Source of the DNA: an uncultured Armatimonadota bacterium | GTDB lineage: Bacteria > Armatimonadota > Fimbriimonadia > Fimbriimonadales > Fimbriimonadaceae | Reading direction: 5' to 3' | NCBI GenBank assembly: GCA_903899015.1 | Contig: CAIUHP010000081.1 | Coordinates: forward strand, 1 to 64,000 | Length of the DNA: 64,000 nt | Shown here: in pieces, positions 1-64,000 of the stretch | How the letters are laid out: every line of letters starts with the position of its first letter | How positions within the stretch are numbered: position 1 is the first letter of the stretch | Made by a program: the position numbers and the translations under genes | The notes under the pieces: generated by a model | What the model was told of the DNA's origin: nothing | Databases searched by the model: none | Seen by the model: the letters and a program-made list of their open reading frames with translations, nothing else

Positions 1-34
1 GGATTCAACCTATGGTTCTGGCCGGATCAGAAAC

Positions 35-99
35 GCTGTTTTCCTCTGATTTGAACCTGCGCATGGGCACTAGAGGTTCAAATCAGAGGAAGAACAGCG
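35..99. repeat. Long imperfect inverted repeat (hairpin)
   Basis: Two arms of about 25 bases (35-59 and 74-99) are complementary apart from one bulged base, around a loop of about 16 bases. The core arm is TTCCTCTGATTTGAACCT, repeated perfectly in inverse orientation. There is no T-tract directly after either arm, so it is a weak candidate for a simple terminator. It could be a small transposon-like or REP-like element, or a regulatory structure belonging to a gene left of the window. Confidence 0.6.
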
Positions 100-255
100 C
101 CACTCAAATGCGATTGCCCACACAGAAGTTCATAGAGCCACTTTTCTTAGGGTTTCGGTAACGTGTTTTTGCTTGCGCAAAGTTGGAGTTCTCCATGAGC
201 ATAGCCACCCGTGCAATACTTCTAATGATAACGATCAAGTGGAGGAAGTTGCTAA

Positions 256-456
256 ATGCATCTTGAATATTGGAAGAGTGGGGCCATGACTAGAAAGTTG
301 TCTGGAGGTTTTCTCGTTTTTGTTGGATTGGCGACATTTGGGGATGGTGCGTGGTACACGTGGAAGACTCGGATAGTCGGACCCGCTCAATTCGAGATCT
401 GGCTTGGGTTCGCTGTTGCTCTCATGGGCTGTCTTGTTTTGAGAGCTCAACGCTAA
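256..456 (+). CDS. Small hypothetical membrane protein (66 aa)
   Basis: No family is recognised. The protein has two hydrophobic stretches, about residues 16-35 and 45-62, and ends in a short basic tail, which fits a two-span inner-membrane protein. A GGAGG motif at 241-245 lies 10 bases before the chosen ATG at 256; an internal ATG at 286 is possible. It stands alone, with the long inverted repeat upstream and the yajQ terminator converging downstream. The 220 bases after it hold no convincing gene. Real coding status is likely but not certain. Confidence 0.5.
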   Translation: MHLEYWKSGAMTRKLSGGFLVFVGLATFGDGAWYTWKTRIVGPAQFEIWLGFAVALMGCLVLRAQR

Positions 457-667
457 TTGAATTGAGGGTAAGCAAGTTGATAGGCTGGATTGACCCCATA
501 CTCTCGGGCCGTTGCACGCTTACTCATGCCACCGAATATTACTGAGCGACGAACCAATTCATAACTTTCCGACCTGTACACTTCATTGGTATCGACGTGG
601 CAATATACGCAACCAATTTGTCCCGGTCTACCGTCGACACCATTTGGCGAGGGCTATCGAACTCAAG

Positions 668-702
668 AAAATGAGGTGGTGGGTTCAGTAGACCTACCAC
701 CT
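668..702 (-). terminator. Rho-independent terminator of yajQ
   Basis: Arms 674-683 and 693-702 form a 10-bp stem with one G-T pair. On the minus strand the stem is followed by CATTTTCTT. It lies just past the yajQ stop codon at 724. Confidence 0.65.
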
Positions 703-723
703 TTGGAAACGAACTTGACTCGA

Positions 724-1218
724 CTATCGGAAGTTTACAAAGTCAACCGGGTAGGGAAGGTCCAAGGACTTCACGAAGGCCATGGCTTTTTGAAGGTCGT
801 CCTTGCTCTTCGAACTTACTCGTACTTCTTCGCCTTGAATTTGGGCTTGAACTTTGAGACCCTTATCCCTAATTTGCTTGGTGAGAGCCTTAGCTTTGTC
901 TTGCTCGATGCCTTGCTTGAGGATAAGCTTCATCTTAACCGTCAAGCCGGTTGCGGGTTCCAACTTGCCCCACTCGATCTGACGAGCGTCGATACCACGC
1001 TTGATGAACTTGCTAAAGACGATGTCCTTCAGCTGGTCCATTTTGAACTCATCATCCGCAATCAGCGTGATATCGTCCTTCTCGTGAAGGATTTCTGACT
1101 TACCGCCCCTAAAATCGTATCGGTTGGCAAGTTCCTTCTGAGATTGGTCAACCGCGTTCTTGACCTCCATCATGTCGGCGCGAGAAACGATGTCAAATGA
1201 AAAGTCCGGTGCTGCCAT
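724..1218 (-). CDS. yajQ: YajQ family nucleotide-binding protein
   Basis: The 164-aa length and the N-terminal signature FSFDIVSRADMMEVKNAVDQ identify the UPF0234/YajQ family. These are small cytosolic proteins with two ferredoxin-like domains that bind nucleic acid or nucleotides; some homologues (in Xanthomonas and Pseudomonas) bind cyclic di-GMP. Conserved family elements visible are the YDFRG motif near residue 35, the LKQGIEQDKAKALTKQI segment and the C-terminal LPYPVDFVNFR. The ATG at 1218 follows directly after the stop codon of the L21e-like gene, so the two are almost certainly co-transcribed. Family assignment is firm; whether this member senses a second messenger is unknown. Confidence 0.92.
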   Translation of the reverse strand: MAAPDFSFDIVSRADMMEVKNAVDQSQKELANRYDFRGGKSEILHEKDDITLIADDEFKMDQLKDIVFSKFIKRGIDARQIEWGKLEPATGLTVKMKLILKQGIEQDKAKALTKQIRDKGLKVQAQIQGEEVRVSSKSKDDLQKAMAFVKSLDLPYPVDFVNFR

Positions 1219-1551
1219 TTATGCTTCCACCAAGTCGTCTGCCTGAACGAGCAATACGTATTGAGCCTTGAAATCAAGCTCTTCTTCGGTCAAGTTTCGC
1301 TTCTGCTCCTGAGGAAGACCTTCTAAGAACTTGTCCTTCATGCGCTCCGTCGCCTTAGTGTGTACGTCACGAGTAATCTTGCTCATACTTTCCGGATCCA
1401 CTCGAACCGCGATTTCGGCATCGTTGTAAACATTTTGAACGAGACCTGAAACTCCCGCCATGTGCTCGAAATAACGATTCTTCTTGCGATCCTCGTCAGT
1501 GACCTCTCTCGCAATGACGCGAACATGATCCCCTTCTTTCCACTTTGCCAT
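1219..1551 (-). CDS. L21e/KOW-like small protein
   Basis: A 110-aa soluble protein beginning MAKWKEGDHVRVIAREVT. The first 55 residues look like a small SH3/KOW barrel of the kind seen in ribosomal protein L21e: a GDHVRV strand, a GVSGLVQNVY turn and an IAVRVD strand. The rest is a charged helical tail. It is immediately upstream of yajQ on the same strand, with no spacer between stop and start, which suggests a two-gene operon and perhaps an RNA-linked role. The resemblance is by eye, so function remains open. Confidence 0.7.
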   Translation of the reverse strand: MAKWKEGDHVRVIAREVTDEDRKKNRYFEHMAGVSGLVQNVYNDAEIAVRVDPESMSKITRDVHTKATERMKDKFLEGLPQEQKRNLTEEELDFKAQYVLLVQADDLVEA

Positions 1552-1686
1552 AAGCTTATTTTACCCGGACGCGTTGCTTCGCCTTTCATCGGACGCATTG
1601 GGACTCAGGCATTGCCCTCAGTCGGTCCCCGTGTGGTGCCGCTCCGCTAAACATGTGATTGCGGAACGGCCCAACGCAGAAGCCAA

Positions 1687-3594
1687 CTACTGCTTTTTAA
1701 CGGCAACGAGTGAGAGTGCTTGAGTCACGATATTCTCTGCGGTCAAGCCGCAGTCTCGACGGATCAGCGACTGAGAACCGTGCTCCACGAAATGGTCGGG
1801 AAGCGCAATTACGGTGTGAGGCAAGTGGGCGAGCCCCAGTTCCTGCAGTCCCCGGTGGACGGCTTCTCCAAACCCTCCGGATGCGGTGTTCTCTTCAATT
1901 GTAATGATCCTGCCAGTCTGGCGGACGGCCTCGCCAATCGTCTCAGAGTCGATGGGTTTCACGAATCTTGCGTTGATGACGGTTGCTTCTATGCCTTGCT
2001 CTTCTAAGAGCCGAGCCGCTTCCCATGCCTCTCCGACCATTGAGCCGATGGCACAAAGCGTAATGGCATGTTTTGCTTTCGGTGAAGCTTGTCGTAATAC
2101 CTCAGCCTTACCCAGTGCAATCGGTGACCTTGATTCTGGTAGTCGATCATCACTGGAACCTCTGGGATATCGCATCGCGGACGGGTGTCGATCATAGTTA
2201 GACATCCAACGGGTCATCTCTCGCAGCTCTGTGGTGTCCCTTGGAGCGAGCATCACGATGTTTGGAATAAACGAAAGGAATGAGATATCGAAGGCACCGT
2301 GATGGGTGGGCCCATCATCACCGACGAGCCCGGCCCGATCCATAAAGAATCGCACCGGTAGGTTTTGGATGCATACGTCGTGTAGAACTTGGTCGAAACC
2401 ACGTTGAAGGAACGTGGAGTAAATCGTGCAGAACGGTTTCAAGCCATTGGCGGCCATTCCAGCTGCAAACGTAACCGCGTGTTGTTCGGCTATGCCGGTA
2501 TCAAAATACCGGGTGGGGAAGGCTTTTTGAAACGCGGTCAGACCCGTTCCATCCGGCATGGCGGCCGTAATGCAAACGACCTTAGGGTCATTTGAAGCAC
2601 ATTCAATCGCAGCGTCTCCGAACGCTTGGGTGTACGTAACTGGACCCGCTGACTTGACCATTTCATTGGATTCAAGGTCGAACGGCACAACTCCGTGCCA
2701 CTTCCTCGAGTCCTCTTCAGCAACGTGATACCCCTTGCCCTTTACGGTCATGGCGTGAACGAATACTGGGAAATCGAGCTCACGGATGTTCCGAAACACT
2801 TCAAGCAAAGTAGGGAGGTCATGACCATCCACTGGCCCAATGTACTCAAAACCCATTTCCTCGAAAATCGTGCCCGTTTCGTGCGGGGCTAAGTAGTGGG
2901 TGATTCCGTGTCGGAAACCGGCAGCCATTCTTGTAACCGGATCGGGCATTTTTTCAACAACCGTCTTGGCCCGCCGAGCCAAGCTTTGAAGTTGAGGGCG
3001 TGAGCGAAGCTTCGAGAGATAGTTTGTGAGAGCGCCCACGTTTGGAGCGATCGACATTCGATTGTCGTTGAGCACGACGGTAATGTCGGTCTGTAATTCG
3101 CCCGCGTGATTGAGGGCTTCCCAACTCATTCCCGAAGCAATCGCCGCATCGCCGGTCACTGCAATAACTTTCTCCTTCGTGCCAAGTAAATCTCTTGCGG
3201 CGGCAAATCCTAGTGCAGCAGAGATGGCGGTGCCTGCGTGACCAGCACCAAATGAGTCTAACTCATGTTCGTCCCGTTTGAGGAATCCACTAAGGCCTTT
3301 GTATTTGCGGAGAGTGTCAAAGCGGCTGAGCCGTCCCGTGAGAAGTTTATGGGGATAGGCTTGATGTCCCGTGTCCCAGATCACTTTATCGGGAGGCAAA
3401 GAGTATGCGGCGTACATTGCTACCGTTAACTCGACGGTGCCGAGGTTGGAGCTAAAATGGCCTCCGGTTTTGCTAACGTGCTCGAGGATTGCGCTACGCA
3501 CCTCGTCAACGACTTCTTGAAGTTCTTTGTCGGTTAGCCGATGCAAGTCTGACGGCTGAACGATCTGCGAGAGGTGCTTAAACGTTGTTTCCAT
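1687..3594 (-). CDS. dxs: 1-deoxy-D-xylulose-5-phosphate synthase
   Basis: Condenses pyruvate and glyceraldehyde-3-phosphate to DXP, the first step of the MEP isoprenoid pathway, also feeding thiamine and pyridoxal synthesis. The 635-aa length is typical. Visible landmarks are GGHFSSNLGTVELTVA near the N-terminus, the thiamine diphosphate motif GDAAIASGMSWEALNHAG with the downstream LNDNRMSIAPN, the catalytic glutamate in GIAEQHAVTFAAGMA, and the RYPRG region. One oddity is GDA where many homologues have GDG in the cofactor motif. It is transcribed divergently from the response regulator, with 227 bases between them. The downstream 135 bases hold an imperfect hairpin at 1629-1659. Confidence 0.97.
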   Translation of the reverse strand: METTFKHLSQIVQPSDLHRLTDKELQEVVDEVRSAILEHVSKTGGHFSSNLGTVELTVAMYAAYSLPPDKVIWDTGHQAYPHKLLTGRLSRFDTLRKYKGLSGFLKRDEHELDSFGAGHAGTAISAALGFAAARDLLGTKEKVIAVTGDAAIASGMSWEALNHAGELQTDITVVLNDNRMSIAPNVGALTNYLSKLRSRPQLQSLARRAKTVVEKMPDPVTRMAAGFRHGITHYLAPHETGTIFEEMGFEYIGPVDGHDLPTLLEVFRNIRELDFPVFVHAMTVKGKGYHVAEEDSRKWHGVVPFDLESNEMVKSAGPVTYTQAFGDAAIECASNDPKVVCITAAMPDGTGLTAFQKAFPTRYFDTGIAEQHAVTFAAGMAANGLKPFCTIYSTFLQRGFDQVLHDVCIQNLPVRFFMDRAGLVGDDGPTHHGAFDISFLSFIPNIVMLAPRDTTELREMTRWMSNYDRHPSAMRYPRGSSDDRLPESRSPIALGKAEVLRQASPKAKHAITLCAIGSMVGEAWEAARLLEEQGIEATVINARFVKPIDSETIGEAVRQTGRIITIEENTASGGFGEAVHRGLQELGLAHLPHTVIALPDHFVEHGSQSLIRRDCGLTAENIVTQALSLVAVKKQ

Positions 3595-3821
3595 AGGCTG
3601 CCCATCTACTCATACGTTACAACGTATTTAGCCGTTGTTGCGGTTCCTTGCCAACTTATGGGAATCTCCGGGAAAGTTAAGGCGATCTCGGAACAAAATG
3701 GAAAGGAGAAGTTGATGGACTCAGAATTGAACCATTTGGCAAGTAAATTCTAGCGAACCAAATGAACCCTAAACTGAGTCGTGTAGCAGGTGCCTTTAAC
3801 AAAGCGTGACTAGGTAAAAGA

Positions 3822-4241
3822 ATGGCAAGCGAACCAAAGACGATCCTATTAGTAGAGGATAACGCTGATGACGAACAGTTGACGCTTCGAGCGTTACGTC
3901 AAAGCGATATTCCGAATATGATTCGTGTCGCACGAGACGGCGCCGAGGCGATTGATTTTCTTTTTGGAAAGGATGCTCTCACGCTTCCTGATCTCGTTCT
4001 GCTTGATCTCAAGCTTCCAAAAATCAGCGGGCTAGAGGTTCTTCAAAAAATCCGATCGGAAGATCGCTCACGAGCATTACCGGTAGTCATTCTCACGTCT
4101 TCCGACGAAGAACGAGACATCGTAAAGAGTTACGATTTGGGTGCGAATTCGTACATACGAAAACCAGTTGACTTCGACGAGTTTATTGATTCTGTTCGTC
4201 AATTGGGAATGTACTGGCTTCTCATCAACCGATCGCGCTAG
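3822..4241 (+). CDS. Rcp1-type single-domain response regulator
   Basis: A stand-alone receiver domain of 139 aa. The acidic pocket VEDNADD is at residues 11-17, the phospho-acceptor Asp is D62 in LVLLDLKLP, the conserved Thr lies in VVILTSSDEE, and the Lys is in IRKPVDFDEF. The insertion between strand 2 and helix 2 and the LNRSR-like end match the Rcp1 subgroup that partners phytochrome-like histidine kinases. No kinase is encoded nearby. The ATG at 3822 is preceded only by a weak AGGT. The last four bases overlap the end of the convergent gene at 4238. Confidence 0.9.
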   Translation: MASEPKTILLVEDNADDEQLTLRALRQSDIPNMIRVARDGAEAIDFLFGKDALTLPDLVLLDLKLPKISGLEVLQKIRSEDRSRALPVVILTSSDEERDIVKSYDLGANSYIRKPVDFDEFIDSVRQLGMYWLLINRSR

Positions 4242-5131
4242 CTTTCGGTTTCACGAATCCATTCTTGCAGAGCTTCCGTCGGAGTCATGCGTGTGGGTGG
4301 CAGCAGTTCAAACACCGGTAAGCCCTGCCAAAATTTCTTGTCGAATCCCCCGTCTGCGGCGGTGAAAAGGCACTTGTACGACCCAAATTTGTCTCCTAGT
4401 TTGGTGATGTCACCTCGTAAGACGTGTTGGCTGATTGTCATCAAGAACCGATGCGCGCGCGGGCAATCTTCCTCAATCAAGTTGAGAATTTCATATTCAG
4501 GTAAGGCAAACTTCTGCATGCCGAGACTGTAAGCTCGAATTCCATCAGAACGGCGATCAAACTTAATTTCGATATGGTCACGAGCGTCGATCAAGGCGTC
4601 GATCCGATCGGTACGCATTACATTCTCGGGAAGCAAGTATCTTTCGCAAATAGAATCTGCCACCACGCCCTCTGAAATCGTCGCCAGACGAATGGCAATT
4701 CCCAAGAAAAAGTCCAGCGCAGGATAGACGGTCGGATCATGCGACTCAAACGTTAACTGCGCGATGGTCCATGTCGCTCTCAAACGCGCGACAAGTTCCG
4801 GGTCTTCGTGCTCGGCAAGAACGCTTTGTGCATACCATTCCGGGTCGAACCCGGCGTCTTCCTTGCTGAGAACGACCATCTTCAACACCGTCTTTCGATC
4901 GGGAGTCGCGATTGCATAAGATCCGATGCGCATGGGCTGAGTGAGCAGAGCCTTATCTGTCTCGTTTCCCAACGGAACGGCCATTCCTACTGCCGCGCCG
5001 CCGGTGCCACCAGGATTGGCTATTTCAACGATGCTCGGCAACACTGAGCGGGAAGAAAGGATCGTGAGATAGTAGCCCTTGCTTATGCCGAAGCCGGGGG
5101 TCTTAGGTTTAGAAAATGGCCATGCACGCAT
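4238..5131 (-). CDS. Hypothetical protein (297 aa)
   Basis: No family is recognised. The protein looks soluble with no clear signal peptide or membrane span; a Gly/Ala-rich loop occurs around residues 38-50 and acidic, regularly folded sequence fills the rest. It lies 5 bases downstream of the HTTM gene on the same strand, so it is probably the last gene of that operon. Its stop overlaps the 3' end of the response regulator gene on the opposite strand by four bases. Length, codon pattern and position support it as real. Confidence 0.8.
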   Translation of the reverse strand: MRAWPFSKPKTPGFGISKGYYLTILSSRSVLPSIVEIANPGGTGGAAVGMAVPLGNETDKALLTQPMRIGSYAIATPDRKTVLKMVVLSKEDAGFDPEWYAQSVLAEHEDPELVARLRATWTIAQLTFESHDPTVYPALDFFLGIAIRLATISEGVVADSICERYLLPENVMRTDRIDALIDARDHIEIKFDRRSDGIRAYSLGMQKFALPEYEILNLIEEDCPRAHRFLMTISQHVLRGDITKLGDKFGSYKCLFTAADGGFDKKFWQGLPVFELLPPTRMTPTEALQEWIRETES

Positions 5132-5136
5132 AGATG

Positions 5137-6417
5137 TTATGAATGCGATTTTGACTTCTTCGAGGACTCTGATTTCTTGTTTTCGACCTTCGATACTAAA
5201 ATTGGTTCAAGAGCACTCGATTCGAACTTGGTCCAGAAGCCTGGGTACCAACCGAATAACCAACAACCTGGACTCCGTTTGGCGATCGCCTTCCAAGTTT
5301 GGAGTTGTTTGCCAGACATCGTTTCGGCGGTCCAACTTTCTTGAGTTCCGGCTTCATAGCGGATCAGTTTGAACGGGTCGATGACATTCAGAAATGCGGA
5401 TGCTCTTGGCTTGAGTTGTCGATTGATAGGGATGAAAACCTTAATGTGGAGGATCTTCAGCTTTGAGCCGCGCCGCTGAGCCCATGCCATAACTTCATCG
5501 CCATCGTAATACGAAATGTAGAGCGAGGTGACGATGTAGGAGAACAGCGGTATGTTCATGCTGTACTCGATGTAGCCGTGCAAGAGTAATCCTGTCAACA
5601 ACACCCAGCCTCGTAAAGGCTTGAAGAAAACCAGTGTCCCCATTGCGAACTCAACTGCGAGCGTGCCGTATGAAGTCAGATAAACCATGGGGAACTGGTT
5701 CATGAACGCAGGAACCGGGAATCGATAAAACTCCGCAAGTCTTGCGGGATACCAATTGGCGGTTCCGTTTTGCCACAAGTGTCCGCCCCACTTGGCCCAA
5801 GTTGTGGTCAAGTAAAGAAGGGAGCAGTTATAGGCAATAAGGCGCTGGGGCCACATGGAGATCAGAACCGGGTTTGCGGAGATTCGGCCCTTGAGAACGC
5901 CAATAACTCGGTCGAGAGAACATGCGGCTCCGCTCGGCGCGATCGCCAGATAAAGGCACATCACTCGGACAACGGTATCGCCACCGTGAAGAATTGCCGC
6001 GTTGTGGTGGTGAATCGATACCACTCCAATTGCCAGAGCAACGGTGCTCACGCGTGTCCACAGCCCGACCGCTGTAAATAGAGCTGCTAACGCAGTGAGG
6101 GAAAACACGGCGAGCGAGATATTGTCGTTGGTGACACCGCTTAAGATATCGAGACGAGGAACGGTGAACGATGATCCCGCGCTGACTTGAATTCTCGGAT
6201 CAAGGAACCGAGCTCCCAACCAAGAGGGAACATAGCCATGCTCGGAAAACCACGTGTTCCAGTCGAAAGACAAGAGGACGAAATTGAGAAAGACGAGGGT
6301 CCCGAAAACAATTCGGAACACGCCCAGAGCGGTAGCGGTGCCAAAGCCAAACCAATATTGCCCGATGACATCGAATGTCTCGCGCAGGGCACCCGAAGAC
6401 TCAGGTTTTGTTTTCAA
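5137..6417 (-). CDS. HTTM domain (vitamin K-dependent carboxylase-like) membrane protein
   Basis: The 426-aa protein has many hydrophobic helices in its first 320 residues and a soluble tail. The patterns ALGVFRIVFGTLVFLNFV, the IHHHNAAILHGGDTVVRV segment and APSGAACSLDRV match the HTTM family, membrane relatives of vitamin K-dependent gamma-glutamyl carboxylase whose bacterial members are largely uncharacterised. The start is a TTG at 6417 whose last base runs into the TGA of the preceding gene (TTGA overlap), indicating translational coupling to the 219-aa companion. The reaction catalysed here is unknown. Confidence 0.85.
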   Translation of the reverse strand: MKTKPESSGALRETFDVIGQYWFGFGTATALGVFRIVFGTLVFLNFVLLSFDWNTWFSEHGYVPSWLGARFLDPRIQVSAGSSFTVPRLDILSGVTNDNISLAVFSLTALAALFTAVGLWTRVSTVALAIGVVSIHHHNAAILHGGDTVVRVMCLYLAIAPSGAACSLDRVIGVLKGRISANPVLISMWPQRLIAYNCSLLYLTTTWAKWGGHLWQNGTANWYPARLAEFYRFPVPAFMNQFPMVYLTSYGTLAVEFAMGTLVFFKPLRGWVLLTGLLLHGYIEYSMNIPLFSYIVTSLYISYYDGDEVMAWAQRRGSKLKILHIKVFIPINRQLKPRASAFLNVIDPFKLIRYEAGTQESWTAETMSGKQLQTWKAIAKRSPGCWLFGWYPGFWTKFESSALEPILVSKVENKKSESSKKSKSHS

Positions 6418-7073
6418 TGCCCGGCCTCATGCAAATCCGCAAGGATTTGCGGGTTCACCACGAGTTCGTAATACATGTAAGAAACGTATTGCTCGTTCTG
6501 AACTTGACCCGGCTGGGCAACCGGACGCCAATGACGATAGAGTTTGACTCTTACCGGCGGATTCTTGCTGTCGTCAAATTGATAAGCAACGCGATATGCG
6601 AATGATCCCCATAGGTAGTTGAAATCATCCGAACCTGCCCGCTCGAAATACTTACGGTATCGCTCTTTGATGAGTTTGAGCGGTATGGAGAGCAAGAACA
6701 TTCGCGGATATTGGTAATGCTTCATCGACCCATCTTTAAAGATGATGTCGGCATCGCCCCATGAATCCGTTTGAGCCGGATCGGGCGCGAACATATCCCA
6801 GTACTGCCAAAAACCAGTGGTGGTTAAGTAAAGCGTGATGGGAGGGGACGGCTTGATATATTTCTTATTCCAATAGGGAATCCACTGGGTGCCCGCGGGA
6901 GTGACCTTGCCACGCTCAACGGCGGACTGTGGACTCGGAATCGCCCAACTGGTGATGGCGACGAGATGGAACAAGACGAAAAGCTTGACCCAAATGGAAA
7001 CTCGACCCTGCTTGGTATTCGACTCGCTTGCTGGCACGGTGACTTCCATGAAACTATTAAGAATGTGACGCAT
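6414..7073 (-). CDS. HTTM-associated membrane-anchored protein (219 aa)
   Basis: One N-terminal membrane span (about residues 27-45) is followed by a mostly extracytoplasmic domain rich in aromatic residues, including TGFWQYWDMFAPDP. That tryptophan-rich MFAP motif recurs in proteins encoded beside HTTM genes, and here the HTTM gene overlaps this one by four bases, so the two probably form a complex. The ATG at 7073 sits directly against a perfect 11-bp hairpin, leaving no room for a ribosome binding site; an alternative ATG at 7046 exists. Function is unknown. Confidence 0.8.
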   Translation of the reverse strand: MRHILNSFMEVTVPASESNTKQGRVSIWVKLFVLFHLVAITSWAIPSPQSAVERGKVTPAGTQWIPYWNKKYIKPSPPITLYLTTTGFWQYWDMFAPDPAQTDSWGDADIIFKDGSMKHYQYPRMFLLSIPLKLIKERYRKYFERAGSDDFNYLWGSFAYRVAYQFDDSKNPPVRVKLYRHWRPVAQPGQVQNEQYVSYMYYELVVNPQILADLHEAGH

Positions 7074-7101
7074 GATTGGGACGGTTGTTGCCGTCCCAAT
7101 C
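7074..7101 (-). repeat. Perfect hairpin abutting a start codon
   Basis: Arms GATTGGGACGG (7074-7084) and its exact complement (7091-7101) surround a 6-base loop. The 3' arm on the minus strand is immediately followed by the ATG of the 219-aa gene. With no T-tract it is not a standard terminator; it could be an mRNA processing or translational control structure between the TPR gene and the HTTM pair. Confidence 0.6.
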
Positions 7102-7114
7102 GATCACATGGAGC

Positions 7115-8950
7115 CTAACTTTCGATTTCGCTCAGAATTGGCTCAAGTTCTTCGTTGGGGCCAATAGCTTCGCGAATCTGTTTGGCCAAGTCTCGTGCTT
7201 CCTGCTCATTTCCAATTCGCTTGGCCGCGAGTGCCAAGTTAATGTGAATGGGGAGTGAGTTTGGATTGTGAGTGGCTGCGTATCGCATCAGCTGATAAGC
7301 TTCGTCGAATTTGCCTTGACCATGAAGTGCGTTGACAAGCTCGCCGTATCCAGGCTCGCAACCAGGATAGACTTCGAGTAGTCGACGAGCGGCTTCTTCA
7401 GCCTCAACATACTGTTCCGTTCGATTGTAAGCCGAGCTCAAGAGTGCCCAAAGCTTCCAGTAGTCTGCGAGCCAGTTTCGAAGCGGCTTCAGAGAACTGA
7501 TTGCGCCTTGAATGTCGCCGGACTCCATCTTAACCCGAGCAGCATCTACGTTCTCAGCACGCTTGGGTTGCTCAAGCTCGATAAGGCGAGCCATTGCCTG
7601 TGCCCGGGTGTTAGGGTCGGGATTGCTGGCAAGAATATCCTTCATGACCTGCGGTACTTCAAAGTCTCGACCAGCTGCTTCTAGCGTTTGCGAGTACTCA
7701 GTCAGAACCTGAATGTCATTTGGAGCGACATCGATGATGTCCTCATAAAAGTCCATCGCTCGATCAAGGTCACCCTTCTTCATGAGCCAAGGTGCATAGA
7801 ATCGCTTGACGATGAGGTTGTCCTCAACGACTTCAAGGGCCTTCTCAAACGCGTTCTCCGCATCCTGCTCTTTGTCGGCTTGGAACAGAGCTACTGCGTA
7901 CTTAGCGTAAGCGGCCCCGTTTTGCGGATTCTCGTCGATGACAGCTTTCCACAGTGCCGGGACCTCGTGAATTCGACCCGTCTGACCCAAAACCATCGCG
8001 AGATAGTCGCCCGATGGCTTATCGTCGCCTTCCATACTGAAGGCCTTGCGGAAGTTTCGCTCGGCGTTGACCGGCATTCCAAGTTGAAGCTGAACCAATC
8101 CCAATCGGGCGTAAATGCCAGCATCTTCGGTTTCAAGCGCAAGAGCTTTCTCGTAGTAATCGGCGGCTTTGCTCAGCGAATTTACCGTTTGGTAAAGTTC
8201 GCCAAGAGCAAAGAATCCAAGGAACTGGTCGGGAACGAATTCGGTGAGTTTTAGAAGAGCATTCTCGACTGACTCAAATGCACCGATTCGGAAATGAGCG
8301 CATGCTCGAGCCAGTTGAACAAGAACCTGATAGGGGCCGTTGAATGTGTTATCGGCTTCAACCGCTGACACCAAGGCATCAAGAGCGGGCTCAGGAGAGA
8401 ACTCAAGCGTGACCATTCCATTAGCCTGCTGAATATGGCTAAGGGCATCGTAGCCTTCCAAGAATTGGAGGAATGCCTCTGGGTTTTGAGTTCCAAATTC
8501 CATGGTCTCGCCAGCGAGAACTTCTGGAAGTTCGATCTCTGCCTGCTCAGCAAGGATCTTGACGGTTCGATGAAGGGTCGTGAAAAGCTCCGACGTTGGG
8601 AATGTCGTTGTTTCAAGGAATCTTGGTTCCGTAGCACCTTCAGTAAAGAATCGAATCGTAAGCTCAAATTGGTCGTCCGTTTGAGTCAACGCCCCATCCA
8701 TGACCAACTCAACCTGAGCCTGGGTGAATAGGTCTTGAAGCTGCTCGTACGGGAGCAATCCGTTGCCGATGTTGACGAACGCCATTCTGGTCGATCCGTC
8801 CTGTTCCTGAATCTGAGTTAAGTAACTAACAGCGTTAATATCTGCTTGAGCGTGAGCACGCAGCTGTTCCGCAGCAAACGCGGCAAACTGGCGCCCATAG
8901 GCAGCTTTTGTCCCTTCGGATGCATTGAAGGGAAGGACGGCAACTTTCAT
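7115..8950 (-). CDS. Tetratricopeptide-repeat protein (611 aa)
   Basis: The first 170 residues form a separate domain starting MKVAVLPFNASEG, resembling the N-terminal region of proteins that pair a TolB/FlgT-like nucleotide-free fold with TPRs. From about residue 190 onwards, repeated 34-residue helical pairs occur, with signatures such as LGELYQTVNSLSKAADYYEKA, ARLGLVQLQLGMPVNAERNF and KYAVALFQADKEQDAENAF. No signal peptide is visible, so a cytosolic scaffold is likely. It follows tdh by 40 bases on the same strand. A partner cannot be named. Confidence 0.88.
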   Translation of the reverse strand: MKVAVLPFNASEGTKAAYGRQFAAFAAEQLRAHAQADINAVSYLTQIQEQDGSTRMAFVNIGNGLLPYEQLQDLFTQAQVELVMDGALTQTDDQFELTIRFFTEGATEPRFLETTTFPTSELFTTLHRTVKILAEQAEIELPEVLAGETMEFGTQNPEAFLQFLEGYDALSHIQQANGMVTLEFSPEPALDALVSAVEADNTFNGPYQVLVQLARACAHFRIGAFESVENALLKLTEFVPDQFLGFFALGELYQTVNSLSKAADYYEKALALETEDAGIYARLGLVQLQLGMPVNAERNFRKAFSMEGDDKPSGDYLAMVLGQTGRIHEVPALWKAVIDENPQNGAAYAKYAVALFQADKEQDAENAFEKALEVVEDNLIVKRFYAPWLMKKGDLDRAMDFYEDIIDVAPNDIQVLTEYSQTLEAAGRDFEVPQVMKDILASNPDPNTRAQAMARLIELEQPKRAENVDAARVKMESGDIQGAISSLKPLRNWLADYWKLWALLSSAYNRTEQYVEAEEAARRLLEVYPGCEPGYGELVNALHGQGKFDEAYQLMRYAATHNPNSLPIHINLALAAKRIGNEQEARDLAKQIREAIGPNEELEPILSEIES

Positions 8951-8990
8951 GAAGCAAGTTTACCGGGATGAGGGATGAGCCGTTGCGTTG

Positions 8991-10022
8991 CTAGTCCTCA
9001 AATGTGAAGACAACCTTACCGGCTTTTCCTGCTTTCATCAATTCCATCGCATCCTGGAACTCCGTGTAGTGCATCTTGTGCGTGATTACGGGAGCTAAAT
9101 TAAGCTTTCCGCTCTTGAGCAGTTCACCCATTTGGTCCCAAGTCTGCCAGATATTTCTTCCGACAATGCCTTGGATATTGATGCCCTTAAAGATCACCGC
9201 GTTCATGTCCACCGTTTGGTTTGGATTGCCATAAACCCCAAGTAGGCTGATTCGCCCTCCCGGTCGGGTGCTTTGCACCGCTAGCTCGAGAGAAGATGGA
9301 TGACCGGACATTTCTAACGTGGCGTCAACTCCACCAGGGGCTTCCTTTTCGATGATTGCAGCCCAATCAGAATCGGCAGGCGAAATAATTCGGTCGGCGC
9401 CTACCTTCTCGGCAAGCTCCATTCGGTAGGGACTGACTTCGGTGACGATAACTTTGGCGGCTCCGGCTGCTTTACACACGCTAACCGCGAAAAGTCCGAT
9501 TGGTCCCATTCCGGTAATCAGAACCGTCTGCCCTTTAAGAGGACCCGCCATCGCGGTGTGGACTGCGTTTCCTAACGCATCCTGAAAGGAAGCGATTTCT
9601 TTGGGAACTGATCGATCCGTTGGACGTGCATTTTGCCAAGGGATCACGACGTGGGAGGCAAAACCACCATCAACATCGACACCCAAGATCTTAGTGTTGA
9701 TACAGACATGACCTTGACCGTTGAGACATTGCTTGCAGTGTCCACAGACGATGTGCGATTCACTGGCGACAAAATCGCCTACTTTGCGATCGGTAACACC
9801 CTCTCCAACTGCTTCGATGGTGCCACAGAACTCGTGCCCGATAATGCGAGGAGGGTGAATTCGACCCGCAGCCCATTGGTCCCAAGAATAGATGTGAAGG
9901 TCCGTTCCGCAAACAGAAGCCGCTTCGAGCTTCAGCTTGACTTCGCCAGGACCGACTTGTGGTTCGTCAACTTCAACAATCTCAACACCCGGGGCAGGCC
10001 GCATTTTGGCGATCGCTTTCAC
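8991..10022 (-). CDS. tdh: L-threonine 3-dehydrogenase
   Basis: Zinc- and NAD-dependent oxidation of threonine to 2-amino-3-ketobutyrate, leading to glycine and acetyl-CoA. The 343-aa length matches the family. Seen are the catalytic zinc ligand C38 in SVCGTDLHIYSWDQWA, GHEFCGTIEAVGEGV, the four-cysteine structural zinc loop (HIVCGHCKQCLNGQGHVC), and the nucleotide-binding ITGMGPIGLFAVSVC motif. The SWDQWA and NIWQTWDQM segments separate it from generic alcohol dehydrogenases. It likely heads the minus-strand operon with the TPR gene. Glycine from this route could feed the cleavage system encoded at 34-37 kb. Confidence 0.95.
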   Translation of the reverse strand: MKAIAKMRPAPGVEIVEVDEPQVGPGEVKLKLEAASVCGTDLHIYSWDQWAAGRIHPPRIIGHEFCGTIEAVGEGVTDRKVGDFVASESHIVCGHCKQCLNGQGHVCINTKILGVDVDGGFASHVVIPWQNARPTDRSVPKEIASFQDALGNAVHTAMAGPLKGQTVLITGMGPIGLFAVSVCKAAGAAKVIVTEVSPYRMELAEKVGADRIISPADSDWAAIIEKEAPGGVDATLEMSGHPSSLELAVQSTRPGGRISLLGVYGNPNQTVDMNAVIFKGINIQGIVGRNIWQTWDQMGELLKSGKLNLAPVITHKMHYTEFQDAMELMKAGKAGKVVFTFED

Positions 10023-10172
10023 GCCTTGGAAGGTACCCGAGGAAGACTTCAGTTGGCAGTGAGAACCCTAAATGCCCGATAAAACGCATAGCCGAAGATT
10101 CGTCAACTCTGAATATGCGCTAGCTAGGCTAAAAGTGGTAAAAGCTCCCTGTATCCAGTTGGTTTTTAACAC

Positions 10173-12359
10173 ATGATGTCCCGGCGATCCATTCTTTTTT
10201 CCCTCGCGTTGCTCGTCTCTGGAGTCGGATTTGGTCAGGCATTGCCTAAATCTGACATTCCGATTCAGCGATTCTATCAATATCCACTCATCAACGGACG
10301 TAGTCCTTCGGCGCCCGCAATGTCCCCAAACGGAGCACAAATTGCTTTTGGCTGGAATCAGACTGGCGAACGAAAATTGGATCTGTGGGTTATGGACTAT
10401 CCCGGCGGAGAGAAAAAACGCATCGTCGAAGCTGCGAAAATTCAGGATTTCCCTCGTCAAGATGACGCTCGAACCGATCTTGAGAAAAAGGAAGCAGCTC
10501 TCTATGACGGGGGTATTTCTGGAGCCCAATGGTCGCCCGATTCCAAGCAGATCATGTTCTCGTATAAGGGGAGAACTTTCTTAGTCGCTCCTAATGGAGA
10601 TGACCTTCATCCCATTTTTGATGGACAGATGCCAATGTCGGGAGCTCAGTTCTCTCCAGACGGCAAATATATCTCTTACTCCAATGGTCAAAATGTTTTT
10701 CGCCTCGACCGAAAAACCGGTGCCGTTAAACAATTAACTTTTGTCTCCAAAGCCAACACCTCGGTAGAGGGGCATGAATGGTCTCCTGACGGCAAAAACT
10801 TGCTTATCAATTGGGGAGATTCTAGCAAGACGGGCCATCACGTTATGATGGATTTCAGTAAGGATCGAGCGACCGTTGTGAACATTCAGCGTGAATGGAA
10901 CGGTGACCAGGACATCGATACGCAGGTCGGAATCGTTCCCGCCGACGGTGGGATCATTCGCTTCGTCTCCGGACTCCCTCGCTATATGTGGATGCTCAAC
11001 GCTAGTTGGGCTCCCGACTCATCCAGTGTGTTAGTCGGCTGGATCAAAGACGATTTCCAGGCGTTTACGATCTCGAAAATCAATCCTAGTGACGCCACCA
11101 AGACCGATATTTATACTGAGAAGGCTCCTAAAAACTATATTCCCGACTGGAGACCCGTTATTTGGAAACGGGATTCGAAATCGATTTTGTTCGGCACGGA
11201 CATCATCGATAACAAATTCACTTTTCGTTCTGTGATGCAGATGGATGCTGACGGCAAGAACCTTAAGAAGTTCTTCTCCGAGCACTTCGATGTTGCGGCG
11301 CTTGGCCGACCCAAGAATAGCGACCGTATTTTCCTCAGCACACTCGCTCACAGTGGCCTGAAGAGTGAAATCACCATTGTTGAGCCAAACGGCAAGCGAA
11401 CCGAGCACATTGTGATGCCAGACGGCATGTCCACTCCAAAGCAGTTCGATGCGTTGTCTTTACCTTTGGTCAGCGATGACGGAACCAAGGTCGCAACGAT
11501 GGCGAGTGATCGAACCATTAATCCCGAACTTTATTCCGTTGAACCTCAAATTCATCGACTCACAAAGAGCCAACTGCCTCAATTTAATGAGATTAAGTGG
11601 GCCGATTTCAAAGAGGTCACCTTCAAAGCTCCCGACGGAGAGACCATTCATGGCTTGCTTATCACGAAGCCTGGCCTGGATATGACGAAGAAGCATCCTG
11701 CGTTTGTTTCAAACATCTATGCCAATTCTGCGAAAGCCGATTGGGGCGGGTTCATGGAGAACTATGCTGCCATCAATCTCGACATGGTTGTTCTCTGCGT
11801 AGACTTCCGCGCGAGTTGGGGTTATGGCGGCGAATTTAACAGTGGCTACTACCGAAAAATGGGGATTGTCGACGCGGATGAAGCGGTTGCGGCGAAGAAT
11901 TACCTAGCCTCCCTCCCATACGTGCGTGATGACCGCGTCGGAATTTGGGGCTGGAGTTACGGAGGCTATCTCACCTGCATGACTCTTCTGACCAAGCCTG
12001 GCGTCTTCCACACCGGAGTCGCAGTCGCATCTGTAACCGATTGGAAGAGCTACAACGAATGGTATACACGACGTCGATTGGGATTGGCCAAGGATGATCC
12101 CAAGATCTTTGAACAGACTTCACCGATTACATATGCTGCCGGTCTCCAAGACAATCTTCTACTTGTTCATGGCATCCTTGACGACAACGTTTTGTTCCAA
12201 GACACGGCTCGTCTGATTCAAAGACTGATCGATAATGGCAAGTATTTTGACGAGATGACCTATCCCAGAGACGATCACAGCATCGGCAAAGAAACGAGCC
12301 GCCCCCACGTCATGGGGCGCATTCTTGGGTATCTCTATAATCAGCTAAACAAGCCCTGA
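10173..12359 (+). CDS. S9 family prolyl oligopeptidase-like serine peptidase
   Basis: A signal peptide (MMSRRSILFSLALLVSGVGFG) suggests export. Residues 30-450 carry WD40/TolB-like propeller strands (SPDSKQIMFSYKG, SPDGKYISYSNG, SPDGKNLLINWG). The C-terminal alpha/beta-hydrolase domain has the nucleophile S595 in GWSYGGY, D670 in HGILDDNV and H702 in DDHSI, a complete S9 triad. It is 728 aa, normal for DPP IV/acylaminoacyl-peptidase relatives, and probably trims short or proline-containing peptides in the envelope. The gene is divergent from tdh and stands alone. Confidence 0.93.
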   Translation: MMSRRSILFSLALLVSGVGFGQALPKSDIPIQRFYQYPLINGRSPSAPAMSPNGAQIAFGWNQTGERKLDLWVMDYPGGEKKRIVEAAKIQDFPRQDDARTDLEKKEAALYDGGISGAQWSPDSKQIMFSYKGRTFLVAPNGDDLHPIFDGQMPMSGAQFSPDGKYISYSNGQNVFRLDRKTGAVKQLTFVSKANTSVEGHEWSPDGKNLLINWGDSSKTGHHVMMDFSKDRATVVNIQREWNGDQDIDTQVGIVPADGGIIRFVSGLPRYMWMLNASWAPDSSSVLVGWIKDDFQAFTISKINPSDATKTDIYTEKAPKNYIPDWRPVIWKRDSKSILFGTDIIDNKFTFRSVMQMDADGKNLKKFFSEHFDVAALGRPKNSDRIFLSTLAHSGLKSEITIVEPNGKRTEHIVMPDGMSTPKQFDALSLPLVSDDGTKVATMASDRTINPELYSVEPQIHRLTKSQLPQFNEIKWADFKEVTFKAPDGETIHGLLITKPGLDMTKKHPAFVSNIYANSAKADWGGFMENYAAINLDMVVLCVDFRASWGYGGEFNSGYYRKMGIVDADEAVAAKNYLASLPYVRDDRVGIWGWSYGGYLTCMTLLTKPGVFHTGVAVASVTDWKSYNEWYTRRRLGLAKDDPKIFEQTSPITYAAGLQDNLLLVHGILDDNVLFQDTARLIQRLIDNGKYFDEMTYPRDDHSIGKETSRPHVMGRILGYLYNQLNKP

Positions 12360-12444
12360 TTGAATTGGGTGCTGTTTCCAAGGAAGCGGCACCTAGTTCT
12401 AGTGTAAAAATATCCTCTCCGAATTAAAAAGTCATGACCGCGCG

Positions 12445-13143
12445 ATGAGCAATATTTACGAACTGGGCCAAAAATTGGCGCACATCCTTGGCTGGAAAAG
12501 GAAATTGCGAATCAGTGGATTCTCGAATTCGCGCCAATATTGGGAAGAGCGCTATCGAGCGGGGGGAACTTCAGGTTCCGGGTCTTACGGGCGGCTGGCT
12601 AAGTTCAAGTCTGAAGTACTTAACGAATTTGTTCGCACCCATTCTATTCAGTCGGTCATCGAGTTCGGCTGTGGCGACGGTAACCAACTTCTTTACATGA
12701 ATTATCCGACCTATGTAGGAATTGATGTCTCGGCCGATGCCGTAGCGAGAGCCGCAAAAAAGTTTCGGCGCGATTTATCCAAGAAATTCCTGCTCATCGG
12801 ATCTCCCGAATTCGACCGAAGCGAGTTGCGCGTCGGAAACGACCTATCACTTTCTCTTGACGTGATTTACCATCTCGTTGAAGATGAGATCTTTCACGCT
12901 TATATGGCGGATCTGTTCCGAGCATCGAAGAAGTTCGTCATTGTCTATGCTTCGAATATGGATACCCAAGCGGAAAGTCACGTCCGACATCGTAAATTCA
13001 CGGATTGGGTGGAAACAAATGCCCCGGATTGGAGCTTAATCGACATGATCAAGAATCGTTATCCATACGATCCTGAAAAACCTGACGAAACGTCTTGGGC
13101 TGATTTCTACATCTTTCAGCGAAATCAGAACGCGATCGGATGA
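12445..13143 (+). CDS. Class I SAM-dependent methyltransferase
   Basis: The 232-aa protein has a clear Rossmann motif I, SVIEFGCGDGNQLLYM (about residues 71-86), followed by VGIDVSADAVARA and the SLDVIYHLVEDEIF segment, typical of class I methyltransferases that modify small molecules or sugars. Its last four bases overlap the start of the glycosyltransferase gene (ATGA), so the two are translationally coupled. With the glycosyltransferases behind it, a role in methylating a surface glycan or glycolipid is a reasonable inference. Substrate is unknown. Confidence 0.87.
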   Translation: MSNIYELGQKLAHILGWKRKLRISGFSNSRQYWEERYRAGGTSGSGSYGRLAKFKSEVLNEFVRTHSIQSVIEFGCGDGNQLLYMNYPTYVGIDVSADAVARAAKKFRRDLSKKFLLIGSPEFDRSELRVGNDLSLSLDVIYHLVEDEIFHAYMADLFRASKKFVIVYASNMDTQAESHVRHRKFTDWVETNAPDWSLIDMIKNRYPYDPEKPDETSWADFYIFQRNQNAIG

Positions 13144-14318
13144 GTCGCCAGAATCCAATTCGAGCCATGGTGCTCATGCCACGATATCTTTCGGCCAGTG
13201 AGCCTTGGCTGTTGGCTTCCATACAGGGGCTTGGTGATGAGGTCGTGGGAATCGCTGGCCGATCCATAGCAGATCAAACTGCCTTTGATCGACTCATCGG
13301 TATGCCTCTCTTCTTTCGACTAAGGAGCAGGAATGTTATCCATCGAATCTTGCCCAAGAGCTTACGCCGCTTCAGTCCCTATCGGGGCGACCAAATACTT
13401 AAACGGGCCATCGAACAGACTCAGGCGAATTGCGTTCTTTGTCATTTTGGAACGATGGCACTTGATCACGAGCAGTTATGGAATGAGATAGAACTTCCGC
13501 TTTATGTCCATTTCCATGGCTTCGACACCATGTTTGATCTCCGAGATCCGCAGGACCCTTCACGGATGGCTCACAGCCAGGACTATCAGTCTCGGATTGT
13601 TCGACTGTCGCATCGAGCTACGTTCATCACTAATTCGAAATTCACAGCTGACCGATTAATTCAAGGTGGGGTCGATCGTAATCGCATCATCGTCAAGTAT
13701 CTTGGCGTTCCGATTTCAGATCGCCCAGCGGTGCATTCTGCCAAGGATGTTCCGACCATCGTTTCCGTTGGCCGTTTTGTCGATTGCAAGGGAATGGAAC
13801 TCACGGTCAAGGCTTTTGCCCAGCTACGAGCCAAGGGCGTGAGAGCGAGGCTCGTGATTGTGGGGGATGGAAGCGAACGGCCCACCATCGAGCAAGCGAT
13901 TACTGAATCTGGATGCAGCGAAGATATCGACCTATTAGGTTGGAAATCGAGTGAAGAAGTCCGAGATATCTTGCGACATGCCGATATATTCACGATTCAT
14001 AACCGAGTGGGGCCCCGAACGCGGCAAGAAGAAGCCCTTAACTTAAGCGTGATTGAAGCCATGGCTTTGGGACTCCCGGTTGTGAGCACGAAAAGTGGTG
14101 GAGTGGTTGAAACAGTCGTCGATGGAGAAACCGGATTACTGGGCGAGCCGGGAGATATTGAAACTCAGGCTATGTCGCTCGAAAGGCTGGTGATCGATGC
14201 TGAACTGCGGCAATCCATGGGCTTAAGCGCTCGCGAAAGGGCGATTCGATTCTTTTCGGTTGAACAAGAACTCAAAGCCTATCGAGAAATTCTCGCTTCA
14301 GGATTCCACTCAGGCTAA
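13140..14318 (+). CDS. Glycosyltransferase family 4 protein
   Basis: GT-B fold enzyme of 392 aa. The C-terminal half has the GT4 pattern: VPTIVSVGRFVDCKGMELTV, LVIVGDGSERPTIEQ, IDLLGWKSSEEVRDIL and the sugar-nucleotide binding EALNLSVIEAMALGLPVVST with the EX7E glutamates. It acts in the cytosol, transferring a sugar to a glycan or lipid acceptor. Start ATG overlaps the methyltransferase stop. The 5' third (HFHGFDTMFDL) is the variable acceptor domain. Probably part of a small exopolysaccharide or lipid glycosylation set with its neighbours. Confidence 0.92.
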   Translation: MSRQNPIRAMVLMPRYLSASEPWLLASIQGLGDEVVGIAGRSIADQTAFDRLIGMPLFFRLRSRNVIHRILPKSLRRFSPYRGDQILKRAIEQTQANCVLCHFGTMALDHEQLWNEIELPLYVHFHGFDTMFDLRDPQDPSRMAHSQDYQSRIVRLSHRATFITNSKFTADRLIQGGVDRNRIIVKYLGVPISDRPAVHSAKDVPTIVSVGRFVDCKGMELTVKAFAQLRAKGVRARLVIVGDGSERPTIEQAITESGCSEDIDLLGWKSSEEVRDILRHADIFTIHNRVGPRTRQEEALNLSVIEAMALGLPVVSTKSGGVVETVVDGETGLLGEPGDIETQAMSLERLVIDAELRQSMGLSARERAIRFFSVEQELKAYREILASGFHSG

Positions 14319-14356
14319 TTTACGAATCGTTAGGTTCTCCGGTACCCTAAGCTCGC

Positions 14357-15244
14357 ATGAAGCGCATTGTCTACACGATTGCCATTGGCAAGCCTAAGTT
14401 CGCCGAATGCGCCCTTGGACTTGGAAGGTCGCTAAGGCTGATTGGCGATGAAACCGAGCGCATCGTGATTACCGATCAGCCTGATTATCCTTGGCTGAAG
14501 AGTTTTGACAAGGTGATTAAACCCGTTGAACCGTTTGAATGGACGATGCTTAGCAAATTAAGCGCACTAGAAAGAACCGACGCCGACCAGGTTCTTTTTA
14601 TTGATTGCGATTGCCTAGCCTTTCAGCGACTCGACACGATTTTTGATTACTGTCAGGGCAAGGGTCTTTGTGTGCAAGGGAAAGCCATTTCCAGTGGAGA
14701 TTGGTACGGAAACGTTGAGGGCCACCTCAAAAAACATGGAGTCGATTGGCTCCCTCAATTTAACGGGGGAATGATTTACTACGAGCGCACTCCTCAATGC
14801 CAAAAGATGATTCAACTCTGCTATGAACTCGCACGAGGGGCAAAGGATTCCGGATTTGGTTATGAAAGCGCACTGATTCCGGAGGAGCCTTATGTCGCGG
14901 TCGCGATTGCCAAGGAAGGGGTTGATCAGAATGGCAACGCGCACCTGATTCCTGATACCAAGGACTTCACGAACTCGGCAACGGGTTTGATCGGAAAGCT
15001 AAAGTTGGACGTCATGGCAAATCAGTGCGAATATGTTTGCCGGCGCTTCGACGTGAAATTTGTTCGCCCGATCCTGTTTCATGCTTCCCGATACAATATT
15101 TACGCTACCTATTGGAAGCAACTCGATCGACTCCGGGCACTTGAAGAATATGAATCCAAGCATCCTTTTGGATATATGTCTCCCATCCAAAAACTCGAGC
15201 GATCGATCAATCGTCGATATTTGAAGTGGATTCGCAAGAAATAG
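14357..15244 (+). CDS. GT-A fold glycosyltransferase-like protein
   Basis: The 295-aa protein starts MKRIVYTIAIGKPKFAECALGLGRSL and carries the metal-binding acidic motif QVLFIDCDCLAF (residues about 80-91) followed later by FNGGMIYYERT, an arrangement seen in GT8-like GT-A transferases. There is no signal peptide or membrane span. It lies 38 bases after the GT4 gene. A TACCCT box at 14343-14348, 8 bases before the ATG, could be a -10 element for a leaderless message. The pair with the GT4 enzyme suggests glycan assembly. Exact family is uncertain. Confidence 0.78.
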   Translation: MKRIVYTIAIGKPKFAECALGLGRSLRLIGDETERIVITDQPDYPWLKSFDKVIKPVEPFEWTMLSKLSALERTDADQVLFIDCDCLAFQRLDTIFDYCQGKGLCVQGKAISSGDWYGNVEGHLKKHGVDWLPQFNGGMIYYERTPQCQKMIQLCYELARGAKDSGFGYESALIPEEPYVAVAIAKEGVDQNGNAHLIPDTKDFTNSATGLIGKLKLDVMANQCEYVCRRFDVKFVRPILFHASRYNIYATYWKQLDRLRALEEYESKHPFGYMSPIQKLERSINRRYLKWIRKK

Positions 15245-15260
15245 GGGCGTCCTAAAACAA

Positions 15261-15292
15261 AAAAGACTGGCGATCAAAATCACCAGTCTTTT
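15261..15292. terminator. Bidirectional rho-independent terminator
   Basis: A 14-bp stem with one mismatch (AAAAGACTGG opposite CCAGTCTTTT) has A-rich and T-rich flanks on both sides. It separates the glycosyltransferase operon on the plus strand from the convergent gene ending at 15315. Confidence 0.85.
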
Positions 15293-15314
15293 GTGGTTAG
15301 GCTTAAAGCCTAGT

Positions 15315-15950
15315 CTATTCTGCGAATTCAGCGCCGAGTTCGATCTCTGGTTCCATCTCTGGCTCCGCTTCGATCTCAACTACACCTTTCGCTCGGCTTG
15401 GGCGCTTCTTTGGTCCGCCGATTCCCATTTCGATTCCGACCGCGCCTTCGGTGAAGCTGGCCTTAATCTTGATGCGACGACTGATATCGTTACCGCTGAC
15501 GGTGTTCCAGTTAGCTCGGTCGAGAGCCCACTGCCAACCAATATCGGTGCTGGCGTAAACAAATTCAACGCCTTCTTGGAGAATATCGCTCAACACGACT
15601 TTGAGGTCATCTCGTTTGGCAAGAACCTGTTCGCCCGCGCTCAGGTTTGGAGTGAGGCCAACGGTTACGATAACCGGCTCCTCTTCAACAGTCGATTTCG
15701 TGGTTCTCTTTGGCGCATTGTGTTCAATCGCCTCATTGACCATTTCGATCTGTGTGATCATCGAGTGCGTGAGCTTTTGGTAGTCTTCTGGCCACGTGAA
15801 CTGCTCGCCTTCGTAAATCGCAATTGCGTGTCGGCCAGTTACGGAAAGAGCGGTTGCGATGAGGGCAGCGTCAGCGGCCAGCAACTTGGGCTGTGTCTTT
15901 CGGATCTGGTCCAGAGCGCTTTCTAGTTTCGTAAGTTGGATGGTGATCAA
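15315..15950 (-). CDS. Hypothetical protein with acidic tail (211 aa)
   Basis: No known family is recognised. The first 80 residues are helical, the middle forms strands (EEPVIVTVGLTPNLSAG), and the last 35 residues are very Glu/Pro-rich (EIEAEPEMEPEIELGAEFAE), suggesting an unstructured acidic tail. No signal peptide. It is transcribed alone between the bidirectional terminator and the divergent BMP lipoprotein gene. Coding potential is supported by length and by codon-position bias; function is unknown. Confidence 0.75.
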   Translation of the reverse strand: MITIQLTKLESALDQIRKTQPKLLAADAALIATALSVTGRHAIAIYEGEQFTWPEDYQKLTHSMITQIEMVNEAIEHNAPKRTTKSTVEEEPVIVTVGLTPNLSAGEQVLAKRDDLKVVLSDILQEGVEFVYASTDIGWQWALDRANWNTVSGNDISRRIKIKASFTEGAVGIEMGIGGPKKRPSRAKGVVEIEAEPEMEPEIELGAEFAE

Positions 15951-16073
15951 ACGTGCGGTCTCCTAAATCGGATGGCAAACATGATGGACACGTAGTCCAT
16001 GAGCCATAATCACGCAGTTTACCCGGCAACGGGCTTGCACTTGGTAAGACTGTGTCCTAACGGAGGCTATGTA

Positions 16074-17135
16074 GTGAGGATTCGTAATTTCGTATGGCTT
16101 TTTGCAGCGTTTGCAGTGATTGGTTGTGGTTCGGGCGGAGATAATCAGGCTTCATCATCTTCAGGTGGAACCGATAGTCCATCGGCTGAAAAGAAAATGT
16201 TAGTCGGTGTCGTTTTCGACAGCGGCGGAATCGGCGACAAATCTTTCAACGACAGCGCAAATGCGGGTGTCCAGAAAGCAGCCAAAGAGTTAGGCGTTGA
16301 AGTCAAAACCGCGGACAGTAAGAGCGAAAAAGACTACGAAACTAACCTTGAAGGATTGGCAGAAAAAGGCTGCGGAGTGATTTTCGCGGTCGGTTTCAAG
16401 CAAGAAAGCGCACTCAAAGTTGTTGCACCGAAGTATCCCAAGATCTCTTTTGCCATCATTGACGACGTTGTCACCCTCCCCAACGTGCGCTCTTTGGTTT
16501 TCGCAGAAGAGCAGGGAAGCTTCCTGGCTGGCTATCTTGCCGCACTTGTTAGCAAAACTGGCAAAATCGGTTTTGTAGGTGGAGAGACGAGTCCGCTCAT
16601 TAAGAAATTTGAGTCGGGATATGTGGCCGGTGCAAAAACCGCGCGCGCTGACATCGACACCTCTGGCATCAAATACACCGAAAGCTGGGACGACACCAGT
16701 CTAGGCAAGTTGTCTGCTGCGTCTCTCTTTTCAGGTGGCTGTGATATCGTCTACCATGCTGCAGGCCGCTGTGGACTCGGTGTAATTTCGGCGGCAAAAG
16801 ATGCCAATAAATTCGCGATTGGCGTCGATTCCAACCAAGATGGAGAAGCTCCTGGTAACGTTCTGACGTCCATGATCAAGCGAGTAGATGTGTCGGTCTT
16901 CGACACGATTAAGGATGTAAAAGACGGCAAATTCACTGCCGACGTGCATCGGTTTGATCTTAAGTCCGAAGGGGTTGGATTATCTGATTTCCAATATACG
17001 AAGGACAAGATTGGAGATGCAAACTTGAAGAAGGTCGCCGACATCTCTAAACAGATCGTCGAGGGCAAGGTCAAAGTTCCTGCAACCGATGCTGAACTGA
17101 AGACCTACCTCGCGGGCCTGAAAAAGACTCCCTAA
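16074..17135 (+). CDS. BMP family substrate-binding lipoprotein
   Basis: Basic membrane protein/PnrA-type solute-binding protein, usually the nucleoside receptor of an ABC importer. The best start is GTG at 16074, preceded by CGGAGG at 16061-16066; this places a signal peptide and lipobox FAVIGC at the right distance, with the mature protein tethered at the cysteine. The family signature VGVVFDSGGIGDKSFNDSA follows, then KIGFVGGETSPLIKKFESGY and DIVYHAAGRCGLGV. No permease or ATPase genes are adjacent, so its transporter must be encoded elsewhere. A longer reading frame begins at 15999 but has no ribosome site. Confidence 0.9.
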   Translation: MRIRNFVWLFAAFAVIGCGSGGDNQASSSSGGTDSPSAEKKMLVGVVFDSGGIGDKSFNDSANAGVQKAAKELGVEVKTADSKSEKDYETNLEGLAEKGCGVIFAVGFKQESALKVVAPKYPKISFAIIDDVVTLPNVRSLVFAEEQGSFLAGYLAALVSKTGKIGFVGGETSPLIKKFESGYVAGAKTARADIDTSGIKYTESWDDTSLGKLSAASLFSGGCDIVYHAAGRCGLGVISAAKDANKFAIGVDSNQDGEAPGNVLTSMIKRVDVSVFDTIKDVKDGKFTADVHRFDLKSEGVGLSDFQYTKDKIGDANLKKVADISKQIVEGKVKVPATDAELKTYLAGLKKTP

Positions 17136-17232
17136 GAAATAGAGTTGATTGGAGGCTGGGGCGATCTTAGAATCGTCTCAACCTCTATCTTTGGGAGACG
17201 TTTTGCCTAGTGTATACGTACTGAAGTGACTA

Positions 17233-17940
17233 GTGATGCTCATTGCTCAACTCTCGTTAATGCTGGTGGCTCAAGGAAGCGAGCACTCGATCATGGACTA
17301 TGTCCAGACCAGCCTAAAAGATTTTTCGGTAACCGCTCGAGTCCTCAGCGTCGATCAGCGTGAGCTTAAAAAGATCCGTAAGGATTACGCTCAGAACTAC
17401 ACGTTTGACAAGTCACAGGTGTACTTCAAGGATCCGTTTAAGCTGCGAGTCGATTCAACGGTTGAAGATACAACCGTTTCCCTCACCTATAACGGATTCA
17501 AAATGAAGATCAAAGCGCCGGGCGTGTCTTCTCGTCAAGATCTGACTGAGGAGCCTCTGCGCCGTGAAACCGTCATGGATTTCGGCGTACTCGTTCCTAG
17601 TCTTTTTCAAGGCTGCTACAACGCACGATTCGTTCGAATGGATCGAGAAACAGGGCATCCGGTTTTTGACATCACGTTCGTGGATAAGACCGAGCAGGCT
17701 CGATATCGAATCTGGATCGACCCAGTTCATAAGGTACTCACCAAGCGAGAATGGTACAACCGCTACGGTAGCCAGATGGCAACGTTCTATTACGAGAACC
17801 CCAAAGAGTCCAACGGAGTCTGGATCCCTTCCAAGATTTCGGTGTGGAATGTCGACAACAAGTTAGGTGGCGCCACCAGCTACGATTCGATCAAAGCAAA
17901 TGTTGGCCTGTCTGACACGTTGTTCAACACCGGTCGCTAG
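17233..17940 (+). CDS. LolA-like exported protein
   Basis: An N-terminal hydrophobic segment (MMLIAQLSLMLVAQG) indicates export. The rest is a half-barrel-like series of strands, with FKDPFKLRVDSTVEDTTVSLTYNG and RYRIWIDPVHKVLTKREWYNRYGSQMATFYYEN strongly resembling LolA/outer-membrane lipoprotein-sorting relatives. The reading frame opens with GTG at 17233 and ATG at 17236; either may be used. The upstream 97 bases after the BMP gene give room for a promoter. Likely periplasmic; whether it carries lipoproteins is inferred from fold resemblance only. Confidence 0.72.
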   Translation: MMLIAQLSLMLVAQGSEHSIMDYVQTSLKDFSVTARVLSVDQRELKKIRKDYAQNYTFDKSQVYFKDPFKLRVDSTVEDTTVSLTYNGFKMKIKAPGVSSRQDLTEEPLRRETVMDFGVLVPSLFQGCYNARFVRMDRETGHPVFDITFVDKTEQARYRIWIDPVHKVLTKREWYNRYGSQMATFYYENPKESNGVWIPSKISVWNVDNKLGGATSYDSIKANVGLSDTLFNTGR

Positions 17941-18273
17941 TCTCGTAGACCGTATTCGGAATGCCTCTGCGGTTGCGTAACCGACGGTGCAAGACCCGTC
18001 GTGTTACGACCGGCAATTTAGTCGTCAGGGATAGTTGTCGACCGAATTCATCACCAGGCGCCAAATCACAATTAGCATCGCGTCGAAAGTGCGAAAATTG
18101 CAAAATCCGGAGCTTCGCTCCGGGTTTCAGCATTCTAACCGCCATCGGGGTCGGGCGTGTTTGCGTATGAGTATCGGACTTGGTTGTGCTCCGAACCACC
18201 AACGCTCACTCCACCGAATAGAAAAGGTTGATACCTGCAACTGTTGGGCAGGGAGGACCTTGCCCACTACCAC
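17941..18273. other. Intergenic stretch with small hairpins
   Basis: A 333-base gap between two convergent genes. A perfect hairpin CCGGAGC-TTC-GCTCCGG lies at about 18106-18122 and a weaker GGGCAGG/CCTTGCCC hairpin near 18246-18265. No tRNA, no long ORF with a ribosome site and no recognisable RNA family was seen. Confidence 0.5.
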
Positions 18274-18573
18274 TTAGGTGCTGGGCGTGACGGGGGCAGG
18301 TGTCGATTCGGCTACGGTAGGGGACTCGGCGGGAGTGGAAACGGAATCGGACTTCGTTTCGGTTTTGGATTCTGATTTGGCAGAGGCGCCGGACGACTTG
18401 TAGTCGTTGATATGGAAGCCTGATCCTTTAAACATCACCGCGATGGGCTGGATGATTCTTTTGACAGTGCCGTTGGAGCCACAAAGGCACGTCTCCAACG
18501 CGTTCTCCGTGATTCTCTGATCAATTTCAAATTGCTTATTACAGCTGCTGCACTCGTAAACATAGGTCGGCAT
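18274..18573 (-). CDS. FmdB family zinc-ribbon protein
   Basis: The start is taken at the ATG at 18573, giving MPTYVYECSSCNKQFEIDQR, the classic FmdB opening with the first CxxC pair; the second Cys pair is represented by CLCG at about residues 31-34. The core is followed by VKRIIQPIAVMFKGSGFHINDY, which is diagnostic. The C-terminal 45 residues are low-complexity Ser/Thr/Pro/Ala. FmdB-type proteins are small zinc-ribbon proteins of unclear, possibly regulatory, function. Upstream in-frame codons from 18642 lack family similarity. Confidence 0.9.
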   Translation of the reverse strand: MPTYVYECSSCNKQFEIDQRITENALETCLCGSNGTVKRIIQPIAVMFKGSGFHINDYKSSGASAKSESKTETKSDSVSTPAESPTVAESTPAPVTPST

Positions 18574-18726
18574 ACGTTTTCTATTTTGACACCGATTGAA
18601 GGCATCCATCCACCACCATTCCATGCATGTGTTTAGTCGCACTTGCGAAATTTACGGGGCGTCTGAAACTAGCTTAGACGGGTAATCTCTGTGCGCCTCA
18701 GTGGAACTGGGATTTGCAGATCAAAA

Positions 18727-19803
18727 ATGGCTAAGAAACTAAAGATTGGAATCATTGGCAGCGGTGGAATCGCTCAGGGCTGCCACATGAAAGGCTACCA
18801 AAGCATTCCTGAGTTGTGTGAAATGGTCGCAACCTGTGATGTTAATGGCGAAATCGCCAAGCAGGCAGCTGACAAATTCGACATCAAGCAGACTTATACC
18901 GATTACCGGGAAATGTTGGCCGATCCGGACATCGATGCTGTTTCGGTCGCGACTCCTAACAAGTATCACAAAGAGCCGACGATTGCTGCTCTCAAGGCAG
19001 GTAAGCACGTCATTTGCGAAAAGCCTCTCGGAATGAATGCCGAAGAGTGCCGCGAAATGTGCCGAGCCGCCAAGGAGTCAGGCAAGATCCTTCAGGTTGG
19101 TCTCCAGTCTCGTTTTAGCGGCCCCCTTCGATTCATGAAGGACTATGTTGACGCTGGTCACATGGGACACATCTACTACGCTCGCGCACAGGCTCTTCGC
19201 CGTCGAGGCGTTCCGGCTTGGGGTGTGTTTATTGACAAGGATAAGCAAGGCGGCGGCCCGCTTATCGACATCGGCGTACACATTCTCGACATGACTCTGT
19301 TCCTCATGGGTTATCCAAAGCCAGTCAGCGCTTCTGGAAAGACCTGGGACACGCTTGGCAAGAATCCTGATCTCTTCAACTATTGGGGATCCTATGACCG
19401 AGCTAAGTTCACTGTCGAAGATTTCGCAGTAGGACTTATCAAGTTTGAAGATGGTTCGGTCGTCGTACTCGAGAGTTCCTTCATGGGCAACCTTGAAGGC
19501 GATCCATTCCAATCTCAACTGTTCGGTACCAAAGCCGGCGCAGTCGTCAAGCCTTATGGCGGCGATGACGCGGTGAAGATCTACACCGAGCAGAATCAAC
19601 AACTGTTCGACCTGAAGCCTGCAAATATCCCAAGTGTTGAGTCGGCTCACACTGCTGAAATTCAGGCTTTCGTCAACGCAATTCAAAATGACCTTCCTTC
19701 TCCGGTGCCGGGTGAGAATGGTTTGATCCTTAATGCCATTTTTGACGCACTCTATAAGAGCAGCGAGAGCGGCAAAGAGGAAGCGGTCGACGTCTCTTTC
19801 TAA
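18727..19803 (+). CDS. Gfo/Idh/MocA family oxidoreductase
   Basis: NAD(P)-dependent sugar or inositol-type dehydrogenase. From the ATG at 18727 the protein begins MAKKLKIGIIGSGGIAQGCHM, a Rossmann motif right at the N-terminus; CDVNGEIAKQAADKF follows. The catalytic motif is HVICEKPLGMNAEE (EKP lysine), and the active-site His is in LIDIGVHILDMTLFLMG. Length, about 358 aa, is normal. A reading frame from 18691 adds 12 unlikely residues. It sits 48 bases before a lipoprotein gene. Substrate is not determinable from sequence. Confidence 0.93.
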   Translation: MAKKLKIGIIGSGGIAQGCHMKGYQSIPELCEMVATCDVNGEIAKQAADKFDIKQTYTDYREMLADPDIDAVSVATPNKYHKEPTIAALKAGKHVICEKPLGMNAEECREMCRAAKESGKILQVGLQSRFSGPLRFMKDYVDAGHMGHIYYARAQALRRRGVPAWGVFIDKDKQGGGPLIDIGVHILDMTLFLMGYPKPVSASGKTWDTLGKNPDLFNYWGSYDRAKFTVEDFAVGLIKFEDGSVVVLESSFMGNLEGDPFQSQLFGTKAGAVVKPYGGDDAVKIYTEQNQQLFDLKPANIPSVESAHTAEIQAFVNAIQNDLPSPVPGENGLILNAIFDALYKSSESGKEEAVDVSF

Positions 19804-19851
19804 GAAGGTGCGCTGGGCAAAGAACTTGCCCAGCGAGGTAGTTTTATAACA

Positions 19852-20235
19852 ATGCGAAATTTATCGGTGATATTCGCCGCGGTAGCCAGTGTCATTCTTG
19901 TATCTGGTTGCCGCTTTAAGGGCGTCGAAAGCTTTGAAAAAGCGACCACTCCAGTGGACTACGCTAAGCAAAACGTCGAAAATGGTGTGAAGGGCGATCC
20001 TTATGCCAATGGTGGAATTGCCTACGCTTCGGCAGGCAAGAAGACACACACGCGCTACGGTCTCGGTGCAGATGCTCAATCAACCGGAAAGGTTGATCCG
20101 ATGCTCGACCGTCCTGCGAAGGGTTCGGGCCAACAGCCAGGCGAGCAGGGTGGAGAAGCCGCTGCAGGCCATGGCCAGTCGAATGCTCCTGCAAATCAAC
20201 CAGGTCCTTTAGTGGATAGCTCTTCCTCTCACTAG
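19852..20235 (+). CDS. Small predicted lipoprotein (127 aa)
   Basis: A type II signal peptide, MRNLSVIFAAVASVILVSGC, ends in the lipobox LVSGC, so the mature protein is anchored at the cysteine at residue 20. The remainder is low in hydrophobicity, with a Gly/Gln/Pro/Ala-rich tail that is probably disordered. It follows the oxidoreductase gene by 48 bases and is closed by a strong terminator. No family is recognised. Confidence 0.8.
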   Translation: MRNLSVIFAAVASVILVSGCRFKGVESFEKATTPVDYAKQNVENGVKGDPYANGGIAYASAGKKTHTRYGLGADAQSTGKVDPMLDRPAKGSGQQPGEQGGEAAAGHGQSNAPANQPGPLVDSSSSH

Positions 20236-20257
20236 ATCACGAAAACCAAAATAGATA

Positions 20258-20298
20258 AAGGTCTCGTTCAAATGATTTGAACGGGGCCTTTGCTTTTT
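20258..20298 (+). terminator. Rho-independent terminator
   Basis: A long stem (AAAGGTCTCGTTCAAAT against its near-complement ending GGGGCCTTT) is followed by GCTTTTT. It ends the oxidoreductase-lipoprotein unit. Confidence 0.85.
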
Positions 20299-20338
20299 GA
20301 CACTCACTAACGACTCTCAACAGGAGCGTGAATTGAAA

Positions 20339-21293
20339 ATGTCGACTAGTCCATTTAAAAAGACCCCAATGTTTACTCTTTGGTTTCTGCGTACTGCTTG
20401 GATGCAGTAGTGGAAGCTCCGACCAAGCTACAAGTTCTGGCTCCGCTACCGCCGCATCGCCGGCGATGATGGATGCCGCGAAGAGTGCGCCAAATGGCAG
20501 CTTTCAGGCAGAAAAGTCCGGGAAGAGAACTGAAGCCTCCAACGCACCTCAATTGGCCAATTACGCCAAACCCATGTCGCCCCAAAACACCGTCGTAATC
20601 CCTTCGCGAAAAGTGATTCGTCGAGCTGAATTGGATATACGGGTGGAAAATGTTGAAAAAGCCGAGAAGAAAGTATCGGGCATCATCGAATCAGTCGGTG
20701 GATATACGGAATCGGCCAATAGCACGGACCTGGCATCGACCCATCCGGTAATGACGATTTCTATCCGAGTGCCGGTCGATCTGTTTGATGGAACCATTTC
20801 GAGATTAGAGTCGCTCGGTGTTCGACTTTCCAAGAAGATCAGCTCAGAAGATGTGACGGGGCGAATTGTTGACCTTGATGCGCAACTGAAAACTTTGACC
20901 GCTCAGGCTGAGGTTTATCGAAACATGTTGCGAGGCCGAACCCAGTTGGATGAGGTTTTCAATATCCAACAGCAACTGGCAAACGTTCAAACTCAGATCG
21001 AGCAGATCACGAGTCAGCGAAAGTCACAAGCGGGTCTCGCCGCTCTATCAACGATACAACTCACTCTTGAGCAGAACGCGGTTATCAGTCAACCAACCGG
21101 GGATCCGAATTGGGTGGCTCAATCATGGGCTGAGGCTACGTCAGGCTCAAGTTCCGTTTTGCGTTTGGCATCGATCTTCCTTATGTGGGTCGTTGCTTTC
21201 TCGCCATTCTGGATTCCGGTCTTGCTCATCCTTCGCCGTCTTATGAAGGGTATTCGTACCGGAATTCCGGCTCGACCAACTCATCAACCTTAA
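20339..21293 (+). CDS. DUF4349 lipoprotein with apparent frameshift in the signal peptide
   Basis: The body (ATG 20466 onwards, 275 aa) is a DUF4349 protein: RRAELDIRVENVEKAEKKV, coiled-coil QQQLANVQTQIEQITSQ, and a C-terminal membrane span (SIFLMWVVAFSPFWIPVLLIL). Upstream, the same frame is open back to 20337 and encodes CLLFGFCVLLGCSSGSS, a lipoprotein signal with lipobox LLGC, yet contains no usable start. A start with ribosome site (CAGGAG, then ATG 20339) lies in a different frame, and removing one base from the A5 run at 20357-20361 or the C4 run at 20364-20367 would join them. This is a sequencing or assembly error, a mutation, or +1 frameshifting. DUF4349 proteins are poorly characterised envelope proteins. 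Confidence 0.82.
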
Positions 21294-21357
21294 AAACCAT
21301 TCCTAGGTTGCGCATTCGTCATCAGGCGTGGGAGCACAAGAGTAAACTCTCACGCCT

Positions 21358-22401
21358 ATGGCGAGAATTGGCATGATGGGGTGTGGTGTGGTTGCCGATT
21401 ACGGACACCTTCCGGCGATACTCGATACCGAGGGCCTCGAACTCGCGGCACTTTTCGACCCAAACCCCGATCGAGTTTCGCTGGTTGCGAGCCGATTTGG
21501 TAATCCACCCGCCTTTACCGATGCGGAAGCCTTTTTTGCCACTGGCCTCGATGCGGTTGTCATAGCGTCTCCGGCTGGCGCTCACCTCTCCAATATTCAA
21601 TTGGCTGCCAAGCATGGCGTTCACGTCTTATGCGAAAAGCCACTCGCGATGAACGACGCAGAAGCTGAACAAGCCATCCAAGCGATGAAATCAGCGGGGA
21701 AGATGCTGTTCACGGGCTTTGTTTATCGGTTTAGTCCGGTTGCCCTCCAAATCAAGCAATGGGTTGAACAAGGTGTCATCGGCGAGGTCCGGTCGTTGCG
21801 ATTGATTTACATTTGGGATCTTCATGGTCAGTACGAGCAAGATGCCACCGGGGAGTGGATTGAGAGCCCCCGTTGGGTCGGACGGATGCTCGAAGGTGGC
21901 CCGATGGTGGATTGTGGAGTCCATCAGATCGACCTTGCTCGCTGGTGGCTCGGAAAAGAAGTTGAGCACGTGAAAGTGGCCGGTGCATGGGTGGCCGACT
22001 ATGAGGCACCAGACCATGTGTACTTGCACATGGATCATGAATCTGGGCCTCATACGATGGTCGAAATGAGCTTCACCTACGGACACACCGCCCGGGAACC
22101 GCTTCACCACTTTTCGTATCACCTCATTGGGACGGGGGGAGTGATTCGCTACGACCGTGATGGTTATGTATTGGAGGTGCGTACAGGCGCAGAGACCATT
22201 CGTGTTCCAGGTGCGAGCGAAAAGAACTTCCACGGCATGCACCGAGCATTATCAGAAGCGCTTCGAACGGGAGATCCTGGTCACCTTCCTACGGGGCGAG
22301 ACGGTCTGATTGCGACTCAAATCGCCCGGTCGGCGACAGACGAGGCGATTCGACATCGTTGGCAGCCTAAGAGGACGTTGGAGACTGAAAAGGAACCTTG
22401 A
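21358..22401 (+). CDS. Gfo/Idh/MocA family oxidoreductase
   Basis: A second, diverged member of the family. The Rossmann motif MARIGMMGCGVVADYGHLPA is at the extreme N-terminus, the catalytic motif HVLCEKPLAMNDAEAEQA near residue 90, and the active-site His in MVDCGVHQIDLARWWLG. Length 347 aa is normal. A TAAACT box at 21343-21348 lies 9 bases before the ATG and there is no ribosome site, suggesting a leaderless message. Substrate unknown; not in an operon with the oxidoreductase at 18727. Confidence 0.93.
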   Translation: MARIGMMGCGVVADYGHLPAILDTEGLELAALFDPNPDRVSLVASRFGNPPAFTDAEAFFATGLDAVVIASPAGAHLSNIQLAAKHGVHVLCEKPLAMNDAEAEQAIQAMKSAGKMLFTGFVYRFSPVALQIKQWVEQGVIGEVRSLRLIYIWDLHGQYEQDATGEWIESPRWVGRMLEGGPMVDCGVHQIDLARWWLGKEVEHVKVAGAWVADYEAPDHVYLHMDHESGPHTMVEMSFTYGHTAREPLHHFSYHLIGTGGVIRYDRDGYVLEVRTGAETIRVPGASEKNFHGMHRALSEALRTGDPGHLPTGRDGLIATQIARSATDEAIRHRWQPKRTLETEKEP

Positions 22402-22476
22402 ATTTCAACGGTGTCAGTGGATCTTAGAGACGTGCGCTTAGCTACGAGTCCTTCCGAGTGTAAAAGACAATAAGGG

Positions 22477-22508
22477 TAGAATATGACCAGAATCGAAAAA
22501 TGGTCATA
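22477..22508 (+). promoter_or_regulatory. TetR operator with -10 box over the start codon
   Basis: A -10 box TAGAAT is at 22477-22482. It is followed by a perfect inverted repeat TATGACCA (22482-22489), 11 bases, TGGTCATA (22501-22508), which overlaps the ATG of the TetR gene at 22500. The position is right for autorepression of the TetR-HlyD operon. Confidence 0.7.
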
Positions 22509-23201
22509 AAGCATCTAGCTAAGAACAAGGAAACCGTTGATAATCACGAGTTGATCTTGGATTCTGCAGCATTCCTCCTGAAGGAGGTTGGCTACAAGAA
22601 GATGACGATCGACGAGTTGGCCCGTCATGCCGGTCTCGGCAAAGGGACGGTTTACCTCTACTTCGACAGCAAACAGGACGTTGCGCTATCGTTTATCGAC
22701 CGTCAAAACGTCAAGCTTCAAGCGCATTTGAAAGAGATGTTGCGTTCGAAGCGACCGACTCGCGAGCGTCTAAAAGCGATGCTCATCGAACGCGTGATGT
22801 ATCGATTCCAATGTGTCCAAGGACATAAGCAAGGCATTGATGACTTGCTAGTCGACCTTCGGCCAAAACTTTTGGAGCGCAGGAGCCGCTACTATGCCAA
22901 TGAGGCCAAGATTTTCGCCGAAATCCTGATCGAAGGTCGAACGACTGGCCATTTTGAGTTTGAGGATCCATTCAAGGTTGCCGAGGCCTTTCTCGATGCA
23001 ACCAACTCACTCCTTCCTCACAGTTTAAGCCCATCTCAGTTGGGCGAGCGTGGTCCACTGTTGGATCGCACCAGTCTTTTGGCCGAGCTTATGGTCAAAT
23101 CCGTCGAAACTGACGCGAAGCTGCGAACGAAATCTGACGAACAAACGAAGAAATTAGACGAACTGACTAAATTAGAAATTGAGTCAGTGTTAAAGGGATA
23201 A
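22500..23201 (+). CDS. TetR/AcrR family transcriptional regulator
   Basis: The 233-aa protein has the N-terminal helix-turn-helix KKMTIDELARHAGLGKGTVYLYFDSKQDVALSF (about residues 33-65), the hallmark of TetR repressors, followed by an all-helical ligand-binding domain. The tail is charged. The start ATG at 22500 lies inside a perfect palindrome that is a good autoregulatory operator. It is 4 bases upstream of the HlyD gene, so it very likely controls that efflux adaptor in response to an unknown small molecule. Confidence 0.93.
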   Translation: MVIKHLAKNKETVDNHELILDSAAFLLKEVGYKKMTIDELARHAGLGKGTVYLYFDSKQDVALSFIDRQNVKLQAHLKEMLRSKRPTRERLKAMLIERVMYRFQCVQGHKQGIDDLLVDLRPKLLERRSRYYANEAKIFAEILIEGRTTGHFEFEDPFKVAEAFLDATNSLLPHSLSPSQLGERGPLLDRTSLLAELMVKSVETDAKLRTKSDEQTKKLDELTKLEIESVLKG

Positions 23202-23205
23202 TCAG

Positions 23206-24807
23206 ATGGCAACCGTAATGCAGAAAGAGAAAAATATCGACCAGGAGGCCACTTCTGGAACGTCTGATGTAGCCGCTCAAAATCCGGATATCGCTACTAA
23301 GAAGAGCCGCAAACCGCTCCTGTTCGGAGCGTTGGCTGTTCTTGGAGTTGTTGCCGCGATTATGGCGGTCAGGTTTGTGATCTGGTCATCTGGGCACGTC
23401 AGCACCGACGACGCAACGATTACTTCCGACGTCGTAGCCATCGCACCACAGGTAAGTGGAACCGTCATTTCCGTGCCTGTCAGTGAGAACCAACACGTCA
23501 AGAAGGGCGACCTACTTGTTCAACTGGATTCTGCTTCGTACGAAACAGCGGTTGCTCAAGCCAAAGCGAACCTGGAATTAGCGATTGCTCAAGCTAAGGG
23601 AGCTGCCGCCACCGTATCACTCACTCAGCAGAACGCCGCCGCTCAAATTCAACAAGCTCAAGGCATTGTCGGCCAGTCGACGGGAAGTATCGAAGGCTCC
23701 GTGGCAGACTTTGCCAAAGCTTCATCGGCCATTTCACAAGCCAAGGCTCAGGCAAGCGGTGCGGATGCAAGCTACTACGGAGCGAAGGCGAATGTCTCCA
23801 TCGCGGTCGCAAACAAACAAAAAGCACTCGATGCGGTTGCAGGCGCCCAAGCCCAACTTGATACCGCTAAGGCGGCTTTGAACACTGCCAAAGCAAACGT
23901 TGAAGCAATGATCGCAACTGCTGATAACGCAGATAAGCAGGCGGTTCGTAATGAAACGCTGTTCCGACAGGGCGCAGTGAGTGGACAAGTTGCAGAAGCA
24001 TCTCGGGCCGCAGCTGATGTCGCTAAGGCTCAGGTAGCCGCCTCTCAACAGCAGGTTGAACAGGCGAAGGCAGTTGTTGCTCAAAGACAATCTGATTTGA
24101 GATCTGCTAGGAATCAGCTTCCGGCAGCAGACGCAGCCATCTCGCAAGCGAAGGCTTTGCTTTCTGCCGCTCAGAATCAAGTACAGGCGGCTCGAAGCAC
24201 GATTGACCAGGTGAAAGCGCAAGCGCAGTCGGCGAAAGCGGCAATTGCCCAAGCCAAGGGCAAGGGAACTCAGGCTTCCGGTCAGCTACTTCAAGCAAAC
24301 GAAGGTTCCACTCAGGTTGTCGTGAGTCAGACCGCGCAAATGCAGGCGGAAGCTCGAGTGGCTCAGGCCCAGGCTGCCCTGAAAGATGCAGAGATTAACT
24401 TGTCTCGAACGAAAATTGTCTCCCCTGCCGACGGTCGCGTCAGCAAGAATTCAGTTGACGTTGGAAACCTTGTTCAACCAGGCGGCACGCTGATGGCGAT
24501 CGTTCCAGACGAAGATGCTTGGGTCACGGCAAACTTCAAAGAGACTCAGCTCGCGGATGTCAAACCGGGACAAGAGGTTGATGTTGAAGTTGATGCCCTG
24601 CCTGGCAAAGTCTATAAAGGTAAAGTCGGCAGCATCTCTGCTGGAACGGGAGCTACATTTGCGCTCCTTCCTCCTGACAATGCAACCGGAAACTTTACTA
24701 AAGTCGTTCAGCGTTTGTCCGTGAAGATTCTGTTAGACCATGGCCAACCTGACATGGATCGACTGAGGACGGGTATGTCCGTTACGGCAACGATCACCAC
24801 GAAATAA
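23206..24807 (+). CDS. HlyD/EmrA-type membrane fusion protein
   Basis: Periplasmic adaptor of a multidrug efflux or type I secretion-like pump. One N-terminal membrane span (about residues 36-56) precedes the EmrA-like signature STDDATITSDVVAIAPQVSGTV and a first lipoyl half. Residues about 110-390 form an unusually long Ala/Gln/Lys-rich coiled-coil hairpin, followed by LSRTKIVSPADGRVSKNSVDVGNLVQPGG and a barrel domain. At 533 aa it is longer than typical EmrA (about 390), because of the coiled coil. No EmrB-like or ABC pump follows; a terminator is 25 bases downstream, so its partner is encoded elsewhere. Confidence 0.92.
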   Translation: MATVMQKEKNIDQEATSGTSDVAAQNPDIATKKSRKPLLFGALAVLGVVAAIMAVRFVIWSSGHVSTDDATITSDVVAIAPQVSGTVISVPVSENQHVKKGDLLVQLDSASYETAVAQAKANLELAIAQAKGAAATVSLTQQNAAAQIQQAQGIVGQSTGSIEGSVADFAKASSAISQAKAQASGADASYYGAKANVSIAVANKQKALDAVAGAQAQLDTAKAALNTAKANVEAMIATADNADKQAVRNETLFRQGAVSGQVAEASRAAADVAKAQVAASQQQVEQAKAVVAQRQSDLRSARNQLPAADAAISQAKALLSAAQNQVQAARSTIDQVKAQAQSAKAAIAQAKGKGTQASGQLLQANEGSTQVVVSQTAQMQAEARVAQAQAALKDAEINLSRTKIVSPADGRVSKNSVDVGNLVQPGGTLMAIVPDEDAWVTANFKETQLADVKPGQEVDVEVDALPGKVYKGKVGSISAGTGATFALLPPDNATGNFTKVVQRLSVKILLDHGQPDMDRLRTGMSVTATITTK

Positions 24808-24830
24808 TCGTTTCCTAAGGACGCATCCGA

Positions 24831-24862
24831 TAAATTAGGCCCGAAAGGGCCTAATTTTATTT
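24831..24862 (+). terminator. Rho-independent terminator of the TetR-HlyD operon
   Basis: A perfect 12-bp stem (TAAATTAGGCCC, loop GAAA, GGGCCTAATTTA) runs into TTATTT. It is just past the HlyD stop codon at 24807. Confidence 0.9.
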
Positions 24863-24894
24863 ATTTAGCGCAACAAATGCCGCCGTTTAATCTT

Positions 24895-24906
24895 CTATGA
24901 TCATAG
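24895..24906 (+). promoter_or_regulatory. 12-bp palindrome before the beta-barrel gene
   Basis: CTATGATCATAG is a perfect palindrome 18 bases ahead of the TTG start at 24925. It may be a regulator site, but its short length makes chance possible. Confidence 0.3.
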
Positions 24907-24924
24907 GAACATTGGAGGTTCAAG

Positions 24925-25440
24925 TTGAAAAAATCGAATTTCATGAAGTTAGCAATGATCGCCGTAGCAGCCGGTTCAGTTGTCGCTGCAAACGCCCAGA
25001 GTAACGGCCCAAGTGGCTTGTCAGCCAGAATTGGTGCCTACTTCCCGACAAGTGATTCGGCGAAGAATCTGGGAAGCACTTGGTTCGTTTTCGGCGCGGA
25101 CTATAAATTGAACAGTCTCGCAGTCGCTGCGCCTGGGGTGGGTCTGCAGTCGTATTTGGGAATTTCGGCCGACTATTACGCCAAAGGCGGAGACAGTAAC
25201 CTTCCGGTTGCGTTGACTTACAATCTGCGGCAGAGCCAAATGGTTTACTCCATCGGTATCGGACCCGAGTTCCGAAACTCCGGTGATCTCACTTCGACGG
25301 GCGTTGGATTAGCCGAGCAGGTCGGTGTTTCTTACGAACTAGGAAACATGCCTACGCCGATCTTCATTCAGGCAAAGTACTTCATAAGCGGCCGCCCCGA
25401 GCTTCGCGGTCTAGGCGTTTACGTCGGAATTCGCTTCTAA
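24925..25440 (+). CDS. Small outer-membrane beta-barrel-like protein
   Basis: A signal peptide (MKKSNFMKLAMIAVAAGSVVAANAQ... cleaved after NAQ) precedes alternating strands: SARIGAYFPTSDS, FVFGADYKL, SYLGISADYYAK, MVYSIGIGPEF, VGVSYELG, IFIQAKYFISG, and a terminal aromatic residue in LGVYVGIRF, typical of 8-strand barrels. The start is TTG at 24925 with GGAGG at 24914-24918. Mature length near 146 aa. It is alone, bracketed by terminators. Function is unknown. Confidence 0.8.
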   Translation: MKKSNFMKLAMIAVAAGSVVAANAQSNGPSGLSARIGAYFPTSDSAKNLGSTWFVFGADYKLNSLAVAAPGVGLQSYLGISADYYAKGGDSNLPVALTYNLRQSQMVYSIGIGPEFRNSGDLTSTGVGLAEQVGVSYELGNMPTPIFIQAKYFISGRPELRGLGVYVGIRF

Positions 25441-25463
25441 TCCAGAAGTCGAACTGCAAATTT

Positions 25464-25501
25464 CGAAGGGCCGACTCGTTTGAGACGGCCCTTCGTGGTT
25501 T
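25464..25501 (+). terminator. Rho-independent terminator
   Basis: A perfect 10-bp stem (CGAAGGGCCG with CGGCCCTTCG) is followed by TGGTTTATT. It ends the beta-barrel gene. Confidence 0.75.
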
Positions 25502-25522
25502 ATTGGGGAAGATTTGGTACAC

Positions 25523-25558
25523 AAAAAAGCGGGTCTGCCTTAAAGGACAGACCCGCTC
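25523..25558 (-). terminator. Rho-independent terminator of glnA
   Basis: On the minus strand the stem AGCGGGTCTG pairs with CAGACCCGCT and is followed by TTTTTTG. It is 15 bases beyond the glnA stop. Confidence 0.9.
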
Positions 25559-25572
25559 TTGAAAGTTGAACC

Positions 25573-26982
25573 TTACGCGTCGGCGTAGAGGTAGAACTCA
25601 TATGGGTGTGGACGAAGGTCAACTGCGTCGCACTCGTTAACGAGCTTGTACTCAACATAGCTCTCAATGAGCTCCTTGGTGAATACGTCGCCCTTGAGCA
25701 AGAACTCATGGTCTTCCATGAGGGCCGCAAGAGTTGCTCGAAGTGAACCAGGAGTCTGCTGAATGCCGGCTCGCTCGAGTGGTGGCAATTCGTAAAGGTC
25801 CTTGTCTAGAGGCTTCGGTGGCTCGATTCGGTTCTGGATACCGTCGATACCGGCCATCATCAGCGCCGAGAAGGCGAGATAAGGATTAGCCATAGGGTCT
25901 GGAGCGCGGAACTCGACTCGCTTAGCCTTTGGCGACTTCGAAACCATCGGGATTCGAACGCAAGCCGATCGGTTTCGAGCTGAGTACATCAAGTTGATGG
26001 GAGCTTCGTAACCAGGAACCAATCGTCGATAGGAGTTGGTTGTTGGGGCGCAGAATGCAAGCAAAGCTGGTGCGTGCTTGAGAAGGCCACCGATGTACCA
26101 ACGAGCGGTGTCGCTGAGGCCAGCGTATCCGGTTTCATCATAGAACGTAGGTTCGCCGTTCTTCCAGATGGACTGGTGGCAGTGCATACCGCTACCGTTG
26201 TCTCCGAAAATGGGCTTAGGCATAAACGTGGCTACGTAGCCGTGCTGATAAGCCGTGTTCTTAACGATGTACTTGTATCGCTGAAGTTGGTCGGCCATCT
26301 TCTTCAGGGTGTCGAACTTCATGTCGATTTCGCACTGGCCAGCTGAAGCAACTTCGTGGTGGTGCATTTCGACATTGATGCCTGTCTCGATCATCTGAGC
26401 AACCATTTCGGCTCGAAGATCGTGAAGCTTGTCGACGGGAGCAACTGGATAATAGCCGCCCTTCTGCTTGGTGGTGAATCCTGGGCTGCCTTCTCGACCT
26501 GATGTCCAGAATGCTTCGTCCGAATCGATCTTGTAGAACGCGCCGCTTGGACCGTTGTCATAAAGCAATTCGTCGAAGACAAAGAACTCGGCTTCTGGGC
26601 CGATGAAAATCGTGTCGCCGATGCCAGTGGACTTCAGGTAAGCCTCAGCCTTTTCAGCCGTGAATCGAGGGTCCTTGCCGTATCGCTGACCAGTCAATGG
26701 GTCGGTGATATCGCAGAGGATAACTGCAGTTGGCAGCTCCGAATACGGATCCATGAAAATGGTTGTCGGGTCGGGCATGAGAAGCATGTCCGACTCGTTG
26801 ATGGTTTGGAATCCTCGGATGCTGGAGCCATCGAAGGCGAGTCCATCCTCGAATTTGTCTTCGGTAAAGTGATTTACCGGAATGCTGAAGTGCTGCCATG
26901 TACCGAGCAAGTCGGTAAAGCGAATGTCAACAAATTGAGCGTCGTTTTCAGTTGCAAATGCGACGGCGTCCTTAGGGGTCAT
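25573..26982 (-). CDS. glnA: Type I glutamine synthetase
   Basis: Ligates ammonia to glutamate using ATP, the main entry of ammonia into organic nitrogen. At 469 aa it has the standard landmarks: GLAFDGSSIRGFQTINESDM, the metal ligand region IGPEAEFFVF, the GSGMHCHQSIW loop and NRSACVRIP. A Tyr in DKDLYELPPLE near residue 400 matches the adenylylation site of GSI-beta enzymes, so control by GlnE is possible; no glnE is in the window. It is preceded by a 279-base leader with a nested hairpin structure (27024-27127) and followed by a strong terminator. Confidence 0.97.
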   Translation of the reverse strand: MTPKDAVAFATENDAQFVDIRFTDLLGTWQHFSIPVNHFTEDKFEDGLAFDGSSIRGFQTINESDMLLMPDPTTIFMDPYSELPTAVILCDITDPLTGQRYGKDPRFTAEKAEAYLKSTGIGDTIFIGPEAEFFVFDELLYDNGPSGAFYKIDSDEAFWTSGREGSPGFTTKQKGGYYPVAPVDKLHDLRAEMVAQMIETGINVEMHHHEVASAGQCEIDMKFDTLKKMADQLQRYKYIVKNTAYQHGYVATFMPKPIFGDNGSGMHCHQSIWKNGEPTFYDETGYAGLSDTARWYIGGLLKHAPALLAFCAPTTNSYRRLVPGYEAPINLMYSARNRSACVRIPMVSKSPKAKRVEFRAPDPMANPYLAFSALMMAGIDGIQNRIEPPKPLDKDLYELPPLERAGIQQTPGSLRATLAALMEDHEFLLKGDVFTKELIESYVEYKLVNECDAVDLRPHPYEFYLYADA

Positions 26983-27023
26983 TTATTCCTCCGAATCCAA
27001 AAACAGAGTGTCCGCATTTGTCT

Positions 27024-27127
27024 CTGGCAATCGCCAGCGTCTAGCGCGAACCAAAAAGACGAGGAGGGAAACCCCTCCTGGCGTCCATATTAAGTCCCCG
27101 TTCGCGACGTTGCAGAACGATTGCCAG
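27024..27127 (-). promoter_or_regulatory. Structured glnA leader with a possible attenuator
   Basis: Three nested inverted repeats occur in the glnA 5' region. The outer pair is CTGGCAATCG (27024-27033) with CGATTGCCAG (27118-27127). The inner pair is CGCGAAC (27045-27051) with GTTCGCG (27100-27106). The central hairpin is AGGAGGG/CCCTCCT (27062-27079), followed on the minus strand by CGTCTTTTT. The centre could simply terminate the hydrolase gene upstream, but the enclosing arms suggest transcription attenuation of glnA. It does not match the glutamine riboswitch consensus I know. Confidence 0.5.
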
Positions 27128-27260
27128 GATTATTGCTAATTCTCATGCCAATAGGGAAGTGGGGAGGCCCTAAAAGTTGCGGAAGTATTGTATTCGACCA
27201 AAGAAAATCGGGCCCGAGGCGATTGTAAAGACTTGCTATCCCGTCGGGTTCGAATTGAAT

Positions 27261-28277
27261 TCAAGGGTGCAAGTGTTTTGTTAAGAACATTTTGATCTTG
27301 TCCAATGCGATCGGATTTACTGGTCCCTCGTATGCGTCGTCGTTCTTACCTGTCGTTGGCTTGAAGTTGTGGCTTGTATTTGGAACGATGAGTACCTCAG
27401 TTGCCCCTTTCGATCGAGCTTTCAACGCCGCCTCCAGTTTTGGAGTATCTCGCTCAGGCGAGACTTGAGTGTCATTGGCGCCATTCAGAACTAGAACATC
27501 GCCAGGGTAGTTCTTGGCGAGGTCGCAAGGGTCTATTCGGCAGTAGGATTGCATAAGTTTTGCCACGGTTGGGTTAAAGAGGGCAGTCAAGCCGGGAGGA
27601 ACATCTGCGGGGAATGTGCCGGTTTTGGCGACTTGAGCGGTTGCTTTATCCACTGCATCAAGGTACATCTTTCGAACGGGACCAGCCTGCTTCTGCTTAT
27701 CCAGGGCTCGCCCGATCTGTTCGTGCAGAATCGGTCCCATTGGCCTTCCCGCACCTCCCATTGTAACAATGGCTGCCGGTTGATCTTTTTTGCCGGCGAG
27801 ATTGCTTCCGATCTGCAGGGCGATTTCGGATCCTTCGCTATGACCGATAATCGCAACTCGTTTCCCATCAACCGAAGGCTGCGACTGCAAAAAGCGCATG
27901 GCATTCGTAGCATCGTCTACAAAATTTTCCCACTTGAAGAACTCGGAGTAATCCTCCGATTTCATCTTTTTGAAGAGAGGCATGTAGGTGTGGCTCGCTC
28001 GCTTATCGAATCTCAGCGTAGCAAAACCGCTTTGGTTCAAAGTCGTGGAGATCTCTTTTAGCAAATTCGTGACGAGCTGGGGTGGTTGATTTCCATTCCG
28101 GTCTGTTCGACCGCTTCCTGGTAATAGGAGCACTCCGGGGACCTTTACTCCGGGGGCATGTTTGGGAATCGATAAGGTGCCCGAAAGCACCATTCCTCCC
28201 GCACCTGTAATCTTAACTTCCGTTTCCGTGGTTCCCTGAAGAAACGCCATCGCCGCCAATCCCATTGCCAGAATCAT
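27261..28277 (-). CDS. Exported alpha/beta hydrolase
   Basis: The short hydrophobic N-terminus (MILAMGLAAMAFLQG) suggests a signal sequence. A dienelactone-hydrolase/BAAT-like fold follows: VPGVLLLPGSGRTDRNGN (oxyanion loop), the nucleophile Ser in IGHSEGSEIALQIG, Asp in VLNGANDTQVSP and His in VPNTSHNF. Length 338 aa. It probably hydrolyses an ester or similar bond in the envelope, but the substrate is unknown. A perfect inverted repeat lies just upstream of the start. Confidence 0.88.
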   Translation of the reverse strand: MILAMGLAAMAFLQGTTETEVKITGAGGMVLSGTLSIPKHAPGVKVPGVLLLPGSGRTDRNGNQPPQLVTNLLKEISTTLNQSGFATLRFDKRASHTYMPLFKKMKSEDYSEFFKWENFVDDATNAMRFLQSQPSVDGKRVAIIGHSEGSEIALQIGSNLAGKKDQPAAIVTMGGAGRPMGPILHEQIGRALDKQKQAGPVRKMYLDAVDKATAQVAKTGTFPADVPPGLTALFNPTVAKLMQSYCRIDPCDLAKNYPGDVLVLNGANDTQVSPERDTPKLEAALKARSKGATEVLIVPNTSHNFKPTTGKNDDAYEGPVNPIALDKIKMFLTKHLHP

Positions 28278-28297
28278 TTTCGAATTACACTCCCGTG

Positions 28298-28321
28298 ATA
28301 TTTAGATGAATGTCTAAATAT
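28298..28321 (-). promoter_or_regulatory. Inverted-repeat operator candidate upstream of hydrolase
   Basis: ATATTTAGA (28298-28306), 6 bases, TCTAAATAT (28313-28321) is a perfect 9-bp inverted repeat about 20-45 bases ahead of the hydrolase start. AT-rich symmetry of this kind is common for ArsR- or MarR-type operators. No regulator gene is adjacent. Confidence 0.5.
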
Positions 28322-28399
28322 ACTCTGTCCGGCATAGAAGGGTTGCGTGGGAACCGAGGTTCTGACCATCCCCACAACCCATCTCTCGGTCGAGAGACT

Positions 28400-29980
28400 T
28401 TAGATTGGGCCTTTCTTTGCGTAAACCGCTTGCGCCAGCGCTCCAAGGTCGACTCGAACACTTCCTGGAAGGGTGATTGAGTCCTCAGTGAGGAGTTGAT
28501 AGGCTTCGGCTCCCTTAGCGTTCAAGATCGGCCGTACTGCGTTGTAGAGTTCACTTGCGATGCCTCCTACTTGTTGTGCCCGAAGTCGGGCAGATTGCTC
28601 GGCATAAGAAAGAAGGAGGAGGTCGGATACGGCACCAATTCCAATTTGGTCCTTCGGGCTGATGGATAGAGCCTTGCCTGCTAATTCAGATAAGAATGAA
28701 TCTCCAACCGCGACGCCGGAGACTCGACCATCTTTGACTCGTCGGGCCAATCGCTCGGCAATGAAAAGACGATTTATTTCGTTGGTTCCCTCATAAATTC
28801 GGCTCACCCGAGCATCTCGATAATGGCGAGCGATTGGGAATTCTTCAGTGAAACCGTATCCTCCGTAGACCTGGACTGCCTCATCTACAATCCACGACTC
28901 AGCCTCGGTGGCAAACACCTTGCAGGCGCTACATTCAATCGCGTATTCCTCGGCCGCCTTTCGGTTGCCGTCGACGCTTCCTCCGAATTGATCGAAAGCG
29001 CTATCGATCATCGCACCCGTGCGGTAAATCATCGCTTCTGCGGTAAAGAATAGGGCTGCCATCGTGGCGAATTTCTTCTGAATGAGCCCAAAGCTAGAAA
29101 TGGATTGGCCGAATTGCTTGCGGTCAAGCGCATAGTTTGCCGCGACGCCCATCGCATCTCTCGCAGGCCCCATCGACATCGAAGCGAGTTTGAACCGACC
29201 AATATTAAGCGCGTTGAAGGCAACGTGGTGGCCCTGTCCTTCTTGGTGGAGTAGGTTTTCAACTGGTACTTCAGCGTTCTCAAGAATCAAGCGAGCAGTT
29301 GAAGAGCCCTTCAGCCCCATTTTGTGTTCTTCCCGAGAGACACTTACGCCAGGAAATGATTTCTCCACGAGGAACGCGCTGAACTTCTCCCCGTCGATCT
29401 TCGCCATCACGAGGAACATGTCCGCCCACTTGGCGTTACTGATCCACATTTTGGTTCCGTTCAAAATGTACTTGTCGCCTCTGCGATCCGCCCGGGTAGA
29501 CGCCGAAAGTGCGTCGCTACCGCTGTTTGGTTCGCTTAAGGCATACGCGCCGATCCATTCTCCCGAGGCTAGACGGGGAAGATATTGAGCTTTTTGAGCG
29601 TCGGTACCGAAAAGAGAGATTCCCACTTGGCTGATGCCGCTTGTGATGCCATAAGTGACGCTAAACGAGCCGTTGAGGCTCATGAACTCAAGGATCCGGG
29701 CGGCTAGGTTCTTAGGCAAGCCAAGTCCCCCAAATTCATCCGGGCTGTCAATTCCGCACAGTCCCAGATCCCCAGCTTTTCGAATCAGGTTCGGCATGAG
29801 GCCATCTTCCTGATGGTCCAGTCTCTCGACGAGCGGCAATACTTCTTTGCGGCTGAATTGCTCAGCAGTATCGATCATCAAGGCATCATCACCTTGGAAT
29901 TGCTCAGCCGTGAAAATGAGGGAAGGGGTTTGCGAATAGAAGGCGCATCCGACCGGAACAGCGTCGTTCGAGGGCATCAT
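28400..29980 (-). CDS. Acyl-CoA dehydrogenase
   Basis: FAD-dependent oxidation of acyl-CoA thioesters, as in fatty-acid or branched-chain amino-acid breakdown. Landmarks are AYALSEPNSGSDALS, MWISNAKWADMFLVMAK, the FAD/dimer region DRKQFGQSISSFGLIQKKFA, VQVYGGYGFTEEFPIARHYRDARV and the catalytic glutamate segment RIYEGTNEINRLFIAERLARR. The 526-aa length exceeds the usual 380 because of a C-terminal helical extension of about 130 residues, as in the very-long-chain class (FadE/ACAD9-like). Substrate chain length cannot be set from sequence. Confidence 0.94.
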   Translation of the reverse strand: MMPSNDAVPVGCAFYSQTPSLIFTAEQFQGDDALMIDTAEQFSRKEVLPLVERLDHQEDGLMPNLIRKAGDLGLCGIDSPDEFGGLGLPKNLAARILEFMSLNGSFSVTYGITSGISQVGISLFGTDAQKAQYLPRLASGEWIGAYALSEPNSGSDALSASTRADRRGDKYILNGTKMWISNAKWADMFLVMAKIDGEKFSAFLVEKSFPGVSVSREEHKMGLKGSSTARLILENAEVPVENLLHQEGQGHHVAFNALNIGRFKLASMSMGPARDAMGVAANYALDRKQFGQSISSFGLIQKKFATMAALFFTAEAMIYRTGAMIDSAFDQFGGSVDGNRKAAEEYAIECSACKVFATEAESWIVDEAVQVYGGYGFTEEFPIARHYRDARVSRIYEGTNEINRLFIAERLARRVKDGRVSGVAVGDSFLSELAGKALSISPKDQIGIGAVSDLLLLSYAEQSARLRAQQVGGIASELYNAVRPILNAKGAEAYQLLTEDSITLPGSVRVDLGALAQAVYAKKGPI

Positions 29981-30056
29981 AGATAGTAATTATGATGGGT
30001 CGCTCAACCCAGAGATGGTACGTTTCCTTCGATTTACGCTGAGATTGCCTTGAGCG

Positions 30057-31037
30057 TTACTTCAAGCGATGGATATGGGTAAATGGCCACCAAACCATTT
30101 CTGCCTTGCCGATCACCTCATCACGGGTAATCAGACCCCAAACGCGCCCATCGTGAGAGTTGTTTCGATTGTCACCCATCATTAAGAAGTGGCCGGGCGG
30201 CACCTTTTGTGCCGGGAGCGACAATGCCGCTTTTTGCTCACTCGAATTTGAAAGCTGGAATTTGCGTGCCACATGATACGGAATCTTATCGCCCGGTAAG
30301 CCATCGGTACGTGGATCCGCTGCGTTCGCGTCGAGTTCGGTGTAGTTCAGAGGAATGACCTCGCCCTTATAATTGACAAGTTTGAAGTTCGCCAGCGTCA
30401 GATCTTTTTTGGCGTCGTCCGATACCACTCGGAAACTCTGGCAAGGTTCTTCTTGGTCGATACAGTCAGAGTAAGTCTTATAGGGCTCTGGAACGGCGAT
30501 GCCGTTTCGATAGACCACACCTTTTTTGATCTCGACAAGGTCTCCTGGCGCGCCAATACACCTTTTAACATAGTCCATCTTCAGTTCGCCGTCCGCATCG
30601 AGGTCACTATGGCGTATGGCCGCAACTGCTGGGGGATGGAAAACAATAATGTCTCCCGCCGAAGGTTCGCTGTATCGGTAAACGGCCTTGTTCGCGACAA
30701 TGAAGTCATTGACTTCTAGGGTCGGCCACATTGATCCTGATGGGACTAGGAAAGCCTGGACTCCAAATGGACGGATGACCATGAACACGAAGACGCCGGC
30801 ATAGATGAAAGCATCGAGCATCTCATTGAAGAACTTTGCCGCCGCATACGGGGTAGACCGTAAGTGAATGCGTGTGTTCCTTAGGTAGGGAACAACTGCC
30901 AAGCGAAGGATTGTGAGAACCGCGACGAACAAAACAACATGACTGAGTGGCGTTCGGGCAAGCCCATCCACTAGTTCCCGTGTTCCCGCAGGTTGAGCTT
31001 GTGCAATTGGCAGCATCCAGTAATTAAACGCCGTCAT
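30057..31037 (-). CDS. lepB: Signal peptidase I (second copy)
   Basis: Membrane peptidase that removes signal peptides from exported proteins. The catalytic Ser S102 is in LVPSGSMWPTL and the general-base Lys K158 in MDYVKRCIGAPGD; box E GDNRNNSHDGRVWG is intact. N-terminal spans lie at about residues 33-50 and 75-92. It is strikingly similar to the other signal peptidase at 31569, including the region NEMLDAFIYAGVFVFM, so it looks like a recent duplicate, separated by a tRNA. Both appear catalytically complete. Confidence 0.95.
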   Translation of the reverse strand: MTAFNYWMLPIAQAQPAGTRELVDGLARTPLSHVVLFVAVLTILRLAVVPYLRNTRIHLRSTPYAAAKFFNEMLDAFIYAGVFVFMVIRPFGVQAFLVPSGSMWPTLEVNDFIVANKAVYRYSEPSAGDIIVFHPPAVAAIRHSDLDADGELKMDYVKRCIGAPGDLVEIKKGVVYRNGIAVPEPYKTYSDCIDQEEPCQSFRVVSDDAKKDLTLANFKLVNYKGEVIPLNYTELDANAADPRTDGLPGDKIPYHVARKFQLSNSSEQKAALSLPAQKVPPGHFLMMGDNRNNSHDGRVWGLITRDEVIGKAEMVWWPFTHIHRLK

Positions 31038-31167
31038 TCTCCTAAAAGATTCCTGGTAATTGCAGAAATTTACATTCAGGAGCGGTTCAAGTAAGACCCT
31101 AATTTAGAGGCATCTGCCGAGCGATTTGCCCGGCAACCCGCCGTCAAGGGTATCATCTTCCCCGGTG

Positions 31168-31243
31168 GGGCCTGTAGCTCAGGGGTTAGAGCGTGCGGCT
31201 CATAACCGCTTGGTCGGGGGTTCGATCCCCCCCGGGCCCACCA
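31168..31243 (+). tRNA. tRNA with CAT anticodon (Ile2 or Met)
   Basis: A complete cloverleaf: acceptor GGGCCTG with CGGGCCC, D-arm GCTC/GAGC, anticodon loop CTCATAA (CAT at 31201-31203), T-arm GGGGG-TTCGATC-CCCCC, and an encoded CCA at 31241-31243. The acceptor has C4-G69 and C5-G68, and the loop resembles known tRNA-Ile2 genes, in which C34 is modified to lysidine by TilS. It could instead be elongator Met. It lies on the strand opposite to the flanking lepB genes. Confidence 0.93.
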
Positions 31244-31568
31244 AAAAACTTCAGTCCGGCCCTACCCCCGGGCACGCGGTATTTTTCATACTGCCAACCA
31301 GTTTTCGAATTTCCTTCGTATTTTAGGTTTGGGACGCGGTGCGCGTGGATGCGCGGAAGTTGCTCTTCGAAAAAGCGTCGACAAATTGATTGGCTCGTTG
31401 TCGAAGCTGCAGTCTCCCGCCATCTATACAGCGGTCTCTCGATGCGTCCCGAATGGGGACCCATGCACGGTTTCAACGCAGCATTGGATCATAGTGAAGG
31501 GACGAATCCCCGGTCCTTTGCACCGGGGAAGGGAATTCGTTTAAATCCGCGCTACATGAGGTTGCGAG
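31244..31568. other. Intergenic stretch between tRNA and lepB
   Basis: A 325-base region with no convincing gene. Short overlapping reading frames occur on both strands without ribosome sites. No duplicate of the tRNA 3' end and no integrase remnant is visible, so I see no sign of an integrated element. Confidence 0.5.
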
Positions 31569-32552
31569 TTATCGCGTGAGGTGCATGCGGAGCAGGGGCC
31601 ACCAGACGATTTCGGCTCGGCCGATGATTTGATCGCGGGGGACCAGTCCCCAGCCTCGACCATCGAAGGAGTTGTTTCGATTGTCACCCATCATGAGATA
31701 GAACCCAGCCGGGACCTTTTGGGCAGGCAACGCTTCGGCTTTCTTTTCTTCGTCAGGGTCAGGGATCGCAAATTTGTCCGCTACGTGGTACGGCGCGTTG
31801 TTCTCCATGAAGTTGTCCACTTGGGGACTAGGAGAGTTGGCATCGCGGTCCGTGTAGTTAAGCGGAATGATTTCGCCCTTGTAACTGATGAGCTTGAAGC
31901 TTGCCATGGTGAGTTGCTTCTTGTCGTCATCTGACAGGGCCTGGAATTCTTGGCACTCGGCATTCTCGTGCTTGTCGTTGCATCGAGAATAAGCTTTGTA
32001 GGTCTCATTGACCATTTGACCGTTACGGTAAAGGACTCCCTTCTTGAGCTCGATGATGTCGCCCGGAGTTCCAATACATCGCTTGATGAAGTCAACCTTC
32101 ATCAAGCCTTGGGCATCAACCTGGTCGGGGCTGAGCTTAGCAGTTGCTGGCGGACGGAAAACGACCACGTCGTTTACCTTTGGATTGCTATATCGGTACA
32201 CCGCTTTGTTAGCAACGATAAAGTCGTTGACATACAAAGTGGGCCACATGGATCCACTAGGGATCAAGAATGCCTGAACTCCAAACGGTCGGATCAACAT
32301 AAACACGAACACACCGGCATAAATGAATGCGTCAAGCATTTCATTTAAGAATCGGGCAAGTGCGTAAACCGACGATCGCTTGTGGGCCGGTGTCTTGGTG
32401 AGGATCGGATAGATCCCAACACGGATCACCGTGAGAACAACGACAAAAATGACAACCTGGCTCAGCGGAGTGCGAGCCAGGCTATCAACGAGTTCTCGAG
32501 TACCACCCGATTGCGCTTGGGCAACGGGAAGCCAGGAAGTGTCGAAGGGCAC
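31569..32552 (-). CDS. lepB: Signal peptidase I
   Basis: Type I leader peptidase, 327 aa. Two N-terminal spans (about 33-50 and 74-92) precede the catalytic Ser S101 in LIPSGSMWPTL and Lys K157 in VDFIKRCIGTPGD; GDNRNNSFDGRGWG is box E. It sits 3 bases after rplS in the order trmD-rplS-lepB, the ancestral arrangement found in many bacteria, so this is probably the original of the two copies and 30057-31037 the duplicate. Confidence 0.96.
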   Translation of the reverse strand: MPFDTSWLPVAQAQSGGTRELVDSLARTPLSQVVIFVVVLTVIRVGIYPILTKTPAHKRSSVYALARFLNEMLDAFIYAGVFVFMLIRPFGVQAFLIPSGSMWPTLYVNDFIVANKAVYRYSNPKVNDVVVFRPPATAKLSPDQVDAQGLMKVDFIKRCIGTPGDIIELKKGVLYRNGQMVNETYKAYSRCNDKHENAECQEFQALSDDDKKQLTMASFKLISYKGEIIPLNYTDRDANSPSPQVDNFMENNAPYHVADKFAIPDPDEEKKAEALPAQKVPAGFYLMMGDNRNNSFDGRGWGLVPRDQIIGRAEIVWWPLLRMHLTR

Positions 32553-32555
32553 GGG

Positions 32556-32906
32556 TTAGCGTCGCTCTTTAATTCGGGCGTCCTTACCAACCTTATCTCG
32601 AAGGTAGTAAAGCTTGGCTCGTCGAACCTTACCGCGTCGGGTTACTTCGAACTTGGCCACGTTTGGAGAGTGGACCGGGAATGTTCGCTCGACACCAACG
32701 CTGTTGGAAATCTTTCGGAGGGTGATGGTTTCACCGATTCCACCGTGCTTAACTGCGATGACAACGCCTTCAAATACCTGAATGCGCTCTTTGCCACCTT
32801 CACGGACTTTAACCGAAGCCTTTACTGTGTCTCCTGGCCAAATCTTGGGCAGGTCTGTTTTCAGGTAAGGCTGAGCAATGCTTTCTAAAATTGCGGCTTT
32901 GGACAT
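32556..32906 (-). CDS. rplS: Ribosomal protein bL19
   Basis: The 116-aa protein has the L19 SH3-like fold: [90 protein letters not shown] is characteristic in order. It sits at the 30S-50S interface. Located between trmD and lepB, with 114 bases to trmD and 3 to lepB. A normal, intact gene. Confidence 0.98.
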
Positions 32907-33020
32907 GTTTAACTTTCTTCCGTTTTAATCCCCGTAGGGTTTTTTCTGAACGGCAACCATCTCTGAGCCGTATCAAACTCTTACCCAGCGGCACGACGGA
33001 AGGCCGTGCTTAGGTGCAAC

Positions 33021-33752
33021 TTAGGAGGATAGCACATCCAAGTCTTTCTTATCCAGGTTTGCTTTCGCTAGTAGGTCAGGACGCACTCTCTTGGTTGCCA
33101 AAAGTGCCTGTTGACGCCTCCACTTTCGAATAGCTTCATGGTTTCCGCTTTTGAGAACTTCCGGAATAGGCACTCCACGCCATGTTTCTGGGCGGGTGTA
33201 GTTAGGGGCGCTGAGCAAGCCGTCGCTATGGCTGTCGGCAGCAAGACTCTCCGCCGAACCGAGAACTTTTGGCAGGAGTCTGACAACCGCGTCGCACATT
33301 ACGAGTGCTGGCAATTCTCCATTGGTCAGGATGAAGTCTCCAATGCTCACCGAGTGGGTGGCGCACTGGTCAATCACTCTTTGATCGATTCCTTCGTAAT
33401 GTCCGCAAAGAAATACCAGTCGTTCCAAAGAAGCGAACTCACGTGCGAGAGCTTGGGAGAAAGGAACACCCGTCGGGTCGGTGGAAATGATCGCGGTTCG
33501 AGGGGACCGGTGGACTGGGTCCGCATCAATGGATTCAAGAGCTAGCGCCACCGGTTCCGCTCGGATCAGCATCCCAGGTTCTCCCCCGTAGGGTACGTCA
33601 TCCACTTTCAGATGGCCATCGTAACAAAAGTCACGAGGATTTACAGTGCCAAATTGAACCGCGCCTGCATCCGAAGCTCGCTTCATCATGCTGTGGTTCA
33701 GCAAGTCTAGAATCATGCCTGGAAAAAGGCTGACGAAGTCCACGCGAAGCAT
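33021..33752 (-). CDS. trmD: tRNA (guanine-N1)-methyltransferase
   Basis: Methylates G37 of tRNAs reading CNN/GNN codons, preventing frameshifting. The SPOUT knot region appears as LVFLCGHYEGIDQRVIDQ and SIGDFILTNGELPALVMCDAVVRLLPKVLG, and the N-terminus MLRVDFVSLFPGMI is standard. C-terminal YTRPETWRGVPIPEVLKSGNHEAIRKWRR is the tRNA-binding tail. Length 243 aa is typical. It leads the trmD-rplS-lepB operon on the minus strand; rimM, often ahead of it, is absent here. Confidence 0.97.
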   Translation of the reverse strand: MLRVDFVSLFPGMILDLLNHSMMKRASDAGAVQFGTVNPRDFCYDGHLKVDDVPYGGEPGMLIRAEPVALALESIDADPVHRSPRTAIISTDPTGVPFSQALAREFASLERLVFLCGHYEGIDQRVIDQCATHSVSIGDFILTNGELPALVMCDAVVRLLPKVLGSAESLAADSHSDGLLSAPNYTRPETWRGVPIPEVLKSGNHEAIRKWRRQQALLATKRVRPDLLAKANLDKKDLDVLSS

Positions 33753-33939
33753 CTGCAGAGCTTACTCGGTCCATTCCGAGGCATCCAAAAGAGAACCGGC
33801 GAGAAATACTTGACAGCAAGTCGCTTTTGACAAGTGCTCAGACCCATCCACCGTCTGTGCGTCCATAGACCTCATGGGCGACAGGATGGAGTCGCGGGGG
33901 TAGAATTGATGCCAGTCCCAGCCTTTTTTTGGAGCATCT

Positions 33940-34320
33940 ATGTCGAATATTCCTACAGATTTGAAGTACGCAAAGTCCCACGAGTGGGTGAGTCTAGACG
34001 GTGACGTCGCAACGATCGGTATCACCGATTTCGCACAATCTGAACTTGGCGACGTGGTCTACGTTGAACTCCCGGAGGTAGGAAGAACCTTGCAAGCGGG
34101 CGAGACGTTCGGCAGCGTTGAGAGTGTTAAGACGGTTAGCGACGTTTATGCTCCCATCGCAGGCGAGGTCATTGAAGTAAACGGATCGCTTGGCGCCCAG
34201 TCGGAACTCGTTAATTCCGATCCATACGGTAAGGGATTCATGCTTAAGATTCGGGTCTCCGATGCGTCCGCTCTCGGTGGTCTACTTGACGCCGAAGGTT
34301 ACCAAGCCGTCGTAGGATAA
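33940..34320 (+). CDS. gcvH: Glycine cleavage system H protein
   Basis: Lipoyl carrier that shuttles the aminomethyl group between the P, T and L proteins. The 126-aa protein has [20 protein letters not shown], the lipoyl lysine K64 in [13 protein letters not shown] and [10 protein letters not shown] near the end. A GGAG ribosome site is 6 bases before the ATG. A TAGAAT box at 33901-33906 fits a promoter. First gene of gcvH-gcvPA-gcvPB; the lipoate ligase at 38146 probably modifies it. gcvT is not in the window. Confidence 0.97.
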
Positions 34321-34452
34321 GTGGTCGAGTAGGTTCATAAAATTCTGCCGGCGCGCTCCAATAAAGTGCCGGCAAAGTTTAGTGAACTCAAGGGCCTTAT
34401 TCCGTTACATAGCAGTGACAGCACTGCGCACTCCTCGTCCCACAACCCAAAT

Positions 34453-35787
34453 ATGCCTTACATTCCACATACTGATTCCGATCGCCGTGAGATGCTTGCC
34501 ACTATCGGCGCCCAATCGATTGATGAACTGTTTCGTGAGATTCCGGAAAAACTAAGAGTCGCTCCTGGTTCCCTCGATCTTCCTCCCGCACTTGACGAGC
34601 CTCGACTTATGGCTCATCTATGGGAACTCAGCAAGAAGAACGTCAACCTTGCCGACGTTACTTGCTTTTTGGGAGCGGGAGTTTATGACCGATATATTCC
34701 TGCCACCGTGGGTGCTGTCATTTCTCGCGGAGAATTCCTGACCTCTTATACTCCCTACCAACCAGAGGCATCCCAAGGTTATCTCCAAGCGATTTACGAA
34801 TTCCAAACGATGATTTCCGAAATCTATGGGATGGATCTGTCGAATGCGTCGATGTACGATGGGGCGACCTCGATGGCCGAGGCCGCGATTATGGCGACTG
34901 GAATCAAACATCGGGACAAAGTAGCAGTGAGCGAAGCGGTTCACCCTCACTACCGACAGGTACTCGATACTTACTGCTGGTCCATGGGCATCGAAGTCAT
35001 CACCCTTCCTGCCGTGGCAACCGGTGTCACCGATCTTTCAGCCGCTGCCGATGCGGCGTGCATCATCCTGCAATATCCCAACTTCTTCGGAACAATCGAA
35101 GACTTAGCGGCTCAGCGAGCGGCTTGCGATTCTAGCGAAGCGCTCATGATTGTCGTTGCCGATCCGGTAGCTTGCGCGTTGCTGAAACCGCCCGGAGCCT
35201 TCGGTGCTGATATCGTAGTCGGTGAAGGCCAGTCATTGGGTGTCGCCATGGGACTCGGCGGACCCATGGTGGGACTTTTCACATGCAAGAAATCCTTGAT
35301 TCGCCAGATCCCCGGACGTATTGTTGGCAAAACGAAGGAAGCTCACGGAGAGAAGCCGGGCTACGTGATGACGCTTCGAACTCGTGAACAAGATATTCGA
35401 CGTGAGAAAGCAACGTCTAATATCTGTACCAATGAAGCCCTGATGGCCCTCGCTGCAACCGTTCACATGATTGCTCTCGGCAAGAACGGTATGCGCGAAG
35501 TGGCGACCGCAAGTGTTCGAAACACACAATACGCCATTCAGCAACTGACCGCAGCAGGAGCGAAGCTGCATTACTCCGGCAGAGTGTTTGGCGAGTTCGT
35601 TCTTGAGCTTCCGAAGGATCCGACCGTCGTACGAGACGCCCTGCTTGAAAAGGGAATTCTTTGCGGACTACCCCTTGGTTCGTATTACGATGAACTCAAG
35701 AACTGTCTCCTGGTTGCCGTAACCGAACTTCGAACTAAGGATCAAATCGAGACATATGCTTCGGCTCTAAAGGAGGTGCTGGCATGA
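34453..35787 (+). CDS. gcvPA: Glycine dehydrogenase (decarboxylating) subunit 1
   Basis: N-terminal half of the split P protein. The ATG at 34453 gives MPYIPHTDSDRREMLATIGA, matching the family start; the longer frame from 34366 adds 29 unrelated residues. Typical sequence includes FLGAGVYDRYIPATVGAVISRGEFLTSYTPYQPE, YDGATSMAEA and CTNEALMALAATVHM. At 444 aa it is normal. It heterodimerises with GcvPB, with which it overlaps by four bases (ATGA), to decarboxylate glycine and load the H protein. Confidence 0.96.
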   Translation: MPYIPHTDSDRREMLATIGAQSIDELFREIPEKLRVAPGSLDLPPALDEPRLMAHLWELSKKNVNLADVTCFLGAGVYDRYIPATVGAVISRGEFLTSYTPYQPEASQGYLQAIYEFQTMISEIYGMDLSNASMYDGATSMAEAAIMATGIKHRDKVAVSEAVHPHYRQVLDTYCWSMGIEVITLPAVATGVTDLSAAADAACIILQYPNFFGTIEDLAAQRAACDSSEALMIVVADPVACALLKPPGAFGADIVVGEGQSLGVAMGLGGPMVGLFTCKKSLIRQIPGRIVGKTKEAHGEKPGYVMTLRTREQDIRREKATSNICTNEALMALAATVHMIALGKNGMREVATASVRNTQYAIQQLTAAGAKLHYSGRVFGEFVLELPKDPTVVRDALLEKGILCGLPLGSYYDELKNCLLVAVTELRTKDQIETYASALKEVLA

Positions 35788-37268
35788 ACACACTGAGTTT
35801 TCGAACAAAGCAAATGCCTGAGCCTAAGCTGATCTTTGATCGGTCGAGCGCTGGCCGCGTGGGTTGCAACTTACCAAAAGCGGATACCCCCGAAGTTGAC
35901 TTGGCTGCGGTGTTAGGCGAGGTTCGAGAAGAGCTGAACCTTCCCGAAGTTGGCGAGCTTGAATTGCTTCGCCATTTCACGAACTTGAGTCACATCAATT
36001 TCGGCATCGAAACCGGCTTCTATCCATTGGGAAGCTGCACGATGAAATACAACCCGAAGATCAACGAGAAAACGGCAGGACTTCCCGGGTTTGCAAATCT
36101 GCACCCGATGCAGCCGGTTGAAACGATTCCTGGAGCCCTTGATGTCCTGATTGGCGTTCAAGACATGCTCTGCGCCATCACTGGCTTCGACGAGATCACC
36201 CTTCAGCCATTAGCTGGCGCTCACGGTGAGATGACTTGCTTGATGCTCATCAAAGCCTATTATGAAGCTCGTGGTGAAGGTCAAAAGCGCCATATCGTTC
36301 TCGTTCCTGACTCCGCTCATGGAACGAATCCCGCGTCCGCTGCTCGATGCGGTTACGATGTGCGTCCGATTCCAACCAACGCAGAAGGCAATACTGATCT
36401 CGAAGCCCTTGAAAAAGCTTTGGACGATTCGGTTGCCGCACTCATGCTTACTAATCCATCGACTCTTGGACTCTTTGAGCCCAATATCGAAAAGATCTGT
36501 GCGATGGTTCATGCCGCTGGCGGTCAGGTCTTTTGCGACGGCGCCAACATGAATGCCATGGTCGGTACGACTCGTCCCGGAGATCACGGATTCGACTGCA
36601 TGCACCTGAACCTCCATAAGACGTTCTCCACACCTCACGGCGGTGGTGGTCCAGGATGTGGCGCGATCGGATTGATGAAGCATCTTGAGCCCTACCTTCC
36701 TGTTCCCGTCATTCGACGGTCTGAAATGAAGGTAATTGCCGATTACGATCGACCTAAAACGATTGGTCGCGTCAGCGCGTTCTACGGCCAGTTCCTGATG
36801 GAAGTTCGTGCTTACACCTATCTTCGAGCCTACGGCAAAGAGAAGATGGCAGACATCTCGCGTTACGCGGTCTTGAACGCTAACTACGTTCGAGCGCGAT
36901 TGAAGGATGTGCTTCCTCCGGCCCATGATCGCCCTTGTATGCACGAGTGCATTTTGACGGCGGAGAAGTACAAGAAAGAGAACGGTGTTCGAGCCTTGGA
37001 TATCAGTAAGCGACTGATCGACTACGGTTTCCACCCACCCACGAACTACTTCCCACTCATCGTTCCAGAGTGCTTCATGATTGAGCCTACAGAAACTGAG
37101 ACGAAGGAAACTTTAGACGAGTTCTGCGATGCCTTGATCCAGATCTGTCACGAAGCAGTCGAGAATCCGGACCTGCTGCACGACGCACCGTCAACCCAAA
37201 TTGTGGGACGACTCGATGAGACGGCAGCGGTTAAGAATCTTGACGTACGCTGGTGGCCCAAGAGCTAA
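35784..37268 (+). CDS. gcvPB: Glycine dehydrogenase (decarboxylating) subunit 2
   Basis: C-terminal, pyridoxal-phosphate-binding half of the split P protein. K279 in LNLHKTFSTPHGGGGPG is the PLP lysine; LVPDSAHGTNPASAARCGY and DGANMNAMVG are further family blocks. 494 aa, normal. It starts inside the gcvPA stop codon. The downstream 58 bases contain the long inverted repeat that starts the PIN cassette, so the gcv message may end or be interrupted there, although no T-tract terminator is evident. Confidence 0.97.
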   Translation: MNTLSFRTKQMPEPKLIFDRSSAGRVGCNLPKADTPEVDLAAVLGEVREELNLPEVGELELLRHFTNLSHINFGIETGFYPLGSCTMKYNPKINEKTAGLPGFANLHPMQPVETIPGALDVLIGVQDMLCAITGFDEITLQPLAGAHGEMTCLMLIKAYYEARGEGQKRHIVLVPDSAHGTNPASAARCGYDVRPIPTNAEGNTDLEALEKALDDSVAALMLTNPSTLGLFEPNIEKICAMVHAAGGQVFCDGANMNAMVGTTRPGDHGFDCMHLNLHKTFSTPHGGGGPGCGAIGLMKHLEPYLPVPVIRRSEMKVIADYDRPKTIGRVSAFYGQFLMEVRAYTYLRAYGKEKMADISRYAVLNANYVRARLKDVLPPAHDRPCMHECILTAEKYKKENGVRALDISKRLIDYGFHPPTNYFPLIVPECFMIEPTETETKETLDEFCDALIQICHEAVENPDLLHDAPSTQIVGRLDETAAVKNLDVRWWPKS

Positions 37269-37278
37269 GTAATTGGTT

Positions 37279-37329
37279 CATGTATGTATTGTATGTAGTT
37301 TTTGAAAACTGTGATACAATACATACATG
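37279..37329 (+). promoter_or_regulatory. 51-bp palindrome over the start of the PIN cassette
   Basis: CATGTATGTATTGTAT (37279-37294) is exactly inverted as ATACAATACATACATG (37314-37329), and AGTTTT/AAAACT (37297-37310) continues the dyad inside. The right arm ends in the ATG at 37327. Such a dyad suits a self-regulated toxin-antitoxin operator; as RNA it would place the start codon in a hairpin. Confidence 0.75.
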
Positions 37330-37716
37330 GAAAAACTCGTTGATAAGATTCGCTCTGTTGGCACTCGATATATCGACATTGCCCGACGAGAAGGCCGTTC
37401 CGAGGTCACGATCCAAGCAGGTGATGTTGTCCGAGAGCTGAGCCTTGTCAATCGGACACCAAATGTGTGCATGGGCTTAACATCTTCTAGGTTCCTCATC
37501 GAAAACCACATTGAGCTCGTGAATTCTGAAGGACCACCGTCTGGTCAGAGTACAACGATGAAATACACCTATCGACTTCGCCAGCCAGAGTCTCCAACGC
37601 CAGGCAAGCCGAGCGGCCTATTGGCCCTAAGGGGCTCGGGTAAGGCTGCATACAAACAATTAGGCGGAGGGGAAGCTTTCCTGAAGTCCGAGCGCGCGGC
37701 GTTCGATCGTTCATGA
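37327..37716 (+). CDS. Putative antitoxin-like DNA-binding protein (129 aa)
   Basis: The start codon is the last element of a perfect 16-bp inverted repeat. The first 60 residues (MEKLVDKIRSVGTRYIDIARREGR..., VTIQAGDVVRELSLVNRTPNVCMGL) look like a small helix-rich nucleic-acid-binding unit; the tail has a basic patch. Its stop overlaps the PIN gene by four bases, the usual arrangement of an antitoxin before its toxin. It does not match any VapB type I recognise and is longer than most VapB proteins, so the antitoxin role is inferred from position. Confidence 0.6.
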   Translation: MEKLVDKIRSVGTRYIDIARREGRSEVTIQAGDVVRELSLVNRTPNVCMGLTSSRFLIENHIELVNSEGPPSGQSTTMKYTYRLRQPESPTPGKPSGLLALRGSGKAAYKQLGGGEAFLKSERAAFDRS

Positions 37717-38153
37717 GCAAAGTCTATTGGGACACGATGCTGTTCATCTACCTGCTCGAAGATTCCGAGCAGTACGGAGACCGAGTCGCCACGATTTATG
37801 AGGCAATGAGAGAACGGGGAGACATCCTCTGTGCCAGTATGTTTACCCTTGCCGAACTCTTGGTCGCTCCTCGGAAAGTTGGAGATCTGGCTTGGGAACA
37901 GCGAATCATCGACTTTTTCAACGGTGGTGACGTGAGAATTTTGCCTTTCGATCTTGGTGCTGCTAAGCAATTCGGTTCGATCCGAGCAGCCGACAAGATC
38001 TCTCCTGCCGATGCCTATCACTTAGCATGTGCCGCTTCAGCGGGAGTGGACTTGTATCTTACAAACGATGCTGTCGTTCGGAAGGCTCAAGTGATTGGTG
38101 TTCACTTTATCGATTCCGTGAACACTTCTCTTTACGGAGGCGAAGTTGTGTGA
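37713..38153 (+). CDS. PIN domain ribonuclease, VapC-like toxin
   Basis: A 146-aa PIN domain with the four acidic residues of the family: D7 in VYWDTMLFIYLL, the Glu in LAELLVAP, D in ISPADAYHLACAA and D in YLTNDAVVRKA. These bind Mg2+ for endoribonuclease activity, often tRNA or rRNA cleavage in VapC toxins. Start ATG overlaps the upstream stop. It overlaps the lipoate ligase by eight bases downstream, so the toxin cassette is embedded in the glycine-cleavage/lipoate region. Confidence 0.88.
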   Translation: MSKVYWDTMLFIYLLEDSEQYGDRVATIYEAMRERGDILCASMFTLAELLVAPRKVGDLAWEQRIIDFFNGGDVRILPFDLGAAKQFGSIRAADKISPADAYHLACAASAGVDLYLTNDAVVRKAQVIGVHFIDSVNTSLYGGEVV

Positions 38154-38805
38154 TGTTCAAGTCCTTCGTGAACCTCGCCAGGATGGCGTGACCAATATGC
38201 ACCTTGATACCGTTCTGCTCGAACGAGCAGAACAGGGACAGATTGGAGGGCGCATCTACTCTTGGGACGGAGTTTGGGTCACAGTTGGTCGATTTCAATC
38301 GGTAGAACGCGACATCATCGATCCTGACAACGTTCGATGGGTTCGTCGCCCGACGGGTGGAAAGGCGGTTATACATGGTCATGACGTGACCATAGGTTGT
38401 GCGATCCCGTTGTTGGCTCTTCCGATCTCTGATCGTCGTTCGATTAAATCGGTTTACCGAGTGGCGGTAGCACCGATTGTCGAGGCACTTGCAGCTTGTG
38501 GCCTGAACGCAGTTTTGGCCGCTGACACCGAGTTTCACGGTAAGGGAGTCCATTCAGGCGACTGTTTTGCTTTCTCTTCGCCTAACGACGTTGTGGACGG
38601 CCATACCGGGCGAAAGATATGCGGCTGCGCCCTACGATTGACCGATACAGCGGTTTTGCTTCAGGCAAGTGTGCCTAACGGCCATCCGCTTGTCGAGCCT
38701 TCCTCGATCATTCTCAACGCCGAACACCTCGAACCCATCATTTGGAACGACTCGGGAATCGAGCATGCTCTTGCGACGGCTCTGAATCGAGGTTGGTCGC
38801 AATGA
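38146..38805 (+). CDS. Lipoate-protein ligase A-type enzyme
   Basis: Attaches lipoate or octanoate to a lysine of a carrier protein such as GcvH. The BPL/LplA fold is shown by the motif RRPTGGKAVIHGHDVTIGC (about 67-85) with the basic RRxxGG core, and KICGCALRLTD later. The start is TTG at 38146, with CGGAGG at 38135-38140, and it overlaps the PIN gene. At 219 aa it lacks the C-terminal LplA domain, so it could also be an LipM-type octanoyltransferase. Proximity to gcvH supports a role in glycine cleavage. Confidence 0.85.
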   Translation: MCDVQVLREPRQDGVTNMHLDTVLLERAEQGQIGGRIYSWDGVWVTVGRFQSVERDIIDPDNVRWVRRPTGGKAVIHGHDVTIGCAIPLLALPISDRRSIKSVYRVAVAPIVEALAACGLNAVLAADTEFHGKGVHSGDCFAFSSPNDVVDGHTGRKICGCALRLTDTAVLLQASVPNGHPLVEPSSIILNAEHLEPIIWNDSGIEHALATALNRGWSQ

Positions 38806-39599
38806 AGATTGGAGTATTCGATTCTGGCTTAGGAGGCCTGGCGATCGCCCAATCCATTATCCGTCGGCTGCCTCAATTCGATTACCTCTACTTGGGTGAC
38901 ACGAAACGAGTGCCCTACGGTGGAAGGTCTCAAGAGACGATTCACGAATTCACTTCCCAGGCTCTCAGTTATCTGTTTGAGCACCAATGTCAGTTGGTCA
39001 TTTTGGCGTGCAATACGGCGTCGGCGGAGGCGCTTCGGAAAAGTCAACAGGAGTATTTGCCGAAACACTACCCGGATCGGCGGGTTCTGGGAATGATCAT
39101 TCCCAGCGCAGAGGCGGTTTTTGAAGTCAGTCAACCAAACTCAGTGGGAGTTCTTGCGACGTCCAGCACCGTCGAATCAGGCGCTTACAAACGAGAGCTA
39201 TGCCGGGTCCAAGAGGATATTGCGGTTATCCAAATCGCGGCTCCTTTATTAGTGCCGCTCATAGAGAATCGAGGTCAGAAATATATCCTTCCGATCCTGG
39301 AAGACTACTTACAGCCCCTCAAAGAAGCAGGTGTAGAGAGTGTCGTGTTGGGGTGCACCCACTATTGCCTTATCAAAGATAAGGTCAGGCAGGTTATGGG
39401 ATGTCCGGTTATATCGCAAGACGAAGTCATTCCCGAGAAAGTCGCCAACTATCTTACAAGGCATCCAGAAATCGAGTCGAAGCTCAGTCAATCCAGACGG
39501 CGCGAGTTTCACGTTACTGACATCACGCCTGGATGTTCAGATTTGGCCTGGGCGCTTGGCAGAGAGGAGATCCAATTGGAAAAAGTGGTGCTTAAGTGA
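38802..39599 (+). CDS. murI: Glutamate racemase
   Basis: Interconverts L- and D-glutamate to supply peptidoglycan precursors. Start is ATG at 38802, overlapping the ligase stop by four bases (ATGA), giving MKIGVFDSGLGGLAIAQSII. Catalytic cysteines are C70 in VILACNTASA and C185 in VVLGCTHYCL. 265 aa is typical. A reading frame opening at 38742 is an artefact. It pairs with alr as a cell-wall D-amino-acid module. Confidence 0.96.
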   Translation: MKIGVFDSGLGGLAIAQSIIRRLPQFDYLYLGDTKRVPYGGRSQETIHEFTSQALSYLFEHQCQLVILACNTASAEALRKSQQEYLPKHYPDRRVLGMIIPSAEAVFEVSQPNSVGVLATSSTVESGAYKRELCRVQEDIAVIQIAAPLLVPLIENRGQKYILPILEDYLQPLKEAGVESVVLGCTHYCLIKDKVRQVMGCPVISQDEVIPEKVANYLTRHPEIESKLSQSRRREFHVTDITPGCSDLAWALGREEIQLEKVVLK

Positions 39600-40708
39600 G
39601 CCTGTCAGAAATTCAGATTCAATCCGATGCTCTCAGGCACAACGTTGCCGCTTTGCGAAAAATGGCTTCGCCTGACACGGATTTTATCGCGGTGGTGAAA
39701 GGGAACGCCTATGGCCACGGTTTGGAACCAGTCGTGTCCATCTTAGATTCCTTGGTGGATGGGTTCCAAGTGGATGATATCGAGGAACTGCGAGCCGTCA
39801 GAAAAGTCTCGACGAATCGAGTTTTGGTTTTAGGTTATGTTGCAAAGCCCGACGTGATGGAAGCGGTCACGCTCGGAGGTGAACTTGCCATCTACGATAC
39901 GGATCGACTGGCAGATATTCAGCATGCGGGCATCGCATTGGGAATTCAACCAAAGGTTCACCTAAAGATTGATGCTCTTCTTGGACGGCAAGGCGTTTCA
40001 CCTGCAAATGTTCGCGCCTTTGCTAGTGAACTCAAGGCCTATCCACAACTGCAAGTAGATTCTGCTTATGCCCACTTCGCCAACATCGAAGACACCACCG
40101 ACCTTGGGCATGCCCAGCTTCAAATAGATACATTTGAGGGTGCATACAACGACCTTCGGGCGGAAGGCTTTGAGGCCATTCAGCGCCACCTCTCTGCGAC
40201 TTCGGGGTTGATGACGGTGGAAAACGGAAACAATCTCGTTCGAATCGGACTGGGCTTGTACGGAATGTATCCCTCCGCTTCATTGGCTCGAACCCATTCG
40301 GATTTGCAGCTATTGCCGGTAATGCGCTGGGTGAGCCATCTCGCTCAAGTCAAGCAACTCCCGGCACGCCATCCGGTTGGATATGGCCTGACCTATATCA
40401 CGCCGCGTGACATGCCGATTGGCATTATTCCTCAAGGCTACTCGGACGGTTATGATCGAGGCTTGTCGAGCAGTGGAGAAGTGCTTGTTCGAGGAATTCG
40501 GTGTTCGGTACTTGGTCGAGTGGCGATGAATATGTTCGCGGTGGACTTGAGCAACGTCCCAGACGCCCAGGCGGAAGATGAAGTGGTTCTACTGGGAAAT
40601 CAAGGGAGTGACCGGATCGCGGCTGAAGAGATTGCCAATCGATTAGGCACCATCAACTACGAAATCACGACCCGCATCACTCCTCTTCTGCCAAGGCGCA
40701 TCGTGTGA
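39596..40708 (+). CDS. alr: Alanine racemase
   Basis: PLP-dependent alanine racemase for peptidoglycan D-alanine. The start is GTG at 39596 within the murI stop. PLP lysine is K35 in VVKGNAYGHG, the catalytic tyrosine lies in HPVGYGLTYITP and the RIGLGLYGMYPS region is standard. 370 aa, normal. Last gene of the gcv-to-alr run; it is followed by the tandem repeat region. Confidence 0.96.
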   Translation: MSLSEIQIQSDALRHNVAALRKMASPDTDFIAVVKGNAYGHGLEPVVSILDSLVDGFQVDDIEELRAVRKVSTNRVLVLGYVAKPDVMEAVTLGGELAIYDTDRLADIQHAGIALGIQPKVHLKIDALLGRQGVSPANVRAFASELKAYPQLQVDSAYAHFANIEDTTDLGHAQLQIDTFEGAYNDLRAEGFEAIQRHLSATSGLMTVENGNNLVRIGLGLYGMYPSASLARTHSDLQLLPVMRWVSHLAQVKQLPARHPVGYGLTYITPRDMPIGIIPQGYSDGYDRGLSSSGEVLVRGIRCSVLGRVAMNMFAVDLSNVPDAQAEDEVVLLGNQGSDRIAAEEIANRLGTINYEITTRITPLLPRRIV

Positions 40709-40739
40709 GATCATTTACTTTCCACGAGTCGGTCGAACA

Positions 40740-41320
40740 CCCGAATCTCCGTAAATTAGCTTCGGGCTTTACAAGCAAAACCAGAGTGCGTAAACCTCCC
40801 GAATACCTGTAGACCGGGGATGGCTCTTGCCCCGGTTTCGCTTCCAATGCCCGAATCTCCGTAGGTCGGCTTCGGGTTTTACAAGCAAAACTGCGGCACA
40901 ACCCATCCACGGTCTACATCATGTTCCAACGTTTCCGCGACCTTCGAATCGTTCAAAAACCTTCACATTGGCTCTTGCCCCGGTTTCGCTTCCAATGCCC
41001 GAATCTCCGTAAATTGGCTTCGGGCTTTACAAGCAAAACCGGAGTGCGCAAACCTCCCGAATACCTGTAGACCGGGGATGGCTCTTGCCCCGGTTTCGCT
41101 TCCAATGTCCGAATCTCCGTAGGTCGGCTTCGGGTTTTACAAGCAAAACTGCGGCACAACCCATCCACGGTCTACAGCATGTTCCAACGTTTCCGCGACC
41201 TACAAATCGCTCAAAAGCCTCCCGAATTGGCCCTTGCCCCGGTTTCGACTCCAACGGCCGCATCTCCGTAGAATGTCTAAGCAAAACCGCGGCACAACCC
41301 ATGCCCGACCCACAACATGT
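40740..41320. repeat. Tandem array of structured intergenic repeats
   Basis: Two composite units of 258 bp (from 40740 and 40998) are followed by a decayed third. Each unit has two sub-elements with the core GGCTCTTGCCCCGGTTTCG; core copies start near 40822, 40972, 41080 and 41231 (spacing 150, 108, 150). Hairpins CCGGGG-(10)-CCCCGG (for example 40814-40835) and CCCGAA-(15)-TTCGGG (40850-40876) recur. Frames across the repeats are not proteins. A related array lies at 63361-63620. Confidence 0.85.
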
Positions 41321-41343
41321 TCAAACGCTTTCGAAACCCAAAA

Positions 41344-41378
41344 AAAAGAGCCGAGGCATTTGCCTCGGCTCTTTTTTG
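41344..41378. terminator. Strong bidirectional rho-independent terminator
   Basis: The stem AAAAGAGCCGAGGC pairs with GCCTCGGCTCTTTT around a short loop and has A/T tracts on both sides. It ends sigA on the minus strand and protects from read-through out of the repeat array. Confidence 0.95.
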
Positions 41379-41386
41379 AATCACTC

Positions 41387-42433
41387 TTACTGGGGAGTAG
41401 GAGTGATTGTGAAGCCCTGAGAGCTGAGCTCTTGGCCGATGTGGCGGAGCTTTTTCATCGCTCGAAGCTCGATTTGCCGGACTCTTTCTCGCGTGACGTT
41501 CAACTCACTTCCAACTTCTTCCAAAGTTCGTGAGCGACCGTCGTCGAGGCCGAATCGAAGCCGTACCACGTCTCTTTCTCTCGATGTGAGACGTCCCAGA
41601 ATGCCATCGATCTCTTCTCTTCGGATCAACGTCCATGTCACGTCTCCAGGAGACGGCATGTTTTGGCTCTGAACGAAATCACCGATGGAGCTGTTATCCT
41701 TTTCGCCGACTGGGGTTTCCAGTGAAATCGGCTCAACGGCAACTCGCATCATTTCTCGAACACGGTCAATCGACAAACCGACTTCTCGGCTGATCTCTTC
41801 TTCCGTTGGTTCGCGCTGCAGCTCTTGCTGCAATCGAGAGGCAGTCTTGACAACCTTGTTGATCAATTCTGCAACATAGACGGGAATTCGAATCGTTCGT
41901 CCTTGGTTGATGATTGCGCGTGCAATTGCACGTCGAATCCACCAAGTGGCATAGGTGCTGAATCGGAAACCCTTACGCCAGTCGAACTTTTCGACGGCTC
42001 GGATAAGACCCAGGTTGCCTTCCTGAATAAGATCTGCGAGAGGAATTCCGCGCGCGTTGTACTTCTTGGCAATACTGACAACCAGTCGAAGATTCGACTC
42101 GATCAGAACTTTCTTTGCGTACATGTCGCCAGCCTGGACCTTTCGAGCGAGATCGACTTCCTGTTCAGGAGTCAAAAGCTGTGCGCGGCGAGTTTGCCGC
42201 ATCCACATTTCTAGCTCTTCAGAATCATCAGGAACCGGTCGTTCTTCAGTCGCTTCATCTGCCTCTTCATCGGCAGCATCTAATTCAAGCAAATCGTCGT
42301 CAGCGGGCTCGGCAGACGGATCATCCAAAACAGGGGCAGCCCCAGCCTCCATATAGGAGTGGCGACCAGGCGTACGAACGGTAATTGCCCGTCCTCGGCG
42401 TGGTTGTGTGGCTAACCCATTTTCTGCTGGCAT
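41387..42433 (-). CDS. sigA: Primary sigma factor RpoD/SigA
   Basis: Principal sigma-70 factor. Region 2: [61 protein letters not shown] is present in full, with region 3 ([20 protein letters not shown]) and region 4 ([18 protein letters not shown]..., [20 protein letters not shown]). ATG 42433 is chosen because GGAGG precedes it by 10 bases; a GTG at 42457 lies upstream of that site. The N-terminal region 1.1 is replaced by an acidic low-complexity segment (about residues 25-70). Terminator at 41344. Confidence 0.96.
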
Positions 42434-42586
42434 GCTGTTGTAACCTCCGAAGTTCACGATGAACTTCTCTCTGTCGTGAGATATCTCGTTTCCTTATCTC
42501 TTCGGTGAAATGAGGGCGTTTCTATCTAGTTGTCGATAATATTAATAGCTGAATTCGATTAGTTGGGCGTCAATGCCCAGCGCATC

Positions 42587-42615
42587 ACCTTAACACAGTC
42601 GAGGGCCGCTGTCAA
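42587..42615 (-). promoter_or_regulatory. Sigma-70 promoter of sigA
   Basis: On the minus strand, TTGACA (42610-42615), a 17-base spacer, then TAAGGT (42587-42592). It lies about 155 bases before the sigA start. Confidence 0.65.
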
Positions 42616-42739
42616 GAAGCTGAATTCTGTGACTGGGAGAGCGCAGGTATTCTCTTCGCCCTCTTTTCGGTTTGCACAACGTGCTTTCTAGTTTGATATG
42701 ACGTGATTTTTGACGCGAAACGTTGCGATTTCGCGCGAC

Positions 42740-43825
42740 TTAATTCATACTACGGAGCTTTTCAACCGCGAGTCGCAATGATTTTGACAGAACGGCGGTT
42801 GAATCAAGAGAACAACCGCGTCCGAAACTTACCCTTACAGTTCCACGCAACCACGCTTCACTCATATTTAACGCGGTGAGTACGTGGCTTGGTTCCTGAC
42901 TTTGCGAACTGCATGCAGCCCCACTACTAACCGCAAATCCCATACGGTCGAGTTCAATTACGATGGATTCGCCTTCAACGCCCAAGAAACTTAGGCTCAG
43001 GATGAATGGTGATACCGTAGGTCCGCCGTTGACCTGCCAATCCGTAAATCCTTCCAACTCTGACAAGCACAGTTCACGAAGTGTGCTTGCATGATCGAAG
43101 TCACCCGCTTGTTCGTCAATCGCAATTTCTGCAGCAAACCCTATACCGACAATTCCCGGAACATTGAGAGTTCCTCCTCGATATCCGTTCTCTTGCTCTC
43201 CACCGAGAATGAAGGAATGAGGCGGAAGCGCTTCTGAATACAAACCGCCCACCCCTTTGGGACCGTAAAATTTGTGGGCGCTGAATGAAGCGAACGAGAT
43301 GTTCGATAGGTCGATCGGAATCTTGCCAAGGGCTTGAGTGATATCACTGTGAAGATATTCACACGAGGCTCGTAGTAGGGTGGGATCCCAAATCGTGCCA
43401 ATCTCGTTGTTGATGAGCATCTGACTGATCAACTCAACCGGCTCAGCAGGCGGAAGGACCTCAAGCCCATTGTTGTTAAGAGTGCTTAGACCTCGCCTTA
43501 TCCCCGGTTCCCGAACCGCGCTGTGCTCGAATGGACCCATGCATCCGTTTTGAAAGGCACTTAGGACTTGATTGTTCGACTCGGTTGCTCCGGAGGTGAA
43601 CAGGATTTGGGACGGATCTTCCGCACCAAGTAACTGAGCGACTTGCTCACGAGCATGTTCAACCGCGGCTCGGGCTTTCCGGCCAAAGGAATGGATCGAA
43701 TGAGCGTTTCCAAAATCCTCCCCAAAGTAGGGAAGCATCTCTCGAAGCACCCGCGAGTCAAGAGGCGAAGTTGCCGCGTAGTCGAAGTATCGTGAGCGGT
43801 CGGAATGATCCGTCATCGGGGCCAA
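42740..43825 (-). CDS. Cysteine desulfurase-like class V aminotransferase
   Basis: PLP enzyme of the NifS/IscS family that moves sulfur from cysteine. Landmarks: YFDYAATSPLDSRV, ILFTSGATESNNQVL, the PLP lysine in FASFSAHKFYGPKG, GGEQENGYRGGTLNVPGIVG and the catalytic cysteine in SSGAACSSQSQEPS. 361 aa is somewhat shorter than typical. No iscU or sufE is adjacent, so the role (Fe-S assembly or thiolation) is unclear. An alternate ATG may be at 43816. Confidence 0.9.
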   Translation of the reverse strand: MAPMTDHSDRSRYFDYAATSPLDSRVLREMLPYFGEDFGNAHSIHSFGRKARAAVEHAREQVAQLLGAEDPSQILFTSGATESNNQVLSAFQNGCMGPFEHSAVREPGIRRGLSTLNNNGLEVLPPAEPVELISQMLINNEIGTIWDPTLLRASCEYLHSDITQALGKIPIDLSNISFASFSAHKFYGPKGVGGLYSEALPPHSFILGGEQENGYRGGTLNVPGIVGIGFAAEIAIDEQAGDFDHASTLRELCLSELEGFTDWQVNGGPTVSPFILSLSFLGVEGESIVIELDRMGFAVSSGAACSSQSQEPSHVLTALNMSEAWLRGTVRVSFGRGCSLDSTAVLSKSLRLAVEKLRSMN

Positions 43826-43858
43826 TTGTTTCTACGAGAAGGTGCTTGGGTCAATAGC

Positions 43859-43887
43859 AAACCGGGCTCCTACTAGGGAGCCCGGTT
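43859..43887 (-). terminator. Terminator-like hairpin of sucD
   Basis: Stem AACCGGGCTCC with GGAGCCCGGTT on the minus strand, followed by only a short T run. Positioned 24 bases after the sucD stop. Confidence 0.6.
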
Positions 43888-43910
43888 AAGTTTCGTCGAC
43901 GACTGGCGTC

Positions 43911-44786
43911 TTAAAGCTTGGCCATCGCTTCCGAAAGGAGGCGAGGTACGTCGCTCGTACGATCCGCAACCGAAGCGCCTGCACTGAGGAAGGCGTCAAC
44001 CTTGGATTGTGGAGTTCCGGTGTTGCCGGAAATAATTGCGCCGGCATGGCCCATTCGCTTTCCAGGAGGAGCCGTTCGGCCGGAAATGAATCCTACAACT
44101 GGCTTCGACATCGTCTTGATGAACTCACAAGCTGTTTCCTCGTCCGATCCGCCAATTTCACCGATCATCACAACCGCTTTGGTCTTAGGATCGGCCTCAA
44201 ACATCTCCATGACTTCGATGAATCGAGTGCCAGGGAGCGGGTCGCCACCGATTCCGACGCAAGTTGTTTGACCGAAACCGGCCCGGGTCATTTCCCAAAC
44301 GATTTCGTAGGTTAAGGTTCCACTACGGGAAACGAGTCCAACTTCACCCGGCAAGAATATGTTGCCCGGCATGATGCCCATTTTGCACTCGCCAGGAGTG
44401 ATGATTCCCGCGCAGTTGCCGCCAAGCAACCGGGTTGTTCCATTTGCTCGAATGCGGTTAACCATTCGGATTTCGTCGTGGATGGGAATCCAGTCGCTGA
44501 TGAGCGTTACGAAGGGTAGACCAGCTGCCTCGCACTCGAGAACGGAGTCCACCGCATAGGGCCCAGGAACGAAAACGATGGATGCGTCTGCGCCCGTTGC
44601 CTTAACCGCTTCTTCAACCGTGTCGAAAATAGGTCGTCCGAGGTGCTCAGTACCGCCCTTACTAGGAGTTACGCCCGCTACCACCTGTGTTCCGTACTCG
44701 ATCATTTGCTGCGAGTGGAAGCCACCTTCTTTACCTGTCATTCCACACACGATTACGCGCGTGTTCTTGTCCACGAGGATTGCCAT
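43911..44786 (-). CDS. sucD: Succinyl-CoA ligase alpha subunit
   Basis: Catalyses succinyl-CoA to succinate with NDP phosphorylation in the TCA cycle. The 291-aa protein has the N-terminal CoA-binding Rossmann ([39 protein letters not shown]), [36 protein letters not shown] and the phosphohistidine in [14 protein letters not shown]. The beta subunit gene sucC, normally adjacent, is not in the window, so it must lie elsewhere. Confidence 0.96.
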
Positions 44787-44907
44787 TAGGGCTATTCTAC
44801 CGGACTAAATGTTCTCTCGGCAGGGTGTTTGACCTGCCTTTATCGCATCAAAGAATTGGGATCGGGTGCGATTTGTTGTATTTGCATGCAAGAACGTGAG
44901 AATTGCC

Positions 44908-44913
44908 TATAAT
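44908..44913 (+). promoter_or_regulatory. -10 box giving a near-leaderless message
   Basis: A perfect TATAAT lies 9 bases before the ATG at 44923. Transcription would begin within a few bases of the start codon. No good -35 box at 17 bases; TTGCAT at 44882 has a 20-base spacer. Confidence 0.55.
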
Positions 44914-44922
44914 GGCGGTCGT

Positions 44923-45615
44923 ATGTCAGACACGATTCCGAGACTGATCCTTATTGACGGGTTGCCTGGCGCAGGTAAGAGCACCACCGGGGAACTTCTC
45001 TCAGCCGCAATATCCGCATCCGGTCAGCCATCGGAGTTGTATCTGGAAACTCAACCCAATCATCCGCTCCATGTTTTTCCTACCGATGAACTGGGCGCTG
45101 CTTGGACCAACATACATCTAAAAACGACGCCTGAGACGTTCGGCCAAAGAAGCTTAGAGCTTTGGGACACTTTCTTGGCCCAGAACACCGGGGTCGTTTC
45201 GATCATCGAGAGCTTTCCCTTTCAGAGTTCGATTCGGGTGCTGATGCAAATGAATCAGTCCTCAGAGCTGATCGAGAATTATTGGAACGAGTGGCAGCAC
45301 CGGGTCGCAAGATTAGATGCTGTCCTCCTTTTCTTTCATGAAACGGACCCGATTTCACTCATTGAACAGGCCTTCGAGGAACGGGGAGATCAGTGGACTA
45401 GCTACATCGTGCGGTCGTTTGAGTTGATGCCTTACTGCAAAACTCGAGGTTTGACCGGCAAAGAGGCGACGATTGGATTCCTGCGGGACTACGCAGAATT
45501 GCTGGATCACTTGATGTCAAACATTCAAATTCGAGCAGTCACGTTTGAAGCGAGACCCGAAAACTACGAAGAACGTCAAATGTTGGTTTATCAAGCTTTT
45601 GGACTCAATGCTTAG
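44923..45615 (+). CDS. P-loop kinase-like protein (230 aa)
   Basis: ATG 44923 gives MSDTIPRLILIDGLPGAGKST with Walker A at residues 13-21. The rest is helical with no obvious Walker B or lid signature. It could be a small-molecule kinase (an uncharacterised member of the thymidylate/adenylylsulfate kinase-like group) or a nucleotide-binding partner. Start is chosen because a frame from 44866 adds residues before the P-loop that no family member needs. A TATAAT box is 9 bases ahead. Confidence 0.75.
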   Translation: MSDTIPRLILIDGLPGAGKSTTGELLSAAISASGQPSELYLETQPNHPLHVFPTDELGAAWTNIHLKTTPETFGQRSLELWDTFLAQNTGVVSIIESFPFQSSIRVLMQMNQSSELIENYWNEWQHRVARLDAVLLFFHETDPISLIEQAFEERGDQWTSYIVRSFELMPYCKTRGLTGKEATIGFLRDYAELLDHLMSNIQIRAVTFEARPENYEERQMLVYQAFGLNA

Positions 45616-45717
45616 GTTCGAAGTAGCCATTCAGGGCGTTCGGGGCGATAGTCCCAGAAAAAGCAGATATTCGTAAAGACATCCTGCCCAACTGGCCTAA
45701 ACCGTGTTAAACTAACT

Positions 45718-45862
45718 CCAGCGGCTGCAAAGCCAGCGTCGAATTTCCCAAAAGGAAAACGGGGGAACCGTAACTTAGGGGTGAATGGAGATCAGTTTGA
45801 TCTACTAGGGTAACTCTTGGCCCGAACCCGACAGCTAACCCCGTAGACGTAGTGAGAGTCGG
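45718..45862 (+). ncRNA. Cyclic di-AMP riboswitch (ydaO/yuaA)
   Basis: The conserved core is unmistakable: CGAAT near 45740, GGGGGAACCG (45761-45770), TTAGGGGTGAAT (45776-45786), and CCCGAACCCGACAGCTAACC with CCGTAGACG (45821-45850). These correspond in order and spacing to known ydaO aptamers, which bind two c-di-AMP molecules. The inner P1 pairs AGCGTC (45735-45740) with GACGT (45846-45850). A TAAACT box at 45708-45713 puts the transcription start near 45720. The controlled gene would normally be a cell-wall or osmotic function, but here only a 37-codon ORF follows before a terminator. Confidence 0.92.
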
Positions 45863-45900
45863 ATGCGCGCGTACGACGCCGGTTCGCGCCGGAGGTGAAG

Positions 45901-46014
45901 ATGGGACAACGTTGTTCTGTTCAGAGCGCCATGACACTTGCCTTTGTGGTCCAGGGGACATATCGCGAATCAAACGTGATCTTTGGCTGCAATGGAGCAG
46001 CGCCAATCATGTGA
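45901..46014 (+). CDS. 37-codon ORF under the riboswitch
   Basis: A textbook ribosome site, GGAGGTGA at 45891-45898, precedes the ATG at 45901 by 5 bases. The 37-aa product (MGQRCSVQSAMTLAFVVQGT at its start) resembles no family and has only a short hydrophobic patch. It lies between the c-di-AMP riboswitch and the terminator at 46058, so the three form one transcript. It may be a genuine small protein, the remnant of a lost gene, or a regulatory ORF. Confidence 0.45.
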   Translation: MGQRCSVQSAMTLAFVVQGTYRESNVIFGCNGAAPIM

Positions 46015-46057
46015 AGAGGGCCCTTATGTCAGCCACGTCAGCACCTCCTGTTGAGCT

Positions 46058-46089
46058 GGGCCTTCCGAAAGGGGGGCCCTTTTCCTTTT
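46058..46089 (+). terminator. Rho-independent terminator after the riboswitch ORF
   Basis: GGGCCTTCC, loop GAAA, GGGGGGCCC (9 bp, two G-T pairs), then TTTTCCTTTT. An upstream GAGGGCCC at 46016-46023 could pair with the 5' arm and act as an antiterminator. Confidence 0.85.
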
Positions 46090-46178
46090 AGCCGGGCCAA
46101 CCTTGGTGTTCAGCGATCCTTTTGTAAGGGGTTGATCTTTCGCTTTGCGATGTCCAAACGTCGTATCCTTACCAGTCC

Positions 46179-47327
46179 ATGGATACTCGATGCTTAACGA
46201 TCAAAGAAATCGCTCGCGAGCATCCGCTTGGGGTGGTCAAACCGGCTGATTTTGTGACTGAGGATGGTCCGGTGATCTCGCCTGAAGCGGTGCTGGCTGA
46301 TCCGCGATTGAGCGTTTATTGCTTTGATCCTGAGAACGATCGGGTGCTGTTTGTGGAAGTTGATGATGCGGCAGCAGTTGTACAAGCTCCGTTTTATTAT
46401 CAGGGCCAGATTGAACATGCGGTTGGATTGGTGTCTATGCCGGTAGAGGTCTTCCACCGAGTTGCCGCGACGATTCCGGAGCCGCCACGCGGAGTGATCT
46501 TTGTGCATTCGGTGGGTCGGTGCGGATCGACCTTGCTTAGCAAAGTGTTAGCGGCTTGTCCAACCGTCCATAGCCTTTCGGAGCCGGATGACTTGACTCA
46601 AATCGTCAACTTGCGAGTCGCCAATTCGATTTCAGAAGATGAGATTCGCGAAATGATCCGCAGTTCCATTAAGTGGCGAGGAAAGCCACGAGAAGGGGCG
46701 GATTTTGACTTTCTCGCTCTCAAAACGAGAAGTGAAGTCATGGTGTTAGCGGACCTCTTCGCTGATTTGTATCGAAGCTCAAAGCACTTGTTTCTTTACC
46801 GTGATGGCGTCTCCTGGATGCGGACGCTGTTCCGAGGCATTCCGTTAGATTGGGATATTTATGATGAAGCCCAGAATAGAGACATGAATGAACGTTGGGC
46901 AAAGATGCTTCCGTTGGCCAAGCAGGCTCTCACCGAAAGTAAGATATTGAACCCAATAGAAGTTAGAATTCTTGCCTGGATCACCTGCATGGAAGGCTAC
47001 TTGCTTCTCAAATCGAAGGGATTGGACCTATGCGCAACCCGTTACGAAGACATCACCACCGATCCAACCCAGGTGATGCGGAAGTTGCTGGATTTCTGCG
47101 GTATTGACGTTGTCGACTGGACCGTCATACAGGACGTTCTCGGTCGCGACTCTCAAGCTGGAACCATATTCGACCGGGAAGAAAGGCGAAAAAAGAATCG
47201 GCAACTGACTCCTGAACTCATTGCGGACGTATGTCGAATGATCGCAGCGTATCCCAGACTGAGGGTCCCAGGAGTGATCGTTCCTGGGACCCTCAAGCTG
47301 GATGGAGATCTGCCCGCAGCCAATTAA
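46179..47327 (+). CDS. Sulfotransferase-like P-loop protein
   Basis: The 382-aa protein carries the 5'-phosphosulfate-binding loop HSVGRCGSTLLSKVL at residues 110-124, typical of PAPS-dependent sulfotransferases, followed by helical segments and TRYEDITTDPTQVMRKLLDFCGI, another family pattern. The first 100 residues form an extra domain of unknown role. It is alone on the plus strand, and starts 9 bases after a TATCCT box, suggesting a leaderless message. The 3' end contains a perfect hairpin. Sulfated substrate unknown. Confidence 0.75.
   Translation: MDTRCLTIKEIAREHPLGVVKPADFVTEDGPVISPEAVLADPRLSVYCFDPENDRVLFVEVDDAAAVVQAPFYYQGQIEHAVGLVSMPVEVFHRVAATIPEPPRGVIFVHSVGRCGSTLLSKVLAACPTVHSLSEPDDLTQIVNLRVANSISEDEIREMIRSSIKWRGKPREGADFDFLALKTRSEVMVLADLFADLYRSSKHLFLYRDGVSWMRTLFRGIPLDWDIYDEAQNRDMNERWAKMLPLAKQALTESKILNPIEVRILAWITCMEGYLLLKSKGLDLCATRYEDITTDPTQVMRKLLDFCGIDVVDWTVIQDVLGRDSQAGTIFDREERRKKNRQLTPELIADVCRMIAAYPRLRVPGVIVPGTLKLDGDLPAAN
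47261..47294. repeat. Perfect 13-bp hairpin inside a CDS end
   Basis: GAGGGTCCCAGGA (47261-47273) and TCCTGGGACCCTC (47282-47294) flank an 8-base loop; the encoded peptide is VPGVIVPGT. There is no T-tract, so the role is unclear. Confidence 0.6.
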
Positions 47328-47350
47328 CGGAACTGCGGGCAACTGAGATT

Positions 47351-48193
47351 TCAGGCAAACATCGCGCCACGAGTCTTAGCCAGAGCGCTAAGCTCTGCGC
47401 GACTATCCTGACCAGCCTTTAAGACTGCCTGATCGCGGGAGAGTTTGCCGCCAAGTCCTTCCTTGTAGTGAGACATCTCTCCATCAATCCACATGCGTAG
47501 GCTCTTCGCTCCGTTTGCGGAGCCGATGACTCGCTTAGAGGGCGGAGCATTAGGATCGACCCACAGTATCTGTTCCCAATTGTTGGTAGCCAGATTGACG
47601 TAAGAAATATAGCCTCCGGGCAAAACCTGTCGAGGCCGTTTGATCGCACCAGTAAAGCTGTACTTCACGCCAGCCGTTTCTACCGGATCATAGAAATGTG
47701 GAGTGATGAAATCAGAAACGGCGATCCCTTGAATTTGATAACCAAAATTATCCGCTTCGCAAGGGTCCGCAGATTCCACCAAGTAGCTGAATTGTCCTGG
47801 AGCATCCACAACGTCCATTCCCTGGATTTGAATCGCCTTCGACGATTGCATACGGTTTCCGTATGGGTCGACCAGCATTTCAAGGATTTCGTGGCTTGCG
47901 TCAATGGTCCACGATTCATTTAAGTGACTCGCAATTACCTCCGCGTAGGGCTGATTGTGCTTGTCCATGTGAAATCCACCTTCCCCAGGTGGAAGCTTCG
48001 CAACCAAGAACACCGGCCAGACACCGGCTGGGATATGGGCTGGATCACTCAAATACTGCACCGTTGCCGTAATAGGCCATTGGGTGGGAAGGTCTCGAAC
48101 AACTTGAACATTGAGTGCGACGGCTGTCGCATGCACAAGGGACGGGTCGAGTTTCTTCGTTTTGTCAACAATACCGATTTGGATTAAAGACAT
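47351..48193 (-). CDS. Uncharacterised protein with an HExxE motif (280 aa)
   Basis: ATG 48193 is preceded by GAGGAG; an upstream in-frame start at 48211 lacks one. No signal peptide. The segment IDASHEILEMLVDPYGNRM holds an HExxE arrangement plus Asp-Pro, suggesting a zinc site of a metallopeptidase-like or phage-associated fold. A second half (LPGGYISYVNLATNNWEQILWV) is beta-rich. It is convergent with the sulfotransferase gene. Activity is unproven and the fold unknown to me. Confidence 0.75.
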   Translation of the reverse strand: MSLIQIGIVDKTKKLDPSLVHATAVALNVQVVRDLPTQWPITATVQYLSDPAHIPAGVWPVFLVAKLPPGEGGFHMDKHNQPYAEVIASHLNESWTIDASHEILEMLVDPYGNRMQSSKAIQIQGMDVVDAPGQFSYLVESADPCEADNFGYQIQGIAVSDFITPHFYDPVETAGVKYSFTGAIKRPRQVLPGGYISYVNLATNNWEQILWVDPNAPPSKRVIGSANGAKSLRMWIDGEMSHYKEGLGGKLSRDQAVLKAGQDSRAELSALAKTRGAMFA

Positions 48194-48395
48194 GTTTCTC
48201 CTCACTTGCATTCAAGGCCGAGAATCGCTCATTCGCAATTCTTAACTCTATTGAACGAATCCACAAAAGCGGATCTATCAGTGACAAGAAATTGATTTAG
48301 GTTGGACGTCAATCTTGATGGGTGGAACAAGCACCGTATTCGGGCCCAAATCCCTCGGGTCCTTTCAAAGAGGCAGATCACGTGCCCGAGGAAAC

Positions 48396-49016
48396 CTAAC
48401 TTGTTCCGTACAATCGGTCACCGAAATCGCCGAGACCGGGGACGATGTATTTTTTGTCATTCAGACACTCATCGAGCGAGGCAGTTACGATGTTGACGTC
48501 GGGGTGGTTTGCTTGCAGAACGGCCACTCCTTCGGGAGCCGAGACGATGGATACCATCGTCACTTGAGTCGCTCCATGCGCTTTGATAAGGTTGATAGCT
48601 TGGCTTGCCGATCCTCCGGTGGCGAGCATCGGGTCAACGCAAAGCGTGAATCGATCGGTGAGGTCGGGCAATTTACTGTAATAGCTTCGAGCAATCGCCG
48701 TTTCTTCGTGGCGTTCTAGGCCGATGTAGCCCACTGCGACGTTGGGGAAGAGCCTGAGCGTCGGTTCTAGCATGCCTAAGCCCGCCCGCAACACCGGTAC
48801 GACGGCAAGGCCCTGATCTAGGACACGTACGTTGGTGGCCTTGATCGGCGTTTGGACACAATCGACTTTGGTTCGTATGAGATAGGTGGCTTGGAGAACG
48901 AGCAAAGTCGTAAGGCTATCGGTCAATACTCGAAATCGGTCAGGAGCCGTTGATTTGTCTCTCAATTCAGCCAATAAGTGTCCAGCAAGCGGATGATCAA
49001 GAACATGGAGTGGCAT
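48396..49016 (-). CDS. upp: Uracil phosphoribosyltransferase
   Basis: Salvages uracil with PRPP to UMP. The 206-aa protein has VLDHPLAGHLLAELRDKST at the N-terminus, VPVLRAGLGMLEPTLRLFP, the PRPP loop in VDPMLATGGSASQAI and PGLGDFGDRLYGT at the C-terminus. It is divergent from glmU. A nearby prs gene at 50579 supplies PRPP. Confidence 0.96.
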   Translation of the reverse strand: MPLHVLDHPLAGHLLAELRDKSTAPDRFRVLTDSLTTLLVLQATYLIRTKVDCVQTPIKATNVRVLDQGLAVVPVLRAGLGMLEPTLRLFPNVAVGYIGLERHEETAIARSYYSKLPDLTDRFTLCVDPMLATGGSASQAINLIKAHGATQVTMVSIVSAPEGVAVLQANHPDVNIVTASLDECLNDKKYIVPGLGDFGDRLYGTS

Positions 49017-49163
49017 CTCAATCTATTCTGCTACGAAATAGCGATTTTGAGAACAGGGACTCGCCCAGAGTCTTGGCATTTGAAATAACCCTTGCCCAAG
49101 TATCGTTTAAACAGGCACAATGGTGGGTCTTTATCGTATCGTTAAGGCGCGGACCTTCTAACT

Positions 49164-50558
49164 ATGCAACCCACTTCGATCGCTGGCATCATCCTTGCAG
49201 CAGGCAAGGGAACTCGAATGAAATCGGAGCTTCCTAAAGGACTCCACCGAATGTGCGGAATTCCGATGGTGGAACACGTGGCGCGAGCCATGAAAGCAGC
49301 CGGCATCGAAAGACCGATTATCGTTATCGGTCATGGCGGCGAACTCATTCAAGATGCACTTGGAGACGCATACGATTATGTTTGGCAGCGCGAGCAACTA
49401 GGCACCGGACACGCAGCGCTAATGGCGAGTCCTGTGCTGGCTGGTCATAACGGACCTGTCATTATTGCCGCGGGAGACACTCCCATGCTGCAAGCCAGTA
49501 CTTTCGAAGGACTCATCCAGGCTCACACCGCCTCCCATGCCTTGGTGACCTTGTCCTCCGCCGTCATCGCAGATCCAAAAGGTTACGGTCGGATTGTCCG
49601 TGGGCCAAATGGCGATCCTGTGAAAATCGTTGAGGACAAGGACTGCAACCCGGATGAGAAGCTGATCGACGAGATCAACGTCGCTCTTTATTGCTTCGAT
49701 TGCCCGACGCTTCTCCGCATTTTGCCGACACTCAGTAACTCCAATGCTCAGGGCGAGTACTACCTCACGGATGTGATCGATTCCGTTCAGAAGGAAGGCG
49801 GCAAGCTGACTGCGAAGGTTTTTGATGACCCCGATGTGATTGTGGGAGTCAATGACCGATGGCAGTTGGCACTCGCAGCAAAAGAGATGAACCGCCGGAT
49901 TCTCAAGAAGCATGCGGTCAACGGTGTGACGCTCATGGATATCGATTCGATTTCGGTAGGGATTGACGTTGAAATCGGCGGCGACACGGTTCTGGAAGCA
50001 GGAACCATTTTGGTCGGAAAGACCAAGATCGGTAGTGCATGTGTAATCGGTCCAAATACAAAGATTGAAAACAGCACCGTCGGGAACGAAACATCCGTCG
50101 TCTCCAGCTACATCGATCAAGCAATCGTCGGAAACAAGGTGTGGATCGGACCCTATGCTCACCTCCGTCCGAAGGCAAATATCGGCGATAAAGCAAAGAT
50201 CGGCAACTTTGTCGAAGTCAAGAATTCCACTTTCGGGGTTGGCGCCAAAGCCAACCACCTGGCCTACATTGGCGACGCAACCGTAGGTTCCGAGGCCAAC
50301 CTTGGGGCCGGAACGATCACCTGCAACTATGACGGATACAACAAGAGCCGCACTCAGATTGGTGAGAAGGCCTTTGTTGGATCGAATTCTACGCTGGTGG
50401 CTCCAATTACGATTGGAGATGGTGCGTTTGTCGCCGCTGGGTCGGTGATAACGGAAGACGTTCCAAGCGACGGCGGGGCATTTGGCCGGGCGCGTCAGGT
50501 TACGAAAGAGGGATGGGCGGCATCGCGCCGAGGAGCAATCAAATCAGCGAATCACTAA
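49164..50558 (+). CDS. glmU: Bifunctional GlmU (UDP-GlcNAc pyrophosphorylase/acetyltransferase)
   Basis: Makes UDP-N-acetylglucosamine for peptidoglycan and lipopolysaccharide. N-terminal uridyltransferase: LAAGKGTRMKSELPKGLHRM, REQLGTGHAALMA. From about residue 255 a left-handed beta-helix carries hexapeptide repeats (VGKTKIGSACVIGPNTKIENSTVGN) and the acetyltransferase region ANHLAYIGDATVGSEANLGAGTITCNYDGYNKSRTQIGEKAFVGSN. 464 aa, normal. prs starts 20 bases downstream of the stop. Confidence 0.97.
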   Translation: MQPTSIAGIILAAGKGTRMKSELPKGLHRMCGIPMVEHVARAMKAAGIERPIIVIGHGGELIQDALGDAYDYVWQREQLGTGHAALMASPVLAGHNGPVIIAAGDTPMLQASTFEGLIQAHTASHALVTLSSAVIADPKGYGRIVRGPNGDPVKIVEDKDCNPDEKLIDEINVALYCFDCPTLLRILPTLSNSNAQGEYYLTDVIDSVQKEGGKLTAKVFDDPDVIVGVNDRWQLALAAKEMNRRILKKHAVNGVTLMDIDSISVGIDVEIGGDTVLEAGTILVGKTKIGSACVIGPNTKIENSTVGNETSVVSSYIDQAIVGNKVWIGPYAHLRPKANIGDKAKIGNFVEVKNSTFGVGAKANHLAYIGDATVGSEANLGAGTITCNYDGYNKSRTQIGEKAFVGSNSTLVAPITIGDGAFVAAGSVITEDVPSDGGAFGRARQVTKEGWAASRRGAIKSANH

Positions 50559-50578
50559 AAAACCGGAGCCTTAGCGGC

Positions 50579-51523
50579 ATGAAACTGTTTTGCGGCCGCG
50601 CACATCCGGAACTTGGGCATCGGGTAGCCAAGGAACTGAATGTTGAACTGGGTCGATTAACGACGACCAAGTTCGCGGACGGAGAAATCCGCATCATGAT
50701 CGACGAGAGTGCTCGCGGCAATGAGATCTTCATTCTCCAGCCGACCTGTGCGCCCACGAACGATAATTTGATGGAACTGTTCATCATGCTGGATGCCTTC
50801 CGAAGGGCTTCCGCCCGCAGGATCACGGTCGTGATGCCCTATTACGGATATGCCCGGCAAGACAAAAAGGTCAAACCCCGTGAGCCCATCACCGCTCGCA
50901 TGATCGCTAACTTCCTGGAAGCAAGTGGTGCAGATCGGGTTGTCGCTCTCGACTTGCATGCGGAGCAGATTCAAGGCTTCTTCAATATTCCCGTGGATCA
51001 CCTGTATGGTGGGCCGATTCTAGGTCGTTACTTCGTGGAGCGCGGATTCAACGAAGATAAAGATGTCGTCGTGGTCAGTCCTGACGTTGCCGGTGTTACT
51101 CGAGCGAAGGCGCTGGCCGAAATGCTGAACTGCCCGTTTGTCGTTATCGCCAAGCGACGACCCGCTCCAAACGTTGTTGAGGTCGTCGAGATCGTGGGCG
51201 ATTTCGTCGGCAAACGGTGCGTCATGATTGACGACATGATCGACACCGGTGGGTCCATCGTGGGGGGAGCTCAAGCCTTGATGGATCGAGGAGCAAGGGA
51301 AGTCATCGCCTGTGCTACCCATGCCGTTTTTAGTCGTGATGCACGTGCCCGATTGCAGGATAGCTGTATCTCGGAAGTGGTGGCATTGGACACGATCCCC
51401 GAAGACAAAGACGCCAATTTCTCGAAGCTGACGATCCTGCCTTCAGCCCCTCTCATTGCGGATGCCATCCGACGGATTCACCTAAATGAGTCGGTCAGTG
51501 AGCTTTTCCATGACTGGCGGTAA
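50579..51523 (+). CDS. prs: Ribose-phosphate pyrophosphokinase
   Basis: Makes PRPP from ribose-5-phosphate and ATP. Start ATG 50579 gives MKLFCGRAHPELGHRVAKEL, the family N-terminus; an overlapping upstream frame from 50513 is spurious. The active-site and PRPP features are HGRARQDKKVKPREPITARMIAN-like YGYARQDKKV, DLHAEQIQGFF, VVSPDVAGVTRAKALA and VMIDDMIDTGGSIV. 314 aa, normal. It heads the run leading into the uncharacterised membrane gene cluster, whose first gene overlaps its 3' end by 14 bases. Confidence 0.96.
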   Translation: MKLFCGRAHPELGHRVAKELNVELGRLTTTKFADGEIRIMIDESARGNEIFILQPTCAPTNDNLMELFIMLDAFRRASARRITVVMPYYGYARQDKKVKPREPITARMIANFLEASGADRVVALDLHAEQIQGFFNIPVDHLYGGPILGRYFVERGFNEDKDVVVVSPDVAGVTRAKALAEMLNCPFVVIAKRRPAPNVVEVVEIVGDFVGKRCVMIDDMIDTGGSIVGGAQALMDRGAREVIACATHAVFSRDARARLQDSCISEVVALDTIPEDKDANFSKLTILPSAPLIADAIRRIHLNESVSELFHDWR

Positions 51524-52022
51524 GCAGGCTCCCGATATCGACGAGATTCAAGCTCCTTTCCAGTGGCGCGTTCGTCTATCCGATAAGGAACCGCATAAGC
51601 TCTACGGAATTGTTGCGGTTGCTATCGTTGCTTTCCTGGTTGGGATATTGATATTCAAAAATATCACCCTAGGATTGATCGGTTTTGCTATTATCTTCGG
51701 ATCAACTGCAGAGTTCTGGTTAGGCAGTCAGTTTAAGATTGATGAAAAAGGTGTAAGCGTTCGCACTGGCGCGAGCTTCTCGGTTCTGGAATGGGCGAAT
51801 GTCAAGCGAGTTGTTCGCGACTCAAATGGAATTAAACTCACACCGCTTGAAAATGCGGGAACAATGGATGCGTTTCGAGGCGTGTATCTGCGATATGGAA
51901 AGGATAACAAAGACAGTGTCGAGAGGGCGGTTTTAACCTTTGGAAAAATCAGCGACTTCGATGTGGTCAACGGAACTGACGGACGAGGAGACGGAAGCCC
52001 TAGTCCAAAAAGCGGCGACTGA
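51510..52022 (+). CDS. Cluster gene 1: two-span membrane protein
   Basis: The start is ATG at 51510 (alternatively 51486), overlapping the prs end. Two adjacent membrane spans (IVAVAIVAFLVGILIFK and LGLIGFAIIFGSTAEFW) are followed by a cytosolic-looking strand-rich tail of about 90 residues resembling a bacterial PH-like domain (FKIDEKGVSVRTGASFSVLEWANVKRV). No family is recognised. First gene of the 51.5-55.8 kb cluster. Confidence 0.8.
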   Translation: MTGGKQAPDIDEIQAPFQWRVRLSDKEPHKLYGIVAVAIVAFLVGILIFKNITLGLIGFAIIFGSTAEFWLGSQFKIDEKGVSVRTGASFSVLEWANVKRVVRDSNGIKLTPLENAGTMDAFRGVYLRYGKDNKDSVERAVLTFGKISDFDVVNGTDGRGDGSPSPKSGD

Positions 52023-52251
52023 AATTGTCCGCCGAAAAATGCAAACTCCTGCGATTTTGTTTCTCGAAATGAATAAGCCACTTGCCAACGTTGGAGCGAA
52101 TTCCGCGCTCGTACTTGCACCGTTTGCAGTGCCTTTTTTCGGATTTGATTTTGTCAACGATTACAGCCGACTCTTTTCTAAGCGAGAGAACGTCGAACTG
52201 CTGCTTCAACGTATCGAACAGCTTTCGGCTAAGCAATCGGCAAAGGACTAA
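51961..52251 (+). CDS. Cluster gene 2: small hypothetical protein
   Basis: Reading frame opens at 51940; ATG 51961 is the likely start, overlapping gene 1 by 62 bases in another frame. About 96 aa, with a hydrophobic segment ANSALVLAPFAVPFFGFDFV in the middle and helical ends. Its 3' end lies 2 bases before the DUF6754 gene. Unrecognised family; supported by position and tight spacing. Confidence 0.65.
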   Translation: MWSTELTDEETEALVQKAATEIVRRKMQTPAILFLEMNKPLANVGANSALVLAPFAVPFFGFDFVNDYSRLFSKRENVELLLQRIEQLSAKQSAKD

Positions 52252-52253
52252 TA

Positions 52254-53201
52254 ATGGGCCAACAGTATCTCGACAACGGTTGGATATCGATCTTGATCAC
52301 CTTAACGATGGTGGCCTTGGTCTTATTCAACATTCTTCGCGCACATGGCGGGAAGGACCTCTTTATCAGAAGAATCGCAGGTCTCAATGCGATTGATGAA
52401 GCAGTAGGGCGGGCTACCGAAATGGGTAGGCCAGTTCTCATGGTTCCGGGCCTTACCGACACCACCGTTAACGCTAAGACGATGCAGGCAATTAACATTT
52501 TTGCCTATGTCAGTCGAGTGGCCGCCCGGTTTGCAAACCCGATTCTGGTCTGCTGCTATAACGCATCAACCTATACCGTAGCTCAAGAAATAATTCGAGA
52601 CGTATATCAACAAGAAGGTTTAGGTGACCGCTTCGATGTGGACTCGGTTCGATTTATTTCGGACAGGCAGTTTGCCTTCGCAGCCGGAGTTGCGGGTCTT
52701 ATCTTGCGAGAACAGGCCGCCGCGACCTTCTTCATGGGAGAGTTCTACGCCGAGTCACTCATTCTTGCGGAAACTGCGAACTCAGTTGGAGCCATTCAGG
52801 TTGCGAGTTCGACCGAGTTGACCCAGACTCCCTTCTTCATCGCAGCATGCGATTACGTTTTGATTGGTGACGAGTTCTATGCCGCAAGTGCTTTCTTGAC
52901 TCGCCAGCCAGTTCTCGTCGGAAGCCTGATCGGTCAGGATTGGTGCAAGCTGCTCATTGCTTGCATGATTTTCTGCGGAGTGATCTTTAATTCCATCCAG
53001 CTTAGCGGTGGAAGCCATCACACGATCACGGAAGCATGGAACGAGGGCAAGATGGACAAGCTGAAGCCCAAGCCATTTGGAGCGGGTGACACGACAGTAT
53101 CACGATGGCTCAACCCAGACCCTGCCAAAGACACCAAGATTGACCGTCCTAAACTTCCTAAGGACGAATTGCCAGCGAAAGCACCTGGGGGTGGCAACTA
53201 A
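52254..53201 (+). CDS. Cluster gene 3: DUF6754-like membrane protein
   Basis: 315 aa: a span at residues 10-28, a domain that fits the DUF6754 pattern (NAIDEAVGRATEMGRPVLMVPG, AQEIIRDVYQQEGLGDRF, RFISDRQFAFAAGVAGLI) and a second span near 235-255, then a charged, Pro/Lys-rich tail. Its stop TAA shares one base with the ATG of the next gene (TAATG). The DUF name is from memory and the function is unknown. Confidence 0.78.
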   Translation: MGQQYLDNGWISILITLTMVALVLFNILRAHGGKDLFIRRIAGLNAIDEAVGRATEMGRPVLMVPGLTDTTVNAKTMQAINIFAYVSRVAARFANPILVCCYNASTYTVAQEIIRDVYQQEGLGDRFDVDSVRFISDRQFAFAAGVAGLILREQAAATFFMGEFYAESLILAETANSVGAIQVASSTELTQTPFFIAACDYVLIGDEFYAASAFLTRQPVLVGSLIGQDWCKLLIACMIFCGVIFNSIQLSGGSHHTITEAWNEGKMDKLKPKPFGAGDTTVSRWLNPDPAKDTKIDRPKLPKDELPAKAPGGGN

Positions 53202-54103
53202 TGGAATTACTGGCTCAGTTAGCCCCCAAAACGTTCTGGAACGCGCCGAACGGCTCGTCCGAACTCTGGGTTAAGATCATCATCGCTTTCTTCATCGGTA
53301 TCGGATTCTTCATCGGCATGATGAATGTGCCGACCCAAATGAGACGGCCGATAGTCTTCACCGTCACCTTCGTTTCGGGGCTCTTTTACTTCCTTTTCTG
53401 GATCTATCCCGCTCCGATCAACAAGGCGCCTGAGGACGCTCCGCGTAACACGCTTGAAGCATTCTCCTTCTGGATTTCCGACTCGCAAGCGGTCGTTGCG
53501 GACCTGACGAACATTATTGCTTCGTTCTTGATTGGTCTTGGCATCTACTCACTGCTTAGAGTCCACCTTGGCAAAATCAAGAAGCAGCAGCGGGACTGGC
53601 AGTTCAGCGTTGTACTGATCGTCAGCATGCTCGCAATGATCCTTTTCGGATATGTCGACTTCTACATGCGCTTAGACCCGGCCAACTCAAAGATGGCGGG
53701 AAGCGGCTACGTGGGTTGGACTTTCTGGCAGTTTGGACGCGACCTGCTCTTCAACGGCTTGCTCCAAAACATGGACGCGGGCATGTTCTCAATCGTCGCG
53801 TTTTACATCTTGTCGGCCGCTTACCGAGCCTTCCGGGCTCGATCCATTGAGGCGACCATCCTACTTGTAACCGCGCTCGTCGTGATGTTGAGTCTGATGG
53901 GATTGGTTGAATTCTATTGGGCTCAAGGAGTTGACAGTGCTCATCTGAGCAACAACTTCAAGTTGGATAACGTGGCGCGTTGGCTTCGTGGAAACGTTCA
54001 AACGCCTGCCATTCGCGGAATCGACTTTGGCGTCGGAATCGGACTGCTCGCAATGGGCGTTCGACTCTGGCTCAACCTTGAAAAGACAGGAAGTGCTAGC
54101 TAA
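53201..54103 (+). CDS. Cluster gene 4: polytopic membrane protein
   Basis: 300 aa, about seven hydrophobic spans (for example WVKIIIAFFIGIGFFIGMM, IVFTVTFVSGLFYFLFWIY, IIASFLIGLGIYSLLRV, LLVTALVVMLSLMGLVEFYW). No transporter signature is recognised. It starts in the TAATG overlap with gene 3 and ends in another TAATG overlap with gene 5, so the three are translated together. Confidence 0.8.
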   Translation: MELLAQLAPKTFWNAPNGSSELWVKIIIAFFIGIGFFIGMMNVPTQMRRPIVFTVTFVSGLFYFLFWIYPAPINKAPEDAPRNTLEAFSFWISDSQAVVADLTNIIASFLIGLGIYSLLRVHLGKIKKQQRDWQFSVVLIVSMLAMILFGYVDFYMRLDPANSKMAGSGYVGWTFWQFGRDLLFNGLLQNMDAGMFSIVAFYILSAAYRAFRARSIEATILLVTALVVMLSLMGLVEFYWAQGVDSAHLSNNFKLDNVARWLRGNVQTPAIRGIDFGVGIGLLAMGVRLWLNLEKTGSAS

Positions 54104-55059
54104 TGGCAACTTTAGATCCCACTCCTAAGAGCTTTGCGGAAAAACTGCAATCCGTTCCTAAACCGGTTTTATATCTGGTGCTATTCCTGTTGGCGGCCTT
54201 GCCACTCTTCTTTCCCGTGAAGTTGCCGAACAAGCCGATCGATGCCAGCATCGACTTCTACGCTCATCTTATGCAACTCCCCGAGGGTAGCAAGGTTCTG
54301 ATCAGTTCGGACTGGACGAACTCAACCCGAGGCGAAAGCATGGGCGAAATGGAAGCCTTACTTCGCATTCTCATGCGAAAGGGAATCAAGTTCGTGGTCT
54401 ACACGACGGCTGATCCCCAAGCGCCTCAAGTAGCCCGCGATACGATTCGTAAGATCGCGGACGAAGAAGGGAAGGCCGGCGGATATCGCTACAAGCCGTT
54501 CGAAGATTACGTGATTCTTGGTTACTATCCGAACGGAGAAGGCACCACATCGGCCATTAACAACAAGTTCCTTTCCATCTGCGAAGGCAAGAAAGACTGG
54601 CCCGAGAACTCTCCACCGAGAGATGTTCTTCAATCGCCGGTTCTACAAGGTATCAAGTCGGTTTCAGACTTTAAGTATCTGATCATGGTGACCGCATCCA
54701 GCACAAATACGGTTGTCCTGGAACGAGTGACCAAAGCTCCGTTGATGTTCATGGTAACCGGTGTTATGGTTCCTGAGAACACCACTTACTACGCTTCTGG
54801 GCAGCTGAAGGGACTTTGCGGCGGCGTCAAAGGCGTCTACGACTTGGAAACCCTTATGGAGGACGGACTAAACGTCGAAGGACCCCACAAGGTTCTTTCA
54901 GAGAAGTACACCGACGTGATTCCAGGGTTCCCTGGAAAGCAAAATGCGGGTAAGGGAAATGCCTACTATCCGTCCTTACACTTCGCGTTGTTCTTGCTTA
55001 TCCTGGCGGTTATTACCGGCAACGTGGGCATGTTCTTGTCGAAAAGGAAGGGTGCCTAA
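54103..55059 (+). CDS. Cluster gene 5: bitopic protein with large outer domain
   Basis: 318 aa with one span at about residues 24-42 and another at about 288-310, flanking a 245-residue soluble domain that should sit outside the cytosol. The domain has VLISSDWTNSTRGESMGEMEALLRILMRKGIKFVVYT, suggesting an alpha/beta fold. No known family. Starts inside the previous stop (TAATG). Confidence 0.8.
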   Translation: MATLDPTPKSFAEKLQSVPKPVLYLVLFLLAALPLFFPVKLPNKPIDASIDFYAHLMQLPEGSKVLISSDWTNSTRGESMGEMEALLRILMRKGIKFVVYTTADPQAPQVARDTIRKIADEEGKAGGYRYKPFEDYVILGYYPNGEGTTSAINNKFLSICEGKKDWPENSPPRDVLQSPVLQGIKSVSDFKYLIMVTASSTNTVVLERVTKAPLMFMVTGVMVPENTTYYASGQLKGLCGGVKGVYDLETLMEDGLNVEGPHKVLSEKYTDVIPGFPGKQNAGKGNAYYPSLHFALFLLILAVITGNVGMFLSKRKGA

Positions 55060-55797
55060 ATGACATACAATCACGATCTTGCCGTCCTTTCGGTCGGAGC
55101 CATCGCGACAATTGGTCTCTACACCATTCTTTATCGAGAGAACCGATTCTATCGATTCTTCGAGCACCTGTTCCTAGGTTTGGCATCTGGCTGGGCTTTG
55201 GTTGCCCTATGGACGGAAACGCTCAAGAGTCTTTGGTGGGACAAGCTTGTGGGTGCATCTGCATCCGATGGAAACTCGGCTGCAATGGGCTACTGGGTCT
55301 ACATCATGTTGCTCCCCATCGGCGCGATGGGATACATGGTCTTCAGCAAGAAGCACAACTGGATGAGCCGTATTCCCATCGGCATCATCCTGGGACTGTA
55401 TTCTGGCCAGCAGTTCAACGCCTGGACCAACCGATACATTCCTCAAATGGCTGGAACGATGAAATCCATCATTCCGACCGCAGGCTTCTTTAAGCCAGAT
55501 CCCAATGCGCTAAACCCCGCTTTAGGTCCGGTAAAAGGCGATCTGTACGGATCGGAGGCTCTCAATAACCTCATCTTCATTTTCACCGTGCTGTGCGTCC
55601 TAAGCTATTTCTTGTTTAGCTTTGATGTGAAGAACAAGCTGGTCAAGAGTGCGTCACTCATGGGACGCTGGTTGCTCATGATCGGCTTTGGAGCGATCTT
55701 CGGCACCACGGTTATGATGCGGTTCTCACTTCTCATCGACCGAATGTTCTTCATCTGGATCGAGTTCGTGAAACAAGGTCTGTTCCATCTGAAATAA
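55060..55797 (+). CDS. Cluster gene 6: polytopic membrane protein
   Basis: 245 aa, about six spans (LSVGAIATIGLYTILY, HLFLGLASGWALVALW, YWVYIMLLPIGAMGYMVF, LIFIFTVLCVLSYFLF, LLMIGFGAIFGTTVMM). No family is recognised. It begins at the base after the stop of gene 5 and is followed by a strong terminator, so it closes the cluster. Confidence 0.8.
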   Translation: MTYNHDLAVLSVGAIATIGLYTILYRENRFYRFFEHLFLGLASGWALVALWTETLKSLWWDKLVGASASDGNSAAMGYWVYIMLLPIGAMGYMVFSKKHNWMSRIPIGIILGLYSGQQFNAWTNRYIPQMAGTMKSIIPTAGFFKPDPNALNPALGPVKGDLYGSEALNNLIFIFTVLCVLSYFLFSFDVKNKLVKSASLMGRWLLMIGFGAIFGTTVMMRFSLLIDRMFFIWIEFVKQGLFHLK

Positions 55798-55811
55798 ACG
55801 GGAAGCAATCT

Positions 55812-55860
55812 AAAGGAGCCGCGGCTAATCGAGTAGATTGGCTCCGGCTCCTTTTCTTTT
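55812..55860 (+). terminator. Terminator closing the membrane cluster
   Basis: AAAGGAGCCG pairs with CGGCTCCTTT and an inner GGCTAATC/GATTGGCT stem extends it; TTTTCTTTTT follows. Confidence 0.9.
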
Positions 55861-55885
55861 TGAAATAGAAATTTCCCTACCAAAA

Positions 55886-56635
55886 ATGGCAGAACGCATT
55901 GTTCACGCGATTGTACTGAGGCGGCGCGATTCCGGGGAATCGGATCGCAGACTAACAGTCCTCACCGAAGAGTACGGCAAGATCGACGTATTAGCTAAAG
56001 GGGCTCGCAAAGGCGGTTCGCGACTTTCGGGAGTCTCGGATCCATTGAGTGCCGCCGTAATGAACCTAGCGGAAGGCAAGCGCAATCTTTTCATCACCCA
56101 AGCTCAACCGCTTCATTCATTTCGTGGCTTGCGCAACGACTACGACCGCCTCACAGGCGCTTTGGCACTGGTGGAACTTTTCGCAGCTATTCTCCCAATC
56201 GATGAGCCATTTCCAGAAGCCTATGCCTTATTGGCACAATCCTTACATCATCTGGAAACGCACGTCAAGCCAATCGTCGCGCTAGTTTGGGCCGAAGTCC
56301 GACTCTTGGAACTCACAGGCTTCTTGCCTCAGTTCGACCGGTGCGTGGTGACGGACAAGGAGATCACCGAAGGCGAACCGTTTCTCTCACCTAGAGCAGG
56401 TGGATATGTCTCCGAGCAAGCGGCAATTACGTTTACTGACCGTTTTCGCACTCGAGCCGAAGTGCTTTATGGTCTTGTCCGATTGCCAGAGTTCGATGAG
56501 CCTCCCGGCAACATGAAATTCGTCGAAGAAGCCCTCGCGGATCTACTCCCGTTCTGGCAAAACATCGCCGACGCTCAGCTTCCAGCTAATGAGTCCGCGG
56601 TGCGAGAGTTTCGGCACGTAACCGTTAGCGACTGA
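55886..56635 (+). CDS. recO: DNA repair protein RecO
   Basis: Recombination mediator that loads RecA with RecR and RecF. Start ATG 55886 gives MAERIVHAIVLRRRDSGESDRRLTVLTEEYGKIDVLAKGARK, the OB-fold N-terminus of RecO; the frame from 55838 reads through the terminator region. The C-terminal domain has LVWAEVRLLELTGFLPQFDRC but lacks the usual zinc-binding cysteine quartet, as in many RecO proteins. 249 aa, normal. Confidence 0.93.
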   Translation: MAERIVHAIVLRRRDSGESDRRLTVLTEEYGKIDVLAKGARKGGSRLSGVSDPLSAAVMNLAEGKRNLFITQAQPLHSFRGLRNDYDRLTGALALVELFAAILPIDEPFPEAYALLAQSLHHLETHVKPIVALVWAEVRLLELTGFLPQFDRCVVTDKEITEGEPFLSPRAGGYVSEQAAITFTDRFRTRAEVLYGLVRLPEFDEPPGNMKFVEEALADLLPFWQNIADAQLPANESAVREFRHVTVSD

Positions 56636-57136
56636 AGGAGTTGACGCGCATTTTTGAACGCGGCATCTCGACCCCAGCGCGGGTCGCGGCTCTTAGCCCT
56701 GCGTCGCGGAGCGCCGTGGGGTAGTTGCTTGCGCCGCCAAAACGTCTTCTGGCCGCATATTGGAAAACAGGCGTATGCGACCCACTGCCCGGGGTCGGAA
56801 TCGACATTCGCCTCTCACCCCGGGGCATCGCAGAGATGACCCGGGGCTAAAATATGTGACCACTCCGTGGTCAGGATGCCTCTTTCCTGGGAGTGCATTT
56901 ATTCTTGACAGTCCAAAACCTTAAGGAATCCCCCATCGTGTGATACGAAACTAGATTCATTTCGGAAAGACCTAATCCCGCCAATCTTCTCCGTTCGTAC
57001 AAACGCCAAATGAGCTTGTGTAATAACGATAATGACCAATATGCGGGGCTAGCTTGATCTCACTTAAAGTGCACCGACCTCCATATCTTGAATTCGTTCC
57101 CCTAACACAATCGTTAAAAGAGTAGAATCTTCGCCA
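56636..57136. other. Intergenic region of 500 bases
   Basis: No convincing gene. The first 200 bases are GC-rich with short inverted repeats; a perfect TGACCAC-TCC-GTGGTCA hairpin lies near 56856-56872. A TAGAAT box at 57123-57128 is 8 bases ahead of the next gene and may start a leaderless message. Confidence 0.5.
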
Positions 57137-58768
57137 ATGAGACGGTCGTCCCTTACCATGCTTTCGGTTGCCGCAGTGCTCGCACTTGTTGGCTGCGGAA
57201 AAGGCAATTTCTCCGAGAGGAGTTCTGCTGGAAAAGAAAACGTTTTTCGGTATCCAATCACTACCGACATGACCACGCTTGATCCGGCAAAGGTGCAGGA
57301 TGGCGATACGATCGATGCCATTCAACAGGTTTTTGAGGGCCTCGTGAAGTGGGACGAGAAGAATCAAGTCGTTCCAAATATTGCCGAAAAGTGGGAAATT
57401 GCCCCCGACGGCCGAACCTACACGTTCACCCTGAACAAAGGCGTGAAGTTCCATAACGGTCGCGAAGTAAAGGCAGCCGACTTCAAATACTCCATCGAGC
57501 GCGCAGCCAACCCCGAGTTCGGTTCTCCGACGGCCGCCGACTACCTATTTGCCATTGACGGATTCAACGATCGTTGGTCGAAGAAGGCTAAGGACGTTCG
57601 AGGTGTGAAAGTTGTTGACGACTATCACCTAATCCTGGTAGCTGACAAGCCACGGCCTTACTTTCTTGCCTTGCTGACTTATCCCGACTCGTTCGTCGTC
57701 TGCAAAGAGGCGTTGAATAATGGCGGTGAGATTCAGAAAGTCGAGCAAATGATTGGAACCGGGCCTTACAAGGCCACTTCCTTTGCACCCGACCAGCTTT
57801 TGGTCCTTGGGTCGAACAAAGAGTATCGACTCGGTGCTCCAAAGGTCGATCGAATTGAGCGAACGGTTATCAAGGATGCTCAGACTCGCTTGAACAAGTT
57901 CAAGTCGGGTGAATTGGATCTTACACGCATTGAGCGACAAGACATTCCTGGCTTGTTGGCGGATGCAAAGTTCAAGGATCAGATCCATTTCTTTGAACGA
58001 CCGGCTCTTTATTACGTCGGCTTGAATTGCGACACTTACGCTCCGTTTAAGGATCGGAATGTTCGCCGAGCATTTGCGATGGCCGTCGACGCTCAAAAGC
58101 TTGTAGACGAGACCCTAGATGGCAAGAACCCCGATATTCAAAAGCTGAACGGAGTCAATCCAGTTGCTAAGAGCATCTTGCCTCCATCTGTTTTAGGATT
58201 CAGATCCAACGCCAACTACATTCGTTTCAATTTGACGGAAGCGAAGAAACTCCTTGCTGCCGCTGGATATCCAGATGGTAAGAACATGCCCCCGCTCGTG
58301 ATTTACCATCGAGACGGCCAAACCGACGTGAAATTGGTCGCAGAAGCAGTTGCAACCCAGCTGAGACAAAATCTCGGCGTGGATTGTAAGACCCAGATGC
58401 TCCCTTGGGGCGCCTACCTCGATAAGCACAACAAAAAACAGCTTGAGTTCTTCCACATGCGATGGTCGGCGGACTACCTTGATCCTCAAAACTTCTTGAG
58501 TCTGTTGCTGTCCACAACCGGCGTCGAGAACAAGATTAACTACAGCAATCCTGCTTTCGATGCACTCTGCGCCAAGGGTGATACGATGGTCGGAAAGGAT
58601 GACGAGCGACTCAAACTCTATGCTCAAGCCGAGGATATGGTTCTGCAGGATGCACCGTTTATTCCGATCTACATCGAAAAAGACGCCGAATTGATCAGCC
58701 CACGCATTAAGGGTTTAAGAGAGTCCGTTTTTGGACACTTGCCACATACCACTGTTAGCTTGGAGTAG
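57137..58768 (+). CDS. Oligopeptide-type ABC transporter substrate-binding lipoprotein
   Basis: SBP family 5 (OppA/DppA). The signal peptide MRRSSLTMLSVAAVLALVGC ends in lipobox LVGC. Family blocks: TTLDPAKVQDGDTIDAIQQVFEGL, LAEKWEIAPDGRTYTF-type EKWEIAPDGRTYTFTLNKGVKFHNGREV, MIGTGPYKATSF, VRRAFAMAVDAQKLVDETL. 543 aa, normal. No permease or ATPase follows; those subunits are elsewhere. It binds short peptides or similar ligands outside the membrane. Confidence 0.94.
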   Translation: MRRSSLTMLSVAAVLALVGCGKGNFSERSSAGKENVFRYPITTDMTTLDPAKVQDGDTIDAIQQVFEGLVKWDEKNQVVPNIAEKWEIAPDGRTYTFTLNKGVKFHNGREVKAADFKYSIERAANPEFGSPTAADYLFAIDGFNDRWSKKAKDVRGVKVVDDYHLILVADKPRPYFLALLTYPDSFVVCKEALNNGGEIQKVEQMIGTGPYKATSFAPDQLLVLGSNKEYRLGAPKVDRIERTVIKDAQTRLNKFKSGELDLTRIERQDIPGLLADAKFKDQIHFFERPALYYVGLNCDTYAPFKDRNVRRAFAMAVDAQKLVDETLDGKNPDIQKLNGVNPVAKSILPPSVLGFRSNANYIRFNLTEAKKLLAAAGYPDGKNMPPLVIYHRDGQTDVKLVAEAVATQLRQNLGVDCKTQMLPWGAYLDKHNKKQLEFFHMRWSADYLDPQNFLSLLLSTTGVENKINYSNPAFDALCAKGDTMVGKDDERLKLYAQAEDMVLQDAPFIPIYIEKDAELISPRIKGLRESVFGHLPHTTVSLE

Positions 58769-58776
58769 TTGAATTG

Positions 58777-58803
58777 GGAGCACCGAGGTGCTCCTAGTTT
58801 TAA
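58777..58803 (+). terminator. Rho-independent terminator
   Basis: GGGAGCACC with GGTGCTCCT, 2-base loop, followed by AGTTTTAAAA. It ends the binding-protein gene. Confidence 0.75.
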
Positions 58804-58808
58804 AACGA

Positions 58809-60044
58809 ATGGCCTCACCTTCAAGAGTTCAAATCTCGGCAGCAAATTTCACCAGACCGGAATCCGGTCTGGTGTTTGTTCCTGACTCATGCGACCTTGA
58901 ATGCACCTTTACCGGCTTACCCGCTTGGCAAAGTAATGGTGGACCGCATCGCGGACATCCCGCACGATCCCTTCCGTTTTCGATGGAAGCGAAGATCGAT
59001 GCCGAACTGGGTCAACTCGTTCGAATTCATGTTCTTGGCATCTTCTCACTGTTCGCTGGGCGAGAAGATGAGGCGCTCGGCACGTTGGGAGCCAGCATTC
59101 ATCTCAGCAATTCACGCGACGCAGTCTTCCGACAAGACTTACTCAACGGCCGACACTATCGAGACGCTCGCGACACAGCCCCCTTAGCCATCGTCAATGG
59201 AGATGGCACGAGCTTGGAAACGGTCGGAACGATTGATGTTCATGGAGTGACCTGTCGTGTCGACATCTTGACCATCGACGTTCCTGCAGGCACCGTTGCC
59301 GAATCGATCCGATTCAAGGATCTAGGAAGCCCCGCTTCGTTCATCGTTTTCGACATTCAGCTTGAGTACATCGTCGCCAAGGCATGCCCCTTTCAGTTGC
59401 GCGGCGGAGGCATCTCGCTAGGAGAGATCGGCTCGAGTATCCGCATTGGCGATCGTTTGAAATTTTATAAGTCGGTCGAGCAGACCGAAATGGCACTCAA
59501 GACAACCGAAGATCTTGATGAAGCCAGAGGCGAAGCTCTTACATTTTTAGCAGTGGTGACGGCTGCGACCATCGAAATAGGAGGAACGCGAGAAATGCAC
59601 CGGGCCCTACTAGACAGTGCTCGAGAGTTTGAGTCGCTCCATACCGTCGAGGAATTGGCGGAATCCGTCCGCCGTCAAGCTGAAGCCGTTACCGCTTCGA
59701 TCTTTAAAGAGGTCCATAGCCCATCGTCCTACTTGGTTGATCGGGCTCTTGCTTTGGTCGAGCGTAATTACGCGAAAGATCTCACCGACGCCAGTGTCGC
59801 CGCTTTGCTTGGTTTGAGCACCTCTCATTTTCGCTTCTTGTTCAAAGAAGCAACCGGCCAGCCGTTCCACAAATTCCTCGTGTCGTTGAGGCTCGAAAAG
59901 GCGCGACAAATGCTCAACGATCAGGAGATTGCCGTTTCGGCAGTTGCGAAGGCAGTCGGATTTGCGGGCTTGAGTCATTTCAGCCGAGCGTTTACTCAGC
60001 GGTTCCAAGTCAGCCCCACGAGCATTCGTCGCGGTGGCGAATAG
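58809..60044 (+). CDS. AraC family transcriptional regulator
   Basis: The C-terminal about 100 residues carry two helix-turn-helix motifs: LTDASVAALLGLSTSHFRFLFKEATGQPFHKFLVSLRLEKARQML and VSAVAKAVGFAGLSHFSRAFTQRFQVSPTSIRR. The N-terminal 300 residues are a separate sensor-like domain I do not recognise. The start is uncertain: ATG 58809 has no ribosome site, and ATG 58983 (MEAKIDAELGQLVRIHVLG) is an alternative that excludes the hairpin at 58851. It ends one base before the ABC gene region, so it may regulate it. Confidence 0.85.
   Translation: MASPSRVQISAANFTRPESGLVFVPDSCDLECTFTGLPAWQSNGGPHRGHPARSLPFSMEAKIDAELGQLVRIHVLGIFSLFAGREDEALGTLGASIHLSNSRDAVFRQDLLNGRHYRDARDTAPLAIVNGDGTSLETVGTIDVHGVTCRVDILTIDVPAGTVAESIRFKDLGSPASFIVFDIQLEYIVAKACPFQLRGGGISLGEIGSSIRIGDRLKFYKSVEQTEMALKTTEDLDEARGEALTFLAVVTAATIEIGGTREMHRALLDSAREFESLHTVEELAESVRRQAEAVTASIFKEVHSPSSYLVDRALALVERNYAKDLTDASVAALLGLSTSHFRFLFKEATGQPFHKFLVSLRLEKARQMLNDQEIAVSAVAKAVGFAGLSHFSRAFTQRFQVSPTSIRRGGE
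58851..58873 (+). repeat. Perfect 10-bp hairpin near the AraC start
   Basis: ACCAGACCGG, loop AAT, CCGGTCTGGT, then GTTTGTT. Lies inside the longest frame of the AraC gene, so it may be a second terminator if the true start is further down. Confidence 0.6.
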
Positions 60045-60045
60045 C

Positions 60046-60780
60046 ATGGTAACCGTCCGCGATCTTGACATGAGCTTTGGAGACCGAAAGGTTCTCCACG
60101 ACATCAACTTGAACGTCGATTCTGGAGAGATCCTTGCCATCATGGGAAGCAGCGGTGGAGGCAAAACGACTTTACTTCGTTGTATTTCCGGACTGATTGA
60201 ACCCACCAAGGGCGAGATTTTGGTTGACAACGTGGACGTCACGAAGGAGCCAGAAGAGGCTCGCCGTCACATGGGAATGGTGTTCCAAAGCGCCGCTCTC
60301 TTTGACTATATGAACGTTCAAGACAATGTGCTTTTCGGGATTCGCCGACAGCTTAGGCTCAAGTGCCCTGAACAGAACGATCTGGTTCGTGCTTCGCTTG
60401 AACGGGTTGGATTGATCGGCGAAGAAAAGAAGATGCCAGCGGAACTGAGCGGGGGAATGAAAAAGCGGGTGGGAATTGCTCGTGCTCTGGCCCTCAATCC
60501 ACGAGTTTTGCTTTACGATGAGCCTACAACCGGACTCGATCCGATTACGGCCTACACGATTGACTCGCTGATTGTTTCGCTTCGCAAAGAATTGAATGTT
60601 ACGAGCGTCGTGGTAAGTCACGACGTTAGCTCTGTGTATCGAGTGGCCGACCGCATTGCCTTCCTTCACGAAGGGGAGCTGATTTTCATCGGGACCCCAG
60701 ATGAATTCACAAAAACGAAAGAGGCAAGCATCCAAGAATTGGTGCGGAAAGCAGAAGCTACAAGTTTTTCAGAGGAATAA
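60046..60780 (+). CDS. MlaF-type ABC transporter ATP-binding protein
   Basis: ATPase of a phospholipid-trafficking type transporter. Walker A is GSSGGGKTTL (residues 34-43), the signature LSGGMKKRVGIARAL, and Walker B LLYDEPTTGLDP; the LSGGMKKR form is typical of MlaF/Mkl. The start is ATG 60046, one base after the AraC stop. MlaE and MlaD partners are absent here, so this ATPase works with subunits encoded elsewhere or with another function. Confidence 0.88.
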   Translation: MVTVRDLDMSFGDRKVLHDINLNVDSGEILAIMGSSGGGKTTLLRCISGLIEPTKGEILVDNVDVTKEPEEARRHMGMVFQSAALFDYMNVQDNVLFGIRRQLRLKCPEQNDLVRASLERVGLIGEEKKMPAELSGGMKKRVGIARALALNPRVLLYDEPTTGLDPITAYTIDSLIVSLRKELNVTSVVVSHDVSSVYRVADRIAFLHEGELIFIGTPDEFTKTKEASIQELVRKAEATSFSEE

Positions 60781-60822
60781 GAGCCGAATCGGCGCTCAAA
60801 CCTGTCAAACTCTCCTTTTAGA

Positions 60823-62538
60823 ATGAAGGTCCTTGTCATCGGCTCAGGCCCGATCGTTATCGGCCAAGCGGCCGAGTTTGATTATGCAGGCACTCAAGCT
60901 TGCAAGAGCCTCAAAGAAGAGGGCCACACGGTTGTTTTAATTAACAGCAACCCCGCAACCATCATGACCGATCCCGGCGTGAGTGATGCGCTCTACATAG
61001 AGCCACTTAACGTCGATTTCTGCGAACGAGTCATCAAGCGAGAGAAACCCGATGCATTGTTGCCAACCCTTGGCGGACAAACCGGCTTAAACCTCGCGAC
61101 CCAGCTATCCGATGCGGGCATCCTCGAAAAGTACAACATCAAAGTGCTTGGAACCCCTTTGAGCGCCATCAAGAAGGCAGAAGATCGCGAGAGCTTCCGA
61201 AACCTGATGCGCGAGATTAAGGAGCCGGTTCCCGAAAGCTGGATCATCCAAACCGAAGACGAATTAGCAGCCGTTCTCGACATCGTTCCTTACCCGTGCA
61301 TCATTCGCCCCGCTTACACGCTCGGCGGAACCGGCGGAGGAATTGCGGACACTCGAGAAGAGCTTTGGGAAACCGGTCGCAAGGGACTCAAGCTTTCCAT
61401 GCGCAGCCAGATCATGGTCGAGCGAAGTTTGCTTGGCTGGAAAGAAGTTGAATACGAAGTTATGCGAGACGGGGCAGGGAACTGCATCACGGTTTGCAAC
61501 ATGGAGAACCTCGATCCGATGGGTGTCCATACGGGGGACTCCATCGTTATTGCTCCCTCCCAAACGCTGAGCGATCTCGAATATCACATGCTCCGCACCG
61601 CTTCCCTGAAGATCATTCAGTCACTGGGAATTGAAGGCGGATGCAACGTTCAGCTTGCCGTCAATCCCGACAGCTTCGACTATTACATCATCGAAGTCAA
61701 TCCGCGTGTATCTCGATCTTCTGCTCTTGCATCCAAAGCCACCGGCTATCCGATTGCACGAGTTGCCGCCAAAATTGCGGTCGGTCTGACGCTTGATCAG
61801 ATTGAGAACCAGGTAACCGGAACGACGAAAGCTTGCTTTGAGCCCGCGTTGGACTACTGCGTCGTCAAAGTGCCGCGCTGGCCCTTCGACAAATTCACGA
61901 CCGGCGACCGATCTTTGTTCACTCAGATGAAAGCGACGGGCGAAGTCATGGCCATCGACCGATCATTCGAGGCCGCCCTCATGAAAGCGCTTCGCGGATT
62001 AGAAGTTCGACAGAAAGATCTGCGCCATCCGAAGTTTGCGGACATGGACATCGATTTGTTGAAAGAGGCGATTCGAAAACCAACCGACGAACGACTTTGG
62101 GCTCTCGCAGAAGGGCTTCGCAGAGGCTTGACGGTTGACGAAGTCAACCGAATTAGCCGGGTGGATCGATGGTTCTTGAGAAAGATCAATGGTCTCCTGA
62201 AAGTGGAGCAGCAGCTGGTTGAAGCAGGGCAGAACCACTCTGCGGAAATCGGAACTTTGATCGAGGAAGCATTTCTCATCGGTTTCCCGAGTCCGACGAT
62301 CGCTTCACTGCTTGGGGTGGACACCGCGACCGCAAGAAAAGCTCGCGAACTGGTCAAATCGGGCATGGTGACCGATGCATCCACTCTTGAATGGCAACTT
62401 CAAGCGGCTCTTGAAATCGAGCGACACAAGGTTATGCCAGTCTTCAAAATGGTGGATACCTGCGCGGGTGAGTTCGAATCGCACACTCCGTACTACTACG
62501 GCACGTTTGAACAAGAGAACGATTTCGTGAGCGTCTAG
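60823..62538 (+). CDS. carB: Carbamoyl-phosphate synthase large subunit, N-terminal half
   Basis: 571 aa, versus about 1,070 for standard CarB. It holds the carboxyphosphate ATP-grasp domain ([85 protein letters not shown]) and the oligomerisation domain, and ends in [20 protein letters not shown]. In E. coli this position is directly before the second ATP-grasp half, so the gene stops at the natural domain boundary. No continuation is found downstream. Split CarB exists in some archaea and Aquifex; the other half should be elsewhere in the genome. Confidence 0.95.
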
Positions 62539-62598
62539 TCGCTCACGGAAAGGGCTCGGGTTCGAAACCTTTTGAATATTGTCGCGTAATATACATTC

Positions 62599-63357
62599 AT
62601 GGATTGGTCCTCCGTGAGTGGAGTAAAGACAGAGCCTAATCTGAGGAGCCTCTATGAATGGCTCGATACTCAGGTTTATCAGGGCAATAGTCGTCCTGCT
62701 AATTTGAGCGCTACGATTATCCTCAGTAGCTATTTGATTGCCCCAATTGTTGGGGCAATTCTAATCAAGAAATCTCACACCAACATTCATGTTTCGCCGG
62801 AGTTGTTTTGGGTTCCGCTTGGAATCGCCACTGCGTTATCGGCGGTTACCATGGGTTGGTATTACTTAAGGACGCGCACGCTTCAAAAAGAGCATGCACG
62901 CCTGTTGAAGGGTTCGAGGGGTTTCGTATGGAAGCTTTATTCCGCTAGGTGGTCGGGAACGATCGAAGACATCATTGGTGAAGGTCCTGCCAAGGTTTTG
63001 AATGACGCAGCCTTTGATTTCCTTCGTTGTCACAAGGCGCTTCAGTCTCCCGCGTGGCAAAGCCTGGGCAAAGAATCGTCATGGAGCGCGGCTCGCACGA
63101 AAGCCGAACTAGCGATGGAAGGTGCGATGGCCCGACTCATGGTCGCGATCGGACAAGGCGCGGCACCCGACAGGCAAGAAGTCGTGACTCTTCTCAGAGA
63201 TATTCATCAAACAACCGAGGAAATTATCGGCGTGGTGAGTCGTCTCGATGCAAGAAACGAATTTCCCGGAGCAGGTTCCGACGAGTTACGCCAAGTTCTC
63301 GGAGAATTGAGAATGCTGAACGCAGCCCATGACGAGATCATGGAAACGCGAGTCTAG
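62599..63357 (+). CDS. Hypothetical two-span membrane protein (252 aa)
   Basis: Two membrane spans lie at about residues 43-58 and 71-88 (LSATIILSSYLIAPIVGAIL, WVPLGIATALSAVTMGWYY), followed by a long helical cytosolic tail of about 150 residues. No family is recognised. A TAATAT box at 62587-62592 is 6 bases before the ATG, fitting a leaderless message. It is 60 bases after carB. Confidence 0.7.
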   Translation: MDWSSVSGVKTEPNLRSLYEWLDTQVYQGNSRPANLSATIILSSYLIAPIVGAILIKKSHTNIHVSPELFWVPLGIATALSAVTMGWYYLRTRTLQKEHARLLKGSRGFVWKLYSARWSGTIEDIIGEGPAKVLNDAAFDFLRCHKALQSPAWQSLGKESSWSAARTKAELAMEGAMARLMVAIGQGAAPDRQEVVTLLRDIHQTTEEIIGVVSRLDARNEFPGAGSDELRQVLGELRMLNAAHDEIMETRV

Positions 63358-63360
63358 CCA

Positions 63361-63620
63361 CAGCCCACCTGTGCCCGAACCATCGGACCTCTATCGACGG
63401 TCTCCTCTACCCGTAAATCGGAGCCCCTGTAGGCGGAGATGGCTCGTGCCTCCGTTTCGCTTGTAACACCCGAATCAATGTAGGCCCACCACAGCCGCAT
63501 GTGCCCGAACTATCGGACTTCTATCGACGGTCTCCTCTATCCGTAAATCAGAGCCCCTGTAGGCGGAGGTGGCTCGTGCCTCCGTCTCGATCCCAACACC
63601 CGAATCAGTGTAGGTTCAAA
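63361..63620. repeat. Tandem pair of 130-bp structured repeats
   Basis: The motif GTGCCCGAAC starts copies at 63371 and 63501, and GAGCCCCTGTAGGCGGAG at 63421 and 63551, a 130-base period. Hairpins CGGAG(A/G)-(loop TGGCTCGTG)-CCTCCG (63434-63454 and 63564-63584) match the family at 40740-41320 in loop but differ in compensating stem bases. Confidence 0.8.
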
Positions 63621-63702
63621 ACACCCCCTCAACGCCTGGTTGTCGGTGGTCATCTCGTACCGCCCATTCACTTCCACGTCTCTATTTGAACCAAGCAGAC
63701 GG

Positions 63703-63990
63703 TCACTTCCGACTACACGCAACACTCTTCCGAGCAGCCCACGGCATCCAAGTCCAACAGATCATAAGAGCCACGAGCATCGAGACAGGGAAGCCCAACA
63801 ACGGCCAAAGAGCCCAACTGGGTCTTACAAGTAGGCTGACTGCAATCGCTATCCAGCAAATAGCCCACGAATAGCGGAGGATCGTCCAAAACCAACGAAA
63901 ATACACGGCAAAAAACGCCTCTGCCGGTGTGTCCAACTTCAAAGGCATCGACCACGTTTGGATTGCGCGTTTGAAGCAGTACCTAGACAT
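63703..63990 (-). CDS. Small hypothetical membrane protein (95 aa)
   Basis: Two aromatic-rich membrane segments (FFAVYFRWFWTILRYSWAICWIAIAVSLLV and WPLLGFPVSMLVALMICWTW). ATG at 63990 is 10 bases from the window edge, and ATG 63948 (MPLKLDTPAEAFFAV) is an alternative. No family known. An overlapping frame at 63713-63955 is less plausible because it lacks hydrophobic periodicity. Confidence 0.5.
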   Translation of the reverse strand: MSRYCFKRAIQTWSMPLKLDTPAEAFFAVYFRWFWTILRYSWAICWIAIAVSLLVRPSWALWPLLGFPVSMLVALMICWTWMPWAARKSVACSRK

Positions 63991-64000
63991 GAACCCTGCA

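Follow-up and report, generated by a model that had tools for sequence, protein, structure and literature searches.

A DUF4349 lipoprotein gene with start and lipobox in separate reading frames in an uncultured Armatimonadota genome, most likely the result of a single small mutation or assembly slip

Proteins of the DUF4349 family (PF14257) include lipoproteins; a Methylobacterium member combines a lipobox in its signal peptide with a membrane tail, as described in the available part of PMC10924467. When the frame of a prokaryotic gene is broken in one genome alone and homology vouches for the gene, the break is attributed to a sequencing error or to an indel mutation, with error expected more often (available text of PMC3711429). 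Other genes are expressed across frames. Release factor 2 has a highly conserved shift site, CUU_U, and frameshifting at "hungry codons" has also been described (excerpt of PMC5009743). Switching through changes in tract length is known for fliP and pldA of Helicobacter pylori, with tracts of 8-10 bases (accessible portion of PMC11768039), and transcriptional slippage on long A or T runs is known in bacteria (PMC1088944, in the part available).

The window, by which we mean the whole 64,000-nucleotide stretch analyzed here (contig CAIUHP010000081.1 of assembly GCA_903899015.1), contains a gene that resembles the DUF4349 lipoproteins in its domain, its lipobox, and its hydrophobic carboxy end (by eye), but differs from them in that its start and its lipobox lie in separate frames. 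The match of the frame-0 protein to PF14257 has an E value of 1.3e-47 and 162.4 bits, against a curated Pfam cut-off of 27.7. The features of the locus are as follows.

20256-20292, plus strand: hairpin followed by a T run, resembling an intrinsic terminator, 3' of a small lipoprotein gene
20321-20326, plus strand: ribosome-binding site CAGGAG, in a leader common to orthologues G005, G013, and G004 and similar in G008
20333-20335, plus strand: possible TTG start in frame 2; orthologue G005 has ATG-AAA-ATG here
20337-21293, plus strand: open frame of the DUF4349 lipoprotein, frame 0; its first usable start is only ATG 20466
20339-20410, plus strand: reading in frame 2 that starts at ATG and ends at TAG; it gives the amino end of the signal peptide and is out of frame thereafter
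20342-20401, plus strand: bases over which possible sites of the frame break were tested; the break can be placed no closer than between start and lipobox
20357-20361, plus strand: run of five A (A5), not special
20364-20367, plus strand: run of four C (C4), not special
20370-20405, plus strand: hydrophobic core and lipobox, frame 0, CLLFGFCVLLGC
20378-20383, plus strand: CTT TGG in frame 2; holds the CTTT of the prfB shift site, with a sense codon next
20382-20418, plus strand: stable hairpin in the RNA across the lipobox codons; 20382-20420 folds with -18.5 kcal/mol

Frame 0 opens after a TGA at 20334-20336 and stays open to its end at 21293, and it contains no ATG, GTG, or TTG upstream of ATG 20466, so that the signal peptide is not continuous from an in-frame start. 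The start at ATG 20339-20341 lies in frame 2, which is closed by TAG 20408-20410; this ATG and the Cys codon are 64 nt apart, a distance of the form 3n+1. A sequence-only reading of this DNA had described a lipobox frame without a start beside a start and ribosome site in frame 2, and this description is borne out, with all of its coordinates right. A 366-kb sample of the genome, made up of the window and what was readable of 20 stretches, contains 10 coding frames with a lipobox after a hydrophobic core. In 9 of them a start precedes the Cys by 14-45 codons, although one of these is situated far within a protein and is probably no signal peptide; the DUF4349 gene is the only one that is start-less. 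Because its lipobox is in frame with the DUF4349 domain, and because only 1 of the 10 lipobox frames lacks a start, the mismatch of frames is more than chance.

Initiation is best placed in frame 2. The leader CTCTCAACAGGAG is found in the window and in three of the four nearest orthologues (G005, G013, and G004), and the fourth, G008, has CTTACAGGAGG instead; this sharing indicates that initiation takes place in frame 2. TTG 20333 and ATG 20339 belong to the same frame and follow AGGAG (20322-20326) by 6 and 12 nt, respectively, the TTG being the better spaced. Frame-2 initiation and an unbroken frame both appear to be ancestral, judging from the orthologous sequences. Upstream lies a gene for a small lipoprotein (19852-20235, 127 aa) without a Pfam family, which was matched in all 20 genomes of the genus and is thus conserved genus-wide. 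A relative of this small gene lies directly upstream of the DUF4349 gene in 7 of 19 congeners, as judged from coordinates. The hairpin at 20256-20292 may give the DUF4349 gene a transcript of its own (one terminator-like hairpin was found, against 0.4 expected by shuffling).

The family comparison covered 42 loci, the window and 41 others; L032 (the same place as L003), two Paenibacillus loci (L033 and L034), and matches without a returned locus stand outside this set. Both Paenibacillus loci have in-frame starts before the lipobox. A lipobox expression matched in 25 of the 42 loci: the window, L028, and 23 others. The match in L028 sits inside a membrane segment, with no signal peptide, and was not counted, nor were the 17 loci without a match; not all members of the family have a lipobox. 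Among these 17, L018 is truncated at the end of its contig, and L020 and L022 carry a lipobox-like SFGC not caught by the expression. In all 23 lipobox-bearing relatives an in-frame start precedes the Cys by 12-45 codons, and a frame break was seen in none of them. An error (or a simple indel), one of three explanations offered by the sequence-only reading, is supported by this absence of the break from 23 of 23 lipobox-bearing relatives among the 41 other loci.

Within the genus, the DUF4349 gene is present in 18 of 20 genomes, that of the window included. No DUF4349 match was found in the other two congeners, so loss of the gene seems tolerable. The nearest named relative is on contig CAILEM010000099.1, from an uncultured Armatimonadetes bacterium. 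As far as these sequences go, the break would be private to the genome of the window, and as this is one genome of its species, private is to be read at the level of the species. One genome is thus broken while the homologues are intact and the body of the gene is conserved. The case resembles the prokaryotic singleton frame breaks treated in PMC3711429 (in the text available) in being a lone case, in its backing by homology and Pfam, and in having no conserved shift site; it differs from them in the position of the break, which falls in roughly the first 20 codons and, being so close to the start, would probably escape a frameshift finder based on codon usage.

It had also been claimed that skipping one base at the A5 or the C4 run fuses the two frames into one signal peptide. 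The fusion holds, but these two runs are not singled out by it, since 57 of 60 single-base removals between 20342 and 20401 yield an open fused frame. Among the 28 distinct peptides that result, removal in C4 ranks 18th and in A5 22nd by the codon usage of the genome, which is a weak guide when so few codons are involved. In alignments to the four orthologues, the best place for the gain of one base is neither A5 nor C4 against any of them; the nearest approach is C4 against G004, scoring 45 versus a best of 49. The best place varies with the orthologue and with whether a one-base gain or a two-base loss is assumed, and the scores for loss versus gain are 71 versus 68 for G008, 49 for both with G004, 39 versus 45 for G005, and 51 versus 53 for G013. 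The signal peptides of the orthologues vary in length, and the loss of 2, 5, 8, or 11 bases is therefore as possible as the gain of one. Attempts to fix the break by codon usage or by alignment to the four orthologues gave no single winning place. Runs of this kind are common: 220 genes (95,436 codons) contain A5 or longer 209 times and C4 or longer 429 times. Within their first 64 nt, 14 genes have A5, 27 have C4, and none has both; the DUF4349 gene, unlike the 220 sampled, has the two together.

Could the two frames be joined during translation? Ribosomes starting at TTG 20333 or ATG 20339 might slip by +1, in a programmed or conditional manner, and so yield the lipoprotein, most plausibly at CTT TGG before the strong hairpin and perhaps when charged tryptophan tRNA is scarce. 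Frame and direction fit such a shift, and the hairpin starts within the A-site codon of CTT TGG. Moreover, the prfB gene of this genome (L082, around 1460-1540) has a short first frame that ends in the canonical CTT TGA, and its body follows in the +1 frame (by eye), so that +1 shifting is probably used in this organism; the DUF4349 gene is like it in having a short first frame, the main product in the +1 frame, and the CTTT string. The hairpin has z = -4.13 against dinucleotide shuffles, for a 39-nt segment chosen afterwards, and z = -2.61 against synonymous recoding, and its stability is matched by only 55 of 41,140 39-nt segments in other genes. Yet an equally stable segment occurs within about the first 120 nt of 14 of 220 genes, and the 91-nt downstream stretch, unlike the strong 39-nt piece, is unremarkable (z = -0.70). 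Over longer stretches folding in the window (z = -0.70 and -1.44) is no better than in the orthologues (-1.31 for G005, -2.65 for G013, and -3.04 for G008). The hairpin is also nearer to the shift site than is usual for a stimulator. Across 26 family loci, structure at the same place has a mean z of -0.03, with 7 loci below -1 and 5 above +1, and hence shows no excess. In this comparison the window has z = -2.61 and G013 -2.43; G013 has a hairpin at the same place as 20382-20418 of the window, in a family that is overall without excess. A family-conserved hairpin, as suggested by G013 and more weakly by G005, was dropped for want of an excess over the 26 loci. The putative shift site fares no better, as CTTTGG occurs in frame 45 times in the 220 genes, its A-site codon is a sense codon, and no stretch resembling a ribosome site precedes it (by eye); CTT TGG thus has neither the slow (stop) A-site codon nor the 5' ribosome-site-like stimulator of a programmed shift. 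Nor is the shift needed by any relative, all 23 having an in-frame start before the lipobox, which leaves no conserved frame transition. The +1 frameshifting proposed by the sequence-only reading therefore differs from prfB in that there is no stop at the shift, no internal stimulator, and no conservation, and we regard it as improbable. A narrower form, in which a lineage-specific shift at the sense CTT TGG, aided by the hairpin and tuned by tryptophan, would make lipoprotein export conditional, is less probable still.

The remaining alternatives invoke the short runs or a later start. Phase variation by slipped-strand mispairing at A5 or C4 would parallel the H. pylori tract genes in that start and body can be joined by a change of length, but the tracts are 5 and 4 bases instead of the 8-10 bases there, with no sign of switching. 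The least homopolymer is taken as 7 nt in the available portion of PMC3711429, and the longest runs at the break, 5 A and 4 C, fall short of it. Runs of these lengths are also found in the first 64 nt of other genes, in the numbers given above, and the four aligned orthologues have neither A5 nor C4 at this place (by eye), so the suggestion of a phase-variable tract is not upheld by run lengths in this genome or in the orthologues, and we consider it very unlikely. Slippage of RNA polymerase on A5, by which a share of the mRNAs would be repaired, is hardly credible: in a large share of genomes, selection against runs becomes evident at nine bases (PMC1088944, as far as its text is available), the run here has five, and A5 or longer is as frequent in the 220 genes as noted above. 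Finally, the true start could be ATG 20466, giving a protein that in this species has no signal peptide. This ATG is the first in-frame start and probably the one that an automatic gene finder would choose. It has no ribosome site upstream, however (by eye), its use would waste an in-frame lipobox and a conserved leader, and 23 relatives carry the lipoprotein signal with its start; we give this reading very little weight.

Whether the genome at large is prone to broken frames bears on the distinction between error and mutation. Of 292 coding segments in the 366-kb sample, 16 have at least 25 open codons before the first start, in a codon-model scan for other frame breaks that is blind to breaks near a start. 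Besides the DUF4349 gene, we viewed 14 of the other 15 by eye (L071 5275-8730 is outside this set); 13 look ordinary, with a chance open stretch, and one is a headless gene, a fragment of the F5/8 type C family in a neighborhood that looks decayed. Overlapping pairs on the same strand were also flagged by the codon model, 57 in all, and many of them resemble ordinary operon neighbors. For the 15 pairs of the window, 20 of 22 proteins were run against Pfam, 7 of them having no family, and no Pfam family split over two frames was seen in these 15 pairs, two gcvP proteins being taken as the known two-subunit form (the other 42 pairs are outside this check). With so few broken frames in the sample, a generally error-ridden assembly is unlikely, which leaves room for a single error.

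Several other places in the genome drew attention in passing. Two open frames on the minus strand of L065 (849-3844) are related, with similar beginnings and different ends, and resemble Rhs-type carboxy-terminal cassettes; the headless F5/8 type C fragment lies opposite and between them. In L064, one of those 42 pairs consists of a gene (225-1166) bearing a prokaryotic N-terminal methylation motif and, continuing from it in another frame, a coding-like stretch (1165-1500) without a Pfam family; 225-1500 is possibly another frame break, or else a chance frame. In the window itself, at 37315-38150, a 131-aa frame without a Pfam family overlaps a PIN-domain gene, and the two are possibly a VapBC-like toxin-antitoxin pair.

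The body of the DUF4349 protein (from query residue 71) is 63.1% identical to that of G005 and 63.6% to that of G013, which are 60.8% identical to each other. Since no stop interrupts the body, and it is as alike to these two as they are to one another, the lesion should be recent or artificial. Private changes are more numerous in the protein of the window than in G005 or G013 in 8 of 8 relative-rate comparisons (17-25 versus 10-17; the comparisons are not independent), a weak hint of relaxed selection, which would favor mutation over error.

Taken together, the locus is best explained as an ordinary DUF4349 lipoprotein gene in which one small frame-breaking indel lies in the signal-peptide stretch, in this genome only. 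We infer that the cause is in the DNA and not in recoding, and put the probability of a one-off indel or an assembly or sequencing error at about 0.88; we saw no mark of recoding or phase variation in the gene, which lacks a long tract, conservation, and, at the shift, a stop codon or stimulator. Between the two components, likewise a matter of judgment, an assembly or sequencing error comes close to an even chance, and a genuine mutation, recent in the strain or population that was sequenced, stands slightly below that. Translation from TTG 20333 or ATG 20339 would run out of frame and end at the stop at 20408-20410, so that the lipoprotein would not be made from the sequence as written; at most, a protein without a signal would be made from ATG 20466.

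A single small mutation or assembly slip is thus the most likely explanation, and not a new way of reading genes. If +1 recoding at a sense codon were real here, it would join prfB as an unusual example from bacteria. As it stands, the locus is mostly a caution: codon usage hardly reveals a break that falls in about the first 20 codons, and such an early break would probably push automatic annotation to a late start, hiding a lipoprotein.

Follow-up and report, generated by a model that had tools for sequence, protein, structure and literature searches.

Cyclic di-AMP (c-di-AMP) riboswitches are usually described as switches of adjoining genes, and a studied example is an OFF terminator switch, in which transcription ends on ligand binding (PMC6488665). 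Riboswitch-regulated noncoding RNAs have been reported for other ligands. Rli55 of Listeria and EutX of Enterococcus respond to B12 and act by sequestering the protein EutV, and the SAM-riboswitch sRNA SreA pairs with the prfA 5' UTR (PMC8383071). Anti-Shine-Dalgarno (anti-SD) loops, in turn, are the hallmark of the alpha-r14 or 'cuckoo' sRNAs of Rhizobiales, in which the motif is ultraconserved in unpaired loops as the stems vary, and whose member NfeR1 uses such loops to silence ntrB (PMC10746234). A search of the open literature returned no report that ties c-di-AMP riboswitches to trans-acting sRNAs or describes them in Armatimonadetes, which does not prove absence.

The locus described here combines features of these systems. 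As with Rli55, EutX and SreA, an aptamer controls or belongs to a noncoding RNA, here predicted from sequence to act in trans; unlike in those three, the aptamer is of the c-di-AMP type, with an anti-SD loop as the conserved element of the output. It shares the anti-SD motif with the alpha-r14 sRNAs, which differ in having three CCUCCUCCC loops, in lacking a riboswitch aptamer and in belonging to Alphaproteobacteria.

We analysed a 64,000-nt stretch of DNA from an uncultured member of the Fimbriimonadaceae (hereafter, the window). A first-pass annotation of its letters had proposed a strong ydaO/yuaA aptamer heading a self-contained unit of about 370 nt, and had singled out as odd that the usual ydaO-type gene is missing downstream. 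All of this was borne out. The aptamer is a full, high-scoring member of RF00379, exceeding the gathering score of 38 by a wide margin (90.4 bits) and covering model positions 1-134, the full length of the model (E-value of 6.9e-22 in a local search). The unit starts with this aptamer and closes with a terminator hairpin of -18.6 kcal/mol, followed by TTTTCCTT and a T-rich tail, and the corresponding loci of related genomes likewise lack a conserved gene. Unlike that of conventional RF00379 riboswitches, the output is not a coding gene. Sequence comparison gives good support to the view that the locus encodes a conserved, stand-alone noncoding RNA of ~370 nt with the aptamer at its start.

Table 1. 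Features of the aptamer-headed RNA locus, in window coordinates.
Feature	Position	Strand	Evidence
Probable -10 promoter element TAAACT, within GTGTTAAACTA	45708..45713	+	-10-like counts in class-B loci
c-di-AMP (ydaO/yuaA) riboswitch aptamer, RF00379	45727..45863	+	cmscan 90.4 bits, E 7e-20
Structured noncoding RNA body, conserved multi-helix domain (spurious 37-codon ORF 45901-46014 inside)	45858..46034	+	11-relative alignment
Anti-Shine-Dalgarno hairpin CAGCA-[CCTCC]-TGTTG	46039..46053; loop 46044-46048	+	conserved box, stem counts
Conserved box CACCTCCTGTTGAG	46042-46055	+	
Intrinsic terminator GGGCCTTCC-GAAA-GGGGGGCCC-TTTTCCTTTT	46058..46089	+	hairpin 46058-46079, T-rich tail to 46089

RF00379 was found in 74 of 85 genomes of the family, and the wider order contributed another 10. 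Reading the DNA 3' of the family aptamer loci and of 18 order loci allowed us to define two main classes. Class A consists of aptamer, SD and ORF. In class B, no conserved ORF occurs in the 54-188 nt that separate the aptamer from a CCUCCU box, and a GC-rich hairpin resembling a terminator comes next. Excluding four matches judged to be chance, class B comprises 49 loci in 49 genomes, exactly one each, with 42 in the window's family and seven in a sister family of the same order (the former being the Fimbriimonadaceae, Armatimonadota). In an eighth sister-family genome the contig ends at the aptamer, and another contig holds an exact box complement. Throughout the 49 genomes, the succession of aptamer, covarying body, conserved box and terminator hairpin predicts a noncoding transcript with its own end. 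The ACCTCCT box was absent from 20 RF00379 loci of other classes of the phylum, and it is from these 20 that we take class B to be missing beyond the order. A pattern scan of GTDB for the box plus the start of the terminator returned matches in Arthrobacter/Pseudarthrobacter, which we took to be coincidence: no riboswitch was detected in the five records scanned (four Arthrobacter/Pseudarthrobacter and a Streptomyces), and in one Arthrobacter/Pseudarthrobacter match that was read, the stretch lay in frame within a protein with a SepH-like N-terminus.

An alignment of 11 tails yielded a 41-pair structure that takes in the body, the hairpin of the box and the terminator; 19 of the pairs show changes on both sides. 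Paired alignment cells amounted to 91.4% (81.5% when shuffled), and covariation to 0.388, as compared to 0.213 for shuffles (0/500 reaching the observed value) and 0.08-0.14 with slid partners; because the structure itself came out of this alignment, the slide control favours it, and related sequences can exceed shuffles even without structure. The terminator helix (helix 10) itself covaries, four of its seven pairs being changed on both sides. Apart from RF00379, no known RNA family matched the tail at the Rfam gathering score (weak matches only); this covers Rfam families of the anti-SD sRNA kind, compared by covariance model, and no Rfam relationship between the class-B RNA and alpha-r14 was seen. 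In the window, GCGUCG of P1 could form a competing helix with CGACGC of the tail, an option that we considered and dropped, as P1 of G007 no longer matches.

The conserved box, a feature overlooked in the first-pass annotation, reads mostly GCACCUCCUG in class B, that is, the 16S anti-SD sequence. CCTCCT is present in 49/49 loci by class definition; among the flanking letters, of which the search pattern had fixed only a purine before and a non-T after, the preceding A recurred in 48/49, the preceding C in 43/49 and the following G in 42/49 loci. The 14-mer CACCTCCTGTTGAG occurs in one copy each in 18 of the 85 family genomes, and 16 of these copies lie 60-195 nt 3' of an aptamer on the same strand. 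The two copies without an upstream aptamer equal the chance expectation from base counts (~2), and the reversed pattern had 0 occurrences in the family genomes. In the consensus fold of the window's clade, CCUCC forms the loop of a 5-bp hairpin, CAGCA-[CCUCC]-UGUUG, whose stem is 98% paired in the alignment, with changes confined to one side. Across all 49 loci, a mean of 3.55 bp surrounded the CCUCC loop versus 0.66 bp at other positions, part of this excess reflecting shared descent and motif conservation.

Most likely, the output of the locus is the RNA itself, and we consider it probable, going by its sequence features, that this is a c-di-AMP-responsive small RNA that acts in trans by blocking ribosome binding sites with its anti-SD loop. 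Transcription from its own promoter would generate a ~370-nt RNA with the aptamer first, the intrinsic terminator last and no protein product. The CCUCC sequence, presented in a small hairpin loop just before the terminator, would pair with strong SD sequences (GGAGG/AGGAGGUG) and thereby block translation in trans, with c-di-AMP setting the amount of RNA made or exposed. We infer the SD pairing from the identity of the motif and the precedent of NfeR1.

Alternatively, rather than being an SD-pairing seed, the box could serve a stand-alone c-di-AMP-sensing RNA for internal switching or as a site for protein binding, in which case the CACCUCCU box would work through protein binding (like Rli55 and EutX with EutV) or ligand-gated structure. 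In single-sequence folds the box is often partly paired (mean unpaired probability of 0.44 for the tail alone). Predictions have it pairing mainly with the aptamer in ~10 loci and, in several folds of the sister family, with an upstream GUCAGG, and our searches gave no target with extended complementarity. However, the conserved core coincides exactly with the anti-SD sequence and, in the window's clade, lies within a hairpin loop, and pairing with the aptamer is predicted in a minority of loci only, which leaves this alternative unlikely, if worth bearing in mind.

The class-B loci also carry promoter-like elements. A -10-like TAnnnT lies 5-40 nt 5' of the aptamer in 46/49 loci, as opposed to 5/49 in a control zone, and TGnTA was found in 21/49 versus 2/49. 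GGAAC was present in the -35 zone (30-75 nt 5' of the aptamer) of 24/49 class-B loci, compared to 13/106 other riboswitch loci and 4/49 in the control zone, an enrichment that suggests a promoter type common to class-B loci.

Scanning for terminators revealed an extra one, ~60-70 nt past the aptamer and ahead of the RNA body, in 7/7 sister-family loci and in 0/42 loci of the window's family, with a scan that demands four T in a row and recovers the final terminator in only 19/49 loci (final ends that it missed were judged from the strong hairpin alone). In the sister family, this terminator would be the visible control point of the putative trans-acting RNA. By analogy to studied ydaO switches, which terminate on ligand, c-di-AMP would end transcription there, and the RNA would be expected when c-di-AMP is low. 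As no internal terminator was found in the window's family, whose loci are without an obvious expression platform, control would there probably be exerted by refolding or stability.

The genes around the RNA are not constant. Upstream, a divergent sucD was observed in 23 class-B loci. Beyond the terminator lies a co-directional hisB in ~13 loci, a convergent upp in G018 (of the window's genus), G020 and G022, and unrelated neighbours elsewhere. In the window this place is taken by a sulfotransferase gene (PF13469; 46179-47327). Given this variation downstream, the RNA is not a leader. With the ORF unconserved and the neighbours variable or convergent, no adjacent coding gene emerges as output; RF00379 loci usually have such a gene, though the Rfam model does not demand one. 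A P-loop kinase-like gene (weak AAA_18 match) occupies 44923-45615 on the upstream side of the RNA. Among the class-B loci read, this gene and the sulfotransferase flank the RNA in the window's genome only, and both are apparently insertions between sucD and upp.

These arrangements bear on a cis-acting reading, in which a c-di-AMP riboswitch would have an expression platform of unusual length and switch at the end terminator; read-through would then give expression of whatever gene follows, which is hisB with the his operon in many relatives and the sulfotransferase in the window. The co-directional hisB loci fit this reading, as does the action on a terminator of ydaO switches studied elsewhere. 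We nevertheless regard it as distinctly unlikely, since RNA and box remain conserved where upp occupies the opposite strand or the neighbours are unrelated, and the apparent control terminator of the sister family precedes an RNA body that keeps the box and its own final hairpin. Read-through to the sulfotransferase, one of the explanations offered in the first-pass annotation, is likewise at odds with the hisB or opposite-strand upp found in its place in relatives.

The same annotation had paired a 'perfect' ribosome site with a 37-codon ORF as a functional unit, raising the prospect of an unknown small protein as the target of c-di-AMP control. In the window, GGAGGTGA at 45891-45898 is indeed well spaced from the ATG at 45901, and the stop (46012-46014) precedes the terminator. 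Yet start codon, SD and frame are not conserved at homologous loci. In the seven closest relatives, the start codon reads ACG, ACG, AGG, ACG, ATG, GGG and GCG, and the 'SD' GGAGGGG, GGAGGCG, GGAGGTG, GGAAGAG, GGAAGAG, GGAGGTG and GGAGGAG; in-frame stops interrupt the frame in several relatives. The stretch between aptamer and box measures 54-56 nt in G017, G019 and G023, too short for the ORF to fit. A Pfam search with the ORF returned no match, and tblastn of the peptide against the 85 family genomes retrieved the same locus only (E < 0.05), most matches being fragmentary or stop-containing. The ORF, moreover, overlaps RNA structure with clear covariation. From its sequence, we consider it very unlikely to be a protein-coding gene, and a genuine small protein under c-di-AMP control is accordingly a highly improbable reading of the locus. 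The 'antiterminator-like' GAGGGCCC, placed at 46016, proved not to be conserved among relatives either. We also considered that the window's 'SD' might pair with CACCTCC, an idea dropped for lack of conservation of the GGAGGTG half. Loss of a host gene, suggested by the lack of a gene directly after the aptamer in the window's genome, is the least credible explanation, since 49 genomes of two families each keep one gene-less copy with covarying structure and conserved box, pointing to an old, maintained state rather than a product of decay.

If the RNA pairs with SD sequences, the rarity of strong ones in the genus could make the CCUCC seed selective: within genus loci, GGAGG stands ahead of only 15 out of 158 large ORFs (start sites being approximate), and the genome has only 17 occurrences of AGGAGGTG-N3-9-ATG, few of them before real genes. 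Two mRNAs are candidate targets, both of them leads drawn from sequence. One, from among these few, encodes a small lipoprotein (MTKKIFALVMVVSVLGAFLAGC..., 46-58 aa), with CAGGAGGTG, 9 nt perfectly complementary to the box, kept in G000, G007, G018, G020 and G022. The other is at window positions 35771-35786, where the SD AGGAGGTGCTGGC forms one of the strongest predicted duplexes with the box in the sample; its gene is probably gcvPB. Searches of 13 genomes with the full 16-nt box complement CTCAACAGGAGGTGCT, allowing up to two mismatches, gave matches not above the reversed control. In the sister family, nearly all exact box complements were the locus itself, and no target with extended complementarity was found. 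The small lipoprotein (G000:C75:49866-50021; relatives L348-L377) is conserved family-wide at ~42-58 aa, and its gene mostly carries a strong SD of the GGAGG type. Its GGAGGTG seems more frequent in genomes with the riboswitch RNA, in a comparison not controlled for phylogeny.

More tentatively, and with somewhat less confidence than we place in the small-RNA reading as such, a c-di-AMP-sensing sRNA may have been ancestral to Fimbriimonadaceae and the sister family, mimicking the 16S anti-SD and repressing a few mRNAs with strong SDs, such as that of the small envelope lipoprotein. Were this true, an ancestral anti-SD sRNA would link an osmotic and envelope second messenger to translation in trans, and c-di-AMP would reach unlinked genes through a stand-alone aptamer plus anti-SD RNA. 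Because the genus has a culturable type species, the claim is open to testing. For riboswitches without a following gene, a conserved RNA output should be looked for before they are labelled orphans.

Several minor observations emerged from the survey. Two loci (L041 in G016 and L042 in G009) have a similar RNA with hisB downstream, with AGCACTTTTCC replacing CCTCCT, so that the anti-SD box appears to have been lost or altered. The record JADZEW010000026.1 (L326), a public MAG titled Methanoregulaceae archaeon, seems identical to contig G056:C26 of a family member (both of length 320918), and its organism label looks wrong. Finally, the window's genome carries a second RF00379 copy of conventional design (G000:C43:136930-137064; L051), with an SD and a 94-aa ORF directly 3'; the encoded protein (MLTEYEVRCQMEII...) has no Pfam match, and related small proteins follow aptamers in several relatives.
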